Shown: positions 1 to 64,000 of the stretch, one piece after another
Numbering within the stretch: position 1 is the first letter of the stretch
Layout: every line of letters starts with the position of its first letter
NCBI RefSeq assembly: GCF_019913785.1
Contig: NZ_JAIOHK010000060.1
Coordinates: 65,826-129,825, forward strand
Direction of reading: 5' to 3'
Source: Altibacter sp.
GTDB taxonomy: Bacteria; Bacteroidota; Bacteroidia; Flavobacteriales; Flavobacteriaceae
Length of the DNA stretch: 64,000 nt
Program-made: the position numbers and the translations under genes
Notes under the pieces: model-generated
Databases searched by the model: none
What the model was told of the DNA's origin: nothing
Seen by the model: the letters and a program-made list of their open reading frames with translations, nothing else

Positions 1-31
1 CAATCAATAATCAAGAGAAACAGGAAACACT

Positions 32-2233
32 ATGCAATTAGAACAGTTTTATTACGATAATAAGATCGTAAAGAAGTTTATCTGGGCCACCCTTATTTGG
101 GGGATCGTAGGGATGTCTATTGGACTAATCCTTGCGTATATGTTCTTATTCCCCAATATGACCGATGGTATTTCATGGTTAAGCTTTGGGCGATTACGCC
201 CCCTGCATACCAACGCCGTAATATTTGCCTTCGTTGGAAATGCAATTTTTGCGGGTATTTATTATTCAACACAGCGGTTGTTAAAAGCGAGGATGTGGAG
301 TAATTTTTTAAGTGAACTCAACTTTTGGGGTTGGCAATTAATAATTGTTGGAGCTGCCATTACACTCCCATTAGGTTATACCACATCAAAGGAGTACGCC
401 GAATTGGAATGGCCTTTTGATATTGCTATTGCCTTAATATGGGTAGCTTTTGGAGCTAACTTGATAGGCACAATACTAAAGCGAAGACAACGTCACCTGT
501 ATGTTGCTATCTGGTTTTACCTTGCCACCTTCGTGACAGTAGCGGTACTACATATTGTAAATAGTATGGAGATTCCGGTGAGTGCCATGAAAAGTTATTC
601 GATGTATGCAGGTGTTCAGGATGCCTTGGTGCAGTGGTGGTACGGACATAATGCAGTGGCGTTTTTCTTGACCACACCATTCCTAGGACTGATGTACTAT
701 TTTGTTCCCAAAGCGGCGAACCGACCTGTTTACTCGTATAAATTATCGATCGTTCACTTTTGGTCCTTGATATTTATATATATCTGGGCCGGACCTCACC
801 ATTTATTGTATTCGTCTTTACCGGATTGGGCACAAAACTTAGGTGTTGCTTTTTCGGTAATGCTTATTGCGCCTTCTTGGGGTGGGATGATCAATGGGTT
901 GCTCACATTACGAGGCGCATGGGATAAGGTACGGACCGACCCTGTTTTAAAATTTATGGTAGTTGCCATTACCGGTTATGGTATGGCGACATTTGAAGGC
1001 CCCATGCTTTCACTTAAAAACGTGAATGCAATCGCTCACTTTAGCGATTGGATCATTGCGCATGTGCATGTTGGTGCCTTGGCGTGGAACGGTTTCCTCA
1101 CCTTTGGGATGATCTATTGGTTAGTGCCCAAATTGTTCAAAACCCGTTTGTATTCAATTGGTTTGGCCAATGCGCATTTTTGGATAGGTACCTTGGGTAT
1201 TATTATGTATGCGCTACCTATGTATGTTGCAGGATTTGTTCAAGCTTCTATGTGGAAGCAATTCAACCCGGATGGAACCCTAACCTACGGAAACTTCTTA
1301 GAAACGGTTAGTGAGATTATGCCTATGTACTGGATGCGTGCCATTGGAGGATCACTATTTATTATAGGTGCTTTTATCGCATTGTATAATATTATACAGA
1401 CGGTACGCCAAGGAGAAAAAGTGACCGATGAACTTGCCGAAGCGGCTCCATTAGAAAGAGTTACTAAAAAGCAAACTGCTGCCGAAGGTTACCACACTTG
1501 GTTGGAACGACGTCCTGTGAAATTGACAATTTATGCTACTATTGCCATCTTAATTGGTGGGATGGTACAGATTATTCCTTCTTTAATAGTTGACGAATAT
1601 GTACCTGTAATTTCAAGTGTAAAACCCTATACACCACTTGAATTGGAAGGACGGGATATTTATATTAGAGAAGGATGTGTTTCCTGTCACTCACAAATGA
1701 TACGTCCCTTTAGAAGTGAAGTAGAACGCTATGGAGAATATTCCAAAGCCGGGGAATACGTATACGATCATCCATTCTTATGGGGAAGCAAACGTACCGG
1801 TCCCGACTTGATGCGAGTAGGAGGGAAGTACAGTGATAACTGGCACCTCAACCACTTTTACGATCCACAAAGCACCTCATCTGGTTCGATTATGCCATCC
1901 TATAAATGGTTGATTCAGCGAAGATTGGATAAATCCATGACCGAAAAGAAAATGGAGGTAATGGTAAGCTTGGGAGTTCCCTATACCGAAGAAGAAATTG
2001 CCAATGCACAGTCTTGGATGGATGAACAAGGTGCAAAAATAGAACAGAACTTGTATAGCGATCCCGACTTTGTGAAGACCTATGAAGCCGATAAACTATA
2101 TGCGCAGGAGAACGGATTGGATTTTATCGATATGAAAGATCGTGAAGTGGTTGCCGTAATTGCATATCTGCAGCGCCTAGGCACCGATATTAAAGTAAAA
2201 ACGAATGCTGAAGCTTCAGCTAAAAACGAATAA
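32..2233 (+). CDS. ccoNO: cbb3-type cytochrome c oxidase, fused CcoN-CcoO
   Basis: Catalytic core of the high-affinity terminal oxidase, reducing O2 to water and pumping protons in the inner membrane. Residues 1 to about 470 are the multi-span CcoN haem-copper subunit, with the conserved histidines visible in RPLHTNAV, WWYGHNAVAFF and HVHVGALAWNG. After a linker and one more membrane span (about 500-525) comes the CcoO monohaem part, with GCVSCHSQMIRPF supplying the haem c site (Cys549, Cys552, His553). In proteobacteria these are two genes; a single fused polypeptide is the usual form in Bacteroidetes. First gene of a tight ccoNO-Q-P-G-H run. Only 31 bases of upstream sequence are in the window, so the promoter cannot be judged; ccoI and ccoS, if present, lie outside. 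The start has an AGGAAA-like purine stretch 6 to 10 bases upstream. Confidence 0.97.
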   Translation: MQLEQFYYDNKIVKKFIWATLIWGIVGMSIGLILAYMFLFPNMTDGISWLSFGRLRPLHTNAVIFAFVGNAIFAGIYYSTQRLLKARMWSNFLSELNFWGWQLIIVGAAITLPLGYTTSKEYAELEWPFDIAIALIWVAFGANLIGTILKRRQRHLYVAIWFYLATFVTVAVLHIVNSMEIPVSAMKSYSMYAGVQDALVQWWYGHNAVAFFLTTPFLGLMYYFVPKAANRPVYSYKLSIVHFWSLIFIYIWAGPHHLLYSSLPDWAQNLGVAFSVMLIAPSWGGMINGLLTLRGAWDKVRTDPVLKFMVVAITGYGMATFEGPMLSLKNVNAIAHFSDWIIAHVHVGALAWNGFLTFGMIYWLVPKLFKTRLYSIGLANAHFWIGTLGIIMYALPMYVAGFVQASMWKQFNPDGTLTYGNFLETVSEIMPMYWMRAIGGSLFIIGAFIALYNIIQTVRQGEKVTDELAEAAPLERVTKKQTAAEGYHTWLERRPVKLTIYATIAILIGGMVQIIPSLIVDEYVPVISSVKPYTPLELEGRDIYIREGCVSCHSQMIRPFRSEVERYGEYSKAGEYVYDHPFLWGSKRTGPDLMRVGGKYSDNWHLNHFYDPQSTSSGSIMPSYKWLIQRRLDKSMTEKKMEVMVSLGVPYTEEEIANAQSWMDEQGAKIEQNLYSDPDFVKTYEADKLYAQENGLDFIDMKDREVVAVIAYLQRLGTDIKVKTNAEASAKNE

Positions 2234-2235
2234 CT

Positions 2236-2427
2236 ATGTTGCGATTTATCAAAGGAAATCTCGAAAACATTGATGGAGTGGAAGTATATCCAATTATATC
2301 CTTATTGATCTTCTTCATATTTTTTGTCGTACTTTTTTGGTGGGTTTTTACTGCCAAAAAAGAACACATCAACGAAGTAAGCAACATTCCATTAGACAAT
2401 AACCACCAAAACGAAGAACTATTATGA
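2236..2427 (+). CDS. ccoQ: CcoQ-like small subunit of cbb3 oxidase
   Basis: A 63-residue protein with one membrane span (about 23-43, very Phe/Ile/Val rich) and a charged C-terminal tail. It begins 2 bases after the ccoNO stop and its last 4 bases overlap the ccoP start (ATGA), so it is translated with its neighbours. Size, topology and position match CcoQ/FixQ, the small subunit that stabilises the cbb3 complex. The sequence itself is not diagnostic because CcoQ is poorly conserved; the call rests mostly on position. Confidence 0.85.
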   Translation: MLRFIKGNLENIDGVEVYPIISLLIFFIFFVVLFWWVFTAKKEHINEVSNIPLDNNHQNEELL

Positions 2428-3371
2428 AAACAGGAATATCGTATATACGTGTCATCATATTTATGGTAGTGGCATTTTGGTTGCTGGAGTTTATAATCGA
2501 TTCCGGTGAACAAATGGCCATCGTCAAATATCCTATAATTTGGGCTGTATTGGGAGTCCTCCTATTGTTTGCAATTGCTGTGGAGGTGATTGTAGAAGCT
2601 ATGAACAGCATCCTTTACAGAGGCTTGGATGAAGAAGCAAAAAAACGTTTTAAAGAACAAGAAGCACTTAAAAAAGAGCAAGGTTTCGGGTGGTTTAGCA
2701 GTACGTATAAAAAACTATTAGGTAGTAAGCCAGTTGAAAAAGAAGCCGAAATAATTTTCGATCACAACTACGATGGGATTAAGGAATTGGATAATACATT
2801 ACCGCCATGGTGGGTGTATATGTTTTATGCGACCATCGTTTTTGCAGTAGTGTATTTGGTGCGGTACGAGGTTTTTGATGATGTAAATCAGACAGAAGAA
2901 TATGAAATTGCAGTAGCCAAAGCGAAACTCGAAATTGAAGCCTATAAAAAGACAGCAAAAGATCTGGTCGATGTCAATACCGTCGAATTGCTAACGGATG
3001 CATCCGACCTGAGCGCAGGAAAAACGATCTATGAAATGAATTGTGTCGCCTGTCATAAGGCCGATGGCGGAGGTGGTATTGGACCCAATTTGACAGATAC
3101 CAACTGGATTTTGGGAGGTGGCATTAAAAACGTATTTAATACCATTTCTGAAGGAGGACGAGCCGGAAAAGGAATGGTACCTTGGAAGAACGATTTGAAA
3201 CCATTGGAAATGGCGCAAGTGGCAAGTTATTTATTGACATTTCAAGGAACAACACCTGCCGAACCCAAAGAAGCCGAAGGAGATGTATGGATAGATCCGG
3301 ATGCGCCACAAATAGAAGCGAGTACTGAAGTAACACCAGATGTGAGCGACTCGACGGAAGTGAATAATTAG
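2424..3371 (+). CDS. ccoP: cbb3 oxidase cytochrome c subunit CcoP, single-haem form
   Basis: Electron-entry subunit of the cbb3 oxidase. The N-terminal half has two hydrophobic membrane segments (about 8-25 and 33-53), a cytoplasmic stretch and a third span near residues 131-148 (PPWWVYMFYATIVF, the conserved CcoP N-terminal motif). The periplasmic domain carries one haem c site, CVACHK (Cys207, Cys210, His211), with a downstream GKGMVPW methionine as probable axial ligand. Proteobacterial CcoP has two CxxCH motifs; only one is present here. The last ~35 residues are acidic and Pro/Thr rich. Start overlaps ccoQ by 4 bases. Confidence 0.95.
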   Translation: MKTGISYIRVIIFMVVAFWLLEFIIDSGEQMAIVKYPIIWAVLGVLLLFAIAVEVIVEAMNSILYRGLDEEAKKRFKEQEALKKEQGFGWFSSTYKKLLGSKPVEKEAEIIFDHNYDGIKELDNTLPPWWVYMFYATIVFAVVYLVRYEVFDDVNQTEEYEIAVAKAKLEIEAYKKTAKDLVDVNTVELLTDASDLSAGKTIYEMNCVACHKADGGGGIGPNLTDTNWILGGGIKNVFNTISEGGRAGKGMVPWKNDLKPLEMAQVASYLLTFQGTTPAEPKEAEGDVWIDPDAPQIEASTEVTPDVSDSTEVNN

Positions 3372-3386
3372 GAAGAATAAAACACC

Positions 3387-4808
3387 TTGGAAACACCCAA
3401 CAACGAACAGTTTAGAGATAGTATTGGAACTATTACCGAAGAAGGAAAACGAGCGTGGGTCTTTCCGAAAAAACCTTCCGGGAAGTTCTATGAGTATCGC
3501 AAGTATGTAAGCTATGTGTTGCTGGCCTTTTTGATTTCGTCGCCATTTATAAAAATTGGCGGTAATCAATTCTTAATGTTCAATGTGTTGGAACGCCGTT
3601 TTAATATTTTCGGGTTTCCATTCTGGCCTCAGGATTTTCATCTCTTTGTCATTATGATGATTATTGGTGTGGTGTTCGTCCTTTTCTTTACCGTTGCCTT
3701 TGGTCGTATTTTTTGTGGATGGATTTGCCCACAGACTATTTTTATGGAAATGGTTTTTAGACGCATTGAATACTGGATCGATGGTGATCGTGGCAAGCAA
3801 ATTCGGTTGTCGAAAATGCCTTGGAATGCTGAAAAGATTCGGAAAAGAGTACTGAAGTGGTTTGTATTCTTTATCATTTCGTTCTTGATTGCCAATGTGT
3901 TCTTGGCCTATTTGATAGGAAGTGACCGACTGATTCAATACATCATGGACGGGCCATTGAATCATATTAGTACCTTGATCTCATTGCTCATATTTACCGG
4001 GGTCTTCTACTTTGTTTTTGCCTGGTTTCGGGAACAGGTTTGTATCATTGCCTGCCCATATGGAAGACTTCAAGGCGTATTGTTGGATAATAAATCGATT
4101 GTAGTTGCTTACGATCACAAGCGAGGGGAAAAGGAGGCCGGTCGGGCTAAATTTAAAAAGAACGAAGACAGACCCGCTACCGGAAAAGGAGACTGTATAG
4201 ATTGCTTTCAGTGTGTGCATGTTTGCCCTACCGGAATTGATATACGAAACGGAACACAGCTCGAATGTGTGAATTGCACGGCTTGTATCGATGCCTGTGA
4301 CCATATGATGGAATCGGTTAATTTGCCGAAAGGCTTGATACGCTATGCCAGTGAAGATAATATCGAGAAGAAGGCGAAATTTAAGTTTACGCCCAGATTG
4401 AAGGGCTATACTGCCGTCTTGTTTATATTAATATCGGTACTCGTTGGGATGCTGTTTCTGCGAAATGATGTGGAAGCGCGCATCTTGCGATTACCGGGTC
4501 AGTTGTACGAACATAAGGATAATAATATTATCAGTAATGTATATACGTTCAAACTGGTGAACAAGACAACTGTCGAAGTTGAGGATGTTCATTTTAAATT
4601 ACTCTCACACAAAGGAGAAGTGAAATTGGTGGCACATAGCAATTTTGTGGTTCCGGCGCAAGGATTATCTGAAGGGACCCTTTTTGTGGAGATCAATGCC
4701 AGCGGATTAAGTGGTGACAAAGACAGAGTGGAGATTGGAGTGTATAGTGGCGAAAAGTTAATTGAAACAACTACTGCGGCATTTTTAGGGCCTCGGAGTT
4801 ATAAGTAG
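3387..4808 (+). CDS. ccoG: cytochrome c oxidase accessory protein CcoG
   Basis: Polyferredoxin-like membrane protein needed for cbb3 oxidase assembly (copper handling in characterised relatives). The sequence shows several membrane spans, the CGWICPQ and CIIACPYGR cysteine motifs typical of the family, then a ferredoxin-type pair beginning CIDCFQCVHVCPTG and continuing ECVNCTACIDACDH at about residues 271-307. The C-terminal ~120 residues after the last span form an Ig-like periplasmic domain (IG_FixG type). Start is TTG, 16 bases after the ccoP stop, preceded by GGAAGAA; no in-frame ATG upstream fits, and the N-terminal residues look like the family start. Length 473 is normal. Confidence 0.95.
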   Translation: METPNNEQFRDSIGTITEEGKRAWVFPKKPSGKFYEYRKYVSYVLLAFLISSPFIKIGGNQFLMFNVLERRFNIFGFPFWPQDFHLFVIMMIIGVVFVLFFTVAFGRIFCGWICPQTIFMEMVFRRIEYWIDGDRGKQIRLSKMPWNAEKIRKRVLKWFVFFIISFLIANVFLAYLIGSDRLIQYIMDGPLNHISTLISLLIFTGVFYFVFAWFREQVCIIACPYGRLQGVLLDNKSIVVAYDHKRGEKEAGRAKFKKNEDRPATGKGDCIDCFQCVHVCPTGIDIRNGTQLECVNCTACIDACDHMMESVNLPKGLIRYASEDNIEKKAKFKFTPRLKGYTAVLFILISVLVGMLFLRNDVEARILRLPGQLYEHKDNNIISNVYTFKLVNKTTVEVEDVHFKLLSHKGEVKLVAHSNFVVPAQGLSEGTLFVEINASGLSGDKDRVEIGVYSGEKLIETTTAAFLGPRSYK

Positions 4809-4951
4809 GGCCGCGTGAGGGGTAGCAGTGAAAATCCCGAACCGCCAAAGGCGGGGCGGATTGTAGCGAATAACCCGACCTTTTGAAGCTTTAGCAAAAA
4901 AGGGCACGCCCAAAAAGAGATGTACAACTAAAACCGCGCTGCAAGGCGCAT
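4809..4951 (+). repeat. intergenic GC-rich dispersed-repeat-like element between ccoG and ccoH
   Basis: This 143-base gap is unlike the surrounding AT-rich spacers. It contains CCGCC-AAA-GGCGG (4842-4854), GGGC-AC-GCCC (4902-4911) and a left part beginning GCCGCGTGAGGGGTAGCAGTG. The wording (GTGAGGGRTAGCAGTG ... TAGCGAATARCCCGACC ... GGGCACGCCC) resembles an intergenic element I recall as scattered in many flavobacterial genomes; that is from memory and unverified. No open reading frame is evident. It sits inside an operon and may fold in the mRNA. Only one copy is recognised in the window. Confidence 0.5.
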
Positions 4952-5404
4952 ATGGATATGAAAATTAATTGGGGAACGGGATTGGTGATTGGAATGATAC
5001 TCTTTATAGGGTTTATCCTATTTATGGTGATTACGATGAGTACCGATGAAAAGTACAGCTATGATTTGGTCACCGAAGAATATTACAAAAAGGAATTGGC
5101 CTATCAGGAAGAGATAGATGCCGAAGAAAATTTAAGCGATTTTTCTGAAAAAATAACAGGGACTAAAGTTGCCAACGGATGGCAAATAAGTTTTCCTGAA
5201 GAAATAGAAACTTCAAAAGTTGAAGGTACTGTGTTCCTTTACAGACCGTCTAATAAGCAACTGGATTTCGATCTACCCATCGAACTATCCGGATCAAATT
5301 TGCTCATACCTGACGAACGCTTGTTAGACGGTCGATGGAACATTACTATTGATTGGAAGTACGATTCAAAGAAATACCTCTACAAAGCTTCAATAAGCTA
5401 TTAA
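4952..5404 (+). CDS. ccoH: FixH/CcoH family protein
   Basis: Membrane-anchored protein of the FixH family, which helps assemble or stabilise cbb3 oxidase. One N-terminal membrane span (about 8-28) is followed by YSYDLVTEEYYKKELAYQ, a hallmark of flavobacterial FixH, and a beta-rich periplasmic domain. Length 150 is typical. The first ATG (4952) is used here; a second ATG two codons later (4958) is equally possible. It follows the repeat-like spacer but remains in the cco transcription direction, and only 2 bases separate it from the next gene. Confidence 0.88.
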   Translation: MDMKINWGTGLVIGMILFIGFILFMVITMSTDEKYSYDLVTEEYYKKELAYQEEIDAEENLSDFSEKITGTKVANGWQISFPEEIETSKVEGTVFLYRPSNKQLDFDLPIELSGSNLLIPDERLLDGRWNITIDWKYDSKKYLYKASISY

Positions 5405-5406
5405 CT

Positions 5407-6132
5407 ATGTTTGTGTCGGCACTTATATTAGGGTTAATCGGAAGTTTCCACTGCGTGGGAATGTGTGGTCCTATTGCCTTTTTATTACCGGTGGATCGAA
5501 CAAATACGGTCAAGAAAACGGGTCAGATATTTTTGTATCACTTTGGGCGAGTGTTGGCATACAGTATTATTGGTTTGTTGTTTGGCTTGGCGGGAAAGAG
5601 CTTTTCCCTTTTTGGATTACAACAACAACTCTCTATCGTGATAGGGATGCTGATGATTGTGGTGATCTTGCTTCCGTATAAGACTTTTAATAAATATAAT
5701 TTTTCGAAACCTGTTTTCAAGGCGATTTCCAAGGTGAAAAGCGCTTTGGGTGCTGCTTTAAAAAAGAAAACACCCGATACTTTTTTCACGATTGGTTTTT
5801 TAAACGGGTTTTTGCCCTGTGGTTTGGTATATATGGCTGTATTTGGTGCGATTGCATCGGGAAATGCCATCGAGGGAAGTTTATACATGGCATTGTTCGG
5901 ATTAGGGACTATTCCACTAATGACCACCGCTATTTATTTCGGAAATTTTTTAAACGGAAAAGTACGACAGCATATTCGAAGGGCTATCCCGGTAGTGGTG
6001 GTACTTATAGGGTGTCTGTTTATTGTAAGAGGTTTGGGACTTGGGATTCCTTATGTGTCACCAAAACCTATTACACAGATGGTAGATGCTAACTATAACT
6101 GTCATGTCATTTCCACTGAAGCTATTAACTAA
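5407..6132 (+). CDS. sulfite exporter TauE/SafE family membrane protein (cco-associated)
   Basis: A protein of 241 residues with about six membrane spans. MFVSALILGLIGSFHCVGMC and FLNGFLPCGLVYMA are the conserved paired motifs of the TauE/SafE (DsbD-like) family found in cco loci, where members are thought to move metal, possibly copper, or reductant for oxidase assembly. HCVGMCG and LPCGL contribute the cysteines. An upstream in-frame start at 5353 lies inside ccoH; the ATG at 5407, just after the ccoH stop, gives the family N-terminus and is chosen. Substrate unproven. Confidence 0.88.
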   Translation: MFVSALILGLIGSFHCVGMCGPIAFLLPVDRTNTVKKTGQIFLYHFGRVLAYSIIGLLFGLAGKSFSLFGLQQQLSIVIGMLMIVVILLPYKTFNKYNFSKPVFKAISKVKSALGAALKKKTPDTFFTIGFLNGFLPCGLVYMAVFGAIASGNAIEGSLYMALFGLGTIPLMTTAIYFGNFLNGKVRQHIRRAIPVVVVLIGCLFIVRGLGLGIPYVSPKPITQMVDANYNCHVISTEAIN

Positions 6133-6158
6133 TTTATTAACACATAAAATAAAAAGAC

Positions 6159-6293
6159 ATGATGTATAATACGATTCCTTTAGTAAATTGGGAGATGGGA
6201 ACTATAATTATTGGAGTTTTTGTCCTCGTTTGTATTGCCCTTGTTTTGGTAGTTTTTAGTATGATGAATTCAGACAAAAAGAAAAAAGAGTAA
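6159..6293 (+). CDS. 44-residue single-span membrane peptide at end of cco cluster
   Basis: A short ORF reading MMYNTIPLVNWEMGT, then one hydrophobic span (about residues 15-36) and a lysine-rich tail ending DKKKKE. It starts 26 bases after the TauE-like gene and runs in the same direction. The positive-inside pattern suggests an N-out, C-in small membrane protein. I do not recognise a named family. Support comes from position, span plus charged tail and codon usage like the neighbours; it could be a small cbb3-associated subunit, but that is inference. The second codon is also ATG, so the start may be 6162. Confidence 0.6.
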   Translation: MMYNTIPLVNWEMGTIIIGVFVLVCIALVLVVFSMMNSDKKKKE

Positions 6294-6321
6294 ATTCTCA
6301 TAAACAGGCAAATACAAAATT

Positions 6322-6329
6322 TAAATTTG
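6322..6329 (+). promoter_or_regulatory. predicted -7 element (TAAATTTG) for the 611-residue gene
   Basis: TAAATTTG matches the Bacteroidetes -7 consensus TAnnTTTG. A transcript would start near 6335. The -33 TTTG is not obvious. Confidence 0.4.
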
Positions 6330-6336
6330 CAAAATA

Positions 6337-6353
6337 TCAATTGTAATAATTGA
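6337..6353. promoter_or_regulatory. inverted repeat TCAATT-N5-AATTGA near predicted transcription start
   Basis: TCAATT (6337-6342), spacer GTAAT, AATTGA (6348-6353): a perfect 6-base dyad just downstream of the predicted -7 box and 18 bases before the start codon of the following gene. It could be an operator or a weak RNA hairpin. It does not match the TTGATnnnnATCAA Fnr form. Confidence 0.3.
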
Positions 6354-6370
6354 AATAACAACTAATAAAA

Positions 6371-8206
6371 ATGATAAAGTCACATTCTTTTCATATTCCG
6401 GTAATGGGCATTGGTTTTACTATCGACACCCCTCTAAAAGTTTCACATTTTGGTATTGATTCGGTTATTTCTTTAGTGGATGATATTCTACTTGAAAGAT
6501 TGAGAAAGATGTACTCTATAAAATTTGAAATTCCATATAAGGAGATCACAAATAAAATGGACGATTTTAGAGCTAAAAGAATTACGGCTTATTTGAATCT
6601 AATTAAAAGTTTAGCTGAAAAAAAGTTTGAAGACTTAAAAAACGATGCTATCAATAATGGTAACGAGATAAAAAAGTATTTCAATATGTTGCCCGAAACC
6701 TCCTCTATAAAACAAGAGTTTAAGCGTTTGACCGCAAACTGTTTTAATCTCAATGAAATGAGAGATTGGATTAATGAGACTATGACGATGGGAGCGATAG
6801 ATGTCAATGTAATGACCAAAGTCGATAAGGATAATTACAAAAAAGATGTAAAATTACCTATTGAATTTAATGATGCCCATGCGGCATTAAGAGGATTTGC
6901 TAATAGCGATTTAAATTCGTCCATAGTGTTGTCAGCAGGAATGAATCCCAGACTTTATTCTTATATGGAACAGTTTGATGATTTTTATCCGGATGAGCAG
7001 GGTGCTTTTAAAAAGAAAATTATATTAAAAGTTAGCGATTATCGATCGGCGCTTATTCAAGGAAAATTTTTAGCAAAAAAAGGTATTTGGGTATCAGAAT
7101 ATAGAGTAGAATCGGGTTTAAATTGTGGCGGACATGCTTTTGCCACCGATGGGTATTTATTGGGTCCTGTCCTGTTTGAATTCAAACAGAAACGATTGGA
7201 ATTGGTACAATCGATACAAGAAATATTGGTACAGGCATTAAAAAATAAGAACCGGATCCTACCTAAAAGCGATTTAAAGATAAAAATTACTGCTCAAGGG
7301 GGTGTAGGTACTGCAGAAGAACACGATTTTTTGATAGATCATTATCAGGTGGATTCTGTTGGCTGGGGAACTCCATTTCTATTAGTTCCGGAGGCTACCT
7401 GTGTGGATAAAGAGACCCTGAGGAAATTGATGGATGCTAGGGAGGCAGATTTATATTTAAGTGATGTTTCTCCTCTTGGCGTTCCGTTCCATAATCTAAA
7501 AGGTAATACGAAGGACGTTGAAAAATTAAATTTAATAGAAAAAGGAAGACCAGGCAGTTCTTGTCCGAAGAAATTTGTCGCCTTAAATAAAGAGTTCAAA
7601 GAAACAGGAATTTGTACCGCCTCTCGAGAATACCAATACTTAAAATTAAAGGAGTTGGACAAGGAGCAATTAGGATTGAGTGAACACCAACATCGAAAAA
7701 ATAAAATTATCGAAAAATCTTGTACTTGTGTTGGCCTAGGTACTTCAGCCTTACTCGTACACAATTTAGACACAAAGGTGGAGGGAAAAGGTGTTTCAAT
7801 TTGCCCCGGACCTAATATGGCTTATTTTTCAAAAATAGTAAGCTTAAAAGAGATTACCGGCCACATTTATGGAAAATTAAATGTAATTAAAAGAACCGAC
7901 CGGCCAAATATGTTTATTAATGAGCTCAATATTTATATTGACTATCTAAGGAAGAAAATACTAGAGGCCGAATTCAATACAGCAACAAAACAAGGAAAGT
8001 ATCTTACTACTTTTGTGAATAATCTTAACGAGGGTGTAATGTATTATGCACAATTGGTGGACACCTCAAAAATATACTCCAAGGCAACTAGTTTAGGTTT
8101 TTTGAAAGATTTAGAAGACCGTAAAAAAATGTTGTGTCAATTGACAGAGAAAATTTCCGAATTAGTACTTACAGAACAGAGGGCATTATTCCCAAGCACT
8201 AAATAG
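6371..8206 (+). CDS. uncharacterised cysteine-rich 611-residue protein
   Basis: I do not recognise a named family. No signal peptide or membrane span, so probably cytoplasmic. The start PVMGIGFTIDTPLKVSHFGI and the stretch TAQGGVGTAEEHDFLI (about 307-322) followed by VDSVGWGTPF recall flavin-binding TIM-barrel proteins of the glutamate-synthase/nitronate-monooxygenase type; this is a resemblance only. Cysteines cluster in the second half: 252 (NCGGHAF), 344, 398 (SSCPKK), 415 (GICTAS), 451 and 453 (SCTCVG) and 478 (SICPGP), as in an iron-sulfur or metal site. It lies between the cco cluster and hemN and overlaps the hemN 3' end by 8 bases, so a role in low-oxygen respiration or haem metabolism is plausible but inferred. 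Confidence 0.85.
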   Translation: MIKSHSFHIPVMGIGFTIDTPLKVSHFGIDSVISLVDDILLERLRKMYSIKFEIPYKEITNKMDDFRAKRITAYLNLIKSLAEKKFEDLKNDAINNGNEIKKYFNMLPETSSIKQEFKRLTANCFNLNEMRDWINETMTMGAIDVNVMTKVDKDNYKKDVKLPIEFNDAHAALRGFANSDLNSSIVLSAGMNPRLYSYMEQFDDFYPDEQGAFKKKIILKVSDYRSALIQGKFLAKKGIWVSEYRVESGLNCGGHAFATDGYLLGPVLFEFKQKRLELVQSIQEILVQALKNKNRILPKSDLKIKITAQGGVGTAEEHDFLIDHYQVDSVGWGTPFLLVPEATCVDKETLRKLMDAREADLYLSDVSPLGVPFHNLKGNTKDVEKLNLIEKGRPGSSCPKKFVALNKEFKETGICTASREYQYLKLKELDKEQLGLSEHQHRKNKIIEKSCTCVGLGTSALLVHNLDTKVEGKGVSICPGPNMAYFSKIVSLKEITGHIYGKLNVIKRTDRPNMFINELNIYIDYLRKKILEAEFNTATKQGKYLTTFVNNLNEGVMYYAQLVDTSKIYSKATSLGFLKDLEDRKKMLCQLTEKISELVLTEQRALFPSTK

Positions 8207-9563
8207 TCATAGAAAACAATTGTGTTTCGGGTTGTTTTCGCTGTAACAACAAATCGAAGGCCATACATACATTCCGAACATAAGGACGTCCTTTTTCGGT
8301 TACTTTGATGGCTTCCGGTGCTATTGATATCAATCCATCTTTCTCTAATTCATTCAGATTTTGAAGTACTTCGGGAAGTTCTTCAAAAAACAACTCCTTG
8401 TCATGCCAAAATGTTTCTAATCTACACATAAGGTTGAGAATGTGTTTTCGAACCACAAGATCTTCGGGAGTTAAAATATGACCCCTATAGACCGGGATAA
8501 TCCCTTTTTCAATAAGATCCTGGTAGGCCTCCACCCCTTTTTCATTTTGTGCAAAACTGTACCAGCTATCACTAATAGCCGATGCTCCCAGACCAATCAT
8601 TACCTGAGTCTTTGAGTCGGTATACCCCATAAAATTACGGTGTATGGTTTTGTTTTCTAGCGACTCGTAAAGACTATCACTCGGCAAGGCGAAATGGTCC
8701 ATGCCAATTTCTATATACCCTGCTTCCAATAACAGCTTTTTACCGAGTTCGTATTGCTCGCGTTTTTCACCGGCGGTGGGTAGATCTGCCTCTTTAAACC
8801 CGCGTTGTCCATTCCCCTTAATCCACGGGACGTGGGCATAGCTGTAAAAAGCGATGCGGTCTGGGCGTAGTTCTTTGGTCTTCTCGATTGTATGGATAAT
8901 GTGTTCTTTCTTCTGAAATGGCAGTCCGAAGATTAAATCATGTCCAATCGATGTATACCCTTCTTTTCGGGCTGCTTCGGTAACTTTTTTTACATTCTCG
9001 AAGGGCTGCTTCCTATGGATGGCCTTTTGGACGGTTTCGTTATAATCCTGTACCCCATAACTTACTCGAGTGAATCCGAGAGCAGCCAAGGTTTGTAGAT
9101 GTTGCACCGTAGTATTGTTGGGGTGGCCTTCGAAACTAAGTGCTGCATCGGGCGCTTTCTTCGCTTTTCGGAAGATACCTTCCAGTAGCATTTGTAGATT
9201 TTCGGGAGTAAAAAAGGTGGGGGTGCCGCCGCCAAGGTGCAATTCCTTTATTATAGGGCGTTCACCAAATAGATCAACATACAATTGCAGCTCTTTTAAA
9301 ACCGATTTAAGATAGGGGATTTCCACTCCATGATTCCGCGTAATTCGCTTATTACAGCCACAGAAAGTACAGAGGCTTTCGCAGAACGGAAGATGAATAT
9401 ATAGACTGATACCTTGAGTTTGGTTACTTTCAGCAAAACTCTTTTGCAGGGTCTCTTTCCAAGCCTTTAATGAAAAGTTGGCATTATTCCAATACGGTAC
9501 CGTGGGATAACTCGTATATCGAGGCCCAGCCACATTGTATTTTGATACTAAGGATGTACCCAT
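8199..9563 (-). CDS. hemN: oxygen-independent coproporphyrinogen III oxidase HemN
   Basis: Radical SAM enzyme decarboxylating coproporphyrinogen III to protoporphyrinogen IX without oxygen, in cytoplasmic haem synthesis. The [4Fe-4S] motif is Cys61-x3-Cys65-x2-Cys68-x-Cys70 (PFCESLCTFCGC), which fits true HemN rather than HemW because of the extra CxC cysteine. KELHLGGGTPTF, RVSYGVQDYNETV and the C-terminal HemN_C region (about 365-435) are present. N-terminal YNVAGPRYTSYPTVPYW also matches HemN. Length 454 is normal. It is convergent with the cysteine-rich gene and divergent from the next; its upstream region has a Crp/Fnr-like palindrome and a -7 box. Confidence 0.96.
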   Translation of the reverse strand: MGTSLVSKYNVAGPRYTSYPTVPYWNNANFSLKAWKETLQKSFAESNQTQGISLYIHLPFCESLCTFCGCNKRITRNHGVEIPYLKSVLKELQLYVDLFGERPIIKELHLGGGTPTFFTPENLQMLLEGIFRKAKKAPDAALSFEGHPNNTTVQHLQTLAALGFTRVSYGVQDYNETVQKAIHRKQPFENVKKVTEAARKEGYTSIGHDLIFGLPFQKKEHIIHTIEKTKELRPDRIAFYSYAHVPWIKGNGQRGFKEADLPTAGEKREQYELGKKLLLEAGYIEIGMDHFALPSDSLYESLENKTIHRNFMGYTDSKTQVMIGLGASAISDSWYSFAQNEKGVEAYQDLIEKGIIPVYRGHILTPEDLVVRKHILNLMCRLETFWHDKELFFEELPEVLQNLNELEKDGLISIAPEAIKVTEKGRPYVRNVCMAFDLLLQRKQPETQLFSMTI

Positions 9564-9581
9564 GGATTGCTATTTACAAGA

Positions 9582-9589
9582 CAAAAGTA
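9582..9589 (-). promoter_or_regulatory. predicted -7 element for hemN
   Basis: On the minus strand this reads TACTTTTG, matching the Bacteroidetes TAnnTTTG consensus. The implied transcript start is near 9577, giving a leader of about 14 bases before the hemN ATG. Confidence 0.55.
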
Positions 9590-9612
9590 GGGGAGGGTAT
9601 ACTACTGAAAAA

Positions 9613-9624
9613 TGATATTCGTCA
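9613..9624. promoter_or_regulatory. Crp/Fnr-like palindrome upstream of hemN
   Basis: TGAT-ATTC-GTCA fits TGAY-N4-RTCA, the half-site pattern of the Crp/Fnr superfamily. Its centre (9618.5) lies about 41 bases upstream of the transcript start implied by the hemN -7 box, the classic activating position for Fnr. Low-oxygen activation of hemN is therefore likely, although the regulator gene is not in the window. Confidence 0.45.
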
Positions 9625-9701
9625 GCTGTTTTGTTTTTTTGAAGGATAGGTTTTCAGAACAATCAAAAATGTGTATTTTCACTTTTTAGAAATACAATAT
9701 T

Positions 9702-10235
9702 ATGGCTCAAATTTTAGGAATTGGATCTCGGATCAATCACCCGGAGTACGGAAAAGGAGTAGTAACCAATGTCACCTCTAAAATGTATTGGGTTACCTTT
9801 ATTGAAAACGGTTTGGAAACCATTGATGTGGATGCCGAATTCGAAATCATTGAAGCTGCCGAAGATGAGGTAGATACCGTAAGTTTTTATGAAATTGAGC
9901 GCAGTCTTCGCGGTATTCTGAAGAAGTGGAGTGATGTAAGCGAGATTGTACCCATAGCCGATAAGTATAAAGGCGGTACCATGATCTTACAGCCAAAAGA
10001 CACAAGCCTTTCTAATAAGGAGATTCCTATAGATACTTTTTTTCATAAAATTGTGATGTTGCGGGATCGGTTACGCGTCATGGAACAGAAAATAAATTCG
10101 AGCAATGCACTGGATGATCAGGACAAGGTTGACTTGCAACAATACATAACTCGTTGCTATGGAAGTCTTACCACCTTTAACGTACTTTTCAAGAATAATT
10201 CACAACAGTTTAAAGGTGAAAGTTCAAAAAGTTAG
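9702..10235 (+). CDS. conserved hypothetical protein with N-terminal SH3/Tudor-like segment
   Basis: A protein of 177 residues, soluble, without signal peptide. The first ~45 residues (GIGSRINHPEYGKGVV, then VTFIENGLETIDVDAEFEI) look like the small beta-barrel, HPxxGxGxV-type module seen at the C-terminus of UvrD-like helicases and other nucleic-acid proteins. The remainder is helical and acidic, with a long helix at about 120-155. I recall it as a conserved Bacteroidetes protein without known function. It is transcribed away from hemN and may share an operon with the downstream Bax inhibitor-like gene, 34 bases on. Confidence 0.8.
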   Translation: MAQILGIGSRINHPEYGKGVVTNVTSKMYWVTFIENGLETIDVDAEFEIIEAAEDEVDTVSFYEIERSLRGILKKWSDVSEIVPIADKYKGGTMILQPKDTSLSNKEIPIDTFFHKIVMLRDRLRVMEQKINSSNALDDQDKVDLQQYITRCYGSLTTFNVLFKNNSQQFKGESSKS

Positions 10236-10269
10236 TATTATTTTTAAGCCGAATTGAAGCAAAAATCGC

Positions 10270-10983
10270 ATGGAAGAAATACAACCACAATCACAGCAGC
10301 CACTTGTTATTAGTCAACTCACCGATGAGGTCCGAGTCGCTTTTTACAGAAAGACCTATACCCATTTGGCCTTGGCTGTACTCTTGTTTATTCTGGTGGA
10401 AACTATTTTCTTTCAGATTCCGGCACTTTTGCAATTTGCCCTTTCATTAACCGAAGGCTGGTTGTGGTTGGTCATGTTGGGAGGATTCATGTTGGTAACC
10501 AACTATGCCGAAAAAATAGCCTTGACCAATCACGATAAAAATAAGCAGTATTTGGCCTTACTCCTCTATGTGGTAGCCGAAGCATTTATCTTTATTCCAC
10601 TCATCTTTATCGCAATGATGATCGCCGAGGATGGAGGTATGGAAATATTGAATCAGGCAGCTATTTTAACACTATCCCTGTTTTCGGGACTTTCTGCCAT
10701 TGTGTTGCTTACCAAAAAAGACTTTTCATTTCTTAAATCCATACTTGCCATCGGATTTTTTATTGCGTTAGGACTTATTGTTGCCGGAGTGCTTTTTGGC
10801 TTTAATTTAGGTCTTTGGTTTAGCGTTGGGATGGTGATTCTGGCTTCAGCTTCTATTTTGTACCAAACTTCAAATATAGTGCATAAATACGGTGAAGATC
10901 AATATGTGGCGGCATCGCTTGGTTTATTTGCCTCCCTCATGTTACTTTTCTGGTATATTTTAAGCATACTCTCAAGGGATTAA
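10270..10983 (+). CDS. Bax inhibitor-1/YccA family membrane protein
   Basis: Seven-span inner-membrane protein of the Bax inhibitor-1 (TMBIM, YbhL/YccA) family; characterised members act as pH-sensitive Ca2+ leak channels, and YccA modulates FtsH. Residues 20-35 (VRVAFYRKTYTHLALA) and the C-terminal YGEDQYVAASLGLFASLMLLF are family signatures, including the acidic residue pair region thought to gate the pore. Length 237 is typical. 34 bases separate it from the preceding hypothetical gene in the same direction. Physiological role here unknown. Confidence 0.93.
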   Translation: MEEIQPQSQQPLVISQLTDEVRVAFYRKTYTHLALAVLLFILVETIFFQIPALLQFALSLTEGWLWLVMLGGFMLVTNYAEKIALTNHDKNKQYLALLLYVVAEAFIFIPLIFIAMMIAEDGGMEILNQAAILTLSLFSGLSAIVLLTKKDFSFLKSILAIGFFIALGLIVAGVLFGFNLGLWFSVGMVILASASILYQTSNIVHKYGEDQYVAASLGLFASLMLLFWYILSILSRD

Positions 10984-11086
10984 ATTCCTTTTTTGGTACG
11001 TACTAAAATGCGGTTTTAAGGCGTTTATAGACAGTGACTTAGCTATTATGACTAAATAATTGTTATATTTCACAGCCCAAATCTGT

Positions 11087-11923
11087 ATGATGCTACTGCT
11101 ACAACCCGATGAAAATGCTACCTGGCTTGCACCCTATGCGTATATCATAGTACTATTGGGTTTTGCCTTCTTTTTGTTTCGAGTGTTTGAAAACTGGTAC
11201 GCAGCTGCGTATAATAGACCGCTCTACCGACATTATTTTGTCTACAAAAAAGTAACTTCAGAACAACGAAAAATCCTGGAACAAGAATTTACTTTTTACG
11301 GGAAGTTATCACCAAAACACAAACGGCAGTTTCAACATAGGGTGGCATCCTTTATTTCTGAAAAAAAGTTTGTGGGCCGAGATCAATTAGTAGTTACTGA
11401 ACGTATGAAAGTATTGATCGCCGCGATGGGATGTATGCTTAGCTTCGGTCGGAAGAATTACGAATACGTGCTTATTGAATTTATACTTATTTACCCGGGA
11501 GAATTCTACAGCAGCATCAATAACGATTATCATAAGGGCGAATTCAACCCGAGGGAACGGGCACTGGTATTATCCTGGAAGCACTTTGAAGAAGGCTATA
11601 AAATAACCGATGATAATTTGAATCTTGGAATACACGAGTTCATGCATGCCATGCAGCTGGAAGCCATACGAAGCAAGGATATTGATTCATCCCGCTTTGG
11701 TAAACAATTTCAGAATATTTTACAGGAACTAACGCAACAAGATGTAAAGGACAAATTGGATGAAACGCGGTATTTCAGGGCTTATGCGTTTTCCAATCAA
11801 TATGAGTTTATGGCAGTGTTGACAGAGTATTTTATAGAATCTCCCGGTGACTTTAGATCGCACTTTCCCAAATTGTACGATTACACCAAAAAACTGCTCA
11901 ATTTCAACTTTGCAGGCTATTAA
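11087..11923 (+). CDS. mtfA: zinc-dependent peptidase, MtfA family
   Basis: M90-type metallopeptidase. The zinc motif is HEFMH (His183, Glu184, His187), within a conserved NLGIHEFMHAMQ stretch, and Glu in YEFMAVLTEYFIESP supplies the third-ligand region, as in E. coli MtfA. Unlike E. coli MtfA, the N-terminus has a hydrophobic span (about 14-33), so the enzyme is probably membrane-tethered with the catalytic domain in the cytoplasm. A TTG 27 bases upstream (11060) could extend the ORF, but it sits within a TATATTTC promoter-like box, so the ATG at 11087 is preferred; the ATG after it (11090) is also possible. Confidence 0.9.
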   Translation: MMLLLQPDENATWLAPYAYIIVLLGFAFFLFRVFENWYAAAYNRPLYRHYFVYKKVTSEQRKILEQEFTFYGKLSPKHKRQFQHRVASFISEKKFVGRDQLVVTERMKVLIAAMGCMLSFGRKNYEYVLIEFILIYPGEFYSSINNDYHKGEFNPRERALVLSWKHFEEGYKITDDNLNLGIHEFMHAMQLEAIRSKDIDSSRFGKQFQNILQELTQQDVKDKLDETRYFRAYAFSNQYEFMAVLTEYFIESPGDFRSHFPKLYDYTKKLLNFNFAGY

Positions 11924-11972
11924 AAAAGGCTCACATCTTGCGAAATGAACCTTCTTATATGACAGCAGAATC

Positions 11973-13097
11973 TTACTTTTTCTTTACAATTATTTTCTGT
12001 GTGGCTCTATCAGTGCCTTGTCTAGCTACAATAAAATAGATGCCTTCGGCATTTTTAGAAGCATCCCATTCAGTTGAATCTGAAAGGACGATGGTATCGA
12101 CGAGTGTGCCGGAGTTGTTATATACCTCCAAGGTTTCGAAGGACTGGACCGCCAAACTATTTATTAAAAACCGATTTCCAATAGTTGGTGTGACAAATAT
12201 GTGACTAATTTTTTTTTCAGGGACTGAAAGCGGAATGTCATCTCGAATGACAATAGCATTGGGCGTTAATAAGATACCCGGGTCGACAAAATTTTCGATA
12301 AAATTAAAATTACTGTCATACCTTCTAATAGAACCATCGCTTCCAACACCCATAAGAAGGTCTCCATTAGGGAAGAAGGCAAATCCCTCACAGCCGTTAA
12401 CGCCGGTAATCAAATCGGCAAGAAGAGTTCCTGTGGCGTCAAAACGCTTTACAATTCCGCTGTTATAGTTAAAAACAATAAGGTTTCCGTCTGCTTCAAA
12501 CCAAATATTGGTAGGGCCTTGCAATCCTGAACTTATAAAAAGTCCCAGATCGTCTCCGGTGGTTCCATCGAATTTACGGATGGAGTTCCCTCCATACGAA
12601 GACACATATAAGTCGCCATTGCTGTCCCAATCAATACCAATGCTTTGCGAAACTCCTACGCTGGTGAATTCATCGACAAAGGTGCCGTTCAGGTTATAAC
12701 GCAGCACTTTATTAATCGTATTGCTCCATTGCAGCACATACAACAGTCCATCTGGGCCTATTTTCATACGGGTGGGTCCGCCAAGACCTTCGGCGAAGTT
12801 TTCAATAAGGTCACCGTTTGACCAGTTGTGTTTTGAAATGATTCCCGCAGCACTAAGGTTTGAAATAAGCACGGCTTCTTCCGAATCCAGAAAAATTATG
12901 TCTTGTGGCCAAACAAGTCCGTCTTCAACGCGAATTAATGCTCCTTCATAATTTCCGGATGCATCAAACTTGGCAATTTGATAGGGCCCGCTATTAAAAT
13001 TTGCGGCATCGCTCACATACACTGCCAAATTTTGTGATGAGAGAAGGCTCGTACTAATTAGCAGGTAGAGCATAGCAATTGTGTATACATTTTTCAT
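11973..13097 (-). CDS. secreted NHL/beta-propeller-like protein with T9SS type A sorting domain
   Basis: Begins with a signal peptide (about 1-21, ending SSQ). The body (25-285) consists of repeated blades with the pattern GPTRMKIGPDGLLYVLQ / GIDWDSNGDLYVSSYG / GPTNIWFEADGNLIVFN, typical of NHL or SMP-30-like six-bladed propellers. The last ~75 residues (VTPTIGNRFLINS to AEGIYFIVARQ and KIIVKKK) form a type A T9SS C-terminal domain, so the protein is exported through the outer membrane and probably surface attached. No catalytic motif is evident; a binding or sensing role is possible. It appears monocistronic. Confidence 0.85.
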   Translation of the reverse strand: MKNVYTIAMLYLLISTSLLSSQNLAVYVSDAANFNSGPYQIAKFDASGNYEGALIRVEDGLVWPQDIIFLDSEEAVLISNLSAAGIISKHNWSNGDLIENFAEGLGGPTRMKIGPDGLLYVLQWSNTINKVLRYNLNGTFVDEFTSVGVSQSIGIDWDSNGDLYVSSYGGNSIRKFDGTTGDDLGLFISSGLQGPTNIWFEADGNLIVFNYNSGIVKRFDATGTLLADLITGVNGCEGFAFFPNGDLLMGVGSDGSIRRYDSNFNFIENFVDPGILLTPNAIVIRDDIPLSVPEKKISHIFVTPTIGNRFLINSLAVQSFETLEVYNNSGTLVDTIVLSDSTEWDASKNAEGIYFIVARQGTDRATQKIIVKKK

Positions 13098-13190
13098 GGT
13101 AATAGGATTTAAAAATTAACTAGGACCAATTTCCGAAGTAATAAAAAGAAACAGGTTTAGAATTATAAACGCTAACACATTTACGAGTAA

Positions 13191-14300
13191 CTATTCGTCG
13201 GCAAGCTTTTGTTTAAACTCGAGTGGTGTACATTGATACTTGCTCTTGAAGGCCTTGTAAAAAGTAGCCTTGTTGTTAAAACCTACGTCGAAGTAGATGT
13301 TTTTTATATATTGATCATCGTTTGAAGTCAATAGGTTTTCAGCTTCCTTAAGACGATAGTCATTGACAAAATTATTGAAATTCTTTCCGTACTTCTTGTT
13401 GATGACCTTTGACAACAAATGAGTAGAATATCCCACCTGATCTGCAAGGTTGACTAAGCGCAGTTCATTATCAATATACGGTTTCTTTTGTTCCATATAA
13501 TGAGTGAGGTTTTCGTAAAATTCGTTTAGCAAGGAAATCTCGAAGGGTTCGTCCTTATCGGGAATAGGAAGGAAGAGATTTGCAAATAACGCTCCGTCGA
13601 AAACCTTAGGTTGTTTTATGCTAAAATAACCAATGGTATATATGGCAACACTCATGGTTATTGAGATCATATAATCCCATTGTTCGTTGAAGAAATCAAA
13701 ATTAACCAGTACATAGTACGATACATAGGCCAGAATAAATGTGATATAAAGCGAGAGCAAGATCTTTGACCATTTGTGTCTTACCTTGGTATATTCTGAA
13801 GAATTTGCGTTGTGTTGGGAAATCAATACCATGGTAAGAACGGCATATACACTCATATGCAAGGCAATAAGCCAATAACTATTGACAACTCCCATGAGCG
13901 GGATTTCAAGAGAGGTTATCCCTAAGTATCTCCCCCAAAGGACAAGCGTTGGGACTAGAACCAACAATGCCGGTAAAAAGTGTAATAAATAATGGAAGGC
14001 AATTTTTCGTTTGTAGAGATTCAGAAAATATAAATAAAGCAGCGGTCCGGTTGAAAAGTAAAAAATAGGTGGGGAAAGTACCAAATACGGGAATACATTT
14101 TCGTATCGTGTCCAAAATAAAACATACTGAAAAAGAATACAAGAAAAGGCTAAGATGAGTAAGGCGATGGGGTAATTTCTTTTTACCCTACTTGTTATAA
14201 GTACTATAAAAAGAAATATTCCCATGGCAACTGCCAATAGGAATACCGAAGTCCAAGTGTCTAATGAAGGTTCCATGCTAGTATAGCTAAAAATAGCCAA
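13191..14300 (-). CDS. AraC-type regulator with N-terminal multi-span membrane domain
   Basis: Residues 1 to about 235 contain seven hydrophobic segments, and residues about 265-368 an AraC/XylS DNA-binding domain with two helix-turn-helix motifs (LVNLADQVGYSTHLLSKVIN and IYFDVGFNNKATFYKAFK, then the CTPLEFKQ ending). The fusion implies a membrane sensor that regulates transcription directly; such 7TM-AraC proteins are frequent in Bacteroidetes. The start at 14300 gives seven residues before a second ATG (14279); either is possible. Neighbours give no clear target; the adjacent NHL-repeat cargo gene, in the same direction and 93 bases downstream, is a candidate. Confidence 0.88.
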   Translation of the reverse strand: MAIFSYTSMEPSLDTWTSVFLLAVAMGIFLFIVLITSRVKRNYPIALLILAFSCILFQYVLFWTRYENVFPYLVLSPPIFYFSTGPLLYLYFLNLYKRKIAFHYLLHFLPALLVLVPTLVLWGRYLGITSLEIPLMGVVNSYWLIALHMSVYAVLTMVLISQHNANSSEYTKVRHKWSKILLSLYITFILAYVSYYVLVNFDFFNEQWDYMISITMSVAIYTIGYFSIKQPKVFDGALFANLFLPIPDKDEPFEISLLNEFYENLTHYMEQKKPYIDNELRLVNLADQVGYSTHLLSKVINKKYGKNFNNFVNDYRLKEAENLLTSNDDQYIKNIYFDVGFNNKATFYKAFKSKYQCTPLEFKQKLADE

Positions 14301-14354
14301 ACAGGAACTTAAAATGGTAAGGGTTTATAATAATTAACTCAAATAAGGTAGTGG

Positions 14355-15017
14355 TTAGCCGTTGGTCATCGCCTTTAGATCTTTAATGGTTTCGGTAGGG
14401 TTTGAAGCACTAAACACATAACTCCCGGCAACCAATACATCGGCTCCAGCTTCTATTAATTGTATTGCATTCTTATTGGTAACGCCTCCGTCGATCTCGA
14501 TTTTTGTAGCGGCGTCATTTTCGTCTATAATCGCTTTTAATTGCCGTACTTTCGCATAGGTATTCTCAATAAAACTTTGTCCGCCAAATCCTGGATTGAC
14601 ACTCATCAAACACACCAGATCTATATCCTGAATGGTATCGCGTAACAAATCCACATTGGTGTGTGGATTCAAAGCGACCCCCGCTTGCATTCCTTCGGCT
14701 TTTATGGCTTGCAATGTTCTGTGCAAATGTGTAGAGGCTTCGTAATGCACGGTAAGTATGTTAGTGCCTAATTCAGCAAAGGTCTTTATGTAGCGATCCG
14801 GTTCTACGATCATTAAATGCACATCCAAGGGTTTTTTGGCATGTTTTGCGATACTTTTTATAACCGGCATCCCAAACGAAATGTTTGGTACGAAAACACC
14901 ATCCATGACATCCAGATGGAACCAATCGGCTTCACTTTTGTTAACCATTTCAATGTCGCGTTGTAAGTTTGCAAAATCGGCTGCCAATATAGAAGGGGCA
15001 ATTAAAGTGTTTCTCAT
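14355..15017 (-). CDS. rpe: ribulose-phosphate 3-epimerase
   Basis: Interconverts ribulose 5-phosphate and xylulose 5-phosphate in the pentose phosphate pathway. TIM-barrel with IAPSILAADFANL, the metal-binding WFHLDVMDGVFVPNISFG, DVHLMIVEPDRY, CLMSVNPGFGGQSFI and EIDGGVTNKNA. All metal and catalytic residues (His/Asp pairs) are present. Length 220 is normal. A TTG 18 bases upstream extends the ORF but lies inside the promoter -7 box, so the ATG at 15017 is chosen. The gene is downstream of rpoD but separated from it by a terminator and its own promoter. Confidence 0.96.
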   Translation of the reverse strand: MRNTLIAPSILAADFANLQRDIEMVNKSEADWFHLDVMDGVFVPNISFGMPVIKSIAKHAKKPLDVHLMIVEPDRYIKTFAELGTNILTVHYEASTHLHRTLQAIKAEGMQAGVALNPHTNVDLLRDTIQDIDLVCLMSVNPGFGGQSFIENTYAKVRQLKAIIDENDAATKIEIDGGVTNKNAIQLIEAGADVLVAGSYVFSASNPTETIKDLKAMTNG

Positions 15018-15032
15018 GGTAATAGCTTTTTG

Positions 15033-15040
15033 CAAAAGTA
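15033..15040 (-). promoter_or_regulatory. predicted -7 element for rpe
   Basis: Minus strand TACTTTTG, a TAnnTTTG match ending 16 bases before the rpe ATG. It is identical to the box in front of hemN and rpsO. Confidence 0.5.
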
Positions 15041-15082
15041 CTAATATTAATAAGACCTAACTAAAATGTATTGCAATGAAAA

Positions 15083-15105
15083 ACCTCCGGTAATCAGCCG
15101 GAGGT
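15083..15105 (-). terminator. rho-independent terminator of rpoD
   Basis: ACCTCCGG-TAATCAG-CCGGAGGT is a perfect 8-base stem. On the minus strand it is followed by TTTTT, placing it as the terminator of the upstream sigma factor gene and separating it from rpe. Confidence 0.8.
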
Positions 15106-15162
15106 CATTCATCAATCAAAAAACGAACAGTTATTTTTAACTGTTTGTTGCTGTTATTGGGA

Positions 15163-16026
15163 TTATCCCAAATATGTTTTTAAAATCTTACTACGAGAAG
15201 TATGTTTCAAACGTCGAATCGCTTTTTCTTTGATTTGACGTACACGCTCGCGGGTAAGATCGAAGGTTTCTCCTATTTCTTCCAAAGTCATAGGATGTTG
15301 ATCTCCAAGACCAAAGTACAAACGGATCACATCTGCCTCACGTGGCGTAAGTGTTTCCAAAGCGCGTTCAATTTCGGTGCGAAGTGATTCGTGCAATAAC
15401 GAACGATCCGGATTGGGGGATTCCCCACTGCGCAATACATCATAAAGGTTCGAATCTTCACCTTCCACCAAGGGAGCATCCATGGATACATGACGCCCCG
15501 AGTTTTTCATAGACTCCTTAACATCATTGATGGTCATATCTAATTCTTTTGCTATCTCTTCGGCAGATGGCGGACGCTCATGTGCTTGCTCAAGGAACGC
15601 AAAGGTTTTGTTTATTTTATTGATACTTCCAATCTTATTCAATGGTAAACGAACAATTCTCGATTGTTCAGCCAATGCTTGAAGAATCGACTGTCGAATC
15701 CACCAAACGGCATACGAAATAAATTTAAAACCACGTGTTTCATCAAAACGTTGTGCCGCTTTGATCAACCCCAAATTCCCTTCGTTAATAAGATCGGGCA
15801 GGGTAAGTCCTTGGTTTTGATATTGCTTTGCTACCGAAACGACGAAACGTAAATTTGCCTTGGTTAATTTTTCCAAAGCACGTTGATCCCCCGCTTTTAT
15901 ACGCTGGGCCAACTCTACTTCTTCGTCTGCGGTAATTAAGTCAACTTTTCCAATTTCTTGTAGGTACTTGTCTAAAGAAGCAGTTTCCCTGTTGGTGACT
16001 TGCTTCGTAATTTTAAGTTGTCTCAT
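15163..16026 (-). CDS. rpoD: primary sigma factor (RpoD, sigma-70 family)
   Basis: Housekeeping sigma subunit of RNA polymerase. It starts directly with region 1.2 ([18 protein letters not shown]) and lacks region 1.1, which explains the 287-residue length and is normal for Bacteroidetes. Region 2 is seen in [20 protein letters not shown] and [14 protein letters not shown] (polymerase and -10 binding), region 3 in the middle, region 4 in [10 protein letters not shown] and [20 protein letters not shown] (helix-turn-helix). The divergent promoter elements recognised by this sigma (TAnnTTTG) recur throughout the window. Monocistronic, with a clear terminator. Confidence 0.97.
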
Positions 16027-16140
16027 TAAGGTTTGTCCTTTATTTCTAAGTTAAATGATGCTTGTACATTTAATTATACGTAAAAAGACTTCAAAATGTT
16101 ACAGAATGATCTAAAATCTTAAAAATAACCTATCTATTTT

Positions 16141-16728
16141 TCAAATACTGTCCACAGTTTTATTTGGAATGGTATCTCGAATTTTTTTAGAATTAATCAG
16201 TAAACTATCGATTATACGTTTGTCGGTGGTTTCAACTTGTGTGCCGTCACTACTGTTATAATACCTGTATGTAGTCACCGAATCCAATAGGATTTGATTT
16301 CCCTGTTTTCTATCGGTACGTGTTTTTTTCTTTGTGTTTTCTTCGGAAGTGTTTTTTTCCGGGACATCCAATTTCATCTCGTTAGGAGCTGTTTCGGATG
16401 CGTTCGATGGCAGTACGGTATTGTCTTCTTTAGAAGATACATCCCTATTCGATTTAGAAGCTTTTTCAGCAGGAATACTTGTTACATCTTCAATAGGAGG
16501 AGTCTCTGTTGTATTATTCCGTGTCAAACTAGGGGAAAAAACGAAAAACAAAAGGAATAGTGAGCCAATTCCCACTCCTGTAAACCAAAGGTACATAAGT
16601 CTTCTGCGTTTTTTTCCCTCTTGGTCCAACGTAGTATTAATTTTGTTCCAAAGGAATGCATCCGGTGATTTTTGTATACCAGCGAGTTTTTCCTTCAGTA
16701 GTACACCAATATCGTCTTTCTTTTTCAT
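16141..16728 (-). CDS. putative anti-sigma-like membrane protein next to ECF sigma factor
   Basis: A 195-residue protein with a short cytoplasmic N-terminus (1-45, containing SPDAFLWNKINTTLD, which is common in Bacteroidetes proteins paired with ECF sigma factors), one membrane span (about 46-64) and a Ser/Thr/Lys/Asn-rich periplasmic part with low complexity. Its start overlaps the sigma gene stop by one base (TGATG), so the two are coupled. Topology and position are those of an anti-sigma factor, but I see no zinc HxxxCxxC motif; it belongs to the non-zinc type if the call is right. Confidence 0.65.
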   Translation of the reverse strand: MKKKDDIGVLLKEKLAGIQKSPDAFLWNKINTTLDQEGKKRRRLMYLWFTGVGIGSLFLLFFVFSPSLTRNNTTETPPIEDVTSIPAEKASKSNRDVSSKEDNTVLPSNASETAPNEMKLDVPEKNTSEENTKKKTRTDRKQGNQILLDSVTTYRYYNSSDGTQVETTDKRIIDSLLINSKKIRDTIPNKTVDSI

Positions 16729-17288
16729 CAGTGATTTATTTTTTGATTAGCGGCATTCATTTTTATAATTTTTTCTCGTAAAATCAATTTAGCGCGGTGG
16801 TAATTCGATTTGGAGGTACTCTCGGAAATGACAAGCATCTTAGCCACTTCTTTGTGAGTGTATCCATCCAGTTGAAACAAATTAAAGACCAGCCTGTATT
16901 GATCGGGTAACTCCTGAATTAATTGTAAAATGGTATCCAACGGCAACGCCAAAATTTCTGTTTCAATCGAGGTGTCTTCCAAAATATCATCGCGTAATTC
17001 CAGAGCATGACTCTTTTTGTATTTGTCGATGGCTTTATAAATTGTAATTCGTTTTATCCAGCCCTCAAACGACCCTTTTCCCTTGTATTTTTGAATCGAT
17101 TTGAATATTGCCACAAACGCATCGTGCAAATTGTCTTCAGCATCTGTTTCATTTCTACAATACTTTAGGGATAAAAAATATAGGGTGTCCTTATATCTGG
17201 AGAACAGCTCACTTTGTGCGTTCCGGTCGTTTTTTTTACATGCCTTTATGAGATCTTCTAATTCCAAATAGTTACAGCCTTTTAACAA
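16728..17288 (-). CDS. ECF-type RNA polymerase sigma factor
   Basis: Alternative sigma factor of the extracytoplasmic function group. Region 2 covers about 10-80 (ELFSRYKDTLYFLSLKYC, then DAEDNLHDAFVAIFKSIQKYKGKGSFEGWIKRI) and region 4 covers about 120-175 (LPDQYRLVFNLFQLDGYTHKEVAKMLVISESTSKSNYHRAK). Length 186 is normal. It starts 3 bases after a lipoprotein gene and is translationally coupled to the putative anti-sigma gene. The order lipoprotein, sigma, anti-sigma suggests an envelope-responsive cassette. Confidence 0.94.
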   Translation of the reverse strand: MLKGCNYLELEDLIKACKKNDRNAQSELFSRYKDTLYFLSLKYCRNETDAEDNLHDAFVAIFKSIQKYKGKGSFEGWIKRITIYKAIDKYKKSHALELRDDILEDTSIETEILALPLDTILQLIQELPDQYRLVFNLFQLDGYTHKEVAKMLVISESTSKSNYHRAKLILREKIIKMNAANQKINH

Positions 17289-17291
17289 CGC

Positions 17292-18320
17292 TCAATCGCA
17301 AGCGATCGCTTCTATCTCAAAGGAAGAAATTCCAATTAAATTTCCGGTTTCCAAATCCTCCAAACGAACATATATGGTTTGCGGATTTGTAGTATTGACG
17401 TATGCTGAAGCTGAAATTTCATTGGTGTTGTTCTGTGCATCGTCTTCAGTTTCAAAATAAGACAGTTCCAAAGCCGAAGCCCCATCGTGATTGACGGGTA
17501 TCAAATGACAAATACTGTACTCTTGTAGTTCAAAAGAAGCAAAACCCGGATTGTTTTCAAATTCGCAAACTTGATATATACCCGTCGCACATGGGATAAC
17601 GCAATCTTTCTTGATAAGGATGTTGTGAATTCCAAACTGCAATTCCATTTGATCCACACCTAATCCAACCACCTTCCAATCGTGATTCCATTGGCTTCCT
17701 ATGTCACCGGACGCATTGAAGTTCATGTTAAGGTGCAAATCATTTCCTATAAAGAAACTCACCCAGGTGCCAAAGTAAATATTGTTGGCACGATGAAACT
17801 GAATAATCCCGTTGGTACTTACCTTAAAATAATCGCCCTCATAATCGGTTGGGTGTCCCGACAAAGCACTTACTTTCCAAGTACAATCAACGATGTTATT
17901 GTCACAGAGCGCTTTATCCTCTAATCGTACGCAGGCATCAATAGCTTCCTTCAACTCCTCATTGCTATTTATTTCAATAAGATCGCCGTTGTTCAATGTT
18001 CCGCTAATGGGGTAGCTAAGGCTAATCGAATAGTTTTCATTCAAACTTCCCAGAAACACGCTAAATTGTTGGTCACTTGTGATCGATATCACATCCAGAT
18101 ATTGCATTTGTTCGTCGAAAATGAATAAGGCGAAGGGGTAGTTGAAGTCGATACAATTGATAGCATTTTCAGCGGGTTCATCGGCGATGCGCTCCATTAA
18201 TAGATACAAACTCGAATCTACTTCGATTGTATCTGTGTTAATATTCGCTTCCGAGATGGGCTCATTGTCACAAGAAGTAATAAGTATTGCAAGTATTAAA
18301 ACAGTAAGAATCTTTTTCAT
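17292..18320 (-). CDS. lipoprotein upstream of ECF sigma factor
   Basis: Signal peptide with lipobox (ILITSCDNE, Cys at 16), so it is a lipoprotein. The mature part is beta-rich; residues 130-235 resemble a lipocalin-like or META-type barrel (CTWKVSALSGHPTDYEGDYF, IYFGTWVSFFIGNDLHLNMN), and the C-terminal ~100 residues (CEFENNPGFASFELQEYSICH, ETEDDAQNNTNEIS) look like the repeated modules found in Bacteroidetes secreted proteins. Function unknown. It ends 3 bases before the sigma gene, so co-transcription is very likely; it could be the sensed component or a target. Confidence 0.8.
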   Translation of the reverse strand: MKKILTVLILAILITSCDNEPISEANINTDTIEVDSSLYLLMERIADEPAENAINCIDFNYPFALFIFDEQMQYLDVISITSDQQFSVFLGSLNENYSISLSYPISGTLNNGDLIEINSNEELKEAIDACVRLEDKALCDNNIVDCTWKVSALSGHPTDYEGDYFKVSTNGIIQFHRANNIYFGTWVSFFIGNDLHLNMNFNASGDIGSQWNHDWKVVGLGVDQMELQFGIHNILIKKDCVIPCATGIYQVCEFENNPGFASFELQEYSICHLIPVNHDGASALELSYFETEDDAQNNTNEISASAYVNTTNPQTIYVRLEDLETGNLIGISSFEIEAIACD

Positions 18321-18390
18321 AGTAATTTTTTAATGTTTCCTTTCCTTATAGTCTCAAGGTAGTCAAAAAAGTTGCGTAAGACCCAAAAAA

Positions 18391-18415
18391 AACGCCTCCT
18401 TTAATAGGAGGCGTT
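18391..18415 (-). terminator. rho-independent terminator of pnp
   Basis: AACGCCTCCT-TTAAT-AGGAGGCGTT, a perfect 10-base stem with 5-base loop. On the minus strand it is followed by TTTTTTT (18384-18390), 23 bases after the pnp stop. Confidence 0.88.
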
Positions 18416-18437
18416 GTATATTGAGAATTATATTGAA

Positions 18438-20678
18438 TTAATCTCTTTTCTTATCGCGATCACGGTTTCTATTGTCCCGACCTCTGTTGTCTCGGCCGCC
18501 GCTTCTTTTATCGTCGCGTGGTGGACGTTCTTTATAGCCTTCCGGTTTTGGCAATAATGCCTTGCGGGATACTTTGTCTTTACGAGTTCTTGCGTCTACA
18601 CCAAAGTATTTCACATCAAAAACATCTCCCATGTTCACCACATCGCTTACATTTTCTGTGCGTTCCCATGCTAGTTCAGAAACATGTAATAACACTTCGT
18701 TTCCGGGAGCATCCATATATTCAACAACAGCACCAAAATCTAACATTTTGATTACTTTTACCTCGTAAACACTTCCAACTTCCGGCTTGAAGGTAAGCGA
18801 ATCGATTTTCGCAAGAACGGCATCAATTCCTTCTTGATTGGTACCAAGAATTTCAACGATTCCCTCTTCCGTAACAGGATCTTCGTTAATAACAATAGTT
18901 GTTTTTGTCGTTTTTTGCAATTCCTGAATTACTTTTCCACCAGGTCCAATTAAAGCACCAATGAATTCGTTTGGAATAGTCACCGTAACCATTTTTGGAG
19001 CATGTGCTTTTACATCGGCATTTGGTACAGCAATGGTTTCAGTAAGCTTACTTAAGATATGTAACCTACCTGTAGATGCTTGTTTTAATGCATTCACTAA
19101 GATTTCATAAGAAAGTCCTTTTACTTTTATGTCCATTTGACATGCAGTAATTCCTTCAGCTGTTCCTGTTACTTTAAAATCCATATCTCCTAGATGATCT
19201 TCATCACCAAGGATATCACTAAGTACGGCGTACTTTCCAGAATCACCATCAGAAATTAATCCCATAGCAATCCCTGAAACCGGCTTAATCAATTGAACTC
19301 CGGCATCCATAAGTGCCATAGTCCCCGAACATACGGTTGCCATAGAAGACGAACCATTAGACTCTAACACTTCCGCAACTACTCGTACCGTATAAGGGCA
19401 ATCTGCAGGAATCATTCCTTTTAATGCGCGTTGCGCTAAGTTACCATGTCCTACTTCTCTTCTTGAAGTTCCACGAATAGGTCGGGCTTCTCCAGTTGAG
19501 AATGGCGGGAAGTTATAGTGAAGGTAGAATGTTTCTTCTCCTTCAAAGGAAGGCATATCAATTTGGTTTGCTTCTCTTGAAGTTCCCAAAGTTACTGTTG
19601 CCAATGCCTGTGTTTCTCCTCTTGTAAAGATAGCCGAACCATGTGTAGAGGGTAAATAGTCAATTTCACACCAGATGGGACGAACCTCATCGGTTTTACG
19701 ACCGTCAAGTCGCAGCCCTTCGTTTAAGGTAAGATCACGAATCGCAGCTTTTTCAGCTTTACGGTAGTATTTAGAAACTAGATCTCCAAAATCTTCCAAT
19801 TCTTCTTCAGAAAAAGTTGCTTTAATCTCTTCCTTTATACTATCGAAAGCTGCACTTCTTTCGTGTTTAGCCGACCCTGCTTTTGCAATCGCGTATACCT
19901 TGTCATAGGCCATATCATGAACCTTCTTCTCTAGTGCTTCGTCTTCTCTTTCATTGGGATATTCTCGAACTTCTTTTCTTCCGAAGGCCTCAGCAAGCTT
20001 CATTTGTGCAGCACACTGAACTTTAATATGATCATGAGCAAATTTAATGGCTTCTACCATTTCTTCTTCTGAAATTTCTTTCATCTCTCCCTCAACCATC
20101 ATTACTGAATCGGCTGATGCGCCAATCATCATATCAATATCCGATTCTTCTAATTGAGCTCTGGTTGGGTTAATTACAAATTTTCCGTCGATACGACCTA
20201 CTCTGGCTTCAGAAATGGCACATTCAAACGGGAAATCTGAAAGTTGAATAGCAGCCGAAGCAGCTAGTCCTGCCATAGCATCAGGCATTACATCGTCATC
20301 ATGAGACATCAATTGAATCATAACTTGCGTCTCAGAGTGATAATCTTTTGGAAATAATGGACGCAGTACGCGATCTACCAAACGCATGGTCAATACTTCT
20401 CCGTCACTGGGTCTGGCTTCTCTCTTAAAGAAACCTCCTGGGTAACGTCCAGAAGCTGCAAATTTTTCACGGTAATCCACCGTTAGGGGTAGGAAATCTA
20501 AATCTTTCTGTTCGTAGTTAGACACTACGGTACACAGTAACATACATTTCCCTGATTGAACAACAACAGCCCCATGGGCCTGTTTTGCCAGTTTTCCGGT
20601 TTCGATAGAGATCTCTCTACCATCACCTAGGTCAATGACCTCTTTAAATACTTTAGGTATCATGAATTTGTTTTTCAT
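18438..20678 (-). CDS. pnp: polyribonucleotide nucleotidyltransferase (PNPase)
   Basis: Phosphorolytic 3'-5' exoribonuclease of RNA turnover. Two RNase PH cores: residues ~1-230 with [19 protein letters not shown], and ~315-540 with [31 protein letters not shown] and the catalytic [22 protein letters not shown] domain ([16 protein letters not shown], about 595-610) and an S1 domain ([21 protein letters not shown]) follow. The last ~30 residues are an Arg/Asp/Gly repeat ([18 protein letters not shown]), a basic RNA-binding-like tail. A TTG four codons upstream is possible; the ATG at 20678 is preferred. Located downstream of rpsO, the same pairing as in E. coli, but with a terminator between. 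Confidence 0.97.
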
Positions 20679-20831
20679 TTTGTACACCAATGGCGCACGG
20701 TTAATTTGGTCAACGGCTGGTTGTCAGCCGCAGTGTTGTTGTGTTGTTGTGGTCGACCAATGAAAAACCTAAGGGTAGCTTTTCTATGTGTTTCTGAAGT
20801 GTTACTTCAAAAAAAATGAATTTTAAAAATA

Positions 20832-20851
20832 AGGGGGCAATGAAGCCCCCT
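20832..20851 (-). terminator. rho-independent terminator of rpsO
   Basis: AGGGGGC-AATGAA-GCCCCCT; on the minus strand followed by TTATTTTT. It starts 7 bases after the rpsO stop and could attenuate read-through into pnp. Confidence 0.82.
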
Positions 20852-20857
20852 ATTGTA

Positions 20858-21127
20858 TTACTTACGTAATCCTAATTCTTTAACGATTGCACGGTATCTC
20901 AAGATATCCTTCTTCATAAGATAATCTAAAAGAGAACGACGCTTACCTACCAATTTTACCAAAGAACGTTCTGTATTGTAGTCCTTGTGGTTTGCTTTAA
21001 GGTGTTTTGTCAAATGTTCAATGCGATAGGTGAATAACGCGATTTGACCTTCTGCCGAACCCGTGTCTGTCTTAGACTTTCCGTGCTTTGCGAAGATTTT
21101 TTGTTTTTCTTCTGGTGCTAAATACAT
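20858..21127 (-). CDS. rpsO: 30S ribosomal protein S15
   Basis: Small-subunit protein that binds the 16S rRNA central domain and initiates platform assembly. The sequence shows DTGSAEGQIALFTYRIEHLTKHLKANHKDY and the conserved LVGKRRSLLDYLMKKD. Length 89 is exactly the family norm. It precedes pnp in the same direction. The leader is about 50 bases from the predicted promoter and could host autoregulation, as in other bacteria, though no pseudoknot is evident by eye. Confidence 0.98.
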   Translation of the reverse strand: MYLAPEEKQKIFAKHGKSKTDTGSAEGQIALFTYRIEHLTKHLKANHKDYNTERSLVKLVGKRRSLLDYLMKKDILRYRAIVKELGLRK

Positions 21128-21183
21128 GCCAATATTGTTTAAATGATTTTTATGTACCGACTACCACTTTGATAATCGAGCGG

Positions 21184-21191
21184 CAAAAGTA
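21184..21191 (-). promoter_or_regulatory. predicted -7 element for rpsO
   Basis: Minus strand TACTTTTG, a TAnnTTTG match, implying a leader of about 50 bases before the rpsO start. Confidence 0.5.
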
Positions 21192-21303
21192 CAAAATCTA
21201 TTTAATATAGTGATACTGAGAACTCTTTTTCTTACAAATCATGTACGAAATTAAACTTTTATGCGTTAGTACTGTCATAGAATCACTAACAAATAACAAA
21301 CGT

Positions 21304-22134
21304 ATGAATACCTTAGTAAAGAAAACAGCCCTATTTTCTTGTTTGGCAGCAAGTATCTTAATGAGTAGTTGTGACAAGAGTGATGACAGTGGCACTGTTG
21401 GTGCCGATTTCTCTGTAGAAAACTCGGCACGAGCAGCTCAAGCCGACAACGTGGTGGAAAACACCTTGAATATTATGGAAAGTGCTTATGTTGAAACTGA
21501 AGGCGGCGAGGCCAATTCAGTTTCTCTTTTTACGGCCTGTACTATCATTACCATTATCCCTAATGGCGATGGCGGAACAATCATTCTCGATTTTGGAGAA
21601 GGATGTACCCTAAGTAACGGAAGCATAGTTTCCGGAAAGATCCGTTTAGAATACGGCCCAATTGTAAGTGCTACTCGTACCATTACCTATACGTTCGAAG
21701 ATTATACCTATAATGGACACGGCGTTGCAGGAGGTGGAGAGATTTTACGTGAACTGGAAAACTCGAATGGGTATCCTTCCTCTACCGTAAATGAAACGAT
21801 CACAGTAAGTTTTGCGAACTCTACTATTACAGCGACTCGCGTTGGATTGCGCATTGCTGAATGGACCGAAGGTGTTGGTACAGGTACCTGGGCTGATAAT
21901 GTTTATAGCATCACCGGAAATTGGGATACTACTTTTTCCAATGGATTTAATAGAAGCGGTGAGGTAACTGAAGCACTTATAAGAAAGCTGTCCTGCATTT
22001 ATTTGGTAAGTGGTAGATTGGATATTTCACAGGAAGGAATTACGGGGACATTAGATTTTGGGGATGGTACCTGCGATAATATGGCCGTCTTCATTTTCAA
22101 TGGACAAGAGTATCCTATAATTTTAGGATTGTAA
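21304..22134 (+). CDS. lipoprotein of unknown function
   Basis: Signal peptide with lipobox LMSSC (Cys at about 23 from the ATG at 21304) followed by DKSDDSG, so an outer- or inner-membrane lipoprotein. The body is beta-rich with cysteines in FTACTIITIIP, EGCTLSNG and RKLSCIYL, and the C-terminus ends in GTLDFGDGTCDNMAVFIFNG, a pattern I recall from several uncharacterised flavobacterial lipoproteins. An in-frame start at 21241 adds 21 residues that would spoil the signal peptide, so it is rejected. Monocistronic with a shared terminator. Confidence 0.82.
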   Translation: MNTLVKKTALFSCLAASILMSSCDKSDDSGTVGADFSVENSARAAQADNVVENTLNIMESAYVETEGGEANSVSLFTACTIITIIPNGDGGTIILDFGEGCTLSNGSIVSGKIRLEYGPIVSATRTITYTFEDYTYNGHGVAGGGEILRELENSNGYPSSTVNETITVSFANSTITATRVGLRIAEWTEGVGTGTWADNVYSITGNWDTTFSNGFNRSGEVTEALIRKLSCIYLVSGRLDISQEGITGTLDFGDGTCDNMAVFIFNGQEYPIILGL

Positions 22135-22157
22135 CCTCACTAGGTAAAGAAATAAAA

Positions 22158-22179
22158 AAGCCTCCAAACTTGGAGGCTT
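22158..22179. terminator. bidirectional terminator between lipoprotein gene and accD
   Basis: AAGCCTCCA-AACT-TGGAGGCTT with T-runs on both strands (TTTTT after each side). It serves the plus-strand lipoprotein gene and the minus-strand accD, whose stop lies 4 bases away. Confidence 0.88.
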
Positions 22180-22182
22180 TTT

Positions 22183-23049
22183 TTATGCTGTCTTTTCCCG
22201 TAGCGGCCTATTCAAAATAAGGTCGAGATATAGATTTAAATTTCGCTTCAAATTCTTTCGATGAGTGATAAAATCTAAAAAACCATGATCCAAAACAAAT
22301 TCAGCGGTTTGGAATCCTTCTGGTAATTCTTTACCTGTGGTATCACGCACCACACGCGGTCCGGCAAAACCAATCAAGGCTCCGGGTTCACTAATATTTA
22401 TATCGCCTAACATGGCAAAGGATGCAGTGGTCCCTCCCGTTGTTGGGTCGGTACAAAGAGAGATATAGGGTATACCGGCATCAGAAAGTTGTGCAAGTTT
22501 GGCACTGGTCTTGGCCAATTGCATTAGTGAAAGTGCTGCTTCCATCATACGTGCACCACCACTTTTTGAAATAATTAAAAATGGGATCTTCTTTTTTAAG
22601 GCATAATCGGCGGCACGTGCAATTTTTTCACCAACCACACTGCCCATAGAACCCCCAATGAAGCGGAAATCCATACAAGCTACCACAAGATCTTCACCCA
22701 TAGATTTACCAACTGCTGTTCGCACAGCGTCCTTCAATCCGGTCTTTTCCTGAGCATCCTTTAACCGATCAATGTATTTCTTACTGTCTTCAAAATTCAA
22801 CGGATCTTTGGATGTCATATTTTTATCCATTTCCTTGAATTTATTGTCATCGAATAGAATTTCAAAGTATTCGGCGCTGCCAATACGTACGTGATACCCA
22901 TCCTCCGGACTTACATAAAAATTTGATTCTAATTCTTCGGAATCGACAATCTTTCCGGTGGGTGATTTATACCAGAGTCCTTTTGGGACATCTTTTTTAT
23001 CTTCCGTAGGGGTTTGGATCCCTTTTTTTGTTCTTTTAAACCAAGACAT
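22183..23049 (-). CDS. accD: acetyl-CoA carboxylase carboxyltransferase subunit beta, zinc ribbon lost
   Basis: Transfers carboxyl from biotin to acetyl-CoA in the first step of fatty acid synthesis. The crotonase-like fold is intact: [65 protein letters not shown] and [12 protein letters not shown]. In E. coli AccD the N-terminal domain is a four-cysteine zinc ribbon; here the equivalent region (about 24-55, [15 protein letters not shown] and [12 protein letters not shown]) has no cysteine at all. The start [14 protein letters not shown] matches the family; an ATG 33 bases upstream (23082) would add 11 residues. It lies downstream of fba in the same direction, so the pair probably shares a transcript. 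Confidence 0.95.
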
Positions 23050-23096
23050 ATCTTTTCGGGTTTGAGGAGTTTCGTCTGCCATAGGGAAATTCCCGG

Positions 23097-24164
23097 TTAT
23101 AGTGTATTGATATTATTCAAGTCCTTAAAAGCCTGCTCCAATCGCTTTCTAAATGTAATTTCACCTTCGCGTAGCCATTTACGCGGATCGTAGTATTTTT
23201 TGTTAGGAGCGTCAGCACCATCCGGATTTCCAATCTGAGACCTAAGATAGTCAATATTATTGACCATATAATCACGAATCCCTTCGTTGAAGGCAAACTG
23301 AAGGTCGGTATCAATATTCATCTTGATGACACCATAGCTAATAGCCTCCCTAATTTCTTCTAAGGTAGAACCACTTCCTCCATGAAAAACAAAATCAATG
23401 GGGTTGTGGTTTGTATTGAATTTTTTCTGAACGTACTCCTGAGAGTTCTTTAAAATTATTGGCGTTAATTTTACATTTCCCGGCTTGTAAACACCATGCA
23501 CATTTCCGAAGGCTGCCGCTACCGTAAATTGATCGCTTACTTTTAACAACTCTTCGTAGGCATAGGCAACTTCTTCGGGTTGGGTATATAATTTGGACGA
23601 ATCAACATTCGTGTTATCCACGCCATCTTCTTCTCCTCCTGTAATGCCTAGTTCTATTTCAAGTGTCATTCCCATCTTGCTCATACGCTCCAGATACCTT
23701 TTTGAGATTTCAATATTCTCTTCAATCGGTTCTTCAGAAAGATCCAACATATGCGAGCTATAAAGCGGAACTCCTGTTTTTTTGAAATGTAGCTCACCGG
23801 CATCTAACAAGCCGTCTACCCATGGTAAAAGATTCTTAGCACAATGATCTGTATGTAAGATAACCGTGGCGCCATATACTTTGGCCAATTCATGGATATG
23901 CATGGCACCGGCTACACCTCCTGCGATGGCGGCTCTTTGGTTTTCATTTGAAAGGCCTTTTCCGGCATTAAAATGTGCTCCGCCATTCGAAAATTGTATG
24001 ATAACAGGAGCGTTTAATGCTGCAGCTGTTTCCATAACGGTGTTAATACTGTTAGAACCAATTACGTTCACTGCAGGCAGGGCAAACCCCTTTTCTTTTG
24101 CGTATTGGTGAATTTTTTGAACTTCTCTTCCCGTAGCAACTCCGGGCTGTATAGAATGACTCAT
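23097..24164 (-). CDS. fbaA: class II fructose-bisphosphate aldolase
   Basis: Zinc-dependent glycolytic enzyme cleaving fructose 1,6-bisphosphate to two triose phosphates. Signature [18 protein letters not shown] supplies the first zinc histidine and the catalytic Asp; [19 protein letters not shown] and [30 protein letters not shown] supply the other zinc histidines and phosphate-binding loop. Length 355 fits the long (E. coli-type, class IIa) form. A -7 box lies in the 43-base gap after tamL, so it has its own promoter and is followed by accD 47 bases on. Confidence 0.97.
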
Positions 24165-24184
24165 GGTATGACTGATTAGGAATG

Positions 24185-24192
24185 CAAAAATA
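24185..24192 (-). promoter_or_regulatory. predicted -7 element for fbaA
   Basis: Minus strand TATTTTTG, a TAnnTTTG match, in the 43-base space between tamL and fbaA. Confidence 0.45.
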
Positions 24193-24207
24193 ACAAATTT
24201 TAATGGT

Positions 24208-26766
24208 TTAAAAGGGATAGTTTATACCTATGTTATAAACGGCATGGGCAAAATTATAATCTTTGAACCATCGTTCACCAACGGGTCGTGCAGGATCGTG
24301 GGTTTTAAATCCTACGTCGAAGCGAAACACGAAGAAACCGAAGTCGTACCGAATTCCCAACCCCGAGGCTACCGCAATTTCCTTGAGATCCTGAATTCCA
24401 TCAAATTTGAATTCTGGGGTTTCCACATCATCAAATACATTCCAGATATTGCCCGCGTCTACAAAGAATGCTCCTTTAAAATCCCCCAAGATGGTATATC
24501 GGTATTCTCCGTTCAGAGCAATTTTAAAATTGGCCTCGTTAAAATCTAAAATGCTCCCACTACTCCCCGGGCCAAGGTCATACGCTCTCCAACCTCTATT
24601 GTCATTAGTACCCCCTGCAAAATAACTACGCGTAAAGGGAATGCTATTGCTATTTCCATAGGGTATGGCAATCCCGCCGAAAGCGCGAATGGCAAATACA
24701 TTTTTGTCGTTCAGTTCCCAATGTTTTATATATTCTGCTTCTACCTTGACATATTGGGAGAACACAACGCCCAAGGTTTCATATTTCCCGTCGGTATTCT
24801 TCTGAATTCCCGCCACACTTGCAATTCCTGAAAGGAAATTTCCAGCCGCCTCCAGTTTGGCGCGAAATCGCGAAAAGCTATTGTCAAAAATCCCTTCTCT
24901 GGTGTCGCGTGTCCAAACAAAATTGGAGGCGAAAATAAGGTTGTTCTCTGTCAGTCGAAACCGCCTTTCGGCAATACCCAATACCTCTTGAAAGATCGAG
25001 GTATTTGTCGATATAGAATTGTTTAAAATCTCCGAGATGAAGTCGTCCGCTTCCATTGGAATCTCAAGCTTGGGGTCTTCAGAAGGATTGTTAAAGTCGT
25101 ATCCAACTTCCTGTGCAATTTCATTGAGTCGATTGTAGGAACTGGGATAGACATTAAAGTAATTCTTGGTGTTCAAATTGCGGACATATTGAATGTTCAT
25201 CAGATCGAACGAATTTGTTCTAATCTTTGAAGGTTTCCAACGATAACTAAAAATAGCATTTAAGTTTTGTCGATCCAGTCCGATATTGTTTTGGGCATTC
25301 GCTCCAAAACTCATACTGGTCGATGGCGACATATATTTCGGAATCAATTTTTCTGTCCTTATAGGGAAGAGTATCCGGGGAAAGGACAGCTTTACATCGC
25401 CTCCAATTTCAGAAATATTAAAAAAACTACCACTGTTATCGGCGGCATCTTTAGAAGAACCCACATTTCCACGGCCAGAGATTTCTAAAATTTCGGCGCC
25501 TCGAAATACATTCCGGATCATTAAAGTACTGCTAAACCCAATTCCAAACTGCTGAATTGGCGATGGGAAGGGAATAACATCGAAATCTACCCCCAAGGTA
25601 TATTTTTTCTGGGGTGTCAATAGAATCGTCGCAATAAGCCCGGTTCCGGTACTATCGGCAGGGTCTTCCTGATAGGAAATATTGGGATATTTAAAAATTC
25701 GCAGATCGCTTATCTGATTGTAAGTGAGCGTTCTATCAATGTCTTTAAAAATCCTGTTTGGCGTTATCGAAATTGCATCGGTAATAGCCTTAGGTCTAAA
25801 TTTCAATGCATCATAGCTAAATAATTTGTAGCCGTTATATGAAATGGTATCTGTCCATGGCATATTCCTGTTGGCAAACTTATAGTCGGTTATGATACGC
25901 ACCTCATTTACCTTGTGAATCTTAAAAGGTTCGGTGCGAGTACTATCATCTTCCGAAATTTTCCTATCGGGTATAATAAGGGTCATATTGGCTTTATGAC
26001 CGGTTTGGACGGTATCGCCTTCAAAACCTACATAATCTTGGTCGAAATAATACAAGCCCGAATTCCGGAATTGAATGGTCAATCTGTCCCGTTCATTTAC
26101 AAAATCATTGGCTGCATACTGTTTACCCGGTTTTATGAAGGAACTCCTTTTGGTTCGTTGATATAAAGAATCCACCACCGGCGAACTTATCTGAATGATT
26201 AGCGAATCACCCACAAAATAGGGTTGCGATCTTTGAACGTTATAGGTAACCGACGCGCGTTTCTCTTTCTTTTCGTTCGTATTGATCTTATAGTCTGCCG
26301 TTGCATTAAAATATCCAAAGCTGGCATAGTAGCGTTTTAGTCGATCGACCGATTTATTGATCTTTCCTTTGTCGATTACAACGGGCACGTCCCCCGATTT
26401 TTTTAGCCAATTGTTGAAGCCTACATAACTATTGCCCAATTCGTCAACTTGCTTTTGTGATATAAAACGCGTTAAACGTGCCTCCCGTTTCGGGTTTTTA
26501 TGCAACCATCGCTGAAAGGTAGAATCGGGTTTCGGATCGGCGAGATTGTAAATGTAAATACCAATGGGGAGCCCAAGTACCTTGGAGTTTGGACGTTGTG
26601 ATAATTGGCTAAACACCTTGGTGTCCTTTATTTCCACACTGTCAACAACAATGGTATTTTCGGTAAGTAAAAATTTATCATCTTCAACACGTTTCACGGC
26701 ATTGCAGGAAAAAAGAAAGATCGTTAATCCTAAAAATAATGATATTTTTGTGAGGGTTCGGGTCAA
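24208..26766 (-). CDS. tamL: TamL-type lipidated Omp85 outer-membrane protein
   Basis: Outer-membrane protein of the BamA/TamA (Omp85) superfamily. The N-terminus is a lipoprotein signal (LTIFLFSCNAVK, Cys at 21), the feature that separates Bacteroidetes TamL from TamA. POTRA-like repeats occupy about 25-430 (KRYYASFGYFNATADYKI is a typical POTRA fragment), followed by a 16-strand barrel containing the conserved RSYFAGGTNDNRGWRAYDLGPG motif (about 690-710) and a C-terminal aromatic strand ending INYPF. Length 852 is normal. Known TamL loci often carry a tamB next door; none is adjacent here. It likely helps insert proteins or handle lipids in the outer membrane. Confidence 0.93.
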   Translation of the reverse strand: MTRTLTKISLFLGLTIFLFSCNAVKRVEDDKFLLTENTIVVDSVEIKDTKVFSQLSQRPNSKVLGLPIGIYIYNLADPKPDSTFQRWLHKNPKREARLTRFISQKQVDELGNSYVGFNNWLKKSGDVPVVIDKGKINKSVDRLKRYYASFGYFNATADYKINTNEKKEKRASVTYNVQRSQPYFVGDSLIIQISSPVVDSLYQRTKRSSFIKPGKQYAANDFVNERDRLTIQFRNSGLYYFDQDYVGFEGDTVQTGHKANMTLIIPDRKISEDDSTRTEPFKIHKVNEVRIITDYKFANRNMPWTDTISYNGYKLFSYDALKFRPKAITDAISITPNRIFKDIDRTLTYNQISDLRIFKYPNISYQEDPADSTGTGLIATILLTPQKKYTLGVDFDVIPFPSPIQQFGIGFSSTLMIRNVFRGAEILEISGRGNVGSSKDAADNSGSFFNISEIGGDVKLSFPRILFPIRTEKLIPKYMSPSTSMSFGANAQNNIGLDRQNLNAIFSYRWKPSKIRTNSFDLMNIQYVRNLNTKNYFNVYPSSYNRLNEIAQEVGYDFNNPSEDPKLEIPMEADDFISEILNNSISTNTSIFQEVLGIAERRFRLTENNLIFASNFVWTRDTREGIFDNSFSRFRAKLEAAGNFLSGIASVAGIQKNTDGKYETLGVVFSQYVKVEAEYIKHWELNDKNVFAIRAFGGIAIPYGNSNSIPFTRSYFAGGTNDNRGWRAYDLGPGSSGSILDFNEANFKIALNGEYRYTILGDFKGAFFVDAGNIWNVFDDVETPEFKFDGIQDLKEIAVASGLGIRYDFGFFVFRFDVGFKTHDPARPVGERWFKDYNFAHAVYNIGINYPF

Positions 26767-26803
26767 GCGTCTGGGTTTACATCTGGCGTTCTAAAGCTCA
26801 ATT

Positions 26804-26811
26804 CAAAAATA
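26804..26811 (-). promoter_or_regulatory. predicted -7 element for tamL
   Basis: Minus strand TATTTTTG, a TAnnTTTG match, 37 bases upstream of the tamL ATG. Confidence 0.4.
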
Positions 26812-26819
26812 GGATAATT

Positions 26820-27548
26820 TTGGTAAGTAAAAGTCAAATAAAACTAATAACGAGTTTACAACAAAAAAAGTACCGAGATAAAACCGGACTTTTTGTAGCC
26901 GAAGGCCCCAAAGTTATAGCCGAACTTCGAGAAGCTGGACTCAATTTGCATTCCCTTTTTTCTACTGAAGCAGTTTCGGGTTCTTCTGAAACATTTTTTT
27001 CGGTGACCGAACTCGAACTTCAAAAGATTAGTTTTTTGAAAACGGCAAATACTTCCTTGGCCCTTTTTGAAATTCCGAAGCAAATAGCGATGCCTCAGCA
27101 GGGATTGGTGCTTGCCTTGGATGCGGTGCGAGATCCAGGAAATTTAGGAACTATTATTCGATTGTGTGACTGGTTTGGGGTTACACAATTGGTATGTTCT
27201 GTGGATACGGCAGATTGTTATAACCCCAAAGTCATACAGGCTACTATGGGTTCAATAGCACGTATTCAAGTTTCGTACTGCGATCTGGAATCGTATATTA
27301 AAAACTCCAAGATACCTGTATATGGTGCCTGTATGGAAGGTGTTAATGTGTATGCTCATACATGGGCTGCCAACGGAATTCTGGTGATGGGCAATGAGGC
27401 CAATGGTATTTCTGAAGGAATTTCGAAGCTACTGCATGAAAAAATCACCATTGCTCAATTTGGGAAAAAGCAGGAGGCAGAAAGTTTAAATGTTGCCACT
27501 GCAACCGCTATCTTGCTTAGCGAGTTTAGGCGGTCTACTGAAAGGTAA
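26820..27548 (+). CDS. TrmH/SpoU family RNA methyltransferase
   Basis: SPOUT-class enzyme that 2'-O-methylates rRNA or tRNA using SAM. N-terminal substrate-binding part (KYRDKTGLFVAEGPKVIAEL) is followed by the three SPOUT motifs: ALDAVRDPGNLGTIIRLCDWFG, ILVMGNEANGIS and AESLNVATATAILLSEFRR. Length 242 is normal for the RlmB-like group; which nucleotide is modified cannot be told. The start is TTG (26820), chosen because MVSKSQIKLITSLQQKKYR is the family N-terminus and no ATG is near. Its 3' end overlaps the convergent porT gene by 14 bases. Confidence 0.92.
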   Translation: MVSKSQIKLITSLQQKKYRDKTGLFVAEGPKVIAELREAGLNLHSLFSTEAVSGSSETFFSVTELELQKISFLKTANTSLALFEIPKQIAMPQQGLVLALDAVRDPGNLGTIIRLCDWFGVTQLVCSVDTADCYNPKVIQATMGSIARIQVSYCDLESYIKNSKIPVYGACMEGVNVYAHTWAANGILVMGNEANGISEGISKLLHEKITIAQFGKKQEAESLNVATATAILLSEFRRSTER

Positions 27549-28242
27549 AGTTAATAAAGATTCCTCGTGTCGCCATTCGATCTATATTGCTGGTCCAAGG
27601 ACTGTTTGGGTCCTCGTCGCGCACCAATTCATCACTCGTTGCAAAAACACCGCGAATGGAAGGTGTAAATTTGAAGTAATACAAATAGAAATCTATTCCA
27701 AAACCCAGCTCGTAATAACTCGTTCCACTGGTCATTCTAAACTGCCCGGTCGAATTATCCTCGGGATTCTTTTCGTCACCGGATAAATTTATAGAGGATG
27801 AAACTCCCCCTACAATAAAAGGACGAATGTTGTTGAGGCGTTTGGTGGATAATTTTACCAATAAAGGAACATGGATATAGGTAGATTTTACCTCGCGCAG
27901 GTAATCTTTTTGATCTTCAAAACCTGGAAAAGTCAAATTCCGCTGTGTATAGTACAGTCCTGGTTCCAGGCGTAAATTTATATAGTTATTAATCCGCATA
28001 TCACCAACCAGACCAACATTAAAACCAGCCTGCCCTTCTACAAGAATATCGGTGTTGGCATCTGTATTTTGATTAATATAATCGAATTTAAAGTCGTAGC
28101 TGTTGAAACCCAAAAAATAACCCCAGGTAAGAAAGCGGTTGTCAAAATTTTCCAAATTTGCCAATCGTTCTTTGCTAAATAATTGTGCCTGTGCGCTTTG
28201 CGCGAACAAAAGTATTGCTAATACAAATAGTAACTTCTTCAT
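27535..28242 (-). CDS. porT: T9SS/gliding protein PorT
   Basis: Outer-membrane beta-barrel of the PorT family, required for type IX secretion in Porphyromonas and Flavobacterium. Signal peptide (about 1-19, ending AQA), then barrel strands with the family pattern FLTWGYFLGFNSYDFKFDY, NYINLRLEPGLYYTQRNL and YIHVPLLVKLSTKRLNNIRP. It ends with the aromatic GIFINFTFQ expected of an outer-membrane barrel. It begins 2 bases after ubiE/menG in the same direction, the ubiE-porT order I recall from other flavobacteria, and its product fits with the T9SS cargo proteins in this window. Confidence 0.93.
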   Translation of the reverse strand: MKKLLFVLAILLFAQSAQAQLFSKERLANLENFDNRFLTWGYFLGFNSYDFKFDYINQNTDANTDILVEGQAGFNVGLVGDMRINNYINLRLEPGLYYTQRNLTFPGFEDQKDYLREVKSTYIHVPLLVKLSTKRLNNIRPFIVGGVSSSINLSGDEKNPEDNSTGQFRMTSGTSYYELGFGIDFYLYYFKFTPSIRGVFATSDELVRDEDPNSPWTSNIDRMATRGIFINFTFQ

Positions 28243-28244
28243 AA

Positions 28245-28976
28245 TTATTTGGTAGCGCTATAAATGGTGGCTACACCAAAAGTTTGGGGTTTATTTTTCA
28301 CCTCTATAAACCCAATTTTTCTTAAAATATTGTTGAGCGTTTCTCCGTATGGGAAAACCGATGCGCTTTCACTTAAGTATTTGTAGGCAACTTTATCTTT
28401 TGAAAAAACGCTACCTATAAAGGGAAGCATTCGTTTTGTATAAAAGTGGTAACCCTGTTTAATAGGAAATTTGGTGGGGACCGATGTTTCCAATATCACA
28501 AACAAGCCATTGGGTTTTAATACACGTAGAATTTCAGAAAGTCCTTTCTCTAGGTGTTCAAAATTTCTAATTCCAAATGATACGGTAATTGCTTCAAATG
28601 AACTGTCATCAAATGGCAATGCTTCCGAATCTCCTTTGATAAACTGTATCTTTGACTGTAGAGATGTGTTAATCACTTTTTTACGAGCCATTTCTAACAT
28701 CCCTTCAGAAAGATCCAAACCCACTATCGTGGGAATTTCAGTCTTTTTGGCGAATTGTATAGCCAAATCTCCGGTACCAGTTGCTATATCCAGTACATTG
28801 GAAGGGTTTTTTTCAGCAACCATTCGCAACACTTTTTTTCGCCAGGAAACATCTGTTCCAAAAGAAATCACTCGATTCAACCCATCATAATTTCCGGATA
28901 TAGTATCGAACATCTGCTCAACCTGTTCCTTTTTGTTAAGGTTAGAATTTTTATAAGGGGTTACTTTTTCACGCAT
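28245..28976 (-). CDS. ubiE: demethylmenaquinone/ubiquinone methyltransferase UbiE/MenG
   Basis: SAM-dependent C-methylation of demethylmenaquinol in menaquinone synthesis (this lineage uses menaquinone; MenG is the role). Motif I VLDIATGTGDLAIQFAK (SAM-binding) and the UbiE signatures YDGLNRVISFGTDVSWRKK and AITVSFGIRNFEHLEKGL are present. Length 243 is normal. Precedes porT in one operon; its own -7 element lies upstream. Confidence 0.96.
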   Translation of the reverse strand: MREKVTPYKNSNLNKKEQVEQMFDTISGNYDGLNRVISFGTDVSWRKKVLRMVAEKNPSNVLDIATGTGDLAIQFAKKTEIPTIVGLDLSEGMLEMARKKVINTSLQSKIQFIKGDSEALPFDDSSFEAITVSFGIRNFEHLEKGLSEILRVLKPNGLFVILETSVPTKFPIKQGYHFYTKRMLPFIGSVFSKDKVAYKYLSESASVFPYGETLNNILRKIGFIEVKNKPQTFGVATIYSATK

Positions 28977-29011
28977 AATCTACGGTGTTTGCCTTTCGGT
29001 CAACACGGCTG

Positions 29012-29019
29012 CAAAGCTA
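29012..29019 (-). promoter_or_regulatory. predicted -7 element for ubiE-porT
   Basis: Minus strand TAGCTTTG, a TAnnTTTG match, about 36 bases upstream of the ubiE ATG. Confidence 0.45.
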
Positions 29020-29098
29020 CCAAAATTTTACAATTTCATAGTATTTAAAGGAGTAAATAGATTTGCAATGTGTTAGGTGTGATTATTCTAAAATTCAA

Positions 29099-29106
29099 TA
29101 CCTTTG
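29099..29106 (+). promoter_or_regulatory. predicted -7 element for the trkA transcript
   Basis: TACCTTTG matches TAnnTTTG. A TTTG at 29072-29075 could be the -33 box (23-base gap, slightly long). The transcript would start near 29112, leaving a leader of ~120 bases that contains a short ORF and a palindrome. Confidence 0.45.
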
Positions 29107-29129
29107 TCCAGCCTATTGCTTGAAAGTTT

Positions 29130-29234
29130 ATGAAATGCCCAATAATAAGTTGCAAAACGGAAGAAATGTATTATTTGGGTATTCCTTCCGATACGTATCG
29201 GGATTCCTATTTTTCAAATAATTTATACCGATGA
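29130..29234 (+). CDS. possible 34-residue leader ORF overlapping trkA
   Basis: ATG at 29130 opens a frame reading MKCPIISCKTEEMYY and ending NNLYR, whose TGA overlaps the trkA ATG by 4 bases (ATGA), the usual sign of translational coupling. It begins just downstream of the predicted trkA transcription start. I do not recognise it; it has no membrane span. It may be a regulatory leader peptide or a chance ORF in a 254-base intergenic region. Confidence 0.35.
   Translation: MKCPIISCKTEEMYYLGIPSDTYRDSYFSNNLYR
29187..29200. promoter_or_regulatory. perfect palindrome CCGATACGTATCGG in the trkA leader
   Basis: A perfect 14-base palindrome 30 bases before the trkA start. The same CCGATA-N2-TATCGG frame occurs ahead of nqrA (47441-47456). 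It could be an operator, a restriction-methylation target, a transcript hairpin, or a copy of a dispersed flavobacterial palindrome. Confidence 0.45.
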
Positions 29235-30580
29235 AAATTATAATAGCCGGCGCCGGCGAAGTTGGATTTCATTTAGCAAAACTCCTTTCATTCGAGTCTC
29301 AAAACATTACTTTAATTGACACTAACAGAGAGTCATTGGCGAATGCCGATACACATTTGGATATCCGTGTGGTGCGAGGTGATGCCACTTCCATTTCGGT
29401 GTTAAAAGATTCGAAGGTAGATAAAACCGACCTTGTTATTGCTGTTACTTCTAGTGAAACGACCAATATTACAGTTTGTGTATTGTCGAAACAATTGGGC
29501 GCTAAAAGAACTATTGCCCGTATATCTAATACCGAATTTATTGATAATAAAGAAGAAGTGGGCTTTACCAAGTTTGGTATCGACGAATTGATTTCACCCG
29601 AATCGTTGGCTGCCAACGAAATTGAGCTATTACTCAATCAGAGTGCATTTAACGATACTTACGAGTTTGAAAATGGTGCCTTGACCATGATTGGATTGTC
29701 ACTTTCTCGTACCGCTGCCTTTGTAGGGAAAACGGTTCGCGAGGTAGGGTTGCAGTATCCCGAATTGAAATACGTACCTATCGCTATACAACGCTATGGT
29801 ACACAATATACCTTGATTCCTCGCGGGGATACCCAATTTAAAGAGGGTGATCAAGTGTATTTTATCACAACTAAAAAAGGAGTGGAGCATATTTATAAAT
29901 TAACCGGGAAGGTGCGACAAGAGATCAAAAATGTGATGATTTTAGGGGGTAGTAATATCGGCAGGAAAACCGCTAGGGATCTCTGCAAGAGTAGCTTTAA
30001 TGTAAAATTAATTGAAATCGATAAGAATAAAGCATTTGAAATTGCCGATGAAAACCCCAACTGCCTGGTGATAAATGGAGATGGAAGGAATGTAGATCTG
30101 CTTCAGGAAGAATCGATTCAGGATATGGACGCCTTTATTTCGGTGACCGGAAATAGTGAAACCAATATTATGTCCTGCCTTGTTGCCAAGTCGAAAGGAG
30201 TAAAAAAGGCAATCGCATTGGTGGAGAATATGGATTATTTTCAGTTGTCACATTCAATTGGAATTGACACACTTATTAATAAAAAACTTTTGGCCGCAAA
30301 CAATATTTTCAGGTATGTTAGAAAGGGTGAAGTAGTCGCGATGACCAAGCTGAACAATATGAATGCGGAACTACTTGAATTTATCGTATCACCCTCTTCC
30401 AAGGTCTGTGATTTGCTTGTCAAAGAAATTGATTTTCCCAGATCGGCCATAATCGGAGGCGTGGTTCGAAATGGTGAAGGCTTGATTGCTTTGGGAGATT
30501 TCAAAATTAAGAGCGGTGATCGAATTGTGGTTTGCTGTTTGCCGCAATCCATATCTAAAGTTGAAAAACTCTTCGTGTAA
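29231..30580 (+). CDS. trkA: Trk K+ uptake regulatory subunit TrkA
   Basis: Peripheral NAD(H)/nucleotide-binding subunit gating the TrkH potassium channel at the inner membrane. Two RCK modules: the first opens MKIIIAGAGEVGFHLAKLL (Rossmann GxGxxG), with RVVRGDATSISVLKDSKV; the second opens NVMILGGSNIGRKTARDL at about 235, with VINGDGRNVDLLQEESI. TrkA_C domains follow each (for example LIPRGDTQFKEGDQVYFIT and KIKSGDRIVVCCLP). Length 449 is normal. Its stop overlaps the trkH start (TAATG). Confidence 0.97.
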   Translation: MKIIIAGAGEVGFHLAKLLSFESQNITLIDTNRESLANADTHLDIRVVRGDATSISVLKDSKVDKTDLVIAVTSSETTNITVCVLSKQLGAKRTIARISNTEFIDNKEEVGFTKFGIDELISPESLAANEIELLLNQSAFNDTYEFENGALTMIGLSLSRTAAFVGKTVREVGLQYPELKYVPIAIQRYGTQYTLIPRGDTQFKEGDQVYFITTKKGVEHIYKLTGKVRQEIKNVMILGGSNIGRKTARDLCKSSFNVKLIEIDKNKAFEIADENPNCLVINGDGRNVDLLQEESIQDMDAFISVTGNSETNIMSCLVAKSKGVKKAIALVENMDYFQLSHSIGIDTLINKKLLAANNIFRYVRKGEVVAMTKLNNMNAELLEFIVSPSSKVCDLLVKEIDFPRSAIIGGVVRNGEGLIALGDFKIKSGDRIVVCCLPQSISKVEKLFV

Positions 30581-32085
30581 TGCGCGCTATTTCGACCATT
30601 AATTTTAAGATCATTTTCCATTTAATGGGGTTGTTGCTTACGGTGAATGGCGCTTTTATGTTGTCTGCTAGTATCGTTAGTCTTTATTATAAGGACGGCG
30701 TTTTTACTGAAATGCTTTCAGCTGGAATTGTTACACTTATACTGGGAGGAGCCTTAATGTTGGCAACAAGAAACCACCGTAAGGAAATCCAAAAAAGGGA
30801 AGGGTATATTGTTGTTACTTTCGGATGGATATTTATGTCGTTAGCAGGTACGTTCCCTTATATCTTTACGGGTGCAATCCCTACATTCACGAATGCTTTT
30901 TTTGAAACAATGAGTGGTTATACAACCACCGGCGCATCTATTTTAAGTGATATTGAAAGTATTCCGAAGGGGGTTTTATTCTGGCGAAGTATAACCCATT
31001 GGATAGGAGGAATGGGAATTATTGTTTTGGCGATTGCTATTTTACCCTTGCTAGGAATAGGAGGGATGCAACTTTTTGCAGCCGAAGCTCCCGGTCCCGG
31101 GGGAGATAAATTACATCCCCGGATTACCGATACGGCAAAACGCCTGTGGCTTATCTATGTTGGTTATACCTTGGCCGAAACATTGTTGTTAAAACTAGCC
31201 GGAATGAGTTTTTTCGACGCCATCAACCATTCGTTAAGCACGTTGAGCACCGGAGGGTTTTCTACAAAAAATGCGAGTGTTGCACATTGGAACGGACAGC
31301 CACTCATTCAATATATTATTATTGTCTTTATGTTTTTGGCAGGGACCAATTTTGTGTTAAGCTATTTTGCTTTTAAAACTAAATTCAGTAAGATCTTTAA
31401 GGATGAAGAGTTTAGGCTTTATTCGTATGCCATCTTGCTTTTTACCACCGTAGCTGCACTAGTTATATATTTTCAGGCAGATTTTGCGTTTTCAAGTATC
31501 GATCATCCCATGGTTTGGGGCAAATTGGAAAGTGCCATCCGACATGCTTTATTTTCTGTAATCGCCATCGTGACCACTACCGGATTTGTAAGTGCCGATT
31601 TCACAGTTTGGACACCGTTTTTAACGCTGTTCTTTTTTGGATTGATGTTCTTGGGAGGTTCTTCCGGATCTACAGCGGGAGGGGTTAAAATTGTACGTCA
31701 TCTCATCATGGTAAAGAATGGAATATTGGAATTTAAAAGAACCTTGCATCCCCACGCCATCTTGCCGGTGCGGTATAATAATAAATCGGTTCAACAGCCT
31801 ATTGTATTTAATATACTTGGGTTCTTTATCCTTTATATGCTTTCCTTTATTGTTGGGGTTTTGGTCTTTTCATGGTTGGGATTAGATTTTAAGACGGCCT
31901 TAGGTGGAGCAGCATCTACCTTAGGAAACGTTGGACCCGCTTTGGGCGATTTAGGACCTGTAGATAACTACGGACATCTTCCGAGCCTAGCCAAATGGTG
32001 GGCCTCCTTTTTAATGTTGATTGGACGTTTGGAATTATTTACTGTCCTTATACTTTTGACACCATTTTTCTGGAGAAACCGATAG
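30580..32085 (+). CDS. trkH: Trk K+ uptake membrane subunit TrkH
   Basis: Integral K+ channel subunit coupled to TrkA. The four selectivity-filter loops are visible: TMSGYTTTGASIL, SLSTLSTGGFSTKN, AIVTTTGFVSADF and AASTLGNVGPALGDLG. About 10 to 12 membrane spans in 501 residues, normal for the TrkH/KtrB superfamily. It overlaps the trkA stop by one base, giving strict coupling. K+ uptake alongside NQR-driven Na+ export fits a marine cell. Confidence 0.97.
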   Translation: MRAISTINFKIIFHLMGLLLTVNGAFMLSASIVSLYYKDGVFTEMLSAGIVTLILGGALMLATRNHRKEIQKREGYIVVTFGWIFMSLAGTFPYIFTGAIPTFTNAFFETMSGYTTTGASILSDIESIPKGVLFWRSITHWIGGMGIIVLAIAILPLLGIGGMQLFAAEAPGPGGDKLHPRITDTAKRLWLIYVGYTLAETLLLKLAGMSFFDAINHSLSTLSTGGFSTKNASVAHWNGQPLIQYIIIVFMFLAGTNFVLSYFAFKTKFSKIFKDEEFRLYSYAILLFTTVAALVIYFQADFAFSSIDHPMVWGKLESAIRHALFSVIAIVTTTGFVSADFTVWTPFLTLFFFGLMFLGGSSGSTAGGVKIVRHLIMVKNGILEFKRTLHPHAILPVRYNNKSVQQPIVFNILGFFILYMLSFIVGVLVFSWLGLDFKTALGGAASTLGNVGPALGDLGPVDNYGHLPSLAKWWASFLMLIGRLELFTVLILLTPFFWRNR

Positions 32086-32220
32086 TTTACCATACTACCT
32101 TTACTTTATTTGTGAGTTGTTTTGTCTGGCTGTTACTTCGGAAATAAGCCCGTTACCGGCATCGTATATAAACTACGCGCACAAATAGTGACTTGCTGTT
32201 AATAGAATTTATTTTATAAA

Positions 32221-33411
32221 TTAATCAATCAATGCCGCTTTGATTCGCTTCATGGCTTCCTTGATATCTGCTTCGGAGGCCGCATAGGATATTCTAATGC
32301 AATTTGGGTCACCAAAGGCTTCACCGGTAACGGTAGCAACAGTGGCTTCTTCTAAGAGATATAAAGAAAAATCGGAGGCAGAATTGATCTGTTTTCCTCG
32401 AAGTGTTTTTCCGAAGTAATAGGAAATATCCGGAAAAACATAGAAAGCACCTTCCGGTTTATTGGTTTTAAAACCAGGAATTTCAGAAAGTAATTTCAAA
32501 ATCATGGTACGTCTCTCTTTAAAAGCATCCACCATATACTGAATCTTACTAGGCGGGTTTTCTAGCGCAGTAATCGTAGCGCGTTGTGCAATACAATTGG
32601 CACCACTTGTTATTTGGCCTTGCATTTTATTACAGGCACGCGCTATCCATTCGGGCGCGCCTATATAGCCAATACGCCAGCCGGTCATAGCATAGGCTTT
32701 GGACACTCCATTTACCGTAACGGTTTGTTCGTACATATCATCAAACTGTGCCATGGAAGCATGTTTTCCGGTAAAGTTGATGTGCTCGTATATTTCGTCA
32801 CTCACGATAATGATATTGGGATATTTCACCAAAACATCGGCAAGAGCTCTTAATTCTTCTCGACTATATACAGATCCGCTTGGGTTGCAAGGAGAGCTGT
32901 AAATCATCATTTTTGTCTTTGGTGTAATGGCCGCTTCGAGTGCTTGAGGTGTGACCTTAAAATCTGAATCGATCGTCGAAGGAATTTCCACAGGAACACC
33001 TCCTGCTAGTTTAGCAATATCTGCATAGCTCACCCAATACGGAGCCGGGAGGAGTACTTCATCACCTTCGTTCAGCAAAACCATAGCCAAATTTGCCAGA
33101 GACTGCTTGGCTCCCGTTGAAACCACGATCTGTGCGGGGGTGAATATTAGATTATTATCTCTTCTGAATTTGGTAATGATAGCTTTCTTGAGATCTCCAT
33201 AGCCATCCACAGGGGTGTAGGCATGAAAATCGTCCTTTACAGCTTGAATGGCAGCTTCCTTAACAAAATCGGGAACAGTAAAATCCGGTTCTCCGAGGCT
33301 TAAACCAATTATGTCTTTTCCTTCTTCGCGCAGTTCTCGCGCTTTCGCCGCCATAGCAAGCGTGGCCGAAGTTGCCATTTCGTTTACACGATTCGAAAGT
33401 TTTGAATTCAT
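32221..33411 (-). CDS. aspC: PLP-dependent aspartate-type aminotransferase
   Basis: Class I/II aminotransferase of the type Ib aspartate family, moving the amino group between aspartate (or related acids) and 2-oxoglutarate. Evidence: SLGEPDFTVPDFVKEAA, YSSPCNPSGSVYSREEL, IIVSDEIYEHINF (Asp for the PLP pyridine), NGVSKAYAMTGWRIGY with the Schiff-base lysine, and a C-terminal NCIRISYAASEADIKEAMKRI with the substrate arginine. Length 396 is normal. Immediately upstream on the same strand is the desaturase gene (5 bases), so co-transcription is likely, although the functions are unrelated. Confidence 0.94.
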   Translation of the reverse strand: MNSKLSNRVNEMATSATLAMAAKARELREEGKDIIGLSLGEPDFTVPDFVKEAAIQAVKDDFHAYTPVDGYGDLKKAIITKFRRDNNLIFTPAQIVVSTGAKQSLANLAMVLLNEGDEVLLPAPYWVSYADIAKLAGGVPVEIPSTIDSDFKVTPQALEAAITPKTKMMIYSSPCNPSGSVYSREELRALADVLVKYPNIIIVSDEIYEHINFTGKHASMAQFDDMYEQTVTVNGVSKAYAMTGWRIGYIGAPEWIARACNKMQGQITSGANCIAQRATITALENPPSKIQYMVDAFKERRTMILKLLSEIPGFKTNKPEGAFYVFPDISYYFGKTLRGKQINSASDFSLYLLEEATVATVTGEAFGDPNCIRISYAASEADIKEAMKRIKAALID

Positions 33412-33416
33412 AGGTG

Positions 33417-34520
33417 CTATATAGAGACAGTGGCGGGATTAAGCCCCATCTCCCTTAGGTGTTTAAAATGTGCAATAATAGCCTTACGCGTCGTTTTGTA
33501 TTCGTTATAAGGCAGATTGAATTCGATAGCGGTCTGTTTCACTATTTTAGAGATTTTGGTATAGTGGATATGACTTATATTCGGAAATATATGATGTTCA
33601 ACTTGGTGATTCAAGCCACCGGTAAACCAGTTCATAATTTTATTCTTGGTCGAAAAATTAACCGTGGTAAACAACTGGTGAATTGCCCAAGTGTTTTTCA
33701 TGGTTCCTGAAGGATCGGGTAATACCATTTCGGCTGCCTCCACCACATGTGCCAATTGAAACACTATACTCAGAATCAGCCCTGCAACATAGTGCATAAT
33801 AAAAAAGCCAATGAGTATTTTCCACCAGGCAATATCGAAGAAAAGAATAGGGATAGCAAGCCACACTCCAAAGTAAATAAGTTTTGTAATTATTAGGATA
33901 CTCCATTGGGTAGCCGGTTTTGGAAACTTCCCAAAAGATAGTTTTCTAGCCAAATACCGCTTTGTCTGTTGGAAATCGGTCGTTAGCGCCCAATTAAAGG
34001 TTAAAAGACCGTAGAGGAGCACGCTGTAATAATGCTGAAATTTATGCATGCGACGCCACTTTGCGTGTTTTGAAAAGCGAAGGACACGCCCGGCTTCTAG
34101 ATCTTCATCGTGACCGTGTATGTTCGTATAGGTGTGATGTAACACATTGTGTTGTACTTGCCAGTTGTATACATTACCTGCGAGGATATACATACTTCCT
34201 CCCATGATTTTATTCACCCATTTCTTCGATGAATAAGAACCGTGATTGGCATCGTGCATTACATTCATTCCCACACCGGCCATTCCAACGCCCATTACAA
34301 TAGTAAGCAGCAATTGTGCCCACCAAGGGAAATCGAGTGCTAAAAACAGAAAATAGGGTGTGAGGTAAATTGAAAACATGACTACGGTTTTCAAGTGCAA
34401 CTTCCAGTTTCCGTTTCGCGATATCTTATTTTCTTTAAAATAATCGTTTACGCGTTTGTTTAGGGTTCGAAAAAACTTTGCGGAATCGATTCTTGAGAAA
34501 GTAATTTGTGTGTTGCTCAA
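33417..34520 (-). CDS. membrane fatty acid desaturase (acyl-lipid/acyl-CoA type)
   Basis: Di-iron desaturase inserting double bonds in fatty acyl chains in the membrane. The three histidine boxes are present: HDANH (89-93), HNVLHH (124-129) and NHQVEHH (near residue 310), the last in the QxxHH form of front-end or linoleoyl-CoA-type desaturases. Four or more membrane spans. There is no fused cytochrome b5 domain. Length 367 is normal. It probably tunes membrane fluidity at low temperature; regiospecificity unknown. Confidence 0.93.
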   Translation of the reverse strand: MSNTQITFSRIDSAKFFRTLNKRVNDYFKENKISRNGNWKLHLKTVVMFSIYLTPYFLFLALDFPWWAQLLLTIVMGVGMAGVGMNVMHDANHGSYSSKKWVNKIMGGSMYILAGNVYNWQVQHNVLHHTYTNIHGHDEDLEAGRVLRFSKHAKWRRMHKFQHYYSVLLYGLLTFNWALTTDFQQTKRYLARKLSFGKFPKPATQWSILIITKLIYFGVWLAIPILFFDIAWWKILIGFFIMHYVAGLILSIVFQLAHVVEAAEMVLPDPSGTMKNTWAIHQLFTTVNFSTKNKIMNWFTGGLNHQVEHHIFPNISHIHYTKISKIVKQTAIEFNLPYNEYKTTRKAIIAHFKHLREMGLNPATVSI

Positions 34521-34623
34521 AATAATTTTGTCTTAAGTAGCTTCTCTATAATTAGAAAGCGCTAAAATACGCAACTTCGATTTAAAATTACTTTCGGAAA
34601 GCATAAAATTATCAAAGAAAACA

Positions 34624-34631
34624 TATTTTTG
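34624..34631 (+). promoter_or_regulatory. predicted -7 element for rsmG
   Basis: TATTTTTG, a TAnnTTTG match, 16 bases before the rsmG ATG; the -33 box is unclear. Confidence 0.45.
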
Positions 34632-34647
34632 CGGTTAATAACTCACC

Positions 34648-35277
34648 ATGGAATTAATTCAGGCTTATTTTTCGCATCTTTCTGAAAACCAGCAAGAACA
34701 GTTTGGTTTATTGCAAGCATTATACAAAGATTGGAATCTGAAAATCAATGTGGTATCCCGAAAGGATATAGATGAATTGTATCTGCGACATGTACTTCAT
34801 TCTTTGGGAATTGCGAAGGTGCAGCCGTTTCTTTCAGGTTCGCATGTTTTGGACGTTGGAACGGGGGGCGGATTTCCCGGAATTCCATTGGCCATCCTTT
34901 TTCCAGAGACACAATTTCACTTAGTGGATAGTATTGGAAAGAAAATTAAGGTCGTTGAAGAGGTTGTTAGCGGATTGAATTTGCAAAACGTTAAAGTGAC
35001 TAACGCCCGTGTTGAAACAGTATCTGGCAGCTACGATTTTATTGTAAGTAGAGCAGTCGCGCAAATGGATACCTTTGTACGCTGGGTTCAGCCTCGGGTA
35101 GCCAAAAAAAGTAGGCACGATCTTAAGAACGGCATTTTATACCTAAAAGGAGGTGATCTAACCGAGGAACTTGCGGCATTCCCCAAGGCTACCGTCTATC
35201 CGTTAAGCGATTTTTTTAAAGAGACGTTTTTTGAAACTAAAAGTGTGGTACATCTTCCGCTGAAGTACAGGGGTTAA
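34648..35277 (+). CDS. rsmG: 16S rRNA (guanine527-N7)-methyltransferase RsmG
   Basis: GidB/RsmG methylates G527 of 16S rRNA. Signatures: KDWNLKINVVSRKDIDELYLRHVLHSL, the SAM-binding VLDVGTGGGFPGIPLAILFPE, and FIVSRAVAQMDTFVRWVQP. Length 209 is normal. Monocistronic with a bidirectional terminator after it. Confidence 0.96.
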   Translation: MELIQAYFSHLSENQQEQFGLLQALYKDWNLKINVVSRKDIDELYLRHVLHSLGIAKVQPFLSGSHVLDVGTGGGFPGIPLAILFPETQFHLVDSIGKKIKVVEEVVSGLNLQNVKVTNARVETVSGSYDFIVSRAVAQMDTFVRWVQPRVAKKSRHDLKNGILYLKGGDLTEELAAFPKATVYPLSDFFKETFFETKSVVHLPLKYRG

Positions 35278-35300
35278 ATTTTACTTTTTAGCGCATAAAA

Positions 35301-35325
35301 AAACTCCGACATTAAGTCGGAGTTT
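35301..35325. terminator. bidirectional terminator between rsmG and the Omp28-like gene
   Basis: AAACTCCGAC-ATTAA-GTCGGAGTTT, a perfect 10-base stem, with A-run before and T-run after (TTTTTT), so it can end transcripts from both sides. Confidence 0.9.
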
Positions 35326-35348
35326 TTTATTTATCTATTATTTCAGAA

Positions 35349-37022
35349 TTAATTCGAAATAACCAATCTTTCTACTTTAACCGCTTTATCGATGGAGATT
35401 TTAACAAGATACGTTCCTGTTTGTAATCTGGAAACATCAATTTGCTGGTTGTTTGAGATATTCGATTTGGTAGCAACCATTTGTCCCAATAAATTATACA
35501 CCTCGACTGTGGCAGTTTCGGCATTGGCAATATTAAATTGTGATTGGGCAGGATTTGGATAGATTCGAACCCCTTCCAACACATTATCAACAATACCTAA
35601 TACCCCATTTGAAGAGAAATTTCCTTGCGCTTTATCTCCGTAATTACCACCCACGTTATACATAATATCATTATTCGAGTCGTATAAAACGATGGAAGCT
35701 CCACCATCACCACCTGAATCATTCACAGTAAATCTATAACAATCGGCAGCTAATGAGAAGGTATCCGTGAACGTTTCGTTATTTGCATAAGGTCCTCCAC
35801 TAGCGATAGTACTTCCAGAAGAATCAATTAAATCCCAGGTAACTTGGCTACCACCTGTACCCGAATTCAAGATCATGTGAACTGTTCCGGTTCCTTCAAC
35901 GGCAGCATCAAATGTACCGGATGCAATATTGTTTGCATTATTATCATCATTTTCAAGTGTCACTTCTACAGTGTTAACTGCTTGCACTGTATATGAGATT
36001 GCGGGTAATTCAATTGTTTCGTCCTGAAGAGACGTTAAATTTCCTGACCAGTTATAAGACTGGGTCGCTCCTCCATTTACCGAATAATTAATGGTAACAT
36101 TGGTTAGGGGATCCGAACCATTATTTTGAATATTTACTTTGGGTGTAATATCAATACCGCATTGATCTTCAATGGCATCTACATATCTCGCATACGCATC
36201 GTTCGCATTTGCAAACCCGGTATAGGTGGGGAATGCTCCTGCACCACTAAGGGTTTCAGACTGAGTTTCGGTCATAAAAGCGACGATTTCCATATCTGCT
36301 AATTCTACAGGAACGTTGTTATACATAGCGGGAATTGTATAGGTATAGGTTTCATCAATGAAGGTTCCAGTAGTTGTAGGTGAGATATCCTCTCCCCATT
36401 GTCCAGTGATTAGATCAACAAGTCTGTGCATATGAACGTATTCGTTACCCATATTTCCTCCTGTTTGTGGCCCTAAGGTGTTGTTTTGCAATAGCGCTAC
36501 ATTCAATTTATTAGTTGCTTGCGGGCTGTTTCCTGTATAATAGGCTTCAACATGTACGGTAAGTTCGTTGTTTGAAACATCAATAACGGCTTCAACTCCA
36601 ACATTCACATATGAGTTTTGACCAAGTATTTGGTTCGCTGAACTTGTCCAGGTACCTCTGCCTTGAACGGGAGAACTACCAGAAAAAATGTGACGATTGA
36701 TCATGCCCGATGGATAGCTGGTCACTCCATAAAAGCTTCTGATGCCATTTCCGTCCGGTACTCTAAAATCAGGTTCACCAGTGTTTGGTACGGCAAAACC
36801 TCCAGTATGGATATTAATTAAGAATACATCTCCGGGGTTGTTGTCTTGGATCGCTTTAGCGATGGCATGTCCTTCTGGACACCACACACAATGAATTCCG
36901 GTAAACTCTTCCAGAACTACATTTTTATTTTCTGGTGTAGTATTTACAATGGTCTGGGCATAGGTAAAAGCCGTGAGAAGTGTAAATACCAAAACTGCGG
37001 GTAATTTTTTTAACATCTTCAT
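35349..37022 (-). CDS. Omp28-related secreted protein with T9SS type A sorting domain
   Basis: Signal peptide (about 1-22, ending TYA-Q) then VVLEEFTGIHCVWCPEGHAIA, a thioredoxin-like segment with CxxC (Cys45, Cys48) as in the Omp28 family. The middle is Ig/FN3-like beta-sandwich (INYSVNGGATQSYNWSGNLT and SSGSTIASGGPYANNETF). The C-terminal ~80 residues, with IYPNPAQSQFNIANAETATVEV and KVERLVISN, form a type A T9SS signal, so the product is secreted and attached to the cell surface. The P. gingivalis Omp28 homologue is an adhesin-like surface protein; a thiol-redox role is also possible. First of a cluster of related envelope genes. Confidence 0.88.
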   Translation of the reverse strand: MKMLKKLPAVLVFTLLTAFTYAQTIVNTTPENKNVVLEEFTGIHCVWCPEGHAIAKAIQDNNPGDVFLINIHTGGFAVPNTGEPDFRVPDGNGIRSFYGVTSYPSGMINRHIFSGSSPVQGRGTWTSSANQILGQNSYVNVGVEAVIDVSNNELTVHVEAYYTGNSPQATNKLNVALLQNNTLGPQTGGNMGNEYVHMHRLVDLITGQWGEDISPTTTGTFIDETYTYTIPAMYNNVPVELADMEIVAFMTETQSETLSGAGAFPTYTGFANANDAYARYVDAIEDQCGIDITPKVNIQNNGSDPLTNVTINYSVNGGATQSYNWSGNLTSLQDETIELPAISYTVQAVNTVEVTLENDDNNANNIASGTFDAAVEGTGTVHMILNSGTGGSQVTWDLIDSSGSTIASGGPYANNETFTDTFSLAADCYRFTVNDSGGDGGASIVLYDSNNDIMYNVGGNYGDKAQGNFSSNGVLGIVDNVLEGVRIYPNPAQSQFNIANAETATVEVYNLLGQMVATKSNISNNQQIDVSRLQTGTYLVKISIDKAVKVERLVISN

Positions 37023-37415
37023 TGAATTTTAAATTAGTATTGAGGGTTTGTTATGAAACAATTTTTTTTAATAAATAACATAGCGGTGATAAATATACAA
37101 AGAACTTGATTAAAAATACGAAATGTTAAAGCTTTCAAATTCAATTTTATGGCAAGAAAAAAAATTATCTTTTGCAATCGCTTTTGTACGCTGTTATCCC
37201 ATTAAAATAATAGGTTTTTTAAAAAAATAAAAATTAACATAATTCTTTCTGAAATTAAACTTAAAATTGAATAATCTCTTTAAAATAAAGGGGTTAGAGC
37301 TTGTTTAATTTTGGAATATTATTGGTGATTTGTCATAAAAAAAGTATTTTAGCCAAAAATACAATCGACCTTATAAATAGTTAGATTGTTTTATTAACCC
37401 ATAATATCATTTAAT
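37023..37415. other. 393-base AT-rich divergent intergenic region
   Basis: Contains no supported gene. It is strongly AT rich with homopolymer A/T tracts and separates two divergent T9SS cargo genes, so it should hold two promoters. On the plus strand TATTTTAG (37345-37352) is one base off TAnnTTTG. No hairpin or repeat is evident by eye. Confidence 0.55.
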
Positions 37416-38135
37416 ATGAAAAAGAATTTACTTTTTATGTGTATGCTTTTTGGAGCCGTTGCGATGAATGCACAATTTACAGTTGAAGACGATGAGGGAA
37501 ACTTTATTGAAGACGGAGATGTTGTTGCTTATAATTCAATTATTTTTGACGAAGCTTCCTTAGAGTTTTTTGTAACAAATACTTCGTCCGATGAAATACG
37601 TTCAAGAATAGAATTTGTAAGTGCAACCAATGCAGATGGTTCTCAAATGGAATTGTGCTACGGAGAGTGTTATACGGGGATCACCATTGGAGAAAATTAT
37701 CCGGTAGGCTTTGATATTGTTATTGCACCCGGTGCGCAAACAGGACTTGGAAATCATATGTTCAACGCAGATCCTGGGAATGGAACCGATGTCTTGGATT
37801 ATGTTTTTAGATTCTATCAAGTTGATGTCGCAGGAAACGAAATTGGAACGCCATTGTCAATGACCTACCGTTATGACCCGCTCTTGGGTGTTAATGACCA
37901 AAATATGCTGGATGTAACCATAGCTTCTACTGTTGTGACCAGTCAAATTATTGCTACTACCTTTGAGCCGCTTGATGTAACAATATACGACTTACAAGGA
38001 AGACAAGTACTTAGTCAGAAATTAGATATAGGACAGCAAGCTATTGATGTTTCAAACCTGAGATCTCAAATGTACATTGTTCAATTTGAAAATACTGAAG
38101 GTGCTTCACAAACGACAAAAATCGTTGTGAGATAA
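37416..38135 (+). CDS. small secreted protein with T9SS type A sorting domain
   Basis: Signal peptide about 1-19 (ending AMNA). A compact Ig-like beta domain (about 20-155) carries cysteines in MELCYGECYTGITIG. The rest (LDVTIYDLQGRQVLSQKLDIGQQ, and SQTTKIVVR at the end) is a T9SS type A C-terminal domain. Function unknown; it faces the Omp28-related gene divergently and may be a cargo with binding function. Length 239 is small for such cargo. Confidence 0.82.
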   Translation: MKKNLLFMCMLFGAVAMNAQFTVEDDEGNFIEDGDVVAYNSIIFDEASLEFFVTNTSSDEIRSRIEFVSATNADGSQMELCYGECYTGITIGENYPVGFDIVIAPGAQTGLGNHMFNADPGNGTDVLDYVFRFYQVDVAGNEIGTPLSMTYRYDPLLGVNDQNMLDVTIASTVVTSQIIATTFEPLDVTIYDLQGRQVLSQKLDIGQQAIDVSNLRSQMYIVQFENTEGASQTTKIVVR

Positions 38136-38156
38136 TACAAACACTCCTCAATAAAA

Positions 38157-38183
38157 AACCCGATAACAATTTGTTATCGGGTT
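38157..38183. terminator. bidirectional terminator between T9SS cargo gene and DUF6029 gene
   Basis: AACCCGATAAC-AATTT-GTTATCGGGTT, flanked by an A-run and TTTTTTT. Confidence 0.88.
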
Positions 38184-38207
38184 TTTTTGTTACTGTATTT
38201 TAAAGCC

Positions 38208-39857
38208 TTAGAAGGTCACCACTAAATTGGCACTTAGGCCGGTATTCTCTGGTACGAATCTACAAACGCCACCTACACATATCAAACCCCCTCTTTGGCG
38301 ACCGTAATTCAATCCAAAACGAGTCCTTCCCTTTGAGTAGCTTCCTCCCATATTGTAATAGTGAATTTCTCCTTCACCACCGTAGTTCCAAGAATCGGCT
38401 ACGTAGACTCCTAATTTCGAATTGAAGTTGTATTCAATGACACCTGCGGCCCAATTCATTCGATCCTGACTGGTCCACAAATGCTCTCCGACCACTCTTA
38501 GCGACTTGCTCCCCTCAAATTGAAAGGTGCCTTCAATGGCAGCAATGCGCGCCTTAATATCTCCCTGAACACCTACAGGGCCCCCTTGAGAAACACCTTT
38601 GTCTATAATCACTTCTTGAAAGGTGGCAACCGAATTAAATTTAGGCGCCCAACGTTTTTTGATCTCAATACTCCAATCTCTATACAATCTTGGACCATCT
38701 CCAATAAATTTTGCTTCATACCAACGGTTGGTAACATTATACTCGGCATCTAAACCTGCCCAGTACGAAAAGTTTGCGGCTACTTTGGTTCCATATTTAC
38801 CCCCTAAGGCACTTCCTTTGTCAAAGGTATAGAAGACATCGGCCTGCATACCTACTTCACCCGATCGTTGATCGAAACTTTCAATAATCAATCTCGGTTG
38901 CGAATTGTACACATAGATATTGGTTAGCAAATAATCTTGTTGCTTGGTAAGCGCTGGGACATAGTTAATGATCTGTTGGTTGTACACGTTACCTTCGGCT
39001 AAACGATCGCTATAAAAACTGAAATTTTCCAATCTTCTGAAAGTACTGTTCATACCAATCCCTTTCTTCGCATAGCCTAAATTCACTTGTAAAGCGGTTC
39101 CGTCGTATAATTTGTTGGATACCAATTGTCCTTCATTGGCGATTGCATCGGCATCTTTAGAAATCGCCTCAACACCACCATATAAGTTTTCCCAAACAAA
39201 GTCCAATCTACCTCCATAAGCGTTTACCGTACTTGGGATTGCTTCGTTGGTGCCCGTGCTCTGGTAACGGCCCACATAACTTGCGCCTAATTTTAAATCT
39301 ACCTTATCTATTTGTAAGGCCGAACTTAGGTCAACGTTGGCATCTATACCTTGAATCACTCCTTCAGACACATCAAATCCATTGCGTTGCTGTCCGTAGA
39401 CACCGGTTACATTAACATCTTTCGTCGCTTGCCATTTAACTCGTAATCCCTTTAAGGCATTGTTAATCCCCAATTGTCTGTCCTCCCAGGAGCGCATAAT
39501 AAGTCCACTACCAAATTGTTCGTAGAAATATCCACCTGTGATATCCAGTGTTTCGTTTTTGAAGTTGAGGTAGTATGTACCGATATTGTTACCGCCATCA
39601 TATACAGGAGAATATCCTAATAAGGCAGAAGGTAAGTAGGCTTCATATTGAACGCCGGCAGTAAATTTTCCTAAACTGTAATTTAACTGTACGTAGTTGT
39701 TTGCCCTAAATTGATCTTCAGGCGTCACGAAATTGATTCCGTCATCGTCAAGAAGCCATTGCGAATTAGATTCCAGTCCCCCAAAAAAATATCCGTTGTC
39801 CTGTGCAAGTGTAAGTCCGCTACTCAAGATAGCGATGGATAAAAGTAAATATTTCAT
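38208..39857 (-). CDS. DUF6029 family outer-membrane beta-barrel protein
   Basis: Signal peptide about 1-19 (KYLLLSIAILSSGLTLAQ). The rest alternates aromatic and polar residues like an outer-membrane barrel: ESNSQWLLDDDGINF, QFRANNYVQLNYSLGKFTAGVQYEAY and SGLIMRSWEDRQLGINNALKG, ending NLVVTF. I recall this as DUF6029, a flavobacterial protein often located near Omp28-related and TlpA-like genes. Function unknown. The ATG at 39857 gives a clean signal peptide; the start 33 bases upstream does not. Downstream of, and same strand as, the TlpA gene. Confidence 0.85.
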   Translation of the reverse strand: MKYLLLSIAILSSGLTLAQDNGYFFGGLESNSQWLLDDDGINFVTPEDQFRANNYVQLNYSLGKFTAGVQYEAYLPSALLGYSPVYDGGNNIGTYYLNFKNETLDITGGYFYEQFGSGLIMRSWEDRQLGINNALKGLRVKWQATKDVNVTGVYGQQRNGFDVSEGVIQGIDANVDLSSALQIDKVDLKLGASYVGRYQSTGTNEAIPSTVNAYGGRLDFVWENLYGGVEAISKDADAIANEGQLVSNKLYDGTALQVNLGYAKKGIGMNSTFRRLENFSFYSDRLAEGNVYNQQIINYVPALTKQQDYLLTNIYVYNSQPRLIIESFDQRSGEVGMQADVFYTFDKGSALGGKYGTKVAANFSYWAGLDAEYNVTNRWYEAKFIGDGPRLYRDWSIEIKKRWAPKFNSVATFQEVIIDKGVSQGGPVGVQGDIKARIAAIEGTFQFEGSKSLRVVGEHLWTSQDRMNWAAGVIEYNFNSKLGVYVADSWNYGGEGEIHYYNMGGSYSKGRTRFGLNYGRQRGGLICVGGVCRFVPENTGLSANLVVTF

Positions 39858-39968
39858 CTTTTCGTTTTTATGGTATTGGTAAGAAAGCATGCCTTAACAA
39901 CCCATGTTTCCGATTTGAAAATTGTAAAAAGGCATTTCATTTAAATAGGTTTGCGTAAATTGAGGAGA

Positions 39969-40451
39969 CTACTTTGAATGCTCCTTTATCTTTTCATACA
40001 ATTCGACCTCAGCACCGGGGCTATACCCCGAATGTCTGTAAACAATCTGATTGTTCTTAATCAATAAGGTAAGAGGTACAGTAGCCGCGCCTAGTGAGCG
40101 CTTAAGATCGTTGTTGGTATCTAATAAAATTGTGTAGTCCCAGCCTTTTCCATTGATTAGAGGCTTTACACGCTTTACAGTTCGACTGTCATCCACAGAA
40201 ACTGCGATTAATTCAACATTGGTTTCGGCCTGCCAATCGTCGTAGACTTCGCTAATAGCATCCAATTCTTTTAAACAAGGGACGCACCAGGTAGCCCAAA
40301 GCGAAACAACAACCAGGTTGTCTTTATTGGTAGCATCTTTAATGTTAATAGTACTTCCACTCATGGTAGTCACATCCACATTGGGTAGGTCTTCTTGAGA
40401 AAAGGAGGTAAAAGTTACCAAAAGACATAAGAGTAATACAATTTTATTCAT
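39969..40451 (-). CDS. TlpA-like thioredoxin-fold disulfide reductase
   Basis: Signal peptide (1-19) then a periplasmic thioredoxin fold with active site LWATWCVPCLKEL (Cys56, Cys59) and the cis-Pro loop ATVPLTLLI. Such proteins reduce disulfides, including in cytochrome c maturation or copper-site assembly. It is upstream of the DUF6029 gene on the same strand (111-base gap) and divergent from a second Omp28-related lipoprotein. Length 160 is typical. The partner and electron source are unknown. Confidence 0.9.
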   Translation of the reverse strand: MNKIVLLLCLLVTFTSFSQEDLPNVDVTTMSGSTINIKDATNKDNLVVVSLWATWCVPCLKELDAISEVYDDWQAETNVELIAVSVDDSRTVKRVKPLINGKGWDYTILLDTNNDLKRSLGAATVPLTLLIKNNQIVYRHSGYSPGAEVELYEKIKEHSK

Positions 40452-40592
40452 GATATTGGGTTTAAATAATTAGGCAATAATAGTTATTTTTCTTTTAAAA
40501 TGTAAGGATAAATTGTGATAAGTCATTTTTTTGAATTCTTAAGATAATTTCTTTTAAAAAACTAGTATTATTGCATATGCAATTTAAATGCC

Positions 40593-41897
40593 ATGATTAT
40601 GAAACCCCATTATTTTAGTAGACTTTTCGCTGTTTTAACTATACTAACAGTTCTTATTTCTTGTAGTAAAAAAGAAGAAAATGTACCCCTGCAAGGAGGG
40701 GGAGATTTTACCGTTTTGGTGATCTCAAGTGATTCTCCTGACAATGTTCTTGTGGTCGATGAAACTGTTACTTTTACGGTAATGGGTGATGATGCAGTAG
40801 ATTACACAAACGACGCCGTTTTTTATGTGAACCAAACTGAAATTAGCGGATCAAGTTATGTTTTTAACACCGCCGGGTCCTACGATATCTATGCCAGTCA
40901 TTTAGGTGTGACAAGTAATACGCTTAGTTTTGATGTAATTGATGCAGCCGAACGGACTCTGCTAATAGATAATAAAAAAGCGCTGCGGAATCAAACGACA
41001 ACCTTCACCATGGTCGATGCCGATGGAAATGATGTCACTTCCGAAGCTACCTTTTTCGTGAATAACACTGAAATATCAGGAAACACATATACTTCCGCAT
41101 CCGCGGGTAACTTCGATGTATATGCCGAATATGAGGTTTCTGGAACAACCCAAACGACCGAAACTAAATCGTTTAGCGTATTTATTCCACTGCGTAAGGT
41201 GGTCTTGGAAGATTATACCGGAACTTGGTGCGGCTATTGCCCGAGTGTTGCCGCCGCCATTGTAGAAGCACATGCAGCTACCGAACATATTTCTGTAGTG
41301 GCCATCCACGAAACCGCCAATAGTTATCCGGATCCATATCACTTTCCACAGGTTGATCTTTTGCAGGCAGAATTTGGTGTGACCGGCTTACCGGCAGCAC
41401 GTATAAACCGAACTACCACCTGGAGTGATCCTTATGATGTGAGTGAAGTAACTGCTATGGCTGGAGAGGAAACCGATTTTGCTATTGCCATCAATTCACA
41501 ATTGTCCGGTAGTACACTTTCGGTTGAGGTAAAGGTAATTTATGAAAACGGTTCGGTACCAGGTGATAAACTGGTCTTGTATTTGATTGAAAATGGATTG
41601 CTCCACGATCAAGTCAATTACTATGACAACGATCCAACGAGTCCGTTCTATATGATGGGGAATCCAATTCCCAATTTCGAGCACAACGAAGTGTTGCGAT
41701 TATCACTCACCGATATTTTTGGTGATGCTATTCCGGCAACCGATGCCTTCGATACCTATAACGCAAGTTTTAGCATAAGTATCCCATCCGATTATATTAC
41801 ACAGAACCTTGAATTGGTAGCCATGGTGGTAAGTGATGATAACACAGCCAGAAACTCACAGCATGCCGCCGTAAACGAAGAAAAGGAATTTGAATAG
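40593..41897 (+). CDS. Omp28-related lipoprotein
   Basis: Lipobox LISCSKKEEN (Cys about 23). The C-terminal part has VVLEDYTGTWCGYCPSVAAAI with a CxxC (Cys213, Cys216), close to the motif of the first Omp28-related protein in this cluster; it is preceded by two Ig-like repeats (VVDETVTFTVMGDDAVDYTNDAVF and LRNQTTTFTMVDADGNDVTSEATF). There is no T9SS domain, so it is anchored as a lipoprotein. Divergent from the TlpA gene. An in-frame ATG at 40599 is an alternative start. Confidence 0.88.
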   Translation: MIMKPHYFSRLFAVLTILTVLISCSKKEENVPLQGGGDFTVLVISSDSPDNVLVVDETVTFTVMGDDAVDYTNDAVFYVNQTEISGSSYVFNTAGSYDIYASHLGVTSNTLSFDVIDAAERTLLIDNKKALRNQTTTFTMVDADGNDVTSEATFFVNNTEISGNTYTSASAGNFDVYAEYEVSGTTQTTETKSFSVFIPLRKVVLEDYTGTWCGYCPSVAAAIVEAHAATEHISVVAIHETANSYPDPYHFPQVDLLQAEFGVTGLPAARINRTTTWSDPYDVSEVTAMAGEETDFAIAINSQLSGSTLSVEVKVIYENGSVPGDKLVLYLIENGLLHDQVNYYDNDPTSPFYMMGNPIPNFEHNEVLRLSLTDIFGDAIPATDAFDTYNASFSISIPSDYITQNLELVAMVVSDDNTARNSQHAAVNEEKEFE

Positions 41898-41918
41898 TAT
41901 AGTTATAAAGCATAAAAA

Positions 41919-41942
41919 AACCCAAAGCATTTGCTTTGGGTT
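41919..41942. terminator. bidirectional terminator between Omp28-like lipoprotein gene and pruA
   Basis: AACCCAAAGC-ATTT-GCTTTGGGTT with A-run before and TTTT after. Confidence 0.9.
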
Positions 41943-41965
41943 TTTTGTTTTATCAATTTTGGGAA

Positions 41966-43591
41966 TTATCCTAAAAATGGATATCTATAATCTGAAGGAG
42001 AAACAAAGGTCTCTTTCACCATCCTTGGTGAAATCCAACGAAGTAGATTTAATTTGCTACCCGCTTTATCATTTGTTCCACTGGCTCTGGCACCACCAAA
42101 GGGTTGTTGTCCTACGACAGCTCCTGTTGGCTTATCATTTATATAGAAGTTACCAGCCGCGTTTTCTAGAACGCGAACTGCTTTTTCCAAGGCGTAACGA
42201 TCTTCACTGAAGACCGCTCCCGTTAAGGCATATTCACTGGTTTCGTCTACCAAATGTAAGGTCTTTTCCCAGTCCTTATCTTCAAAAACATAGATGGTCA
42301 CCACGGGACCAAATAACTCAGTACACATGGTGGTATACTTGGGATCTTCGGTAACAATAACGGTAGGTTCTATAAAATAGCCCTTACTCTTATCGTAGCC
42401 ACCACCTACAATAATCTCAGCTTTCTTGTCTTTTTTAGCCTGATCAATATATTTTGCCAATTTATCAAAAGAACCTTCATGAATCACGGCGGTTATGAAA
42501 TTGTTCATGTCTTCGGGAGAGCCCATTTTAAATGAATTTACATCGGCAATCACTTCCTTCTTAACGTCCTTCCAGATACTTTTTGAAATATAACAACGGC
42601 TGGCCGCGCTACATTTTTGTCCCTGAAACTCGAAGGCCCCTCGTGAAATAGCCGTAGCTACTTGTTTCGCATTAGACGATTTGTGGGCAACGATAAAATC
42701 TTTCCCGCCGGTTTCGCCTACAATACGTGGATAGGTTTTGTAATTGTGTATGTTAGTTCCAATCTTTTGCCAAATATTTTTGAATACATGGGTAGAACCC
42801 GTAAAATGTATTCCGCTAAAATCGGGACTTGCCAAAATAGTGTCGGTTATCATCACTGGATCACCCATCACCATATTGATCACCCCTGGAGGCACCCCTG
42901 CTTCTTTAAAGACATCGAGGATTACCTTGGCAGAATAGACCTGACTATCACTTGGCTTCCACAACACTACATTGCCCATTAAGGCAGCACTGGCCGGTAA
43001 ATTGGCGGCTATCGCTGTAAAGTTAAACGGGGTAATGGCGTAAATAAACCCTTCTAAGGGGCGATATTCTAATCGGTTCCATGCTCCCGAAGTAGACTCA
43101 GGTTGTTCTGCATAGATCTCGGTCATATATTGCACATTGAATCGTAAGAAATCAATTAACTCACAAGCAGCATCAATTTCGGCCTGATAAATATTTTTAG
43201 ACTGCGCTAACATGGTAGCCGCATTAATTCGGGCACGATACGGTCCTGCCAGTAATTCGGCAGCGCGAAGAAAAATTCCGGCACGTTGCTCCCAAGGCAT
43301 ATTTGCCCAACTTTTTCGGGCCTCCAATGCCGTTGCAATGGCATCGGTAATATGTTTTTTCTCAGCCTTATGGTAGCTTCCCAAAACATGTTTGTGGTCA
43401 TGTGGAGGCGACATGGTTTTTGTATTTCCCGTTTTAACCGACTTGCCGTTAATGTATAGGGGTACTTCTACCGTGCTCTTGAACATTTTTTTATAGGTGG
43501 TCAAAACTTCCTCGCGTTCGGGCGAACCGGGCGCATATGATTTTATTGGTTCATTGACTGCTATTGGTACTTCAAAAAATCCTTTTCCCAT
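41966..43591 (-). CDS. pruA: L-glutamate gamma-semialdehyde dehydrogenase (1-pyrroline-5-carboxylate dehydrogenase)
   Basis: Oxidises glutamate-5-semialdehyde to glutamate with NAD+ in proline catabolism. ALDH fold with AITPFNFTAIAANLPASAAL, FTGSTHVFKNIW, IVGETGGKDFIVAHKSSN (catalytic Glu region) and GAFEFQGQKCSAASRCYI (catalytic Cys). N-terminus MGKGFFEVPIAVNEPIKSYAPGSPER is the eukaryotic/Bacteroidetes P5CDH form. The ORF could extend 33 residues upstream, but that region contains the promoter -7 box, so the ATG at 43591 is chosen (541 residues, normal). Confidence 0.96.
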   Translation of the reverse strand: MGKGFFEVPIAVNEPIKSYAPGSPEREEVLTTYKKMFKSTVEVPLYINGKSVKTGNTKTMSPPHDHKHVLGSYHKAEKKHITDAIATALEARKSWANMPWEQRAGIFLRAAELLAGPYRARINAATMLAQSKNIYQAEIDAACELIDFLRFNVQYMTEIYAEQPESTSGAWNRLEYRPLEGFIYAITPFNFTAIAANLPASAALMGNVVLWKPSDSQVYSAKVILDVFKEAGVPPGVINMVMGDPVMITDTILASPDFSGIHFTGSTHVFKNIWQKIGTNIHNYKTYPRIVGETGGKDFIVAHKSSNAKQVATAISRGAFEFQGQKCSAASRCYISKSIWKDVKKEVIADVNSFKMGSPEDMNNFITAVIHEGSFDKLAKYIDQAKKDKKAEIIVGGGYDKSKGYFIEPTVIVTEDPKYTTMCTELFGPVVTIYVFEDKDWEKTLHLVDETSEYALTGAVFSEDRYALEKAVRVLENAAGNFYINDKPTGAVVGQQPFGGARASGTNDKAGSKLNLLRWISPRMVKETFVSPSDYRYPFLG

Positions 43592-43657
43592 GGGCGTATA
43601 TATTATTGATTTGTAATTCAGAAAACACCGGATATTTTGCTTCGGTGTTGGAAGCTG

Positions 43658-43665
43658 CAAAGGTA
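43658..43665 (-). promoter_or_regulatory. predicted -7 element for pruA
   Basis: Minus strand TACCTTTG, a TAnnTTTG match, about 67 bases upstream of the pruA start. Confidence 0.5.
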
Positions 43666-43797
43666 CAAAATTTGACACATGAAACCCCAAGATCGTGCAA
43701 CAAAAGCCTATTGTGATTTTGAAAATTTATCTATTGTAGTTGTAGTTTGAATAAAAGGTTTTGTAAGTTTCAGCCTTCATAAAAAACCACTTAGTAT

Positions 43798-44502
43798 ATG
43801 TGTACCGTAACATTTATTCCCAAAGGAATCGAAGGCTTTGTGCTAACATCCAATCGCGATGAGGCACCGGGCAGGAATACCTTGGCTCCACAGATCTATT
43901 CGATCAATGACGTTGAATTGCTATTTCCGAAAGATGAAGTGGCGGGAGGCACATGGATAGGTGCGAGTAGTAAGAACCGACTTATTTGTTTGATGAATGG
44001 CGGTTTTACAACACACAATCGGAAAGATACTTATCGGATGAGTCGGGGTGTTATTGTCACCGATCTGCTTACTTCTGAAGATGTCATTGCCGATATAGAA
44101 CTATATGATTTCACCGATATTGAACCGTTTACCATTATCATGGTAGAATGGCAAAAAGACCTTCGGTTGTACGAATTGGTGTGGGATGGAACAACTTCAC
44201 ATTTTTCTGAAAAACCGTTAGCCCCTCAAATTTGGTCGTCTTCACTGTTGTATTCCGAAGCGATAAAACGCAAAAGAGAGTCTTGGTTCTCCGATTTTTT
44301 ATTTGAACATCTAAACCCTACCGAAGCAGAGTTGCTATACTTTCACAAAACGGCAGGTGAGGGTAATATTGAAACCAACGTGATCATGGATCGCGGTTTT
44401 GTAAAAACAAAAAGTATTACACAGGTGGTTAAAAAGTCGAAGCTTTCGATGCGCTATGAAGACCTTCAAACTCAGGAAGTATATTTAAACACAATTAATT
44501 GA
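43798..44502 (+). CDS. NRDE (TANGO2-like) family protein
   Basis: Starts MCTVTFIPKGIEGFVLTSNRDEAPGR, the conserved N-terminus with Cys2 and NRDE, as in TANGO2 and related N-terminal-nucleophile-like proteins. GGTWIGAS and FTIIMVEWQKDLRLYELVWDG follow. The biochemical role of bacterial members is unsettled; eukaryotic TANGO2 is linked to haem and lipid homeostasis. Length 234 is normal. It overlaps the convergent apaG gene by 8 bases. Confidence 0.88.
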   Translation: MCTVTFIPKGIEGFVLTSNRDEAPGRNTLAPQIYSINDVELLFPKDEVAGGTWIGASSKNRLICLMNGGFTTHNRKDTYRMSRGVIVTDLLTSEDVIADIELYDFTDIEPFTIIMVEWQKDLRLYELVWDGTTSHFSEKPLAPQIWSSSLLYSEAIKRKRESWFSDFLFEHLNPTEAELLYFHKTAGEGNIETNVIMDRGFVKTKSITQVVKKSKLSMRYEDLQTQEVYLNTIN

Positions 44503-44881
44503 TTGCGAAGGGAGCACTCAATTTAAATGAAGGAATTACCACTCTGAATTTTCGAGTAGTAGTAAAATTGATCATTTCGTAATAGCCGTCCATAGCACCG
44601 AACGGGGATAATAGAAGGCATCCACTGCTGTAGGAATGTTTTGCACCCGATTGCAGTACGGGTTTTTTGCCAATAACGCCCTCACCTTCAACAACTTCTA
44701 AATCGTTTAAAGCATCCTTGATATTCCAATGTCTGGCCGTTAGCTGAACCGCGTCCTTACTCTGGTTCTCAATAGTCACGGTATAGCCATAGGCATAATA
44801 CATTTTATAGTTCTTATAAAATGTGCCCTCATACGAAGTCTCTACAGAAACCTTAATACCTTGTGTTACTTGTTGTACCAT
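44495..44881 (-). CDS. apaG: ApaG protein
   Basis: FN3-like fold protein of the ApaG family (Co2+/Mg2+ efflux-associated in enterobacteria). Sequence VSVETSYEGTFYKNYKMYYAYGYTVTIENQSKDAVQL, HWNIKDALNDLEVVEGEGVIGKKPVLQSGAKHSYSSGC and FGAMDGYYEM are conserved family features. Length 128 is normal. It begins one base after the DUF3667 stop, same strand, suggesting a shared transcript. Confidence 0.95.
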   Translation of the reverse strand: MVQQVTQGIKVSVETSYEGTFYKNYKMYYAYGYTVTIENQSKDAVQLTARHWNIKDALNDLEVVEGEGVIGKKPVLQSGAKHSYSSGCLLLSPFGAMDGYYEMINFTTTRKFRVVIPSFKLSAPFAIN

Positions 44882-44882
44882 T

Positions 44883-46019
44883 TTAATAGGTGGCTGCTGT
44901 TACTGCGAAAAACAATAAGGCAGCTATTGTTGAGCTAAACCAAAAAACAATGTTTAAAAATACAAATTTTATAATTGTTATCAAACGGTTCTGTTTGTAG
45001 AAGTTGCGAAGAGCCTTATAAAAATAAAACGGCCCTACCAATCCGAATAAGAGTGTGCTAAACACATCCTGGCCAAAAAGCATGTCGGGAAGTAAAGAAA
45101 TTAACATCGCCAAAAAGATAAAACTGAAAATATGGAATATAAACACCATGTGTTCCATATAGGTATAATTGGTTTTGGAGTAAAATAGCCAAAAGAAAAA
45201 GGCATACATAGGGGTGAAGAAAAACAGAAAGAATGGAACCTTTTGCATCATATAGTTGGCGAAACCAAAGGGATCGTCGGATATTCGATCAATAGCACTG
45301 TTTTTATTGTAAACCCACCTATTGAATGACGTGTTCTTGTGCTTCATGCTATCCAATGCCATCGAAGCGTCCTTGATTTCATATACTTCATAGAAATCTC
45401 GGTAAAAAACGAAGCGCTCTATAATTCGGTTGCTCCATTGGATGGTATCTAAGTCTTCTTCTGTGATAAATTTAAAATTTTCTTTTGTTTTTTTCTCCTT
45501 TTTTGAAAGCGTATCCTTGTTTAATACAACGCCGCTATCGGCAATTTTCAAGGTGTCTTTCTTGCCGTCTTCATTCGTAAAAACTACGTTCTTACTACCC
45601 AGAGAGTCCAGTGATACCTTATTGCCATCGTTGTTGAAATTGATAAACGGATTCGAATTTGGGGCTAAAGAAGTAAGCAGACTTTGTAAGAGAAAATAAA
45701 TGATAGAAACACTTAGAAAAAACCGAAACGGATTAGCGTATTTAAGCCGTTGGCCATTTACGTAGTTCTTTGTAATGGTTCCAGGTTTGAATAATAGGTC
45801 TTTTAGGGTATATCGAAGTCGCGAGTCGTAGACCAGAACACTGCCAATAAATTCTTCAATAAAATCTTTAAGGGAAAGCTGTTTTTTAGTGTTGAGTTGC
45901 GAGCAATACGAACAATAGCGATCGCTTAAATCCAGCGGATGTCCACAATTAAGACATTTCATTCCGCGGTACTTAAACGCCTTTCTACTATTACTCTTTA
46001 CAGGTTTGTCTGATTCCAT
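44883..46019 (-). CDS. DUF3667 membrane protein with N-terminal zinc ribbon
   Basis: Residues 19-45 contain CLNCGHPLDLSDRYCSYC, a zinc-ribbon motif, then SLKDFIEEFIGSVLVYDSRLRYTLKDLLFKPGTI, which is the DUF3667 core. Four or five membrane spans follow (one near 91-111, a group after residue 255) with a variable hydrophilic loop between them. Function unknown; family members are common in Bacteroidetes. Between the T9SS plug gene and apaG on the minus strand with short gaps (28 and 1 bases), so one transcript is likely. Confidence 0.87.
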   Translation of the reverse strand: MESDKPVKSNSRKAFKYRGMKCLNCGHPLDLSDRYCSYCSQLNTKKQLSLKDFIEEFIGSVLVYDSRLRYTLKDLLFKPGTITKNYVNGQRLKYANPFRFFLSVSIIYFLLQSLLTSLAPNSNPFINFNNDGNKVSLDSLGSKNVVFTNEDGKKDTLKIADSGVVLNKDTLSKKEKKTKENFKFITEEDLDTIQWSNRIIERFVFYRDFYEVYEIKDASMALDSMKHKNTSFNRWVYNKNSAIDRISDDPFGFANYMMQKVPFFLFFFTPMYAFFFWLFYSKTNYTYMEHMVFIFHIFSFIFLAMLISLLPDMLFGQDVFSTLLFGLVGPFYFYKALRNFYKQNRLITIIKFVFLNIVFWFSSTIAALLFFAVTAATY

Positions 46020-46047
46020 GGTTCCGTAAAGATAATTTTTTTACGGA

Positions 46048-47301
46048 TTAATTATTTGTGATTTTCGAAGAGCTTCCTGTTCCCATCCCAACAATGCGAT
46101 CGTAACGACCTCCCAGATCTCTGTAATAGACCAAAACAGTGTATTGATTTTCGGTCTGCCAAAAATTTCCATCAATGGCTCCTTCATCTACCGAGCCATC
46201 TCGATCTACAAGTACATATTTATAATCGTAATATCCCTGTTTAAAGAGTCGGGAAGTACGATAGGTATCGCTAGTCGAATCGTACTCTAAGAAAGTGGTT
46301 CCGTCAATAGTCCAATTGTTGAAATTTCCATAGATATGAATTTCCTTATCACCAATATCTTCAAAATACTGAAGGTTAAAATGAATGCGCACATAATCCG
46401 ATTCAATACTTTGTCTTTCGGCGTCAATATTGCGCACCACAAAATTTCCATTTACGTCGGGATTGTAGGTGTAAGGCCGATCCTTTCGGGAGATATTTGT
46501 GTATAGGAAGTTTTCATAAATATCGTTTAGTTCGACCCTGCGTATTCCATAAGTTGCAGATCGAATATCCTTATTGTCAAAACTTAAAAATTCGTTACCT
46601 CCCCAAAATGCAGCTTCTTTGTCATACCTATAAATAAGTTCTGTTCCAATTGTGTACTGGGGTTTTAAATTGGTGATGGCGGTTTTTAAATTGCTGTTCT
46701 GAAGAACGACCGTTTTTACCGTTTGTTTGGGGTTAATGAGCAATAGTCTTGGAGAATTTATCACAAACTGAACCACTTGTTTTTCTTCTATATAATTGAG
46801 ATCTCGGGATCTTTTAATTTCAACACCTACCGTAACATCCGACTCAACTACCATAAATTTCCTCGAAAAAATGAGTGCGTTATCATCGTTATAAATACTG
46901 AGTAAATAATTTCCGCTCTTTTCAATCTTACGCGTGTCCCTGTTCGGAATACGCAAGATATAATGTGAAAATAGCTGCAGTGTGTTTAAGGAATTCTCAT
47001 AGGTTTGTATGCGCATTTCATCAAACCCATCCAGATATTCCCCCTTAGAAAGATCACTTGGCGTCCAGTCAAAATTATAATGTGTGATGGTGTAATAAAA
47101 ATCTTCCTCTTCACCATTCAGCGCATCAAAGGTAAGATTCAGACTTTCACCAAGGCGTATAATAGGCAACTGACTTTGAGCGGTGGTGCCGCTAAATTGT
47201 ATGGTGCTTATATAAGAGGGTGCTACGCGTTCCTCGACCTGTGAATAAACTGAAAATGTGAGACAAAATAGGAAGTAAAAAGCAACTGTTTTCCGATACA
47301 T
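46048..47301 (-). CDS. type IX secretion system plug protein (DUF5103)
   Basis: Signal peptide about 1-20 (SVYS-Q) then a DUF5103 protein. The region VAPSYISTIQFSGTTAQSQLPIIRLGESLNLTFDALNGEEEDFYYTI (shown in parts) and IHIYGNFNNWTIDGTTFLEY plus GYYDYKYVLVD are typical. The Flavobacterium johnsoniae relative closes the SprA translocon on the periplasmic side, hence 'plug'. Length 417 is normal. It is the first gene of a minus-strand group followed by DUF3667 and apaG. TATCTTTA at 47321-47328 (minus) is a near -7 match. Confidence 0.88.
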   Translation of the reverse strand: MYRKTVAFYFLFCLTFSVYSQVEERVAPSYISTIQFSGTTAQSQLPIIRLGESLNLTFDALNGEEEDFYYTITHYNFDWTPSDLSKGEYLDGFDEMRIQTYENSLNTLQLFSHYILRIPNRDTRKIEKSGNYLLSIYNDDNALIFSRKFMVVESDVTVGVEIKRSRDLNYIEEKQVVQFVINSPRLLLINPKQTVKTVVLQNSNLKTAITNLKPQYTIGTELIYRYDKEAAFWGGNEFLSFDNKDIRSATYGIRRVELNDIYENFLYTNISRKDRPYTYNPDVNGNFVVRNIDAERQSIESDYVRIHFNLQYFEDIGDKEIHIYGNFNNWTIDGTTFLEYDSTSDTYRTSRLFKQGYYDYKYVLVDRDGSVDEGAIDGNFWQTENQYTVLVYYRDLGGRYDRIVGMGTGSSSKITNN

Positions 47302-47422
47302 AAAATAAATTTTAAGCGTTTAAAGATACACAATTTTTGTGCCCTAAATAAGGCCTTAAAATACCGCTGTTGTTTTATGTGAAAATTATAAACAATTATT
47401 ATGTGATGCTATATTAAATTTA

Positions 47423-47430
47423 TAAATTTG
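47423..47430 (+). promoter_or_regulatory. predicted -7 element for nqrA
   Basis: TAAATTTG, a TAnnTTTG match, implying a transcript start near 47437 and a leader of ~57 bases. Confidence 0.5.
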
Positions 47431-47440
47431 CACTCGCTTT

Positions 47441-47456
47441 CCCGATAGTTATCGGG
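47441..47456. promoter_or_regulatory. palindrome CCCGATAGTTATCGGG at the nqrA transcript start
   Basis: CCCGATA-GT-TATCGGG, a 7-base dyad, begins about 5 bases after the predicted transcript start and would form a hairpin at the 5' end of the nqr mRNA. The same CCGATAnnTATCGG frame is in front of trkA. Confidence 0.5.
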
Positions 47457-47493
47457 ACGGAATCAAAAGGAATTTTTTTAACACTAGCATCCT

Positions 47494-48846
47494 ATGTCCA
47501 AAGACATTAAGATTAAAAAAGGTCTTACCATTAGATTGAAAGGAGAAGCAGACAAAACGCTATCCAACGCACCTCGATCTAGAACTTTTGTGATTAGACC
47601 CTCAGCCTTTCATTTGATCACTCCAAAAATGGTAGTAAAAGAAGGGGCCAAAATACAAGCCGGAGACGTTCTATTCTATTCGAAAGCCAAGGAAGAAATT
47701 AAATTTGTTTCTCCTGTAAGTGGTACACTTACCAAGATTGAAAGAGGCGCAAAACGTGTGATCACGGAGATTGTACTTGAAGGAGATCAACAAGATACCT
47801 ATAAGGACTTCGGCATTATTAATCCGGATTCGATGAAACCGGAGGATGTAAAAAAACATTTATTAGCTTCAGGTTGTTGGCCGTTTATCAAACAACGTCC
47901 TTACGATGTATTGGCAAATCCAGATGTAACCCCCAAAGCTATTTTTGTTTCGGCATATACGACCGCACCATTGGCTGCCGATTATGATTTCGTGTTACGC
48001 GGAAAGGAAAAACAATTGCAAGCTGCTGTTACGGCATTGCGTAAATTAACAGAGGGAGCTATTCACGTTTGTGTTGGTGCAAGCGGAGTTTCTCCTTTTG
48101 AAGGACTGGAAAATATTAATCTTCACAAGGTAAAGGGACCACATCCTGCGGGCAACGTGGGTGTGCAAATTGGAAAGATCGACCCGGTGAACAAGGGCGA
48201 GACTGTTTGGACTGTTTCACCCCAAGATCTCGTGATTATTGGCGAGTTATTCATAACCGGAAAATTCAAAGCCGAACGCACTATTGCTTTGGCAGGTTCT
48301 TCAGTAAAAACACCTAAATATTACACGACAAAGATTGGTTCCGAAGTAGCGACTTTTATATACGATTCGGGTTTAACAGAAGAGAATGTACGTGTGATTA
48401 GCGGAGATGTGCTTAGCGGGAAAAAGATTTCGGTAAAAAGCCATTTGGGCTACTATGAAAATACCGTCACTGTGATTCCTGAAGGGGATGATTACGACTT
48501 TATGGGTTGGACCAAACCTGTCTTTAATAAAATTTCGACATCACGCGCCCTGACATTCTCATGGATGCTTCCGAATAAAAAATTTGAATTGGACACCAAT
48601 ACCAATGGTGAGCACAGAGCCTTTGTGGTTACCGGAAATTACGAGGAAGTATTTCCTATGGACATTTATCCCTTACAAATTCTGAAAGCGTGTATGGTTG
48701 AAGATTTAGATGCTATGGAAGCTTTGGGTATGTATGAGGTAGCTCCTGAAGATTTTGCACTTACCGAATTTATTTGTGTGTCTAAACAACCACACCAGGA
48801 AATTATAAGAAAGGGTCTCGATTTAATGTATAAAGAAATAGGATAA
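47494..48846 (+). CDS. nqrA: Na+-translocating NADH:quinone reductase subunit A
   Basis: Soluble quinone-binding subunit of the Na+-pumping NADH dehydrogenase. KIKKGLTIRLKGEADKTLS, the biotin/lipoyl-like region FHLITPKMVVKEGAKIQAGD, the SLBB-like middle and C-terminal GMYEVAPEDFALTEFICVSKQPHQEIIRKGLDLM match the family; length 450 is normal. First gene of a complete nqrABCDEF operon with gaps of 1 to 27 bases. Confidence 0.97.
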   Translation: MSKDIKIKKGLTIRLKGEADKTLSNAPRSRTFVIRPSAFHLITPKMVVKEGAKIQAGDVLFYSKAKEEIKFVSPVSGTLTKIERGAKRVITEIVLEGDQQDTYKDFGIINPDSMKPEDVKKHLLASGCWPFIKQRPYDVLANPDVTPKAIFVSAYTTAPLAADYDFVLRGKEKQLQAAVTALRKLTEGAIHVCVGASGVSPFEGLENINLHKVKGPHPAGNVGVQIGKIDPVNKGETVWTVSPQDLVIIGELFITGKFKAERTIALAGSSVKTPKYYTTKIGSEVATFIYDSGLTEENVRVISGDVLSGKKISVKSHLGYYENTVTVIPEGDDYDFMGWTKPVFNKISTSRALTFSWMLPNKKFELDTNTNGEHRAFVVTGNYEEVFPMDIYPLQILKACMVEDLDAMEALGMYEVAPEDFALTEFICVSKQPHQEIIRKGLDLMYKEIG

Positions 48847-48850
48847 TGCT

Positions 48851-50059
48851 ATGGGATTGAAACAAAAATTACATACGCTAAAAGAAAAATACAAGGGCAA
48901 AAAGATGGCACCTGCATTCAATGCATTGCACACCTTTTTGTATTTGCCCAACGAAACGACCCATTCGGGAGCACATGTGCGTGCCGCAGACGATTTAAAG
49001 CGTACCATGAACACAGTGATCATGGCGTTGCTTCCTTGTTTGATCTTCGGAATATTTAATGCCGGGTACCAACATCATTTGGGAGCTGGAGACATTCAGG
49101 CGGTAAGTGCCGGCTTTTTTAGCCCCGAATTTTGGAGCTGGACTAATTTCTGTACGGGAGCTTGGAAAGTGCTTCCCATAGTACTAGTTTCCTACGGAGT
49201 AGGTCTAGGGATAGAGTTCTTATTTGCTGTGATCAAAGGTCATGAGGTAGAAGAAGGGTATCTGGTAACAGGGATGCTGGTTCCATTAATTGTACCTATT
49301 GATATTCCGTTGTGGATGTTGACGATCGCTGTTATCTTCGGAGTAGTCATTGGAAAAGAAGTATTTGGAGGGACCGGGATGAATATTTTAAATCCGGCCT
49401 TAACCATTAGAGCCTTTTTATTCTTCGCCTATCCAACGTGGATGAGTGGAGATAAAGTATGGGTCCATGGAGCGGTTGATACCGTGGGACAACCCGATGC
49501 GATTTCGGGCGAAACTATTTTAGGTAGTCTGGCACAGAGTCAGCCAGTTGCTTACGATGTCATGGATATGTTCTTAGGATTTATACCGGGTTCCATCGGG
49601 GAGACTTCAACCCTCTTAATTGTATTGGGAGGCCTATTTTTATTATTTACGAAAATTGGCAGTTGGAGAATTATGCTTTCGTCTATCATTGGAGCCTTAG
49701 CAATGGGACTTATTTTTAACGGTGTGGTGGATGCCGGATGGATTGGTGAAACGAGTAAGTTTTACGGGTTGATGAGTTTAGATTTCTGGCAGCATTTACT
49801 AATTGGAGGATTGGCATTTGGTATTGTTTATATGGCGACCGATCCGGTTACCGCATCACAAACCAACAAAGGAAAGTGGATCTATGGATTCTTTATTGGG
49901 TTTATTTCGATCTTGATACGAGTGTTTAACCCGGCCTATCCGGAAGGGGTAATGCTCGCAATATTATTAATGAACGTCTTTGCACCTACGATTGATCATT
50001 ATGTGTTGCAAGGAAACATTAAAAGAAGATTAAAACGTATAAAAGTTAAAACAGCTTAA
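48851..50059 (+). CDS. nqrB: Na+-translocating NADH:quinone reductase subunit B
   Basis: Membrane subunit holding riboflavin and covalent FMN. About ten membrane spans. Family features: PAFNALHTFLYLPNETTHSGAHVRAADDLKR, GKEVFGGTGMNILNPALTIRAFLFFAYP, GFIPGSIGETSTLLIVLGG and MATDPVTASQT. The FMN-threonine lies in DAISGET (Asp216, Thr222), where the residue before Thr is Glu rather than the Ala of the usual DxxSGAT motif. Length 402 is normal. Confidence 0.96.
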   Translation: MGLKQKLHTLKEKYKGKKMAPAFNALHTFLYLPNETTHSGAHVRAADDLKRTMNTVIMALLPCLIFGIFNAGYQHHLGAGDIQAVSAGFFSPEFWSWTNFCTGAWKVLPIVLVSYGVGLGIEFLFAVIKGHEVEEGYLVTGMLVPLIVPIDIPLWMLTIAVIFGVVIGKEVFGGTGMNILNPALTIRAFLFFAYPTWMSGDKVWVHGAVDTVGQPDAISGETILGSLAQSQPVAYDVMDMFLGFIPGSIGETSTLLIVLGGLFLLFTKIGSWRIMLSSIIGALAMGLIFNGVVDAGWIGETSKFYGLMSLDFWQHLLIGGLAFGIVYMATDPVTASQTNKGKWIYGFFIGFISILIRVFNPAYPEGVMLAILLMNVFAPTIDHYVLQGNIKRRLKRIKVKTA

Positions 50060-50061
50060 CA

Positions 50062-50811
50062 ATGGCAATTAACACAGATAAGAATAGTTATACCGTCATT
50101 TTTGCCATTGTCATGGTAATAGTGGTTGGATCACTTTTAGCAGGATTTGCCAGCGGTTTAAAACCTTTGGTGAAAGCTAACGAGCGTTATGAAAAGCAGC
50201 AGAACATTTTGTACGCCATGGGTGTCAACAATAATGAAGGTGCTAATGATGTAAGCTTTATATCAACAGATAAGGTTGAAGCTGAATTTGAAAAATATAT
50301 TACCAAGCAGCTGGTTATCGAAGGAGATAAGGTCACAGAAGATAGTAATGCCTACTTGATCGATCTTAAAAAAGAAGAGACCAAAGCAAAGGATAAAAGC
50401 TACACCAGAAGACTTCCGTTGTTTATTGGTGAAAAGGACGGTAATGAGGTCTATGTAATTCCTGTGCGAGGAAAAGGACTCTGGGATGCCATTTGGGGAT
50501 TCGTTGCCGTGGATAAATCGATGACCGTTCAAGGCGTTTATTTTGATCATAAAGGAGAGACACCTGGATTGGGAGCCGAGATAAAGCAACGCTATTTCAT
50601 GGACGATTTTACAGGAGAAAGTTTCTTGGTTGAAGGTAACTTTGAAGGGATTCGAGTGGCCAAAGGAAATAACGATCCGAAAAATACCGATACTACAGAC
50701 AACGAGGTGGATGCGTTGGCCGGAGCCACAATTACCGGCGACGGAGTTTCAGCCATGCTTAAAAAAGATATTAGAATGTACGTGCCTTACTTTAAAAAAT
50801 TAAACCAATAA
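50062..50811 (+). CDS. nqrC: Na+-translocating NADH:quinone reductase subunit C
   Basis: One N-terminal membrane span (14-33) and a periplasmic FMN-binding domain. The flavinylation motif is DALAGATIT (Asp217, Thr223). WDAIWGFVAVDKSMTVQGVYFDHKGETPGLGAE is typical. FMN is attached covalently by ApbE, which is not complete in the window. Length 249 is normal. It begins 2 bases after nqrB. Confidence 0.96.
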   Translation: MAINTDKNSYTVIFAIVMVIVVGSLLAGFASGLKPLVKANERYEKQQNILYAMGVNNNEGANDVSFISTDKVEAEFEKYITKQLVIEGDKVTEDSNAYLIDLKKEETKAKDKSYTRRLPLFIGEKDGNEVYVIPVRGKGLWDAIWGFVAVDKSMTVQGVYFDHKGETPGLGAEIKQRYFMDDFTGESFLVEGNFEGIRVAKGNNDPKNTDTTDNEVDALAGATITGDGVSAMLKKDIRMYVPYFKKLNQ

Positions 50812-50814
50812 GCG

Positions 50815-51462
50815 ATGGGACTATTATCAAAGAAAGACAGCAAATTAATATTAGACCCATTAGCAGATAATAATCCGATTACCATTCAGGTATTGGGAAT
50901 TTGTTCCGCATTGGCAATTACTGCACAATTAAAGCCATCTATTGTAATGGCCATTTCAGTAGTATTTGTTTTAGGGGTTGGGAATGTGGTTATTTCGCTT
51001 ATGCGGAATATTATCCCATCGAAAATTAGAATCATTGTACAGTTGATCGTGGTCGCCACCTTAGTAATTATTGTGGATCAAGTTTTGAAGGCCTTCGCCT
51101 ATGAATTGAGCAAAGAGCTTTCGGTATTTATTGGATTGATCATTACCAACTGTATCATTATGGGACGTTTTGAAGCCTTTGCACTAGGGAACGGCCCTTG
51201 GCGCTCTTTCCTCGACGGAATTGGAAATGCAGCCGGTTACGGAATCATATTGATCATCGTCGGTTTCTTTAGAGAATTGTTGGGGTCGGGTACCTTATTC
51301 GGATTTAAGGTATTGGGAGATCCCGTAGAGAAATCGGGATTGTACGCTATTGGGTACGAAAACAACGGATTTATGGTGTTACCTCCAATGGCATTGATAG
51401 TAGTTGGAATTATCATTTGGGTTCAACGTAGTAAAAATAAAGCACTAATCGAAGAAAACTAG
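50815..51462 (+). CDS. nqrD: Na+-translocating NADH:quinone reductase subunit D
   Basis: Six-span membrane subunit. LDPLADNNPITIQVLGICSALAITAQ, the inverted-repeat half FIGLIITNCIIMGRFEAFAL and GIGNAAGYGIILIIVGFFRELLGSG are the NqrD/RnfE signatures, with the Cys in each half-repeat (ICSALA, TNCIIMG) that bind the membrane [2Fe-2S] cluster with NqrE. Length 215 is normal. Confidence 0.96.
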   Translation: MGLLSKKDSKLILDPLADNNPITIQVLGICSALAITAQLKPSIVMAISVVFVLGVGNVVISLMRNIIPSKIRIIVQLIVVATLVIIVDQVLKAFAYELSKELSVFIGLIITNCIIMGRFEAFALGNGPWRSFLDGIGNAAGYGIILIIVGFFRELLGSGTLFGFKVLGDPVEKSGLYAIGYENNGFMVLPPMALIVVGIIIWVQRSKNKALIEEN

Positions 51463-51464
51463 TA

Positions 51465-51480
51465 GGCTGAAAGGCTGAAA
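51465..51480 (+). repeat. tandem 8-base repeat GGCTGAAA x2 between nqrD and nqrE
   Basis: GGCTGAAAGGCTGAAA lies in the 27-base nqrD-nqrE spacer, just before the nqrE start. It is probably a slippage product; the purine-rich repeat may also affect nqrE translation initiation. Confidence 0.6.
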
Positions 51481-51489
51481 CCTAAGAAT

Positions 51490-52227
51490 ATGGAACATTT
51501 AGAATTGTTTTTTAAATCGGTTTTTGTAGACAACATGGTCTTTGCATACTTCCTTGGAATGTGCTCCTATCTTGCTGTTTCCAAAAAAGTGAGCACGGCA
51601 GTAGGATTAGGTGCTGCGGTTATTTTTGTATTAACCGTAACAGTACCACTTAACTGGCTTCTCGATCAGTATATCTTGCGCGAAGGTGCCTTGGTATGGT
51701 TGGGCGAAGGATATGCAGATTACGATCTAAGCTTTTTGTCCTTTATCTTGTTTATTGCCACCATTGCTACCATGGTACAATTGGTAGAGATTATAGTAGA
51801 GAAATTTTCACCGGCACTTTATAACTCGTTGGGTATTTTTCTTCCGTTAATTGCCGTAAACTGTGCCATCTTAGGAGGTTCCTTATTTATGCAGTCAAGA
51901 GACATTGAAAGTTTTACACTGGCATTGAATTACGGCTTCAGTTCGGGGATTGGCTGGTTCTTGGCAATTGTTGCGATAGCGGCAATTCGTGAAAAGATAC
52001 GTTACAGCAATGTACCACCACCGCTTCGGGGATTGGGGATAACCTTTATCATCACCGGTTTAATGGCGATAGGATTTATGAGCTTCGGAGGAATGTTAAC
52101 CGGAGGTGACGAACCCGTAGAGGTTTCTGAAGTGAAAACAGCGGATGTAGAATATACTTCCGAAGAAAATAATGAAAATACAGCTTTGACCGAAGTGGTT
52201 GAAGCTTCAGAAAAAACACAACAATAA
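51490..52227 (+). CDS. nqrE: Na+-translocating NADH:quinone reductase subunit E
   Basis: Six-span subunit pairing with Nqr[34 protein letters not shown] and [21 protein letters not shown] carry the conserved cysteines. After the last membrane span the protein has an extra, hydrophilic tail of about 35 residues ([21 protein letters not shown]) rich in Glu and Thr, which is not present in Vibrio NqrE (about 200 residues). Stop is 1 base before the nqrF start. Confidence 0.95.
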
Positions 52228-52228
52228 T

Positions 52229-53536
52229 ATGTTTTTAGCAGCGAGCACATTAGGCGTTATCATTGCAACCGTTGTTGCCTTCTTGGTTTTAACCTTGCTT
52301 TTAGTCGCGTTATTGCTTTTTACAAAGCAGAAGTTATCTCCTTCAGGTCCGGTAAAGATTACCATCAACGACGAAAAGGTGATCGAAGTGGAATCCGGCA
52401 ACACCCTTTTATCTACTTTGGGAAATCAAAAAATATTCTTGCCCTCCGCTTGTGGAGGTGGTGGAACCTGTATTCAGTGTGAGTGTCACGTACTTTCAGG
52501 GGGTGGCGAAGCGCTACCTACAGAAACCCCGCACTTTACCAGAAAAGAGTTAAAAGAAGGTGCGCGCCTGTCCTGTCAGGTAAAAGTAAAACAGGATATG
52601 AATATTCGTATTCCGGAAGAAGTCTTCGGAATTAAAAAATGGGAAGCAACTGTCGTGAGAAATTATAATGTGGCTTCTTTTATTAAGGAATTTGTTGTTG
52701 AAATTCCGGAGGATATGAATTACAAAGCAGGGGGTTATATACAAATAGAAATTCCTCCCTGTGAAGTGAAATTCGCCGATATGGACATTACCGCGCATCC
52801 GGAAGAACATGAAACTCCGGATAAGTTTCAAGCCGAGTGGGATAAATTTGGTCTTTGGCCCTTGGTCATGAAAAACACCGAAACGGTAGAACGCGCCTAC
52901 TCAATGGCTTCGTATCCTGCCGAAGGAAGAGAGATCATGCTGAACGTTCGTGTGGCCACACCACCATGGGATCGTACAAGAAACCAATGGATGCAGGTAA
53001 ATCCGGGAATTGCGTCCTCGTATATATTTAATGCGAAAAAAGGTGATAAGGTAACGATTTCAGGGCCTTATGGTGAATTCTTTATCAATCCATCCGAATC
53101 GGAAATGCTCTACGTGGGAGGAGGAGCCGGAATGGCACCGATGCGTTCGCACCTGTATCATTTGTTTAGAACCTTAAAAACCGGTCGTAAAGTGACGTAT
53201 TGGTATGGCGGACGTTCTAAAAGAGAGCTTTTTTATATCGATCATTTCAGAAATTTGGAGAAGGATTTTCCTAATTTCAAGTTTTATATGGCACTTTCTG
53301 AACCACTTCCAGAAGATAATTGGAAGGTGAAAAAAGACATTGAGGACGCAGGAGATGGGTTTGTAGGATTTATTCACCAGGTGGTAATAGACAACTATTT
53401 GAACCATCACGAATCTCCTGAAGATATCGAACTGTATTTCTGTGGTCCTCCATTGATGAACCAGGCCGTTCAGAAGATGGGAGAGGATTTTGGTATTCCG
53501 GATGAAAACATCCGATTCGACGATTTCGGAGGATAA
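52229..53536 (+). CDS. nqrF: Na+-translocating NADH:quinone reductase subunit F
   Basis: NADH-oxidising flavoprotein anchored by an N-terminal span. The 2Fe-2S ferredoxin domain has [10 protein letters not shown] (Cys75, Cys81, Cys84) and Cys116 (LSCQV). The FAD-binding reductase has [12 protein letters not shown] and the NADH domain has [36 protein letters not shown] and [14 protein letters not shown]. Length 435 is normal. An upstream in-frame ATG (52199) lies in the nqrE coding region and is rejected. Followed by a strong terminator. Confidence 0.97.
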
Positions 53537-53561
53537 ACCACCAGTTTTATTAAAAAGATTA

Positions 53562-53585
53562 GCCGTTTCAGCCCTCTGAAACGGC
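53562..53585 (+). terminator. rho-independent terminator of the nqr operon
   Basis: GCCGTTTCAG-CCCT-CTGAAACGGC, a perfect 10-base stem with a 4-base loop, followed by TTTTTTT. Confidence 0.92.
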
Positions 53586-53655
53586 TTTTTTTATGGAATA
53601 TGTTAAAAAAATACGCATTTCATCGTATAAATATTGCTTTTATCGGATTAAATTA

Positions 53656-53663
53656 TATTTTTG
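53656..53663 (+). promoter_or_regulatory. predicted -7 element for the S8 peptidase gene
   Basis: TATTTTTG, a TAnnTTTG match, 52 bases upstream of the start codon. Confidence 0.45.
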
Positions 53664-53715
53664 AAGATTATGTTAAAATAAAAATACGAAGTATAGTCCC
53701 CAAGACCCCCAACTT

Positions 53716-56700
53716 ATGAAAAATTTTATTCTCTCCATTTTTCTGTTATCTTTTTTTATTGGCTTCGGTCAGCAACGTACCAGCACCCAAGTCGGTTTTC
53801 AAAAAATTGCAGATACCACCAAGTATGCAACAGCAGTTAATGCGATTGTCGCAGGTTACGATCAAGCCAAATTGAACGCGCTTTACAATACGTTTAGTGA
53901 ACGACAAACTTCCGAAAAGGAGGAAGCCGTTGCCTATGCCCTTATCAATAATATTCCCATCGAAAAATACAACGAGGATGGTTCCTTTGATGAGTTACAA
54001 CGAATTACGTCTTATGGCGCTCCTATCTACTATAAACTGCACAATGCCAATGCTTCCATATCTACTCGAGCCAACTATCTGAACACGGGTGGTGGTTTAG
54101 GCCTAACAGTAGATGGTGATAATTTAACTGCGCATGTTTGGGATGGTGGACCTACGCGGCCTACCCACCAAGAATTCGATGGTGCTGGCGGAAGTAACCG
54201 GGTGACTATCAATGATGGGGTAACTACCATAAATGGAAATAGTTTTCATGCACAACACGTTACAGGAACCATAGTTGCTTCAGGTTTTGTTGCAGCAGCA
54301 AAAGGGATGGCATGGCAGGCTAATGCCTTAACACATGACTGGAATAACGATTTAACCGAAGCCACCTCCGAAGCCTCTTCAGGAATGTTACTCTCCAACC
54401 ACTCATATGGATTTGATGCAACTGCCATTCCGGATGCTTGGTTCGGTCAATATGGATCGGATGCTCGCGACTGGGATCTATTAATGAATAGCGCGCCTTA
54501 TTATTTGATGGTGAATTCGGCAGGAAATGACGGTAATGATAATACCGCAAACGGAAATCCATTGGCTGGAAACGCTGCATTTGATAAATTAAACGGAACA
54601 GCAACCGCTAAGAATAATTTTGTAATTGCCAATGGTCAAGATGCCAGTATTGATGGAAGCGGTAATTTAATATCTGTCAATCGAAACTCAGGAAGTAGTG
54701 AAGGACCAACAGATGATTATCGAATCAAGCCCGACATAATGGGAAATGGTACCAGTTTGTATTCTTCGTTAGAGACCAGTAATAGCGCCTATGGAAACCT
54801 TACCGGAACCTCTATGTCGGCGCCCAATGTTACAGGGACTTTACTGCTGCTGCAAGAACATTATTTTGATATCAATGCAGCCTTTATGAAAGCGGCGACG
54901 CTTAAAGGCTTGGCACTACACACAGCAGATGATACCGCAGCCCTAGGGCCCGATGCCGAAACAGGTTGGGGCTTGTTAAATGCAAAATTTGCAGCCGAAA
55001 CAATAACAGCCAATCCTGCGTCTGCAGTGATTTCCGAATTAACTATATCACAAGGTCAAACCTATCAAGTGACAATCCAATCTGATGGGGTGAATCCCTT
55101 AAAGGCTTCTATTTCATGGAATGATCCTGCGGGAGCCATCAATAGTGGAACCAATAGTAGTACGCCTGCTTTAGTAAACGACCTGGATCTTCGATTGAAT
55201 AACGGATCAACATTTACACCATGGAGGCTCACTGGAGTGAACTCGAACGGTACCGGGGATAATACGGTGGATCCTTATGAGCGAATTGATATTAGCGGAG
55301 CTTCGGGACAATATACACTAACAGTAACTCACAAAGGGACACTTTCAGGTGGAGCTCAAGATTTCTCTCTGGTTGTAACCGGCGGGAATATTGCTGCGAG
55401 TACGCCTCAAATTTCGTATGGAACAACGACTTCTTCATTAACCGAACAAACCGATTGTAGTTATACAGATGTCACTATTCCTCTAAACATAGCCATGGCG
55501 CCTTCACAGGATGCCGATGTGAATTTTGCAGTAGCCGGTGGTACTGCCACTGATGGTGTCGACTTTGATCTTATCACAACTTCAGTAACCTTTTTGCAAG
55601 GTCAGACCACTTCACAAAATATGACGGTACGTATCTATCACGATGCCTTTGTGGAAAGTACTGAAACGGCTATCATCGAATTTACCGTAAATCCCAATGG
55701 AGGCGATGCAACGGCAAATACGAATGCAAATTCTTTGACCATTACGATTAATGATAACGATGTAGCACCAACAGTCACCCAAAATTTGAACATATTATTT
55801 GAAGATTTTGAAGTGCCTACAGGATGGACTAGCATAGATGCAGATGGAGATACCTTTGATTGGGTTATTTCCAACCTTGATGGTATACATGGTTATGTAG
55901 GAAATGCGGCTAGGAGTTTTTCGTGGAACGGTTCAAATTACACACCGAATAATTACTTGATGAGCCCACAGTTTACAATTCCAGCTGGAGCAACAGCGGC
56001 TTCGGTGAGTTACGAAATTGGATCAGCAACCGATCCAAATTTTTTTAGTGAACATTATTCGGTATACTTTGTAACAGACATTTCGAATGAAGCAGCCATA
56101 TTGTCGAGTACCTTATTAGTCTTGGAAAATGACCGGACGATTCCAGCCGTTGGTTCTGAAACCAGAAGTCATAATTTAAATGCAGTAATTGGTACACCGG
56201 GTTATTTTGTGGTGAGACACCATAACGTAACGGGTGAATGGTATTTGGGTCTTGATACGGTAAGTGTTGACGCAACAGTCAATACAGCAGTGCAAACAGC
56301 TGTGAATAACGGAACGAGCGATCAAAAGTTGCTAATGGGTGCAGGGACAATCTATACTGCCGACGCTAGTAGTGGTGATGTCATGTTGGATATTACGAAT
56401 AACAATTCGGAAAACTATGGCTGTGTAGATGTTGCTGTTACGAGAGCAGGAACAGGAGCACAACCCTACGATGGAAGTACTTCTCCAAATTTGGTGATGG
56501 ATAAAACCTTTGCTATTACACCTGCAAATACATCTGGTGCCGGCAATACAAATGTTGCCTTTTATTTTACCGAAGCCGAAATTGCCGGTTGGGAGACCGC
56601 AGTGGGTGGCACGGTAGGAGTCACAAGAAATTCTTTGGTCATAGCCCGAGATGATAATGGTTCGCTGGTTGAAACAGCAACAGCGACCCTAGGCGCATTT

Positions 56701-58476
56701 GGTACAAATGTAACTTTATCGGGTACTTTTTCAGGACTGGATGGAACCTATCTGTTTGGACCAATAGGTGCATTTTTAACATGCCCGGGCGTTACCAAAA
56801 CTTGGAATGGAACCAACTGGAGTCCGGCCGGAGCACCGGACACTACGAATCCCGTTATAATTTCAGGAAATTATAATACTTCAGCAGCTGCAGATGGTAA
56901 TCTCGATGCCTGTACAATACAAGTCGATAATGGTGCCACACTTACCGTGGGAGCCGATAGTTATTTAAATGTGAACAGCAATATTGTGGTAAATGGCAAT
57001 ATGGTTGTGGAACATACGGGTAGTGTTGTCCAAATAGATACGGATGCAACTGTAACAAACAATGGTGGTAATAGTATCGACGTTGAGCTCACTACGCCAA
57101 TATTACAGACACGTGATTTTATGGTCATGGGTAGTCCTATGGATGGAGAGACTCGCAACGGTGTTTTCAACAGTGCCTTTTTGGTGCTTAATCATACCCC
57201 TGCGAATTTCATTCCCCATCCCGGTGTTCCTCTTGGAGGAACCAATTTTGCCGATGAAAACGGTGATTTTTGGAATGCCTATTCCGGAAATATCAATAAT
57301 GGTGAAGGCTTTATAGTAAGACCGCAGTCTGGTTATACCGATCCTGCCAATACCACCTACAATATGACCTATACTCAAGGGACACTGAACAATGGAGATA
57401 TTAGTAGACCCATTGTTTTCAATGGTCTGGCAAGCAATGGTGATGGTACTCCTAACGTCATCGCTAACCCATATCCGTCGGCTATTTCGGCCTCTCAGTT
57501 TATTGCCGATAATTCTTTGGTAACTCGAATTTATTTCTGGGAACATCTAACACCACCCAGTAGTAGTATTCCCGGTGCAGGAAGTATTAACTTCAGTATG
57601 GACGATATATCCATGTATATTGATGGTGGCGCACTACCTGCTGCCAACGACCCAGGTACGAGCACCGAACCAAACGGAGTGATCTCTACCGGACAAGGCT
57701 TCGGATTCTTTGCCCAAGCGGCCGGAACTATTACGTTTACCAATTCGATGCGACTTACCACAGGAAATACCACCTTGCGAAAAGGCGTTGAAGTTGACAA
57801 GGTATTGCTTAAGGTGCGAAACGAACAATACAATGTCGGAAGTCATGCCTTGGTTGCCTTTAACCCACAGGCGACTCCTGGTTTGGATGAAAATTATGAC
57901 GCAGACAGATTGGCCACCACAATATCGTTATACTCTCACTTAGAAGATGGAACAGAACAATTAGGTATACAGAGTCGTGAAGCATTCGATTCTCAGATAA
58001 AGGTACCAATCGGCTTTGCAAGTCAGGTAGATGCCGAGGTGTCTTATATTATTTCTATAGCCAATTTGGAAGGAACAAATATCGATCAAGCTACGATATT
58101 CTTAATTGACAATTGGGAAAACAGTATCCATAATTTAAGTGCAAGTGATTATGAGTTTAAAAGTGCAAAGGGCACTTTTAACCAACGGTTTACCTTGTTG
58201 TTTGAACCTGAAGTGATTTTAGGAACTCAGGATAATAGCCTAGAGCATATCGTGATTTTCCCCAATCCAACCTCCCATAACATTCAAATAGTGTCTCCTT
58301 ATATTACTATTGAAAAGGTGGAAGTTTACGATGTACAAGGAAGAAAAATACAAGAAGTTGTATTTAATCCGCAAAGCAGTTATCAGGTAGATCTTTCAAA
58401 ATTTGATGCTGCCATGTACTTTGTGACCTTATATACCGAAAAGGGAGTGGAAACAAGAAGTATTGTAAAGGAATAA
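53716..58476 (+). CDS. secreted S8 subtilisin-like peptidase with T9SS type A sorting domain
   Basis: Secreted serine protease of 1586 residues. Signal peptide ~1-18. The catalytic triad is Asp143 (AHVWDGG), His178 (SFHAQHVTGT) and Ser366 (GTSMSAPNVTG); residues 470-565 resemble the pro-protein convertase P-domain-like beta-sandwich (YQVTIQSDGVNPLKASISWNDPAG). Next comes a Calx-beta-like domain (about 580-690) and a MAM-like or jelly-roll domain (EDFEVPTGWTSIDADGDTFDW). A large C-terminal module (about 1030-1586) with MVMGSPMDGETRNG and a type A T9SS tail (IFPNPTSHNIQIV ... GVETRSIVKE) is shared nearly intact with the following M36 peptidase. Probably degrades extracellular protein. Confidence 0.93.
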   Translation: MKNFILSIFLLSFFIGFGQQRTSTQVGFQKIADTTKYATAVNAIVAGYDQAKLNALYNTFSERQTSEKEEAVAYALINNIPIEKYNEDGSFDELQRITSYGAPIYYKLHNANASISTRANYLNTGGGLGLTVDGDNLTAHVWDGGPTRPTHQEFDGAGGSNRVTINDGVTTINGNSFHAQHVTGTIVASGFVAAAKGMAWQANALTHDWNNDLTEATSEASSGMLLSNHSYGFDATAIPDAWFGQYGSDARDWDLLMNSAPYYLMVNSAGNDGNDNTANGNPLAGNAAFDKLNGTATAKNNFVIANGQDASIDGSGNLISVNRNSGSSEGPTDDYRIKPDIMGNGTSLYSSLETSNSAYGNLTGTSMSAPNVTGTLLLLQEHYFDINAAFMKAATLKGLALHTADDTAALGPDAETGWGLLNAKFAAETITANPASAVISELTISQGQTYQVTIQSDGVNPLKASISWNDPAGAINSGTNSSTPALVNDLDLRLNNGSTFTPWRLTGVNSNGTGDNTVDPYERIDISGASGQYTLTVTHKGTLSGGAQDFSLVVTGGNIAASTPQISYGTTTSSLTEQTDCSYTDVTIPLNIAMAPSQDADVNFAVAGGTATDGVDFDLITTSVTFLQGQTTSQNMTVRIYHDAFVESTETAIIEFTVNPNGGDATANTNANSLTITINDNDVAPTVTQNLNILFEDFEVPTGWTSIDADGDTFDWVISNLDGIHGYVGNAARSFSWNGSNYTPNNYLMSPQFTIPAGATAASVSYEIGSATDPNFFSEHYSVYFVTDISNEAAILSSTLLVLENDRTIPAVGSETRSHNLNAVIGTPGYFVVRHHNVTGEWYLGLDTVSVDATVNTAVQTAVNNGTSDQKLLMGAGTIYTADASSGDVMLDITNNNSENYGCVDVAVTRAGTGAQPYDGSTSPNLVMDKTFAITPANTSGAGNTNVAFYFTEAEIAGWETAVGGTVGVTRNSLVIARDDNGSLVETATATLGAFGTNVTLSGTFSGLDGTYLFGPIGAFLTCPGVTKTWNGTNWSPAGAPDTTNPVIISGNYNTSAAADGNLDACTIQVDNGATLTVGADSYLNVNSNIVVNGNMVVEHTGSVVQIDTDATVTNNGGNSIDVELTTPILQTRDFMVMGSPMDGETRNGVFNSAFLVLNHTPANFIPHPGVPLGGTNFADENGDFWNAYSGNINNGEGFIVRPQSGYTDPANTTYNMTYTQGTLNNGDISRPIVFNGLASNGDGTPNVIANPYPSAISASQFIADNSLVTRIYFWEHLTPPSSSIPGAGSINFSMDDISMYIDGGALPAANDPGTSTEPNGVISTGQGFGFFAQAAGTITFTNSMRLTTGNTTLRKGVEVDKVLLKVRNEQYNVGSHALVAFNPQATPGLDENYDADRLATTISLYSHLEDGTEQLGIQSREAFDSQIKVPIGFASQVDAEVSYIISIANLEGTNIDQATIFLIDNWENSIHNLSASDYEFKSAKGTFNQRFTLLFEPEVILGTQDNSLEHIVIFPNPTSHNIQIVSPYITIEKVEVYDVQGRKIQEVVFNPQSSYQVDLSKFDAAMYFVTLYTEKGVETRSIVKE
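57097..58209 (+). repeat. C-terminal module copy 1 (in S8 peptidase gene)
   Basis: About 1.1 kb that aligns without gaps to 61269-62381 with a constant offset of 4172 bases. It includes blocks that match exactly, the longest found by eye being 57598-57653 (56 bases). Similarity is highest from 57523 to 57782, where the two proteins share about 80 identical consecutive residues. Confidence 0.9.
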
Positions 58477-58560
58477 CGCGATACTTTAACATTTAGAGAA
58501 GAACCTATTGTAGTGATTCTATTTAAGTGGTTTTACTTTCGATGTAAATAGATAATTGCT

Positions 58561-58568
58561 TAAATTTG
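58561..58568 (+). promoter_or_regulatory. predicted promoter of the M36 peptidase gene
   Basis: TAAATTTG matches TAnnTTTG; TTTC at 58537-58540 is one base off the -33 TTTG with a 20-base gap. The transcript would start near 58575, so the gene probably has its own promoter despite following the S8 gene by 149 bases. Confidence 0.55.
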
Positions 58569-58625
58569 AATAATATCAAATAGAATAGCCATACCTACGA
58601 ACTATTCTTTTATAATCCATCAATT

Positions 58626-61600
58626 ATGAAGTCTACTCTCTTGTTTCTTAAACCATTTCTAGCTAATCTTTCGCTTTCGGCCCTAGTGCTTTTGTTCTCC
58701 CTATTCATATTTCAAACCGCAGAAGCACAGACGACTAAGGCTTCTCAAAAAGAGAACAAATCTGTGCTTAAGGATTTGATACAAACCGAGAATTCCAATT
58801 ATGTGATAACCGATGAACATATAAGTTCCACCAGTGGCATTCGGCATGTATATGTAAGACAGGCCATTGGAGGAATAGAAGTAGTAGGAACCGAATCCAG
58901 TGTACATCTTGACAATGAAGGAACTGTTATTGTTGAACACAATAATTTATTACCAAATATTTCAGCTACAATAGTAAATGCATCTGCGTTAATAACCGCT
59001 GAAGAGGCTATTGTTTCGGTGGCTGGACAGATGGGGTATGTTATTTCAGAATTAAACCAAATCGAGCAGAAAAACAATAGAGAATTTGTTTTCAATAAGG
59101 CAGGAATTTCTACTGAAGACATCCCGGTAAAGCAATTGTATTATTATCGACCAACAGCAGGCACTAGTATGATTTATGAGTTGTCGATTCAGGAAACAAC
59201 AACTTCCGACTGGTGGAATTTTCGGGTAGATGCTTCCACGGGATCCATTATCGACAAAGACAATTGGACGGTCTATTGTGAACTGCCTTCAAAAATTAAA
59301 AGTGATGATGCCAAAACGGTTTCAGAAAACCATAACACGTTTAATTTGTTCAAACCACAGACTACATTGAGTTTCGCAGGTAGTTATAATGTGTTTCCAA
59401 TGCCTATTGAATCACCAAATCACGGTTCTCGAAGTATAGTGAGTAATCCGGACGATGCAAATGCTTCGCCTTATGGGTGGCACGATACCAATGGAGCAAG
59501 TGGCCCCGAATATACCACCACCAGAGGGAATAATGTTTTGGCGCAGGAAGATGTCAATGGAAATAATGGAACGGGTACCATGGCAAATGGTGGAGCGGGA
59601 TTGAATTTTAATTTTCCACTGGATCTGAGTCAGCAACCTATCGTTTATCAAAATGCAGCCCTTACCAATTTATTTTTCTGGAACAATATTATGCACGATG
59701 TGTATTATCAATACGGTTTTGATGAAGCTAGTGGCAATTTTCAGCAAAACAATTATGGAAATGGAGGTCTTGGAAATGATTATGTACTAGCCGATGCGCA
59801 GGATGGAAGCGGTATCAATAACGCAAATTTTGGGACACCTACTGATGGTAACAGACCCCGTATGCAGATGTTTTTATGGGATCCGGCACCGCCTATGATT
59901 CAACTTACCATAAACGCTCCGGGATCTTTGGCAGGAACCTACAATGTCGTTCAAGCTGGTTTTGGTCCCGATGTTCCTACAAGTCCAATCACAACCAATT
60001 TTGCACTTTTCAATGACAATACAGCGCCAGATAATTATGATGGCTGTCAAGCTGCTGTGAATGCTGGCGCGTTAAACGGAAAAATTGTTTTAATTAGAAG
60101 AGGAAATTGCAATTTCACCGATAAAGTAGTCCGGGCCGAAAACGCGGGAGCAGTTGCCGTTATTGTTGTCAACAATGCACCGGGTGCCCCAATTATCATG
60201 GGAGGAACCGATCCCGGAATTGGAATCCCCTCGGTTATGATATCTCAGACCGATGGAGAGGCTATGATCACCGCGTTACTTAATACCACCACCGTCAATG
60301 GAACCTTGGTCGGGACAGCTGCGGGAACCGTCAATATTGATGGCGACTTGGATAATGGAATTATAGCTCACGAATACGGACATGGAATCTCCAATAGATT
60401 GACAGGAGGTCCCTCCAATACAAGCTGTTTGGGTAATGCCGAACAGATGGGAGAGGGTTGGTCCGACTTCTTTGGATTAATGCTTACCATCGAAGCCGGT
60501 GATACGCGAACCGATGCTAGAGGCATTGGAACCTATGCCATTGGTGAATCGATTGCCGGAAACGGAATTCGTCCGGCTCCCTATAGCACCGACTTTGCCA
60601 CGAATCCCTTTACCTATGCCGATACAAATGATACCGGGACTATTTCTCAGCCCCACGGAATAGGATTTGTTTGGTGTACCATGCTTTGGGATATGACGTG
60701 GGACCTTATAGATAAATACGGCTATGACCCCGATGTCTATTACGGAACAGGAGGAAATAATATTGCGATGAAGCTTGTTGTTGAAGGATTAAAGCTGAAT
60801 CCGTGCAACCCCGGTTTTGTTACGGGTAGGAATGCTATTTTAGCCGCCGATCTAGCCCTGTACGGAGGTGCAAACCAATGTTTGATATGGAATGCATTTG
60901 CGAAAAGAGGGCTGGGAGCGAGTGCTTCACAAGGGTCGAGTAGTAGCCGTACCGACCAAACCGAAGCCTTCGACTTGCCATCTACAACATACAACGGAAG
61001 TTGGAGCAATGGAACACCAGCGCTTGGGAAAATTGCGATTTTTAATCAAAATTACAATACCACTGCTGGAAATATTGAAGCCTGTTCTTGTGAAATTAAC
61101 AGCGGCAGTACCGTAACCGTTGCAGCCGATGATTATATGCTCATTGAAGGTGATATTACCGTCGACGGAGCACTAATCGTAGAACACACCGGAAGTGTGG
61201 TACAAATTGATAAAGATGCAGTGGTTACCAAAGCAGGTGGAGCCACCATCAATGTGGAAGTAGACACTCCGATCTTACAAACCCGTGATTTTATGGTCAT
61301 GGGTAGCCCTATGGATGCCGAAACACGTACAGGTGTATTCAACAGTGCCTTTTTAGTGCTCAAACACACCCCTGCGAATTTCATGCCCCATCCCAGCGTT
61401 CCGCTAGGAGGAACCAATTTTGCCGATGAAAACGGTGATTTTTGGAGTTCCTATTCCGGAAGTATCGATGTAGGAGAAGGATATATTGTACGTCCCCAAT
61501 CGGGTTATACCGATCCGGCCAACCATTCTTATCCGTTAACATACAGTTTAGGGACACTAAACAACGGGGATGTTAGCAGATCGATCATTTTCAATGGTCT

Positions 61601-62648
61601 GGGACCTAACCCGGATGGCACGCCTAATGTGATTGCAAATCCGTATCCTTCGGCTATTTCGGCCTCTCAGTTTATTGCCGACAATTCTTTGGTAACTCAA
61701 ATTTATTTCTGGGAACATTTAACGCCACCCAGTAGTAGTATCCCCGGTGCAGGAAGTATTAACTTCAGCATGGACGATATATCCATGTATATTGATGGTG
61801 GCGCACTACCTGCTGCCAACGACCCTGGAACGAGCACCGAACCAAACGGAGTGATCTCTACCGGACAAGGTTTTGGATTCTTTGCCCAAGCGGCCGGTAC
61901 CATAACGTTTACCAATTCGATGCGACTTACCACTGGAAATACCACCTTGCGAAAAAGTGTTGACGTTGACAAGGTATTGCTAAAGGTGCGAAATGAACAA
62001 TACAACATTGGAAGTCATGCCTTGGTTGCGTTTAATCCAAATGCTACAGCTGACTTAGATGAAAATTATGACGCAGACAGATTAGCCACCACGATATCGT
62101 TATACTCTCACTTAGAAGATGGAACAGAACAATTAGGTATTCAAAGTCGTGAAGCATTCGATTCTCAGATAAAGGTGCCCATGGGCTTTGCAAGTCAGGT
62201 GGATGCCGATGCAGCCTTTATAGTATCTATCGAAAACATCGAAGGGCTTAATTTAGGAACTGCTACCGTCTATTTTATAGATAATCAGGAAAACACAATT
62301 CACAATCTTAGCAATGGACCCTACGAGTTTAGAAGCAGTAAGGGCACCTTTAATCAGCGTTTTACCTTGTTGTTTGAACCTGAGGTGATATTGGGCGATG
62401 AGGAGGATTCGTTAGAGCGAATTGTGTTATTCCCGAACCCTACCAACGACGTTCTGAATATTCATGCACCTCAATCACAGATAATGAGTATAGTAGTATA
62501 CGATGTACGAGGACGGCAGATAAAGGCCGTGGATTTAGTTGGTCAAAGTAGTTACCAATTAGACCTTTCCCGATTGGAAACTGCCATGTATTTTGTCACC
62601 GTTAATACCGACAATGGATCGATCACCAAACGTATTGTGAAAGAGTAA
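58626..62648 (+). CDS. secreted M36 fungalysin-family metallopeptidase with PA domain and T9SS sorting domain
   Basis: 1340-residue zinc protease. Signal peptide about 1-35 (SLFIFQTAEA). An FTP-like propeptide (about 50-220, GIRHVYVRQAIGGIEVVGTESSVH) precedes the M36 catalytic domain with HEYGH (His582, Glu583, His586) in IIAHEYGHGISNRLTGG and MGEGWSDFFGL with the third-ligand Glu. A PA (protease-associated) domain (about 455-565, GKIVLIRRGNCNFTDKVVRAENAGA) is inserted in the catalytic region. From about 795 on, the protein shares its module with the S8 peptidase, ending in a type A T9SS tail (LFPNPTNDVLNIH ... SITKRIVKE). Probably surface-attached or released. Confidence 0.94.
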   Translation: MKSTLLFLKPFLANLSLSALVLLFSLFIFQTAEAQTTKASQKENKSVLKDLIQTENSNYVITDEHISSTSGIRHVYVRQAIGGIEVVGTESSVHLDNEGTVIVEHNNLLPNISATIVNASALITAEEAIVSVAGQMGYVISELNQIEQKNNREFVFNKAGISTEDIPVKQLYYYRPTAGTSMIYELSIQETTTSDWWNFRVDASTGSIIDKDNWTVYCELPSKIKSDDAKTVSENHNTFNLFKPQTTLSFAGSYNVFPMPIESPNHGSRSIVSNPDDANASPYGWHDTNGASGPEYTTTRGNNVLAQEDVNGNNGTGTMANGGAGLNFNFPLDLSQQPIVYQNAALTNLFFWNNIMHDVYYQYGFDEASGNFQQNNYGNGGLGNDYVLADAQDGSGINNANFGTPTDGNRPRMQMFLWDPAPPMIQLTINAPGSLAGTYNVVQAGFGPDVPTSPITTNFALFNDNTAPDNYDGCQAAVNAGALNGKIVLIRRGNCNFTDKVVRAENAGAVAVIVVNNAPGAPIIMGGTDPGIGIPSVMISQTDGEAMITALLNTTTVNGTLVGTAAGTVNIDGDLDNGIIAHEYGHGISNRLTGGPSNTSCLGNAEQMGEGWSDFFGLMLTIEAGDTRTDARGIGTYAIGESIAGNGIRPAPYSTDFATNPFTYADTNDTGTISQPHGIGFVWCTMLWDMTWDLIDKYGYDPDVYYGTGGNNIAMKLVVEGLKLNPCNPGFVTGRNAILAADLALYGGANQCLIWNAFAKRGLGASASQGSSSSRTDQTEAFDLPSTTYNGSWSNGTPALGKIAIFNQNYNTTAGNIEACSCEINSGSTVTVAADDYMLIEGDITVDGALIVEHTGSVVQIDKDAVVTKAGGATINVEVDTPILQTRDFMVMGSPMDAETRTGVFNSAFLVLKHTPANFMPHPSVPLGGTNFADENGDFWSSYSGSIDVGEGYIVRPQSGYTDPANHSYPLTYSLGTLNNGDVSRSIIFNGLGPNPDGTPNVIANPYPSAISASQFIADNSLVTQIYFWEHLTPPSSSIPGAGSINFSMDDISMYIDGGALPAANDPGTSTEPNGVISTGQGFGFFAQAAGTITFTNSMRLTTGNTTLRKSVDVDKVLLKVRNEQYNIGSHALVAFNPNATADLDENYDADRLATTISLYSHLEDGTEQLGIQSREAFDSQIKVPMGFASQVDADAAFIVSIENIEGLNLGTATVYFIDNQENTIHNLSNGPYEFRSSKGTFNQRFTLLFEPEVILGDEEDSLERIVLFPNPTNDVLNIHAPQSQIMSIVVYDVRGRQIKAVDLVGQSSYQLDLSRLETAMYFVTVNTDNGSITKRIVKE
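61269..62381 (+). repeat. C-terminal module copy 2 (in M36 peptidase gene)
   Basis: Counterpart of 57097-58209 at a constant offset of 4172 bases. The identical offset is kept to both stop codons, so no net insertion or deletion has occurred across the module. Differences inside the most conserved part are mainly third-position changes. Confidence 0.9.
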
Positions 62649-62667
62649 GAATTTATTTAATCAATAT

Positions 62668-62698
62668 AAACCGCCTTCTTTTTAATAGATGGCGGTTT
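62668..62698 (+). terminator. rho-independent terminator after the M36 peptidase gene
   Basis: AAACCGCC, a 15-base loop region, GGCGGTTT then TTTTT. The stem is good but the loop long. Confidence 0.7.
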
Positions 62699-62748
62699 TT
62701 TTATTTTTCTGAATTAAAATAAAGTAGTTCAATGCAAGTTATTTTAAT

Positions 62749-63621
62749 ATGAAGAAAATGATCTTCCTTTTGATAGTGGCTTCGGCGGTTGGTTATTTTT
62801 TCCTTTCAAAAAAAGGAAAAGTAATAAAAAACGTTGCCATGAGCTACATCATTTCGCCAAACTACGTCAATAAGGAAGGAATTACTTTGTCAACGAGAGT
62901 TCTGATTCCTGAAGGTTTTACAAGAGTTAATTACCCCGAAGGATCCTTTCAGAAATACATTCAGGATTATACTTTACTGCCCTTCCAAGCCAAGATTATT
63001 AATTACGACGGAAATGAATATATGTATCAAAGCGGCCATATAGGGATTTTGGATATTCCGGTTCCTTCAAATGGTTTACAGCAATGTGCCGATGCCTTGA
63101 TACGAATTCGTGCTGAATATCTATGGGATACGCACCAAAAGGACAAAATTGGCTTTAATTTCACTTCGGGACATTACTGTTCCTGGTTGCAATATGCCGA
63201 AGGATATCGCCCAAAGATCAATGGAAGTAAGGTTGTCTTTCAGAAAACTGCTCAGGCAAATCATTCAAAAGCACAATTTTATAAGTACCTCGACCTTATC
63301 TATATGTATGCCGGTACCCAATCATTGTACGATGAATTGTCAACTGTACATACGATCGATGCCATTGAAGTTGGTGATATGCTCATAAATCCCGGAAGTC
63401 CGGGTCATGTAGTGCTCATTGCCGATATCGCGACCAATGCCGAAGGCAAAAAATTGTTTATTTTAGCGCAGGGAAACACCCCGGCTCAGAGTGTTCATAT
63501 CCTTAAAAACTTGAACAACTCCGGAATTAGCCCCTGGTATGAATTAGAGTTAGATGCCTATCTCGAAATTCCCACCTATTACTTTAATAAAACACAATTT
63601 ATTCGGTTTAAAGACCTATGA
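62749..63621 (+). CDS. DUF4846 family protein
   Basis: Short membrane anchor or signal (about 4-19, IFLLIVASAVGYFFL). The rest matches the DUF4846 pattern: FQKYIQDYTLLPF, YQSGHIGILDIPVPSNGLQQCADALIRIRAEYLW, HYCSWLQYAEGYRP and EVGDMLINPGSPGHVVLIADIA, ending EIPTYYFNKTQFIRF. The GHVVLI segment with a preceding His/Cys pair looks like an NlpC/P60-type papain fold, suggesting cell-wall hydrolase or amidase activity, but the catalytic assignment is inference. Its stop overlaps the next start by 4 bases (ATGA). Confidence 0.85.
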   Translation: MKKMIFLLIVASAVGYFFLSKKGKVIKNVAMSYIISPNYVNKEGITLSTRVLIPEGFTRVNYPEGSFQKYIQDYTLLPFQAKIINYDGNEYMYQSGHIGILDIPVPSNGLQQCADALIRIRAEYLWDTHQKDKIGFNFTSGHYCSWLQYAEGYRPKINGSKVVFQKTAQANHSKAQFYKYLDLIYMYAGTQSLYDELSTVHTIDAIEVGDMLINPGSPGHVVLIADIATNAEGKKLFILAQGNTPAQSVHILKNLNNSGISPWYELELDAYLEIPTYYFNKTQFIRFKDL

Positions 63622-63980
63622 AGGAGGAATTAAGCTTACAAGAATTACACAATCTGGCTATGAATATTGTAGGGAAGGACCTTCAAGAGAATGGTTATGA
63701 GTTTTTAGGTGTAAATTCGAAATTGAAAAAGGATCCCCAATTTGTGGCTCTAAAGAACAAAGATTTACATTTTGTTATTGTAAGGGCCGTGCGATACCCA
63801 AAAGATGCCAATGTATACGATGCTGTTTTTATGCAGACCATCAGAGCACATGCATTGAAATTTGAGGCAAAAACATACTATGCCGGAGTAGGTTTGGGGC
63901 ACGGAAGTGATTATGCCAAGCCGGTTGTTAAAAATGAAGACTACACCATGGTGTATAACGGATTACAAGAAATTCTATGA
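63618..63980 (+). CDS. small conserved protein of the nqrF-apbE neighbourhood
   Basis: A soluble 120-residue protein: LSLQELHNLAMNIVGKDLQENGYEFLGVNSKLKKDPQFV, HFVIVRAVRYPKD and FEAKTYYAGVGLGHGSDY (shown in parts). I recall relatives that are labelled Na(+)-translocating NADH-quinone reductase subunit F in databases, although it lacks any 2Fe-2S, FAD or NADH motif. That label is likely a neighbour-based error: family members usually sit between nqrF and apbE. Function unknown. It overlaps the upstream DUF4846 gene and the downstream ORF by 4 bases each, so three genes are coupled. Confidence 0.8.
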   Translation: MKEELSLQELHNLAMNIVGKDLQENGYEFLGVNSKLKKDPQFVALKNKDLHFVIVRAVRYPKDANVYDAVFMQTIRAHALKFEAKTYYAGVGLGHGSDYAKPVVKNEDYTMVYNGLQEIL

Positions 63981-64000
63981 GAATAATTTATTCGGTGTTA
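63977..64000 (+). CDS. 5' end of a gene cut by the window edge (possible ApbE)
   Basis: ATG at 63977 overlaps the preceding stop (ATGA) and opens MRIIYSVL, the beginning of a hydrophobic signal. Only 8 codons are visible. By position, an FAD:protein FMN transferase (ApbE), which would attach FMN to NqrB and NqrC, is a reasonable guess; the sequence visible does not prove it. Confidence 0.4.

Follow-up and report, generated by a model that had tools for sequence, protein, structure and literature searches.

When bacterial paralogues undergo ectopic gene conversion or evolve in concert, silent divergence dips locally within one genome, the flanks are diverged and the trees change along the gene. 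The closest precedent for the locus considered here comes from the gingipains and their adhesin regions. In Porphyromonas gingivalis, the T9SS surface proteases and the adhesin encoded by rgpA, kgp and hagA share identical C-terminal repeats, and the paper on them names gene conversion via homologous recombination as well as combinatorial modularity (PMC5266723). In Flavobacterium johnsoniae, RemA is described as a gliding adhesin (PMC10994853). A search of mostly non-subscription literature on conversion and concerted evolution in the T9SS, flavobacterial adhesins, gingipains and Altibacter peptidases returned the gingipain paper and none on the module described below.

We analyzed a stretch of 64,000 nucleotides (the window) from contig NZ_JAIOHK010000060.1 of an Altibacter sp. 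genome (2.98 Mb, 85 contigs); unless stated otherwise, the features below are on its forward strand. An ORF of 1586 aa (53716-58476) codes for an S8 subtilase and another of 1340 aa (58626-62648) for an M36 fungalysin-type metallopeptidase. An earlier note on this DNA, made from the sequence alone, had described the two genes as a tandem with unrelated catalytic domains, and both the ORFs and the Pfam matches agree with it (Peptidase_S8, E-value 7e-18, in one protein; Peptidase_M36, E-value 2e-146, in the other). By Pfam and NCBIfam, the S8 protein has Peptidase_S8, Calx-beta and Cleaved_Adhesin domains and the M36 protein a PA insert; both then carry the common module and end in a sorting tail of type A. 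Pfam places Por_Secre_tail at the terminus of both proteins, TIGR04183 matched them at 4e-12 and 6e-14, respectively, and the T9SS components GldL and SprA are present in the source genome. Judged by sequence, the two proteins are type A substrates of the T9SS, with a C-terminal sorting domain and a genome that has the system.

The gene pair stands 3' of a Na+-NQR operon. The final gene of the operon (52229-53536), which we take to be nqrF from the operon's family, was matched between genomes by homology and makes the left edge of a variable slot. Because a terminator-like hairpin, found by pattern match, lies 3' of nqrF (53561-53586), the S8 gene is probably transcribed as a unit of its own.

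As in RgpA, Kgp and HagA, these are T9SS proteases that share segments located C-terminal to the catalytic part. The two gingipain proteases are, however, both C25 cysteine proteases, whereas the heads in the window are unrelated, and Pfam matched neither the S8 nor the M36 protein to a C25 family. The shared gingipain segments consist of cleaved-adhesin and DUF2436 domains, whereas the window module is a different, unnamed one; the single cleaved-adhesin match of the S8 protein falls outside it. The module family, the unrelated heads and the spread across genera all set the present case apart from the gingipains. The likeness to RemA and RemZ of F. johnsoniae extends to homology over nearly the whole module and to the type A sorting tail; unlike RemA with its lectin head, the window proteins bear peptidase heads. 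With ectopic conversion of bacterial paralogues the locus shares the silent dip within one genome, the diverged flanks and the shifting trees, though the usual unit is a whole gene and here it is a single segment in enzymes that are otherwise unrelated.

As delimited by sequence comparison, the common module occupies 56770-58473 in the S8 gene (568 aa) and 60981-62645 in the M36 gene. In the S8 protein its order is a predicted solenoid-like part, a core, a beta-sandwich part and the sorting tail (58255-58473; 62427-62645 in M36). The two modules are homologous over 558 aa at 74% identity with 5 gaps, and at the nucleotide level over 1481 nt at 79% with 22 gap positions. Of the claim that about 500 residues align at a fixed offset without net gaps, the homology thus stood and the absence of gaps did not. 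We also observed that near-identity, attributed earlier to the whole C-terminal half, is confined to the central part of the module. The 56-base match at 57598-57653 (offset 4172) proved exact, while the run of identical residues, put at about 80 near 57523-57782, measured 85 (57529-57783) and is the longest peptide common to the two proteins. Between the N-terminal parts the longest exact match was 13 bases. In 90-base bins at offset 4172 the identity was 0.27-0.66 before 57130, 0.84-0.97 within 57130-58029 (save 0.69-0.74 in 57310-57489) and 0.56-0.72 past 58030, which bears out the described peak in mid-module and the fall toward the T9SS tail. A third copy of the module, on a different contig of the source genome, had 70% identity across a 371-aa core.

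A profile of 60 modules matched, in F. johnsoniae, residues 572-1112 of RemZ (E-value 5.6e-87) and 896-1434 of RemA (7.7e-73); a single module sequence from the window gave 2.5e-47 and 4e-37, respectively. By these matches, the module and the C-terminal region of the RemA and RemZ adhesins are homologues. Both TIGR04183 and the Pfam family Por_Secre_tail were found in 60 of 60 modules. Beyond Por_Secre_tail, Pfam yielded five families in one or two modules each (E-values from 2.5e-4 to 9e-3), and NCBIfam yielded tail-type models, the three matches of the window module all being within the tail. Across the 60 modules, the central ~240 residues had no recurring Pfam or NCBIfam match.

The AlphaFold models were confident for both the module (pLDDT 86, pTM 0.74) and the core (pLDDT 85.5, pTM 0.85). 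The 568-residue model matched PDB chains mainly via the sorting tail, and the 240-residue core (the product of 57085-57804) had no Foldseek match in the PDB at E <= 0.001 (the best was 0.19; the best VIA Z was 2.4). For a predicted model, such an absence of PDB matches does not prove a new fold. The sorting tail alone is well resolved in the RemA and RemZ complexes 8gl6 and 8gl8 (PMC10994853), so these structures provide no solved fold for the module core.

Silent differences were counted only at codons with the same encoded amino acid. In place of the single low-divergence stretch proposed earlier, we found at least two tracts in the S8/M36 pair. Tract 1 (57112-57294 in S8, with its partner at 61284-61466 in M36, offset 4172) had 10 of 49 silent codons different, and tract 2 (57478-58035 and 61650-62207, at the same offset), which holds the 56-base and 85-residue identities, had 28 of 174. 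The respective counts were 32/53 at the N end (56770-57111), 27/46 between the tracts (57295-57477), 17/37 in 58036-58209 and 26/46 at the C end (58210-58473). Silent divergence was, therefore, 57-60% at the module ends compared to 20% in tract 1 and 16% in tract 2; the sorting tails of both genes are diverged and lie outside the tracts. The best single tract (57478-58024) had an LLR of 24.5, a value reached in none of 1000 permutations (permutation maximum 11.5).

In tract 2, the S8 orthologues of six genomes (G001, G002, G096, G108, G310 and G215) differed from the window S8 at 0.51-0.67 of silent codons, and two M36 copies differed from it at 0.57-0.62 of like sites. The synonymous-distance test suggested in the earlier note, once run, gave a distance that was neither uniform (28/174 versus 32/53 and 26/46) nor equal to that between orthologues, in keeping with its reading of the locus as gene conversion. 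In 40-codon windows pS fell as low as 0.15 for the S8/M36 pair, whereas among ten other pairs it never went under 0.44, the value for G001 against its sister species G002. On silent divergence, then, tract 2 was last exchanged after these two species split. The M36 gene of G003 is a looser comparison: it is without the PA insert and has ~340 additional residues, which makes it less than a strict orthologue; its amino acid distance in tract 2 was 17%, versus 25-37% for the S8 orthologues, and the tree resolves poorly near the pair. There is also a hint, from sequence, of an older exchange between the window M36 and the third copy, with pN of 0.02-0.04 and saturated silent sites near 56992-57112, and the two grouped at 94/93 in the N flank tree.

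Segment trees covered 18 modules and used short segments (61-186 columns). For the N flank, seven S8 modules and one of DUF1028 type stood on one side (100/100), while in the tract 2 tree the window S8 paired with its own M36 (100/97). For the window pair, then, the gene tree switches at the tract borders from gene type to genome. Grouping by genome in tract 2 was seen in four of the eight genomes with at least two rows, namely the source genome (G000, 100/97), G096 (96/94), G215 (99/97) and G260 (100/100). G310 came close, its PL8-lyase copy joining the S8 copies from G108 and from G310 itself (85/83), and no such grouping was seen in G002, G003 and G108. In the tail tree, six 'third' genes grouped by gene (99/99). 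The groupings of G096 and G215 were unmatched by the silent-site scan, with no pair at LLR >= 9, so these events are either older or a matter of constraint at the protein level.

The module core was searched for in 397 sampled genomes of the family (E <= 1e-60, with at most five candidates scored per genome, so that copy numbers per genome are lower bounds) and was found in 34 of them. With modules below 250 aa (cut at contig or stretch ends) and one G353 duplicate dropped, the dataset had 115 modules from 35 genomes. Among the 6555 pairs scanned at silent sites, an LLR >= 12 was reached by 21 of 173 within-genome pairs compared to 4 of 6382 between-genome pairs, among which G108 with G310, two near relatives, gave the strongest case; at LLR >= 20 the numbers were 14 and 0. 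The 21 pairs came from 10 of the 31 genomes with two or more modules, the other 21 having no tract at LLR >= 12, and they are not independent, as G222 alone supplies nine. With 200 permutations per pair, 20 of the 21 never had their observed LLR reached, and in one pair it was reached once. For example, the M36 and S8 genes of G291, which are 1.5 Mb apart, differ at 8 of 366 silent codons; similarly low counts were found in G211 (0/264), G222 (0/213) and G353 (2/209). Contigs break within modules in the draft genomes G015, G081 and G122, and cases in G081 (C24/C46) and G122 are suspect, with genes cut at contig ends. The scan showed that the same conversion process acts on the module in other genera, in tandem as well as dispersed genes and under unrelated heads.

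By blastn, 14 within-genome pairs shared a piece that was 100 bp or longer and 88% or more identical, and all 14 pieces were within the module; the window S8/M36 pair does not pass this filter and was detected by the silent-site scan. When mapped on the window module, six of the 14 pieces, from five genomes, started at residues 92-103, near the end of the predicted solenoid-like part. Since inter-family divergence climbs immediately to the left of this border, the latter may be the point where similarity becomes high enough for recombination. Nine pieces ended before the sorting tail and five extended into it, so the tail is not always spared. In the G260 DUF1028/M36 pair, one piece of 1407 nt at 95% extended to the gene end.

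We scanned 28 representative carriers together with the window S8 and M36 proteins. Besides peptidases (S8, M36, M4, M10, M14 and M43), the heads or N-terminal parts included PL8 lyase, GDSL lipase, ThuA, DUF1028 and Sortilin-Vps10, as well as FG-GAP, beta-helix, MAM and galactose-binding-like repeats; several carriers among these representatives had no Pfam head. The source genome has 83 sorting-tail matches over the family cut-off and the module core at three places only. Such a ratio indicates that the module is not a part of the general secretion signal.

In 22 of the 35 genomes a module gene lies 3' of nqrF on the same strand within 4.1 kb (21 genomes plus G015, where the gene is cut by the contig end); in the remaining 13, nqrF is outside the compared stretches. 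The distance from nqrF to the module gene was below 400 bases in 16 of 21. The content of the slot varied: S8 in G001, G002, G096, G108 and G215; M36 in G003, G015 and G260; S8 with M36 in the window; S8 with PL8 lyase in G310; and six tandem module genes in G296. Past the slot, all five loci compared had two genes in common, of 120 aa and 342 aa, and a 290-aa gene was common only to the window, G108 and G310.

We are highly confident that gene conversion made the tracts in the window S8/M36 pair. The earlier note had also considered a recent domain duplication. If the entire module had lately been copied onto another gene, as a domain fusion, the pair should be close throughout, and some pairs elsewhere are indeed close over nearly all of the core and tail (G260 DUF1028/M36). 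In the window, however, 57-60% of silent codons differ at the module ends and the N flank of S8 sits in an S8-specific clade; because the flanks on either side of the tracts are saturated and as diverged as between species, whole-module duplication was ruled out here and retains very little probability. Selection on DNA or RNA, such as an overlapping gene or an RNA structure, might hold down silent change in the tract, and a 147-aa minus-strand ORF (57103-57546) overlaps part of the region. Yet orthologues differ at the same positions (51-67% of silent codons), so a silent constraint was rejected, its probability being practically nil. The breaks inside modules in G015, G081 and G122 would fit a short-read assembler mixing two repeat copies, but both window copies are on one contig with 28 private silent differences within tract 2, and comparable tracts lie inside long single contigs of 3.04 Mb (G222) and 2.26 Mb (G291). 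Assembly mixing was therefore set aside as highly improbable.

Given gene conversion as the origin of the tracts, the module may still have no common function, with conversion a neutral by-product of nearby repeats, a view to which we give just short of an even chance. It explains why tandem pairs (within 25 kb) passed the threshold of the scan in 10 of 37 cases versus 11 of 136 for the remaining pairs, because repeats that are alike and near convert, and it agrees with conversion beginning where inter-family similarity begins. On the other hand, dispersed copies also convert, as in G291 at 1.5 Mb, and the module occurs on many unrelated enzymes yet with 3 of 83 sorting tails. This distribution of carriers points to the module having a specific role but does not do so for conversion, and the exchange in related marine bacteria suggests a common job for it across enzyme types. 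That the tracts persist by reason of a shared surface-attachment or gliding partner is plausible, at somewhat below even chances.

The S8 and M36 genes hold paralogous C-terminal modules of the RemA/RemZ type that are anciently diverged, and homologous recombination between the tandem copies has overwritten the module middle in at least two tracts, leaving the catalytic parts and the outer module ends untouched. In the mechanism that we propose on this basis, the sorting tail would pass each protein through the translocon; the module would then probably set its surface fate, by attachment or through a common partner. The most likely job, we infer, would be to keep the exported enzyme on the cell surface or attached to surface machinery of the RemA type. 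Copies within one genome would need to fit the same partner, and conversion would then be harmless or useful. The solenoid-like part, adjacent to the enzyme and matched to the head, would follow its own gene, and so would the sorting tail. We also propose that the same recombination, acting as crossing-over, could delete or fuse heads and add to the turnover in the nqr slot. More tentatively, and with chances that we put well under even, the module would be an undescribed C-terminal chassis, interchangeable among a small class of enzymes secreted by the T9SS and with a core fold absent from the PDB; conversion would keep it uniform per genome, while crossing-over or new fusions of heads to the chassis would turn over the heads, most visibly in the nqr slot.

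Any paralogue tree or orthologue call built on such C-terminal regions will be misleading, and these are also places where draft assemblies may break. A segment common to RemA, RemZ and a few unrelated enzymes, and uniform per genome, is a concrete candidate signal. If the chassis reading is true, it would amount to a diversification system for surface enzymes of free-living marine Bacteroidota.

The module common to the S8 subtilase and the M36 fungalysin is overlapped on the minus strand by a 147-aa ORF (window positions 57103-57546), for which the silent divergence between orthologues showed no sign of constraint.

The third module protein of the same genome (G000), encoded on a different contig (C78:16835-20041, or 7836-11042 of the fetched stretch L061), is 1068 aa long and has no Pfam head; its N-terminal part recurs in homologues, which account for 20 of the catalogued module genes. 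Three ORFs of ~300 aa each precede this gene on C78.

In Ulvibacter antarcticus (G296), a Sortilin-Vps10 and GEVED protein with the same module (L200:7435-12129) is encoded within a six-gene tandem array. In the draft genome G015, the end of contig C18 (L070) and the start of C23 (L266) both fall within module genes, as expected if short-read assembly breaks at near-identical modules.

The S8 module genes at L132:6636-11374 and L216:6170-9865 (Aequorivita UBA3180 and genome G222) were apparently split or shortened within the catalytic part. The nqr slot of G003, the variable site downstream of nqrF, contains an M36 gene only. We also observed in this genome an S8-like stretch (L050; G003:C1:2822604-2824289) with 42% identity and three in-frame stops, which is possibly a decayed subtilase.
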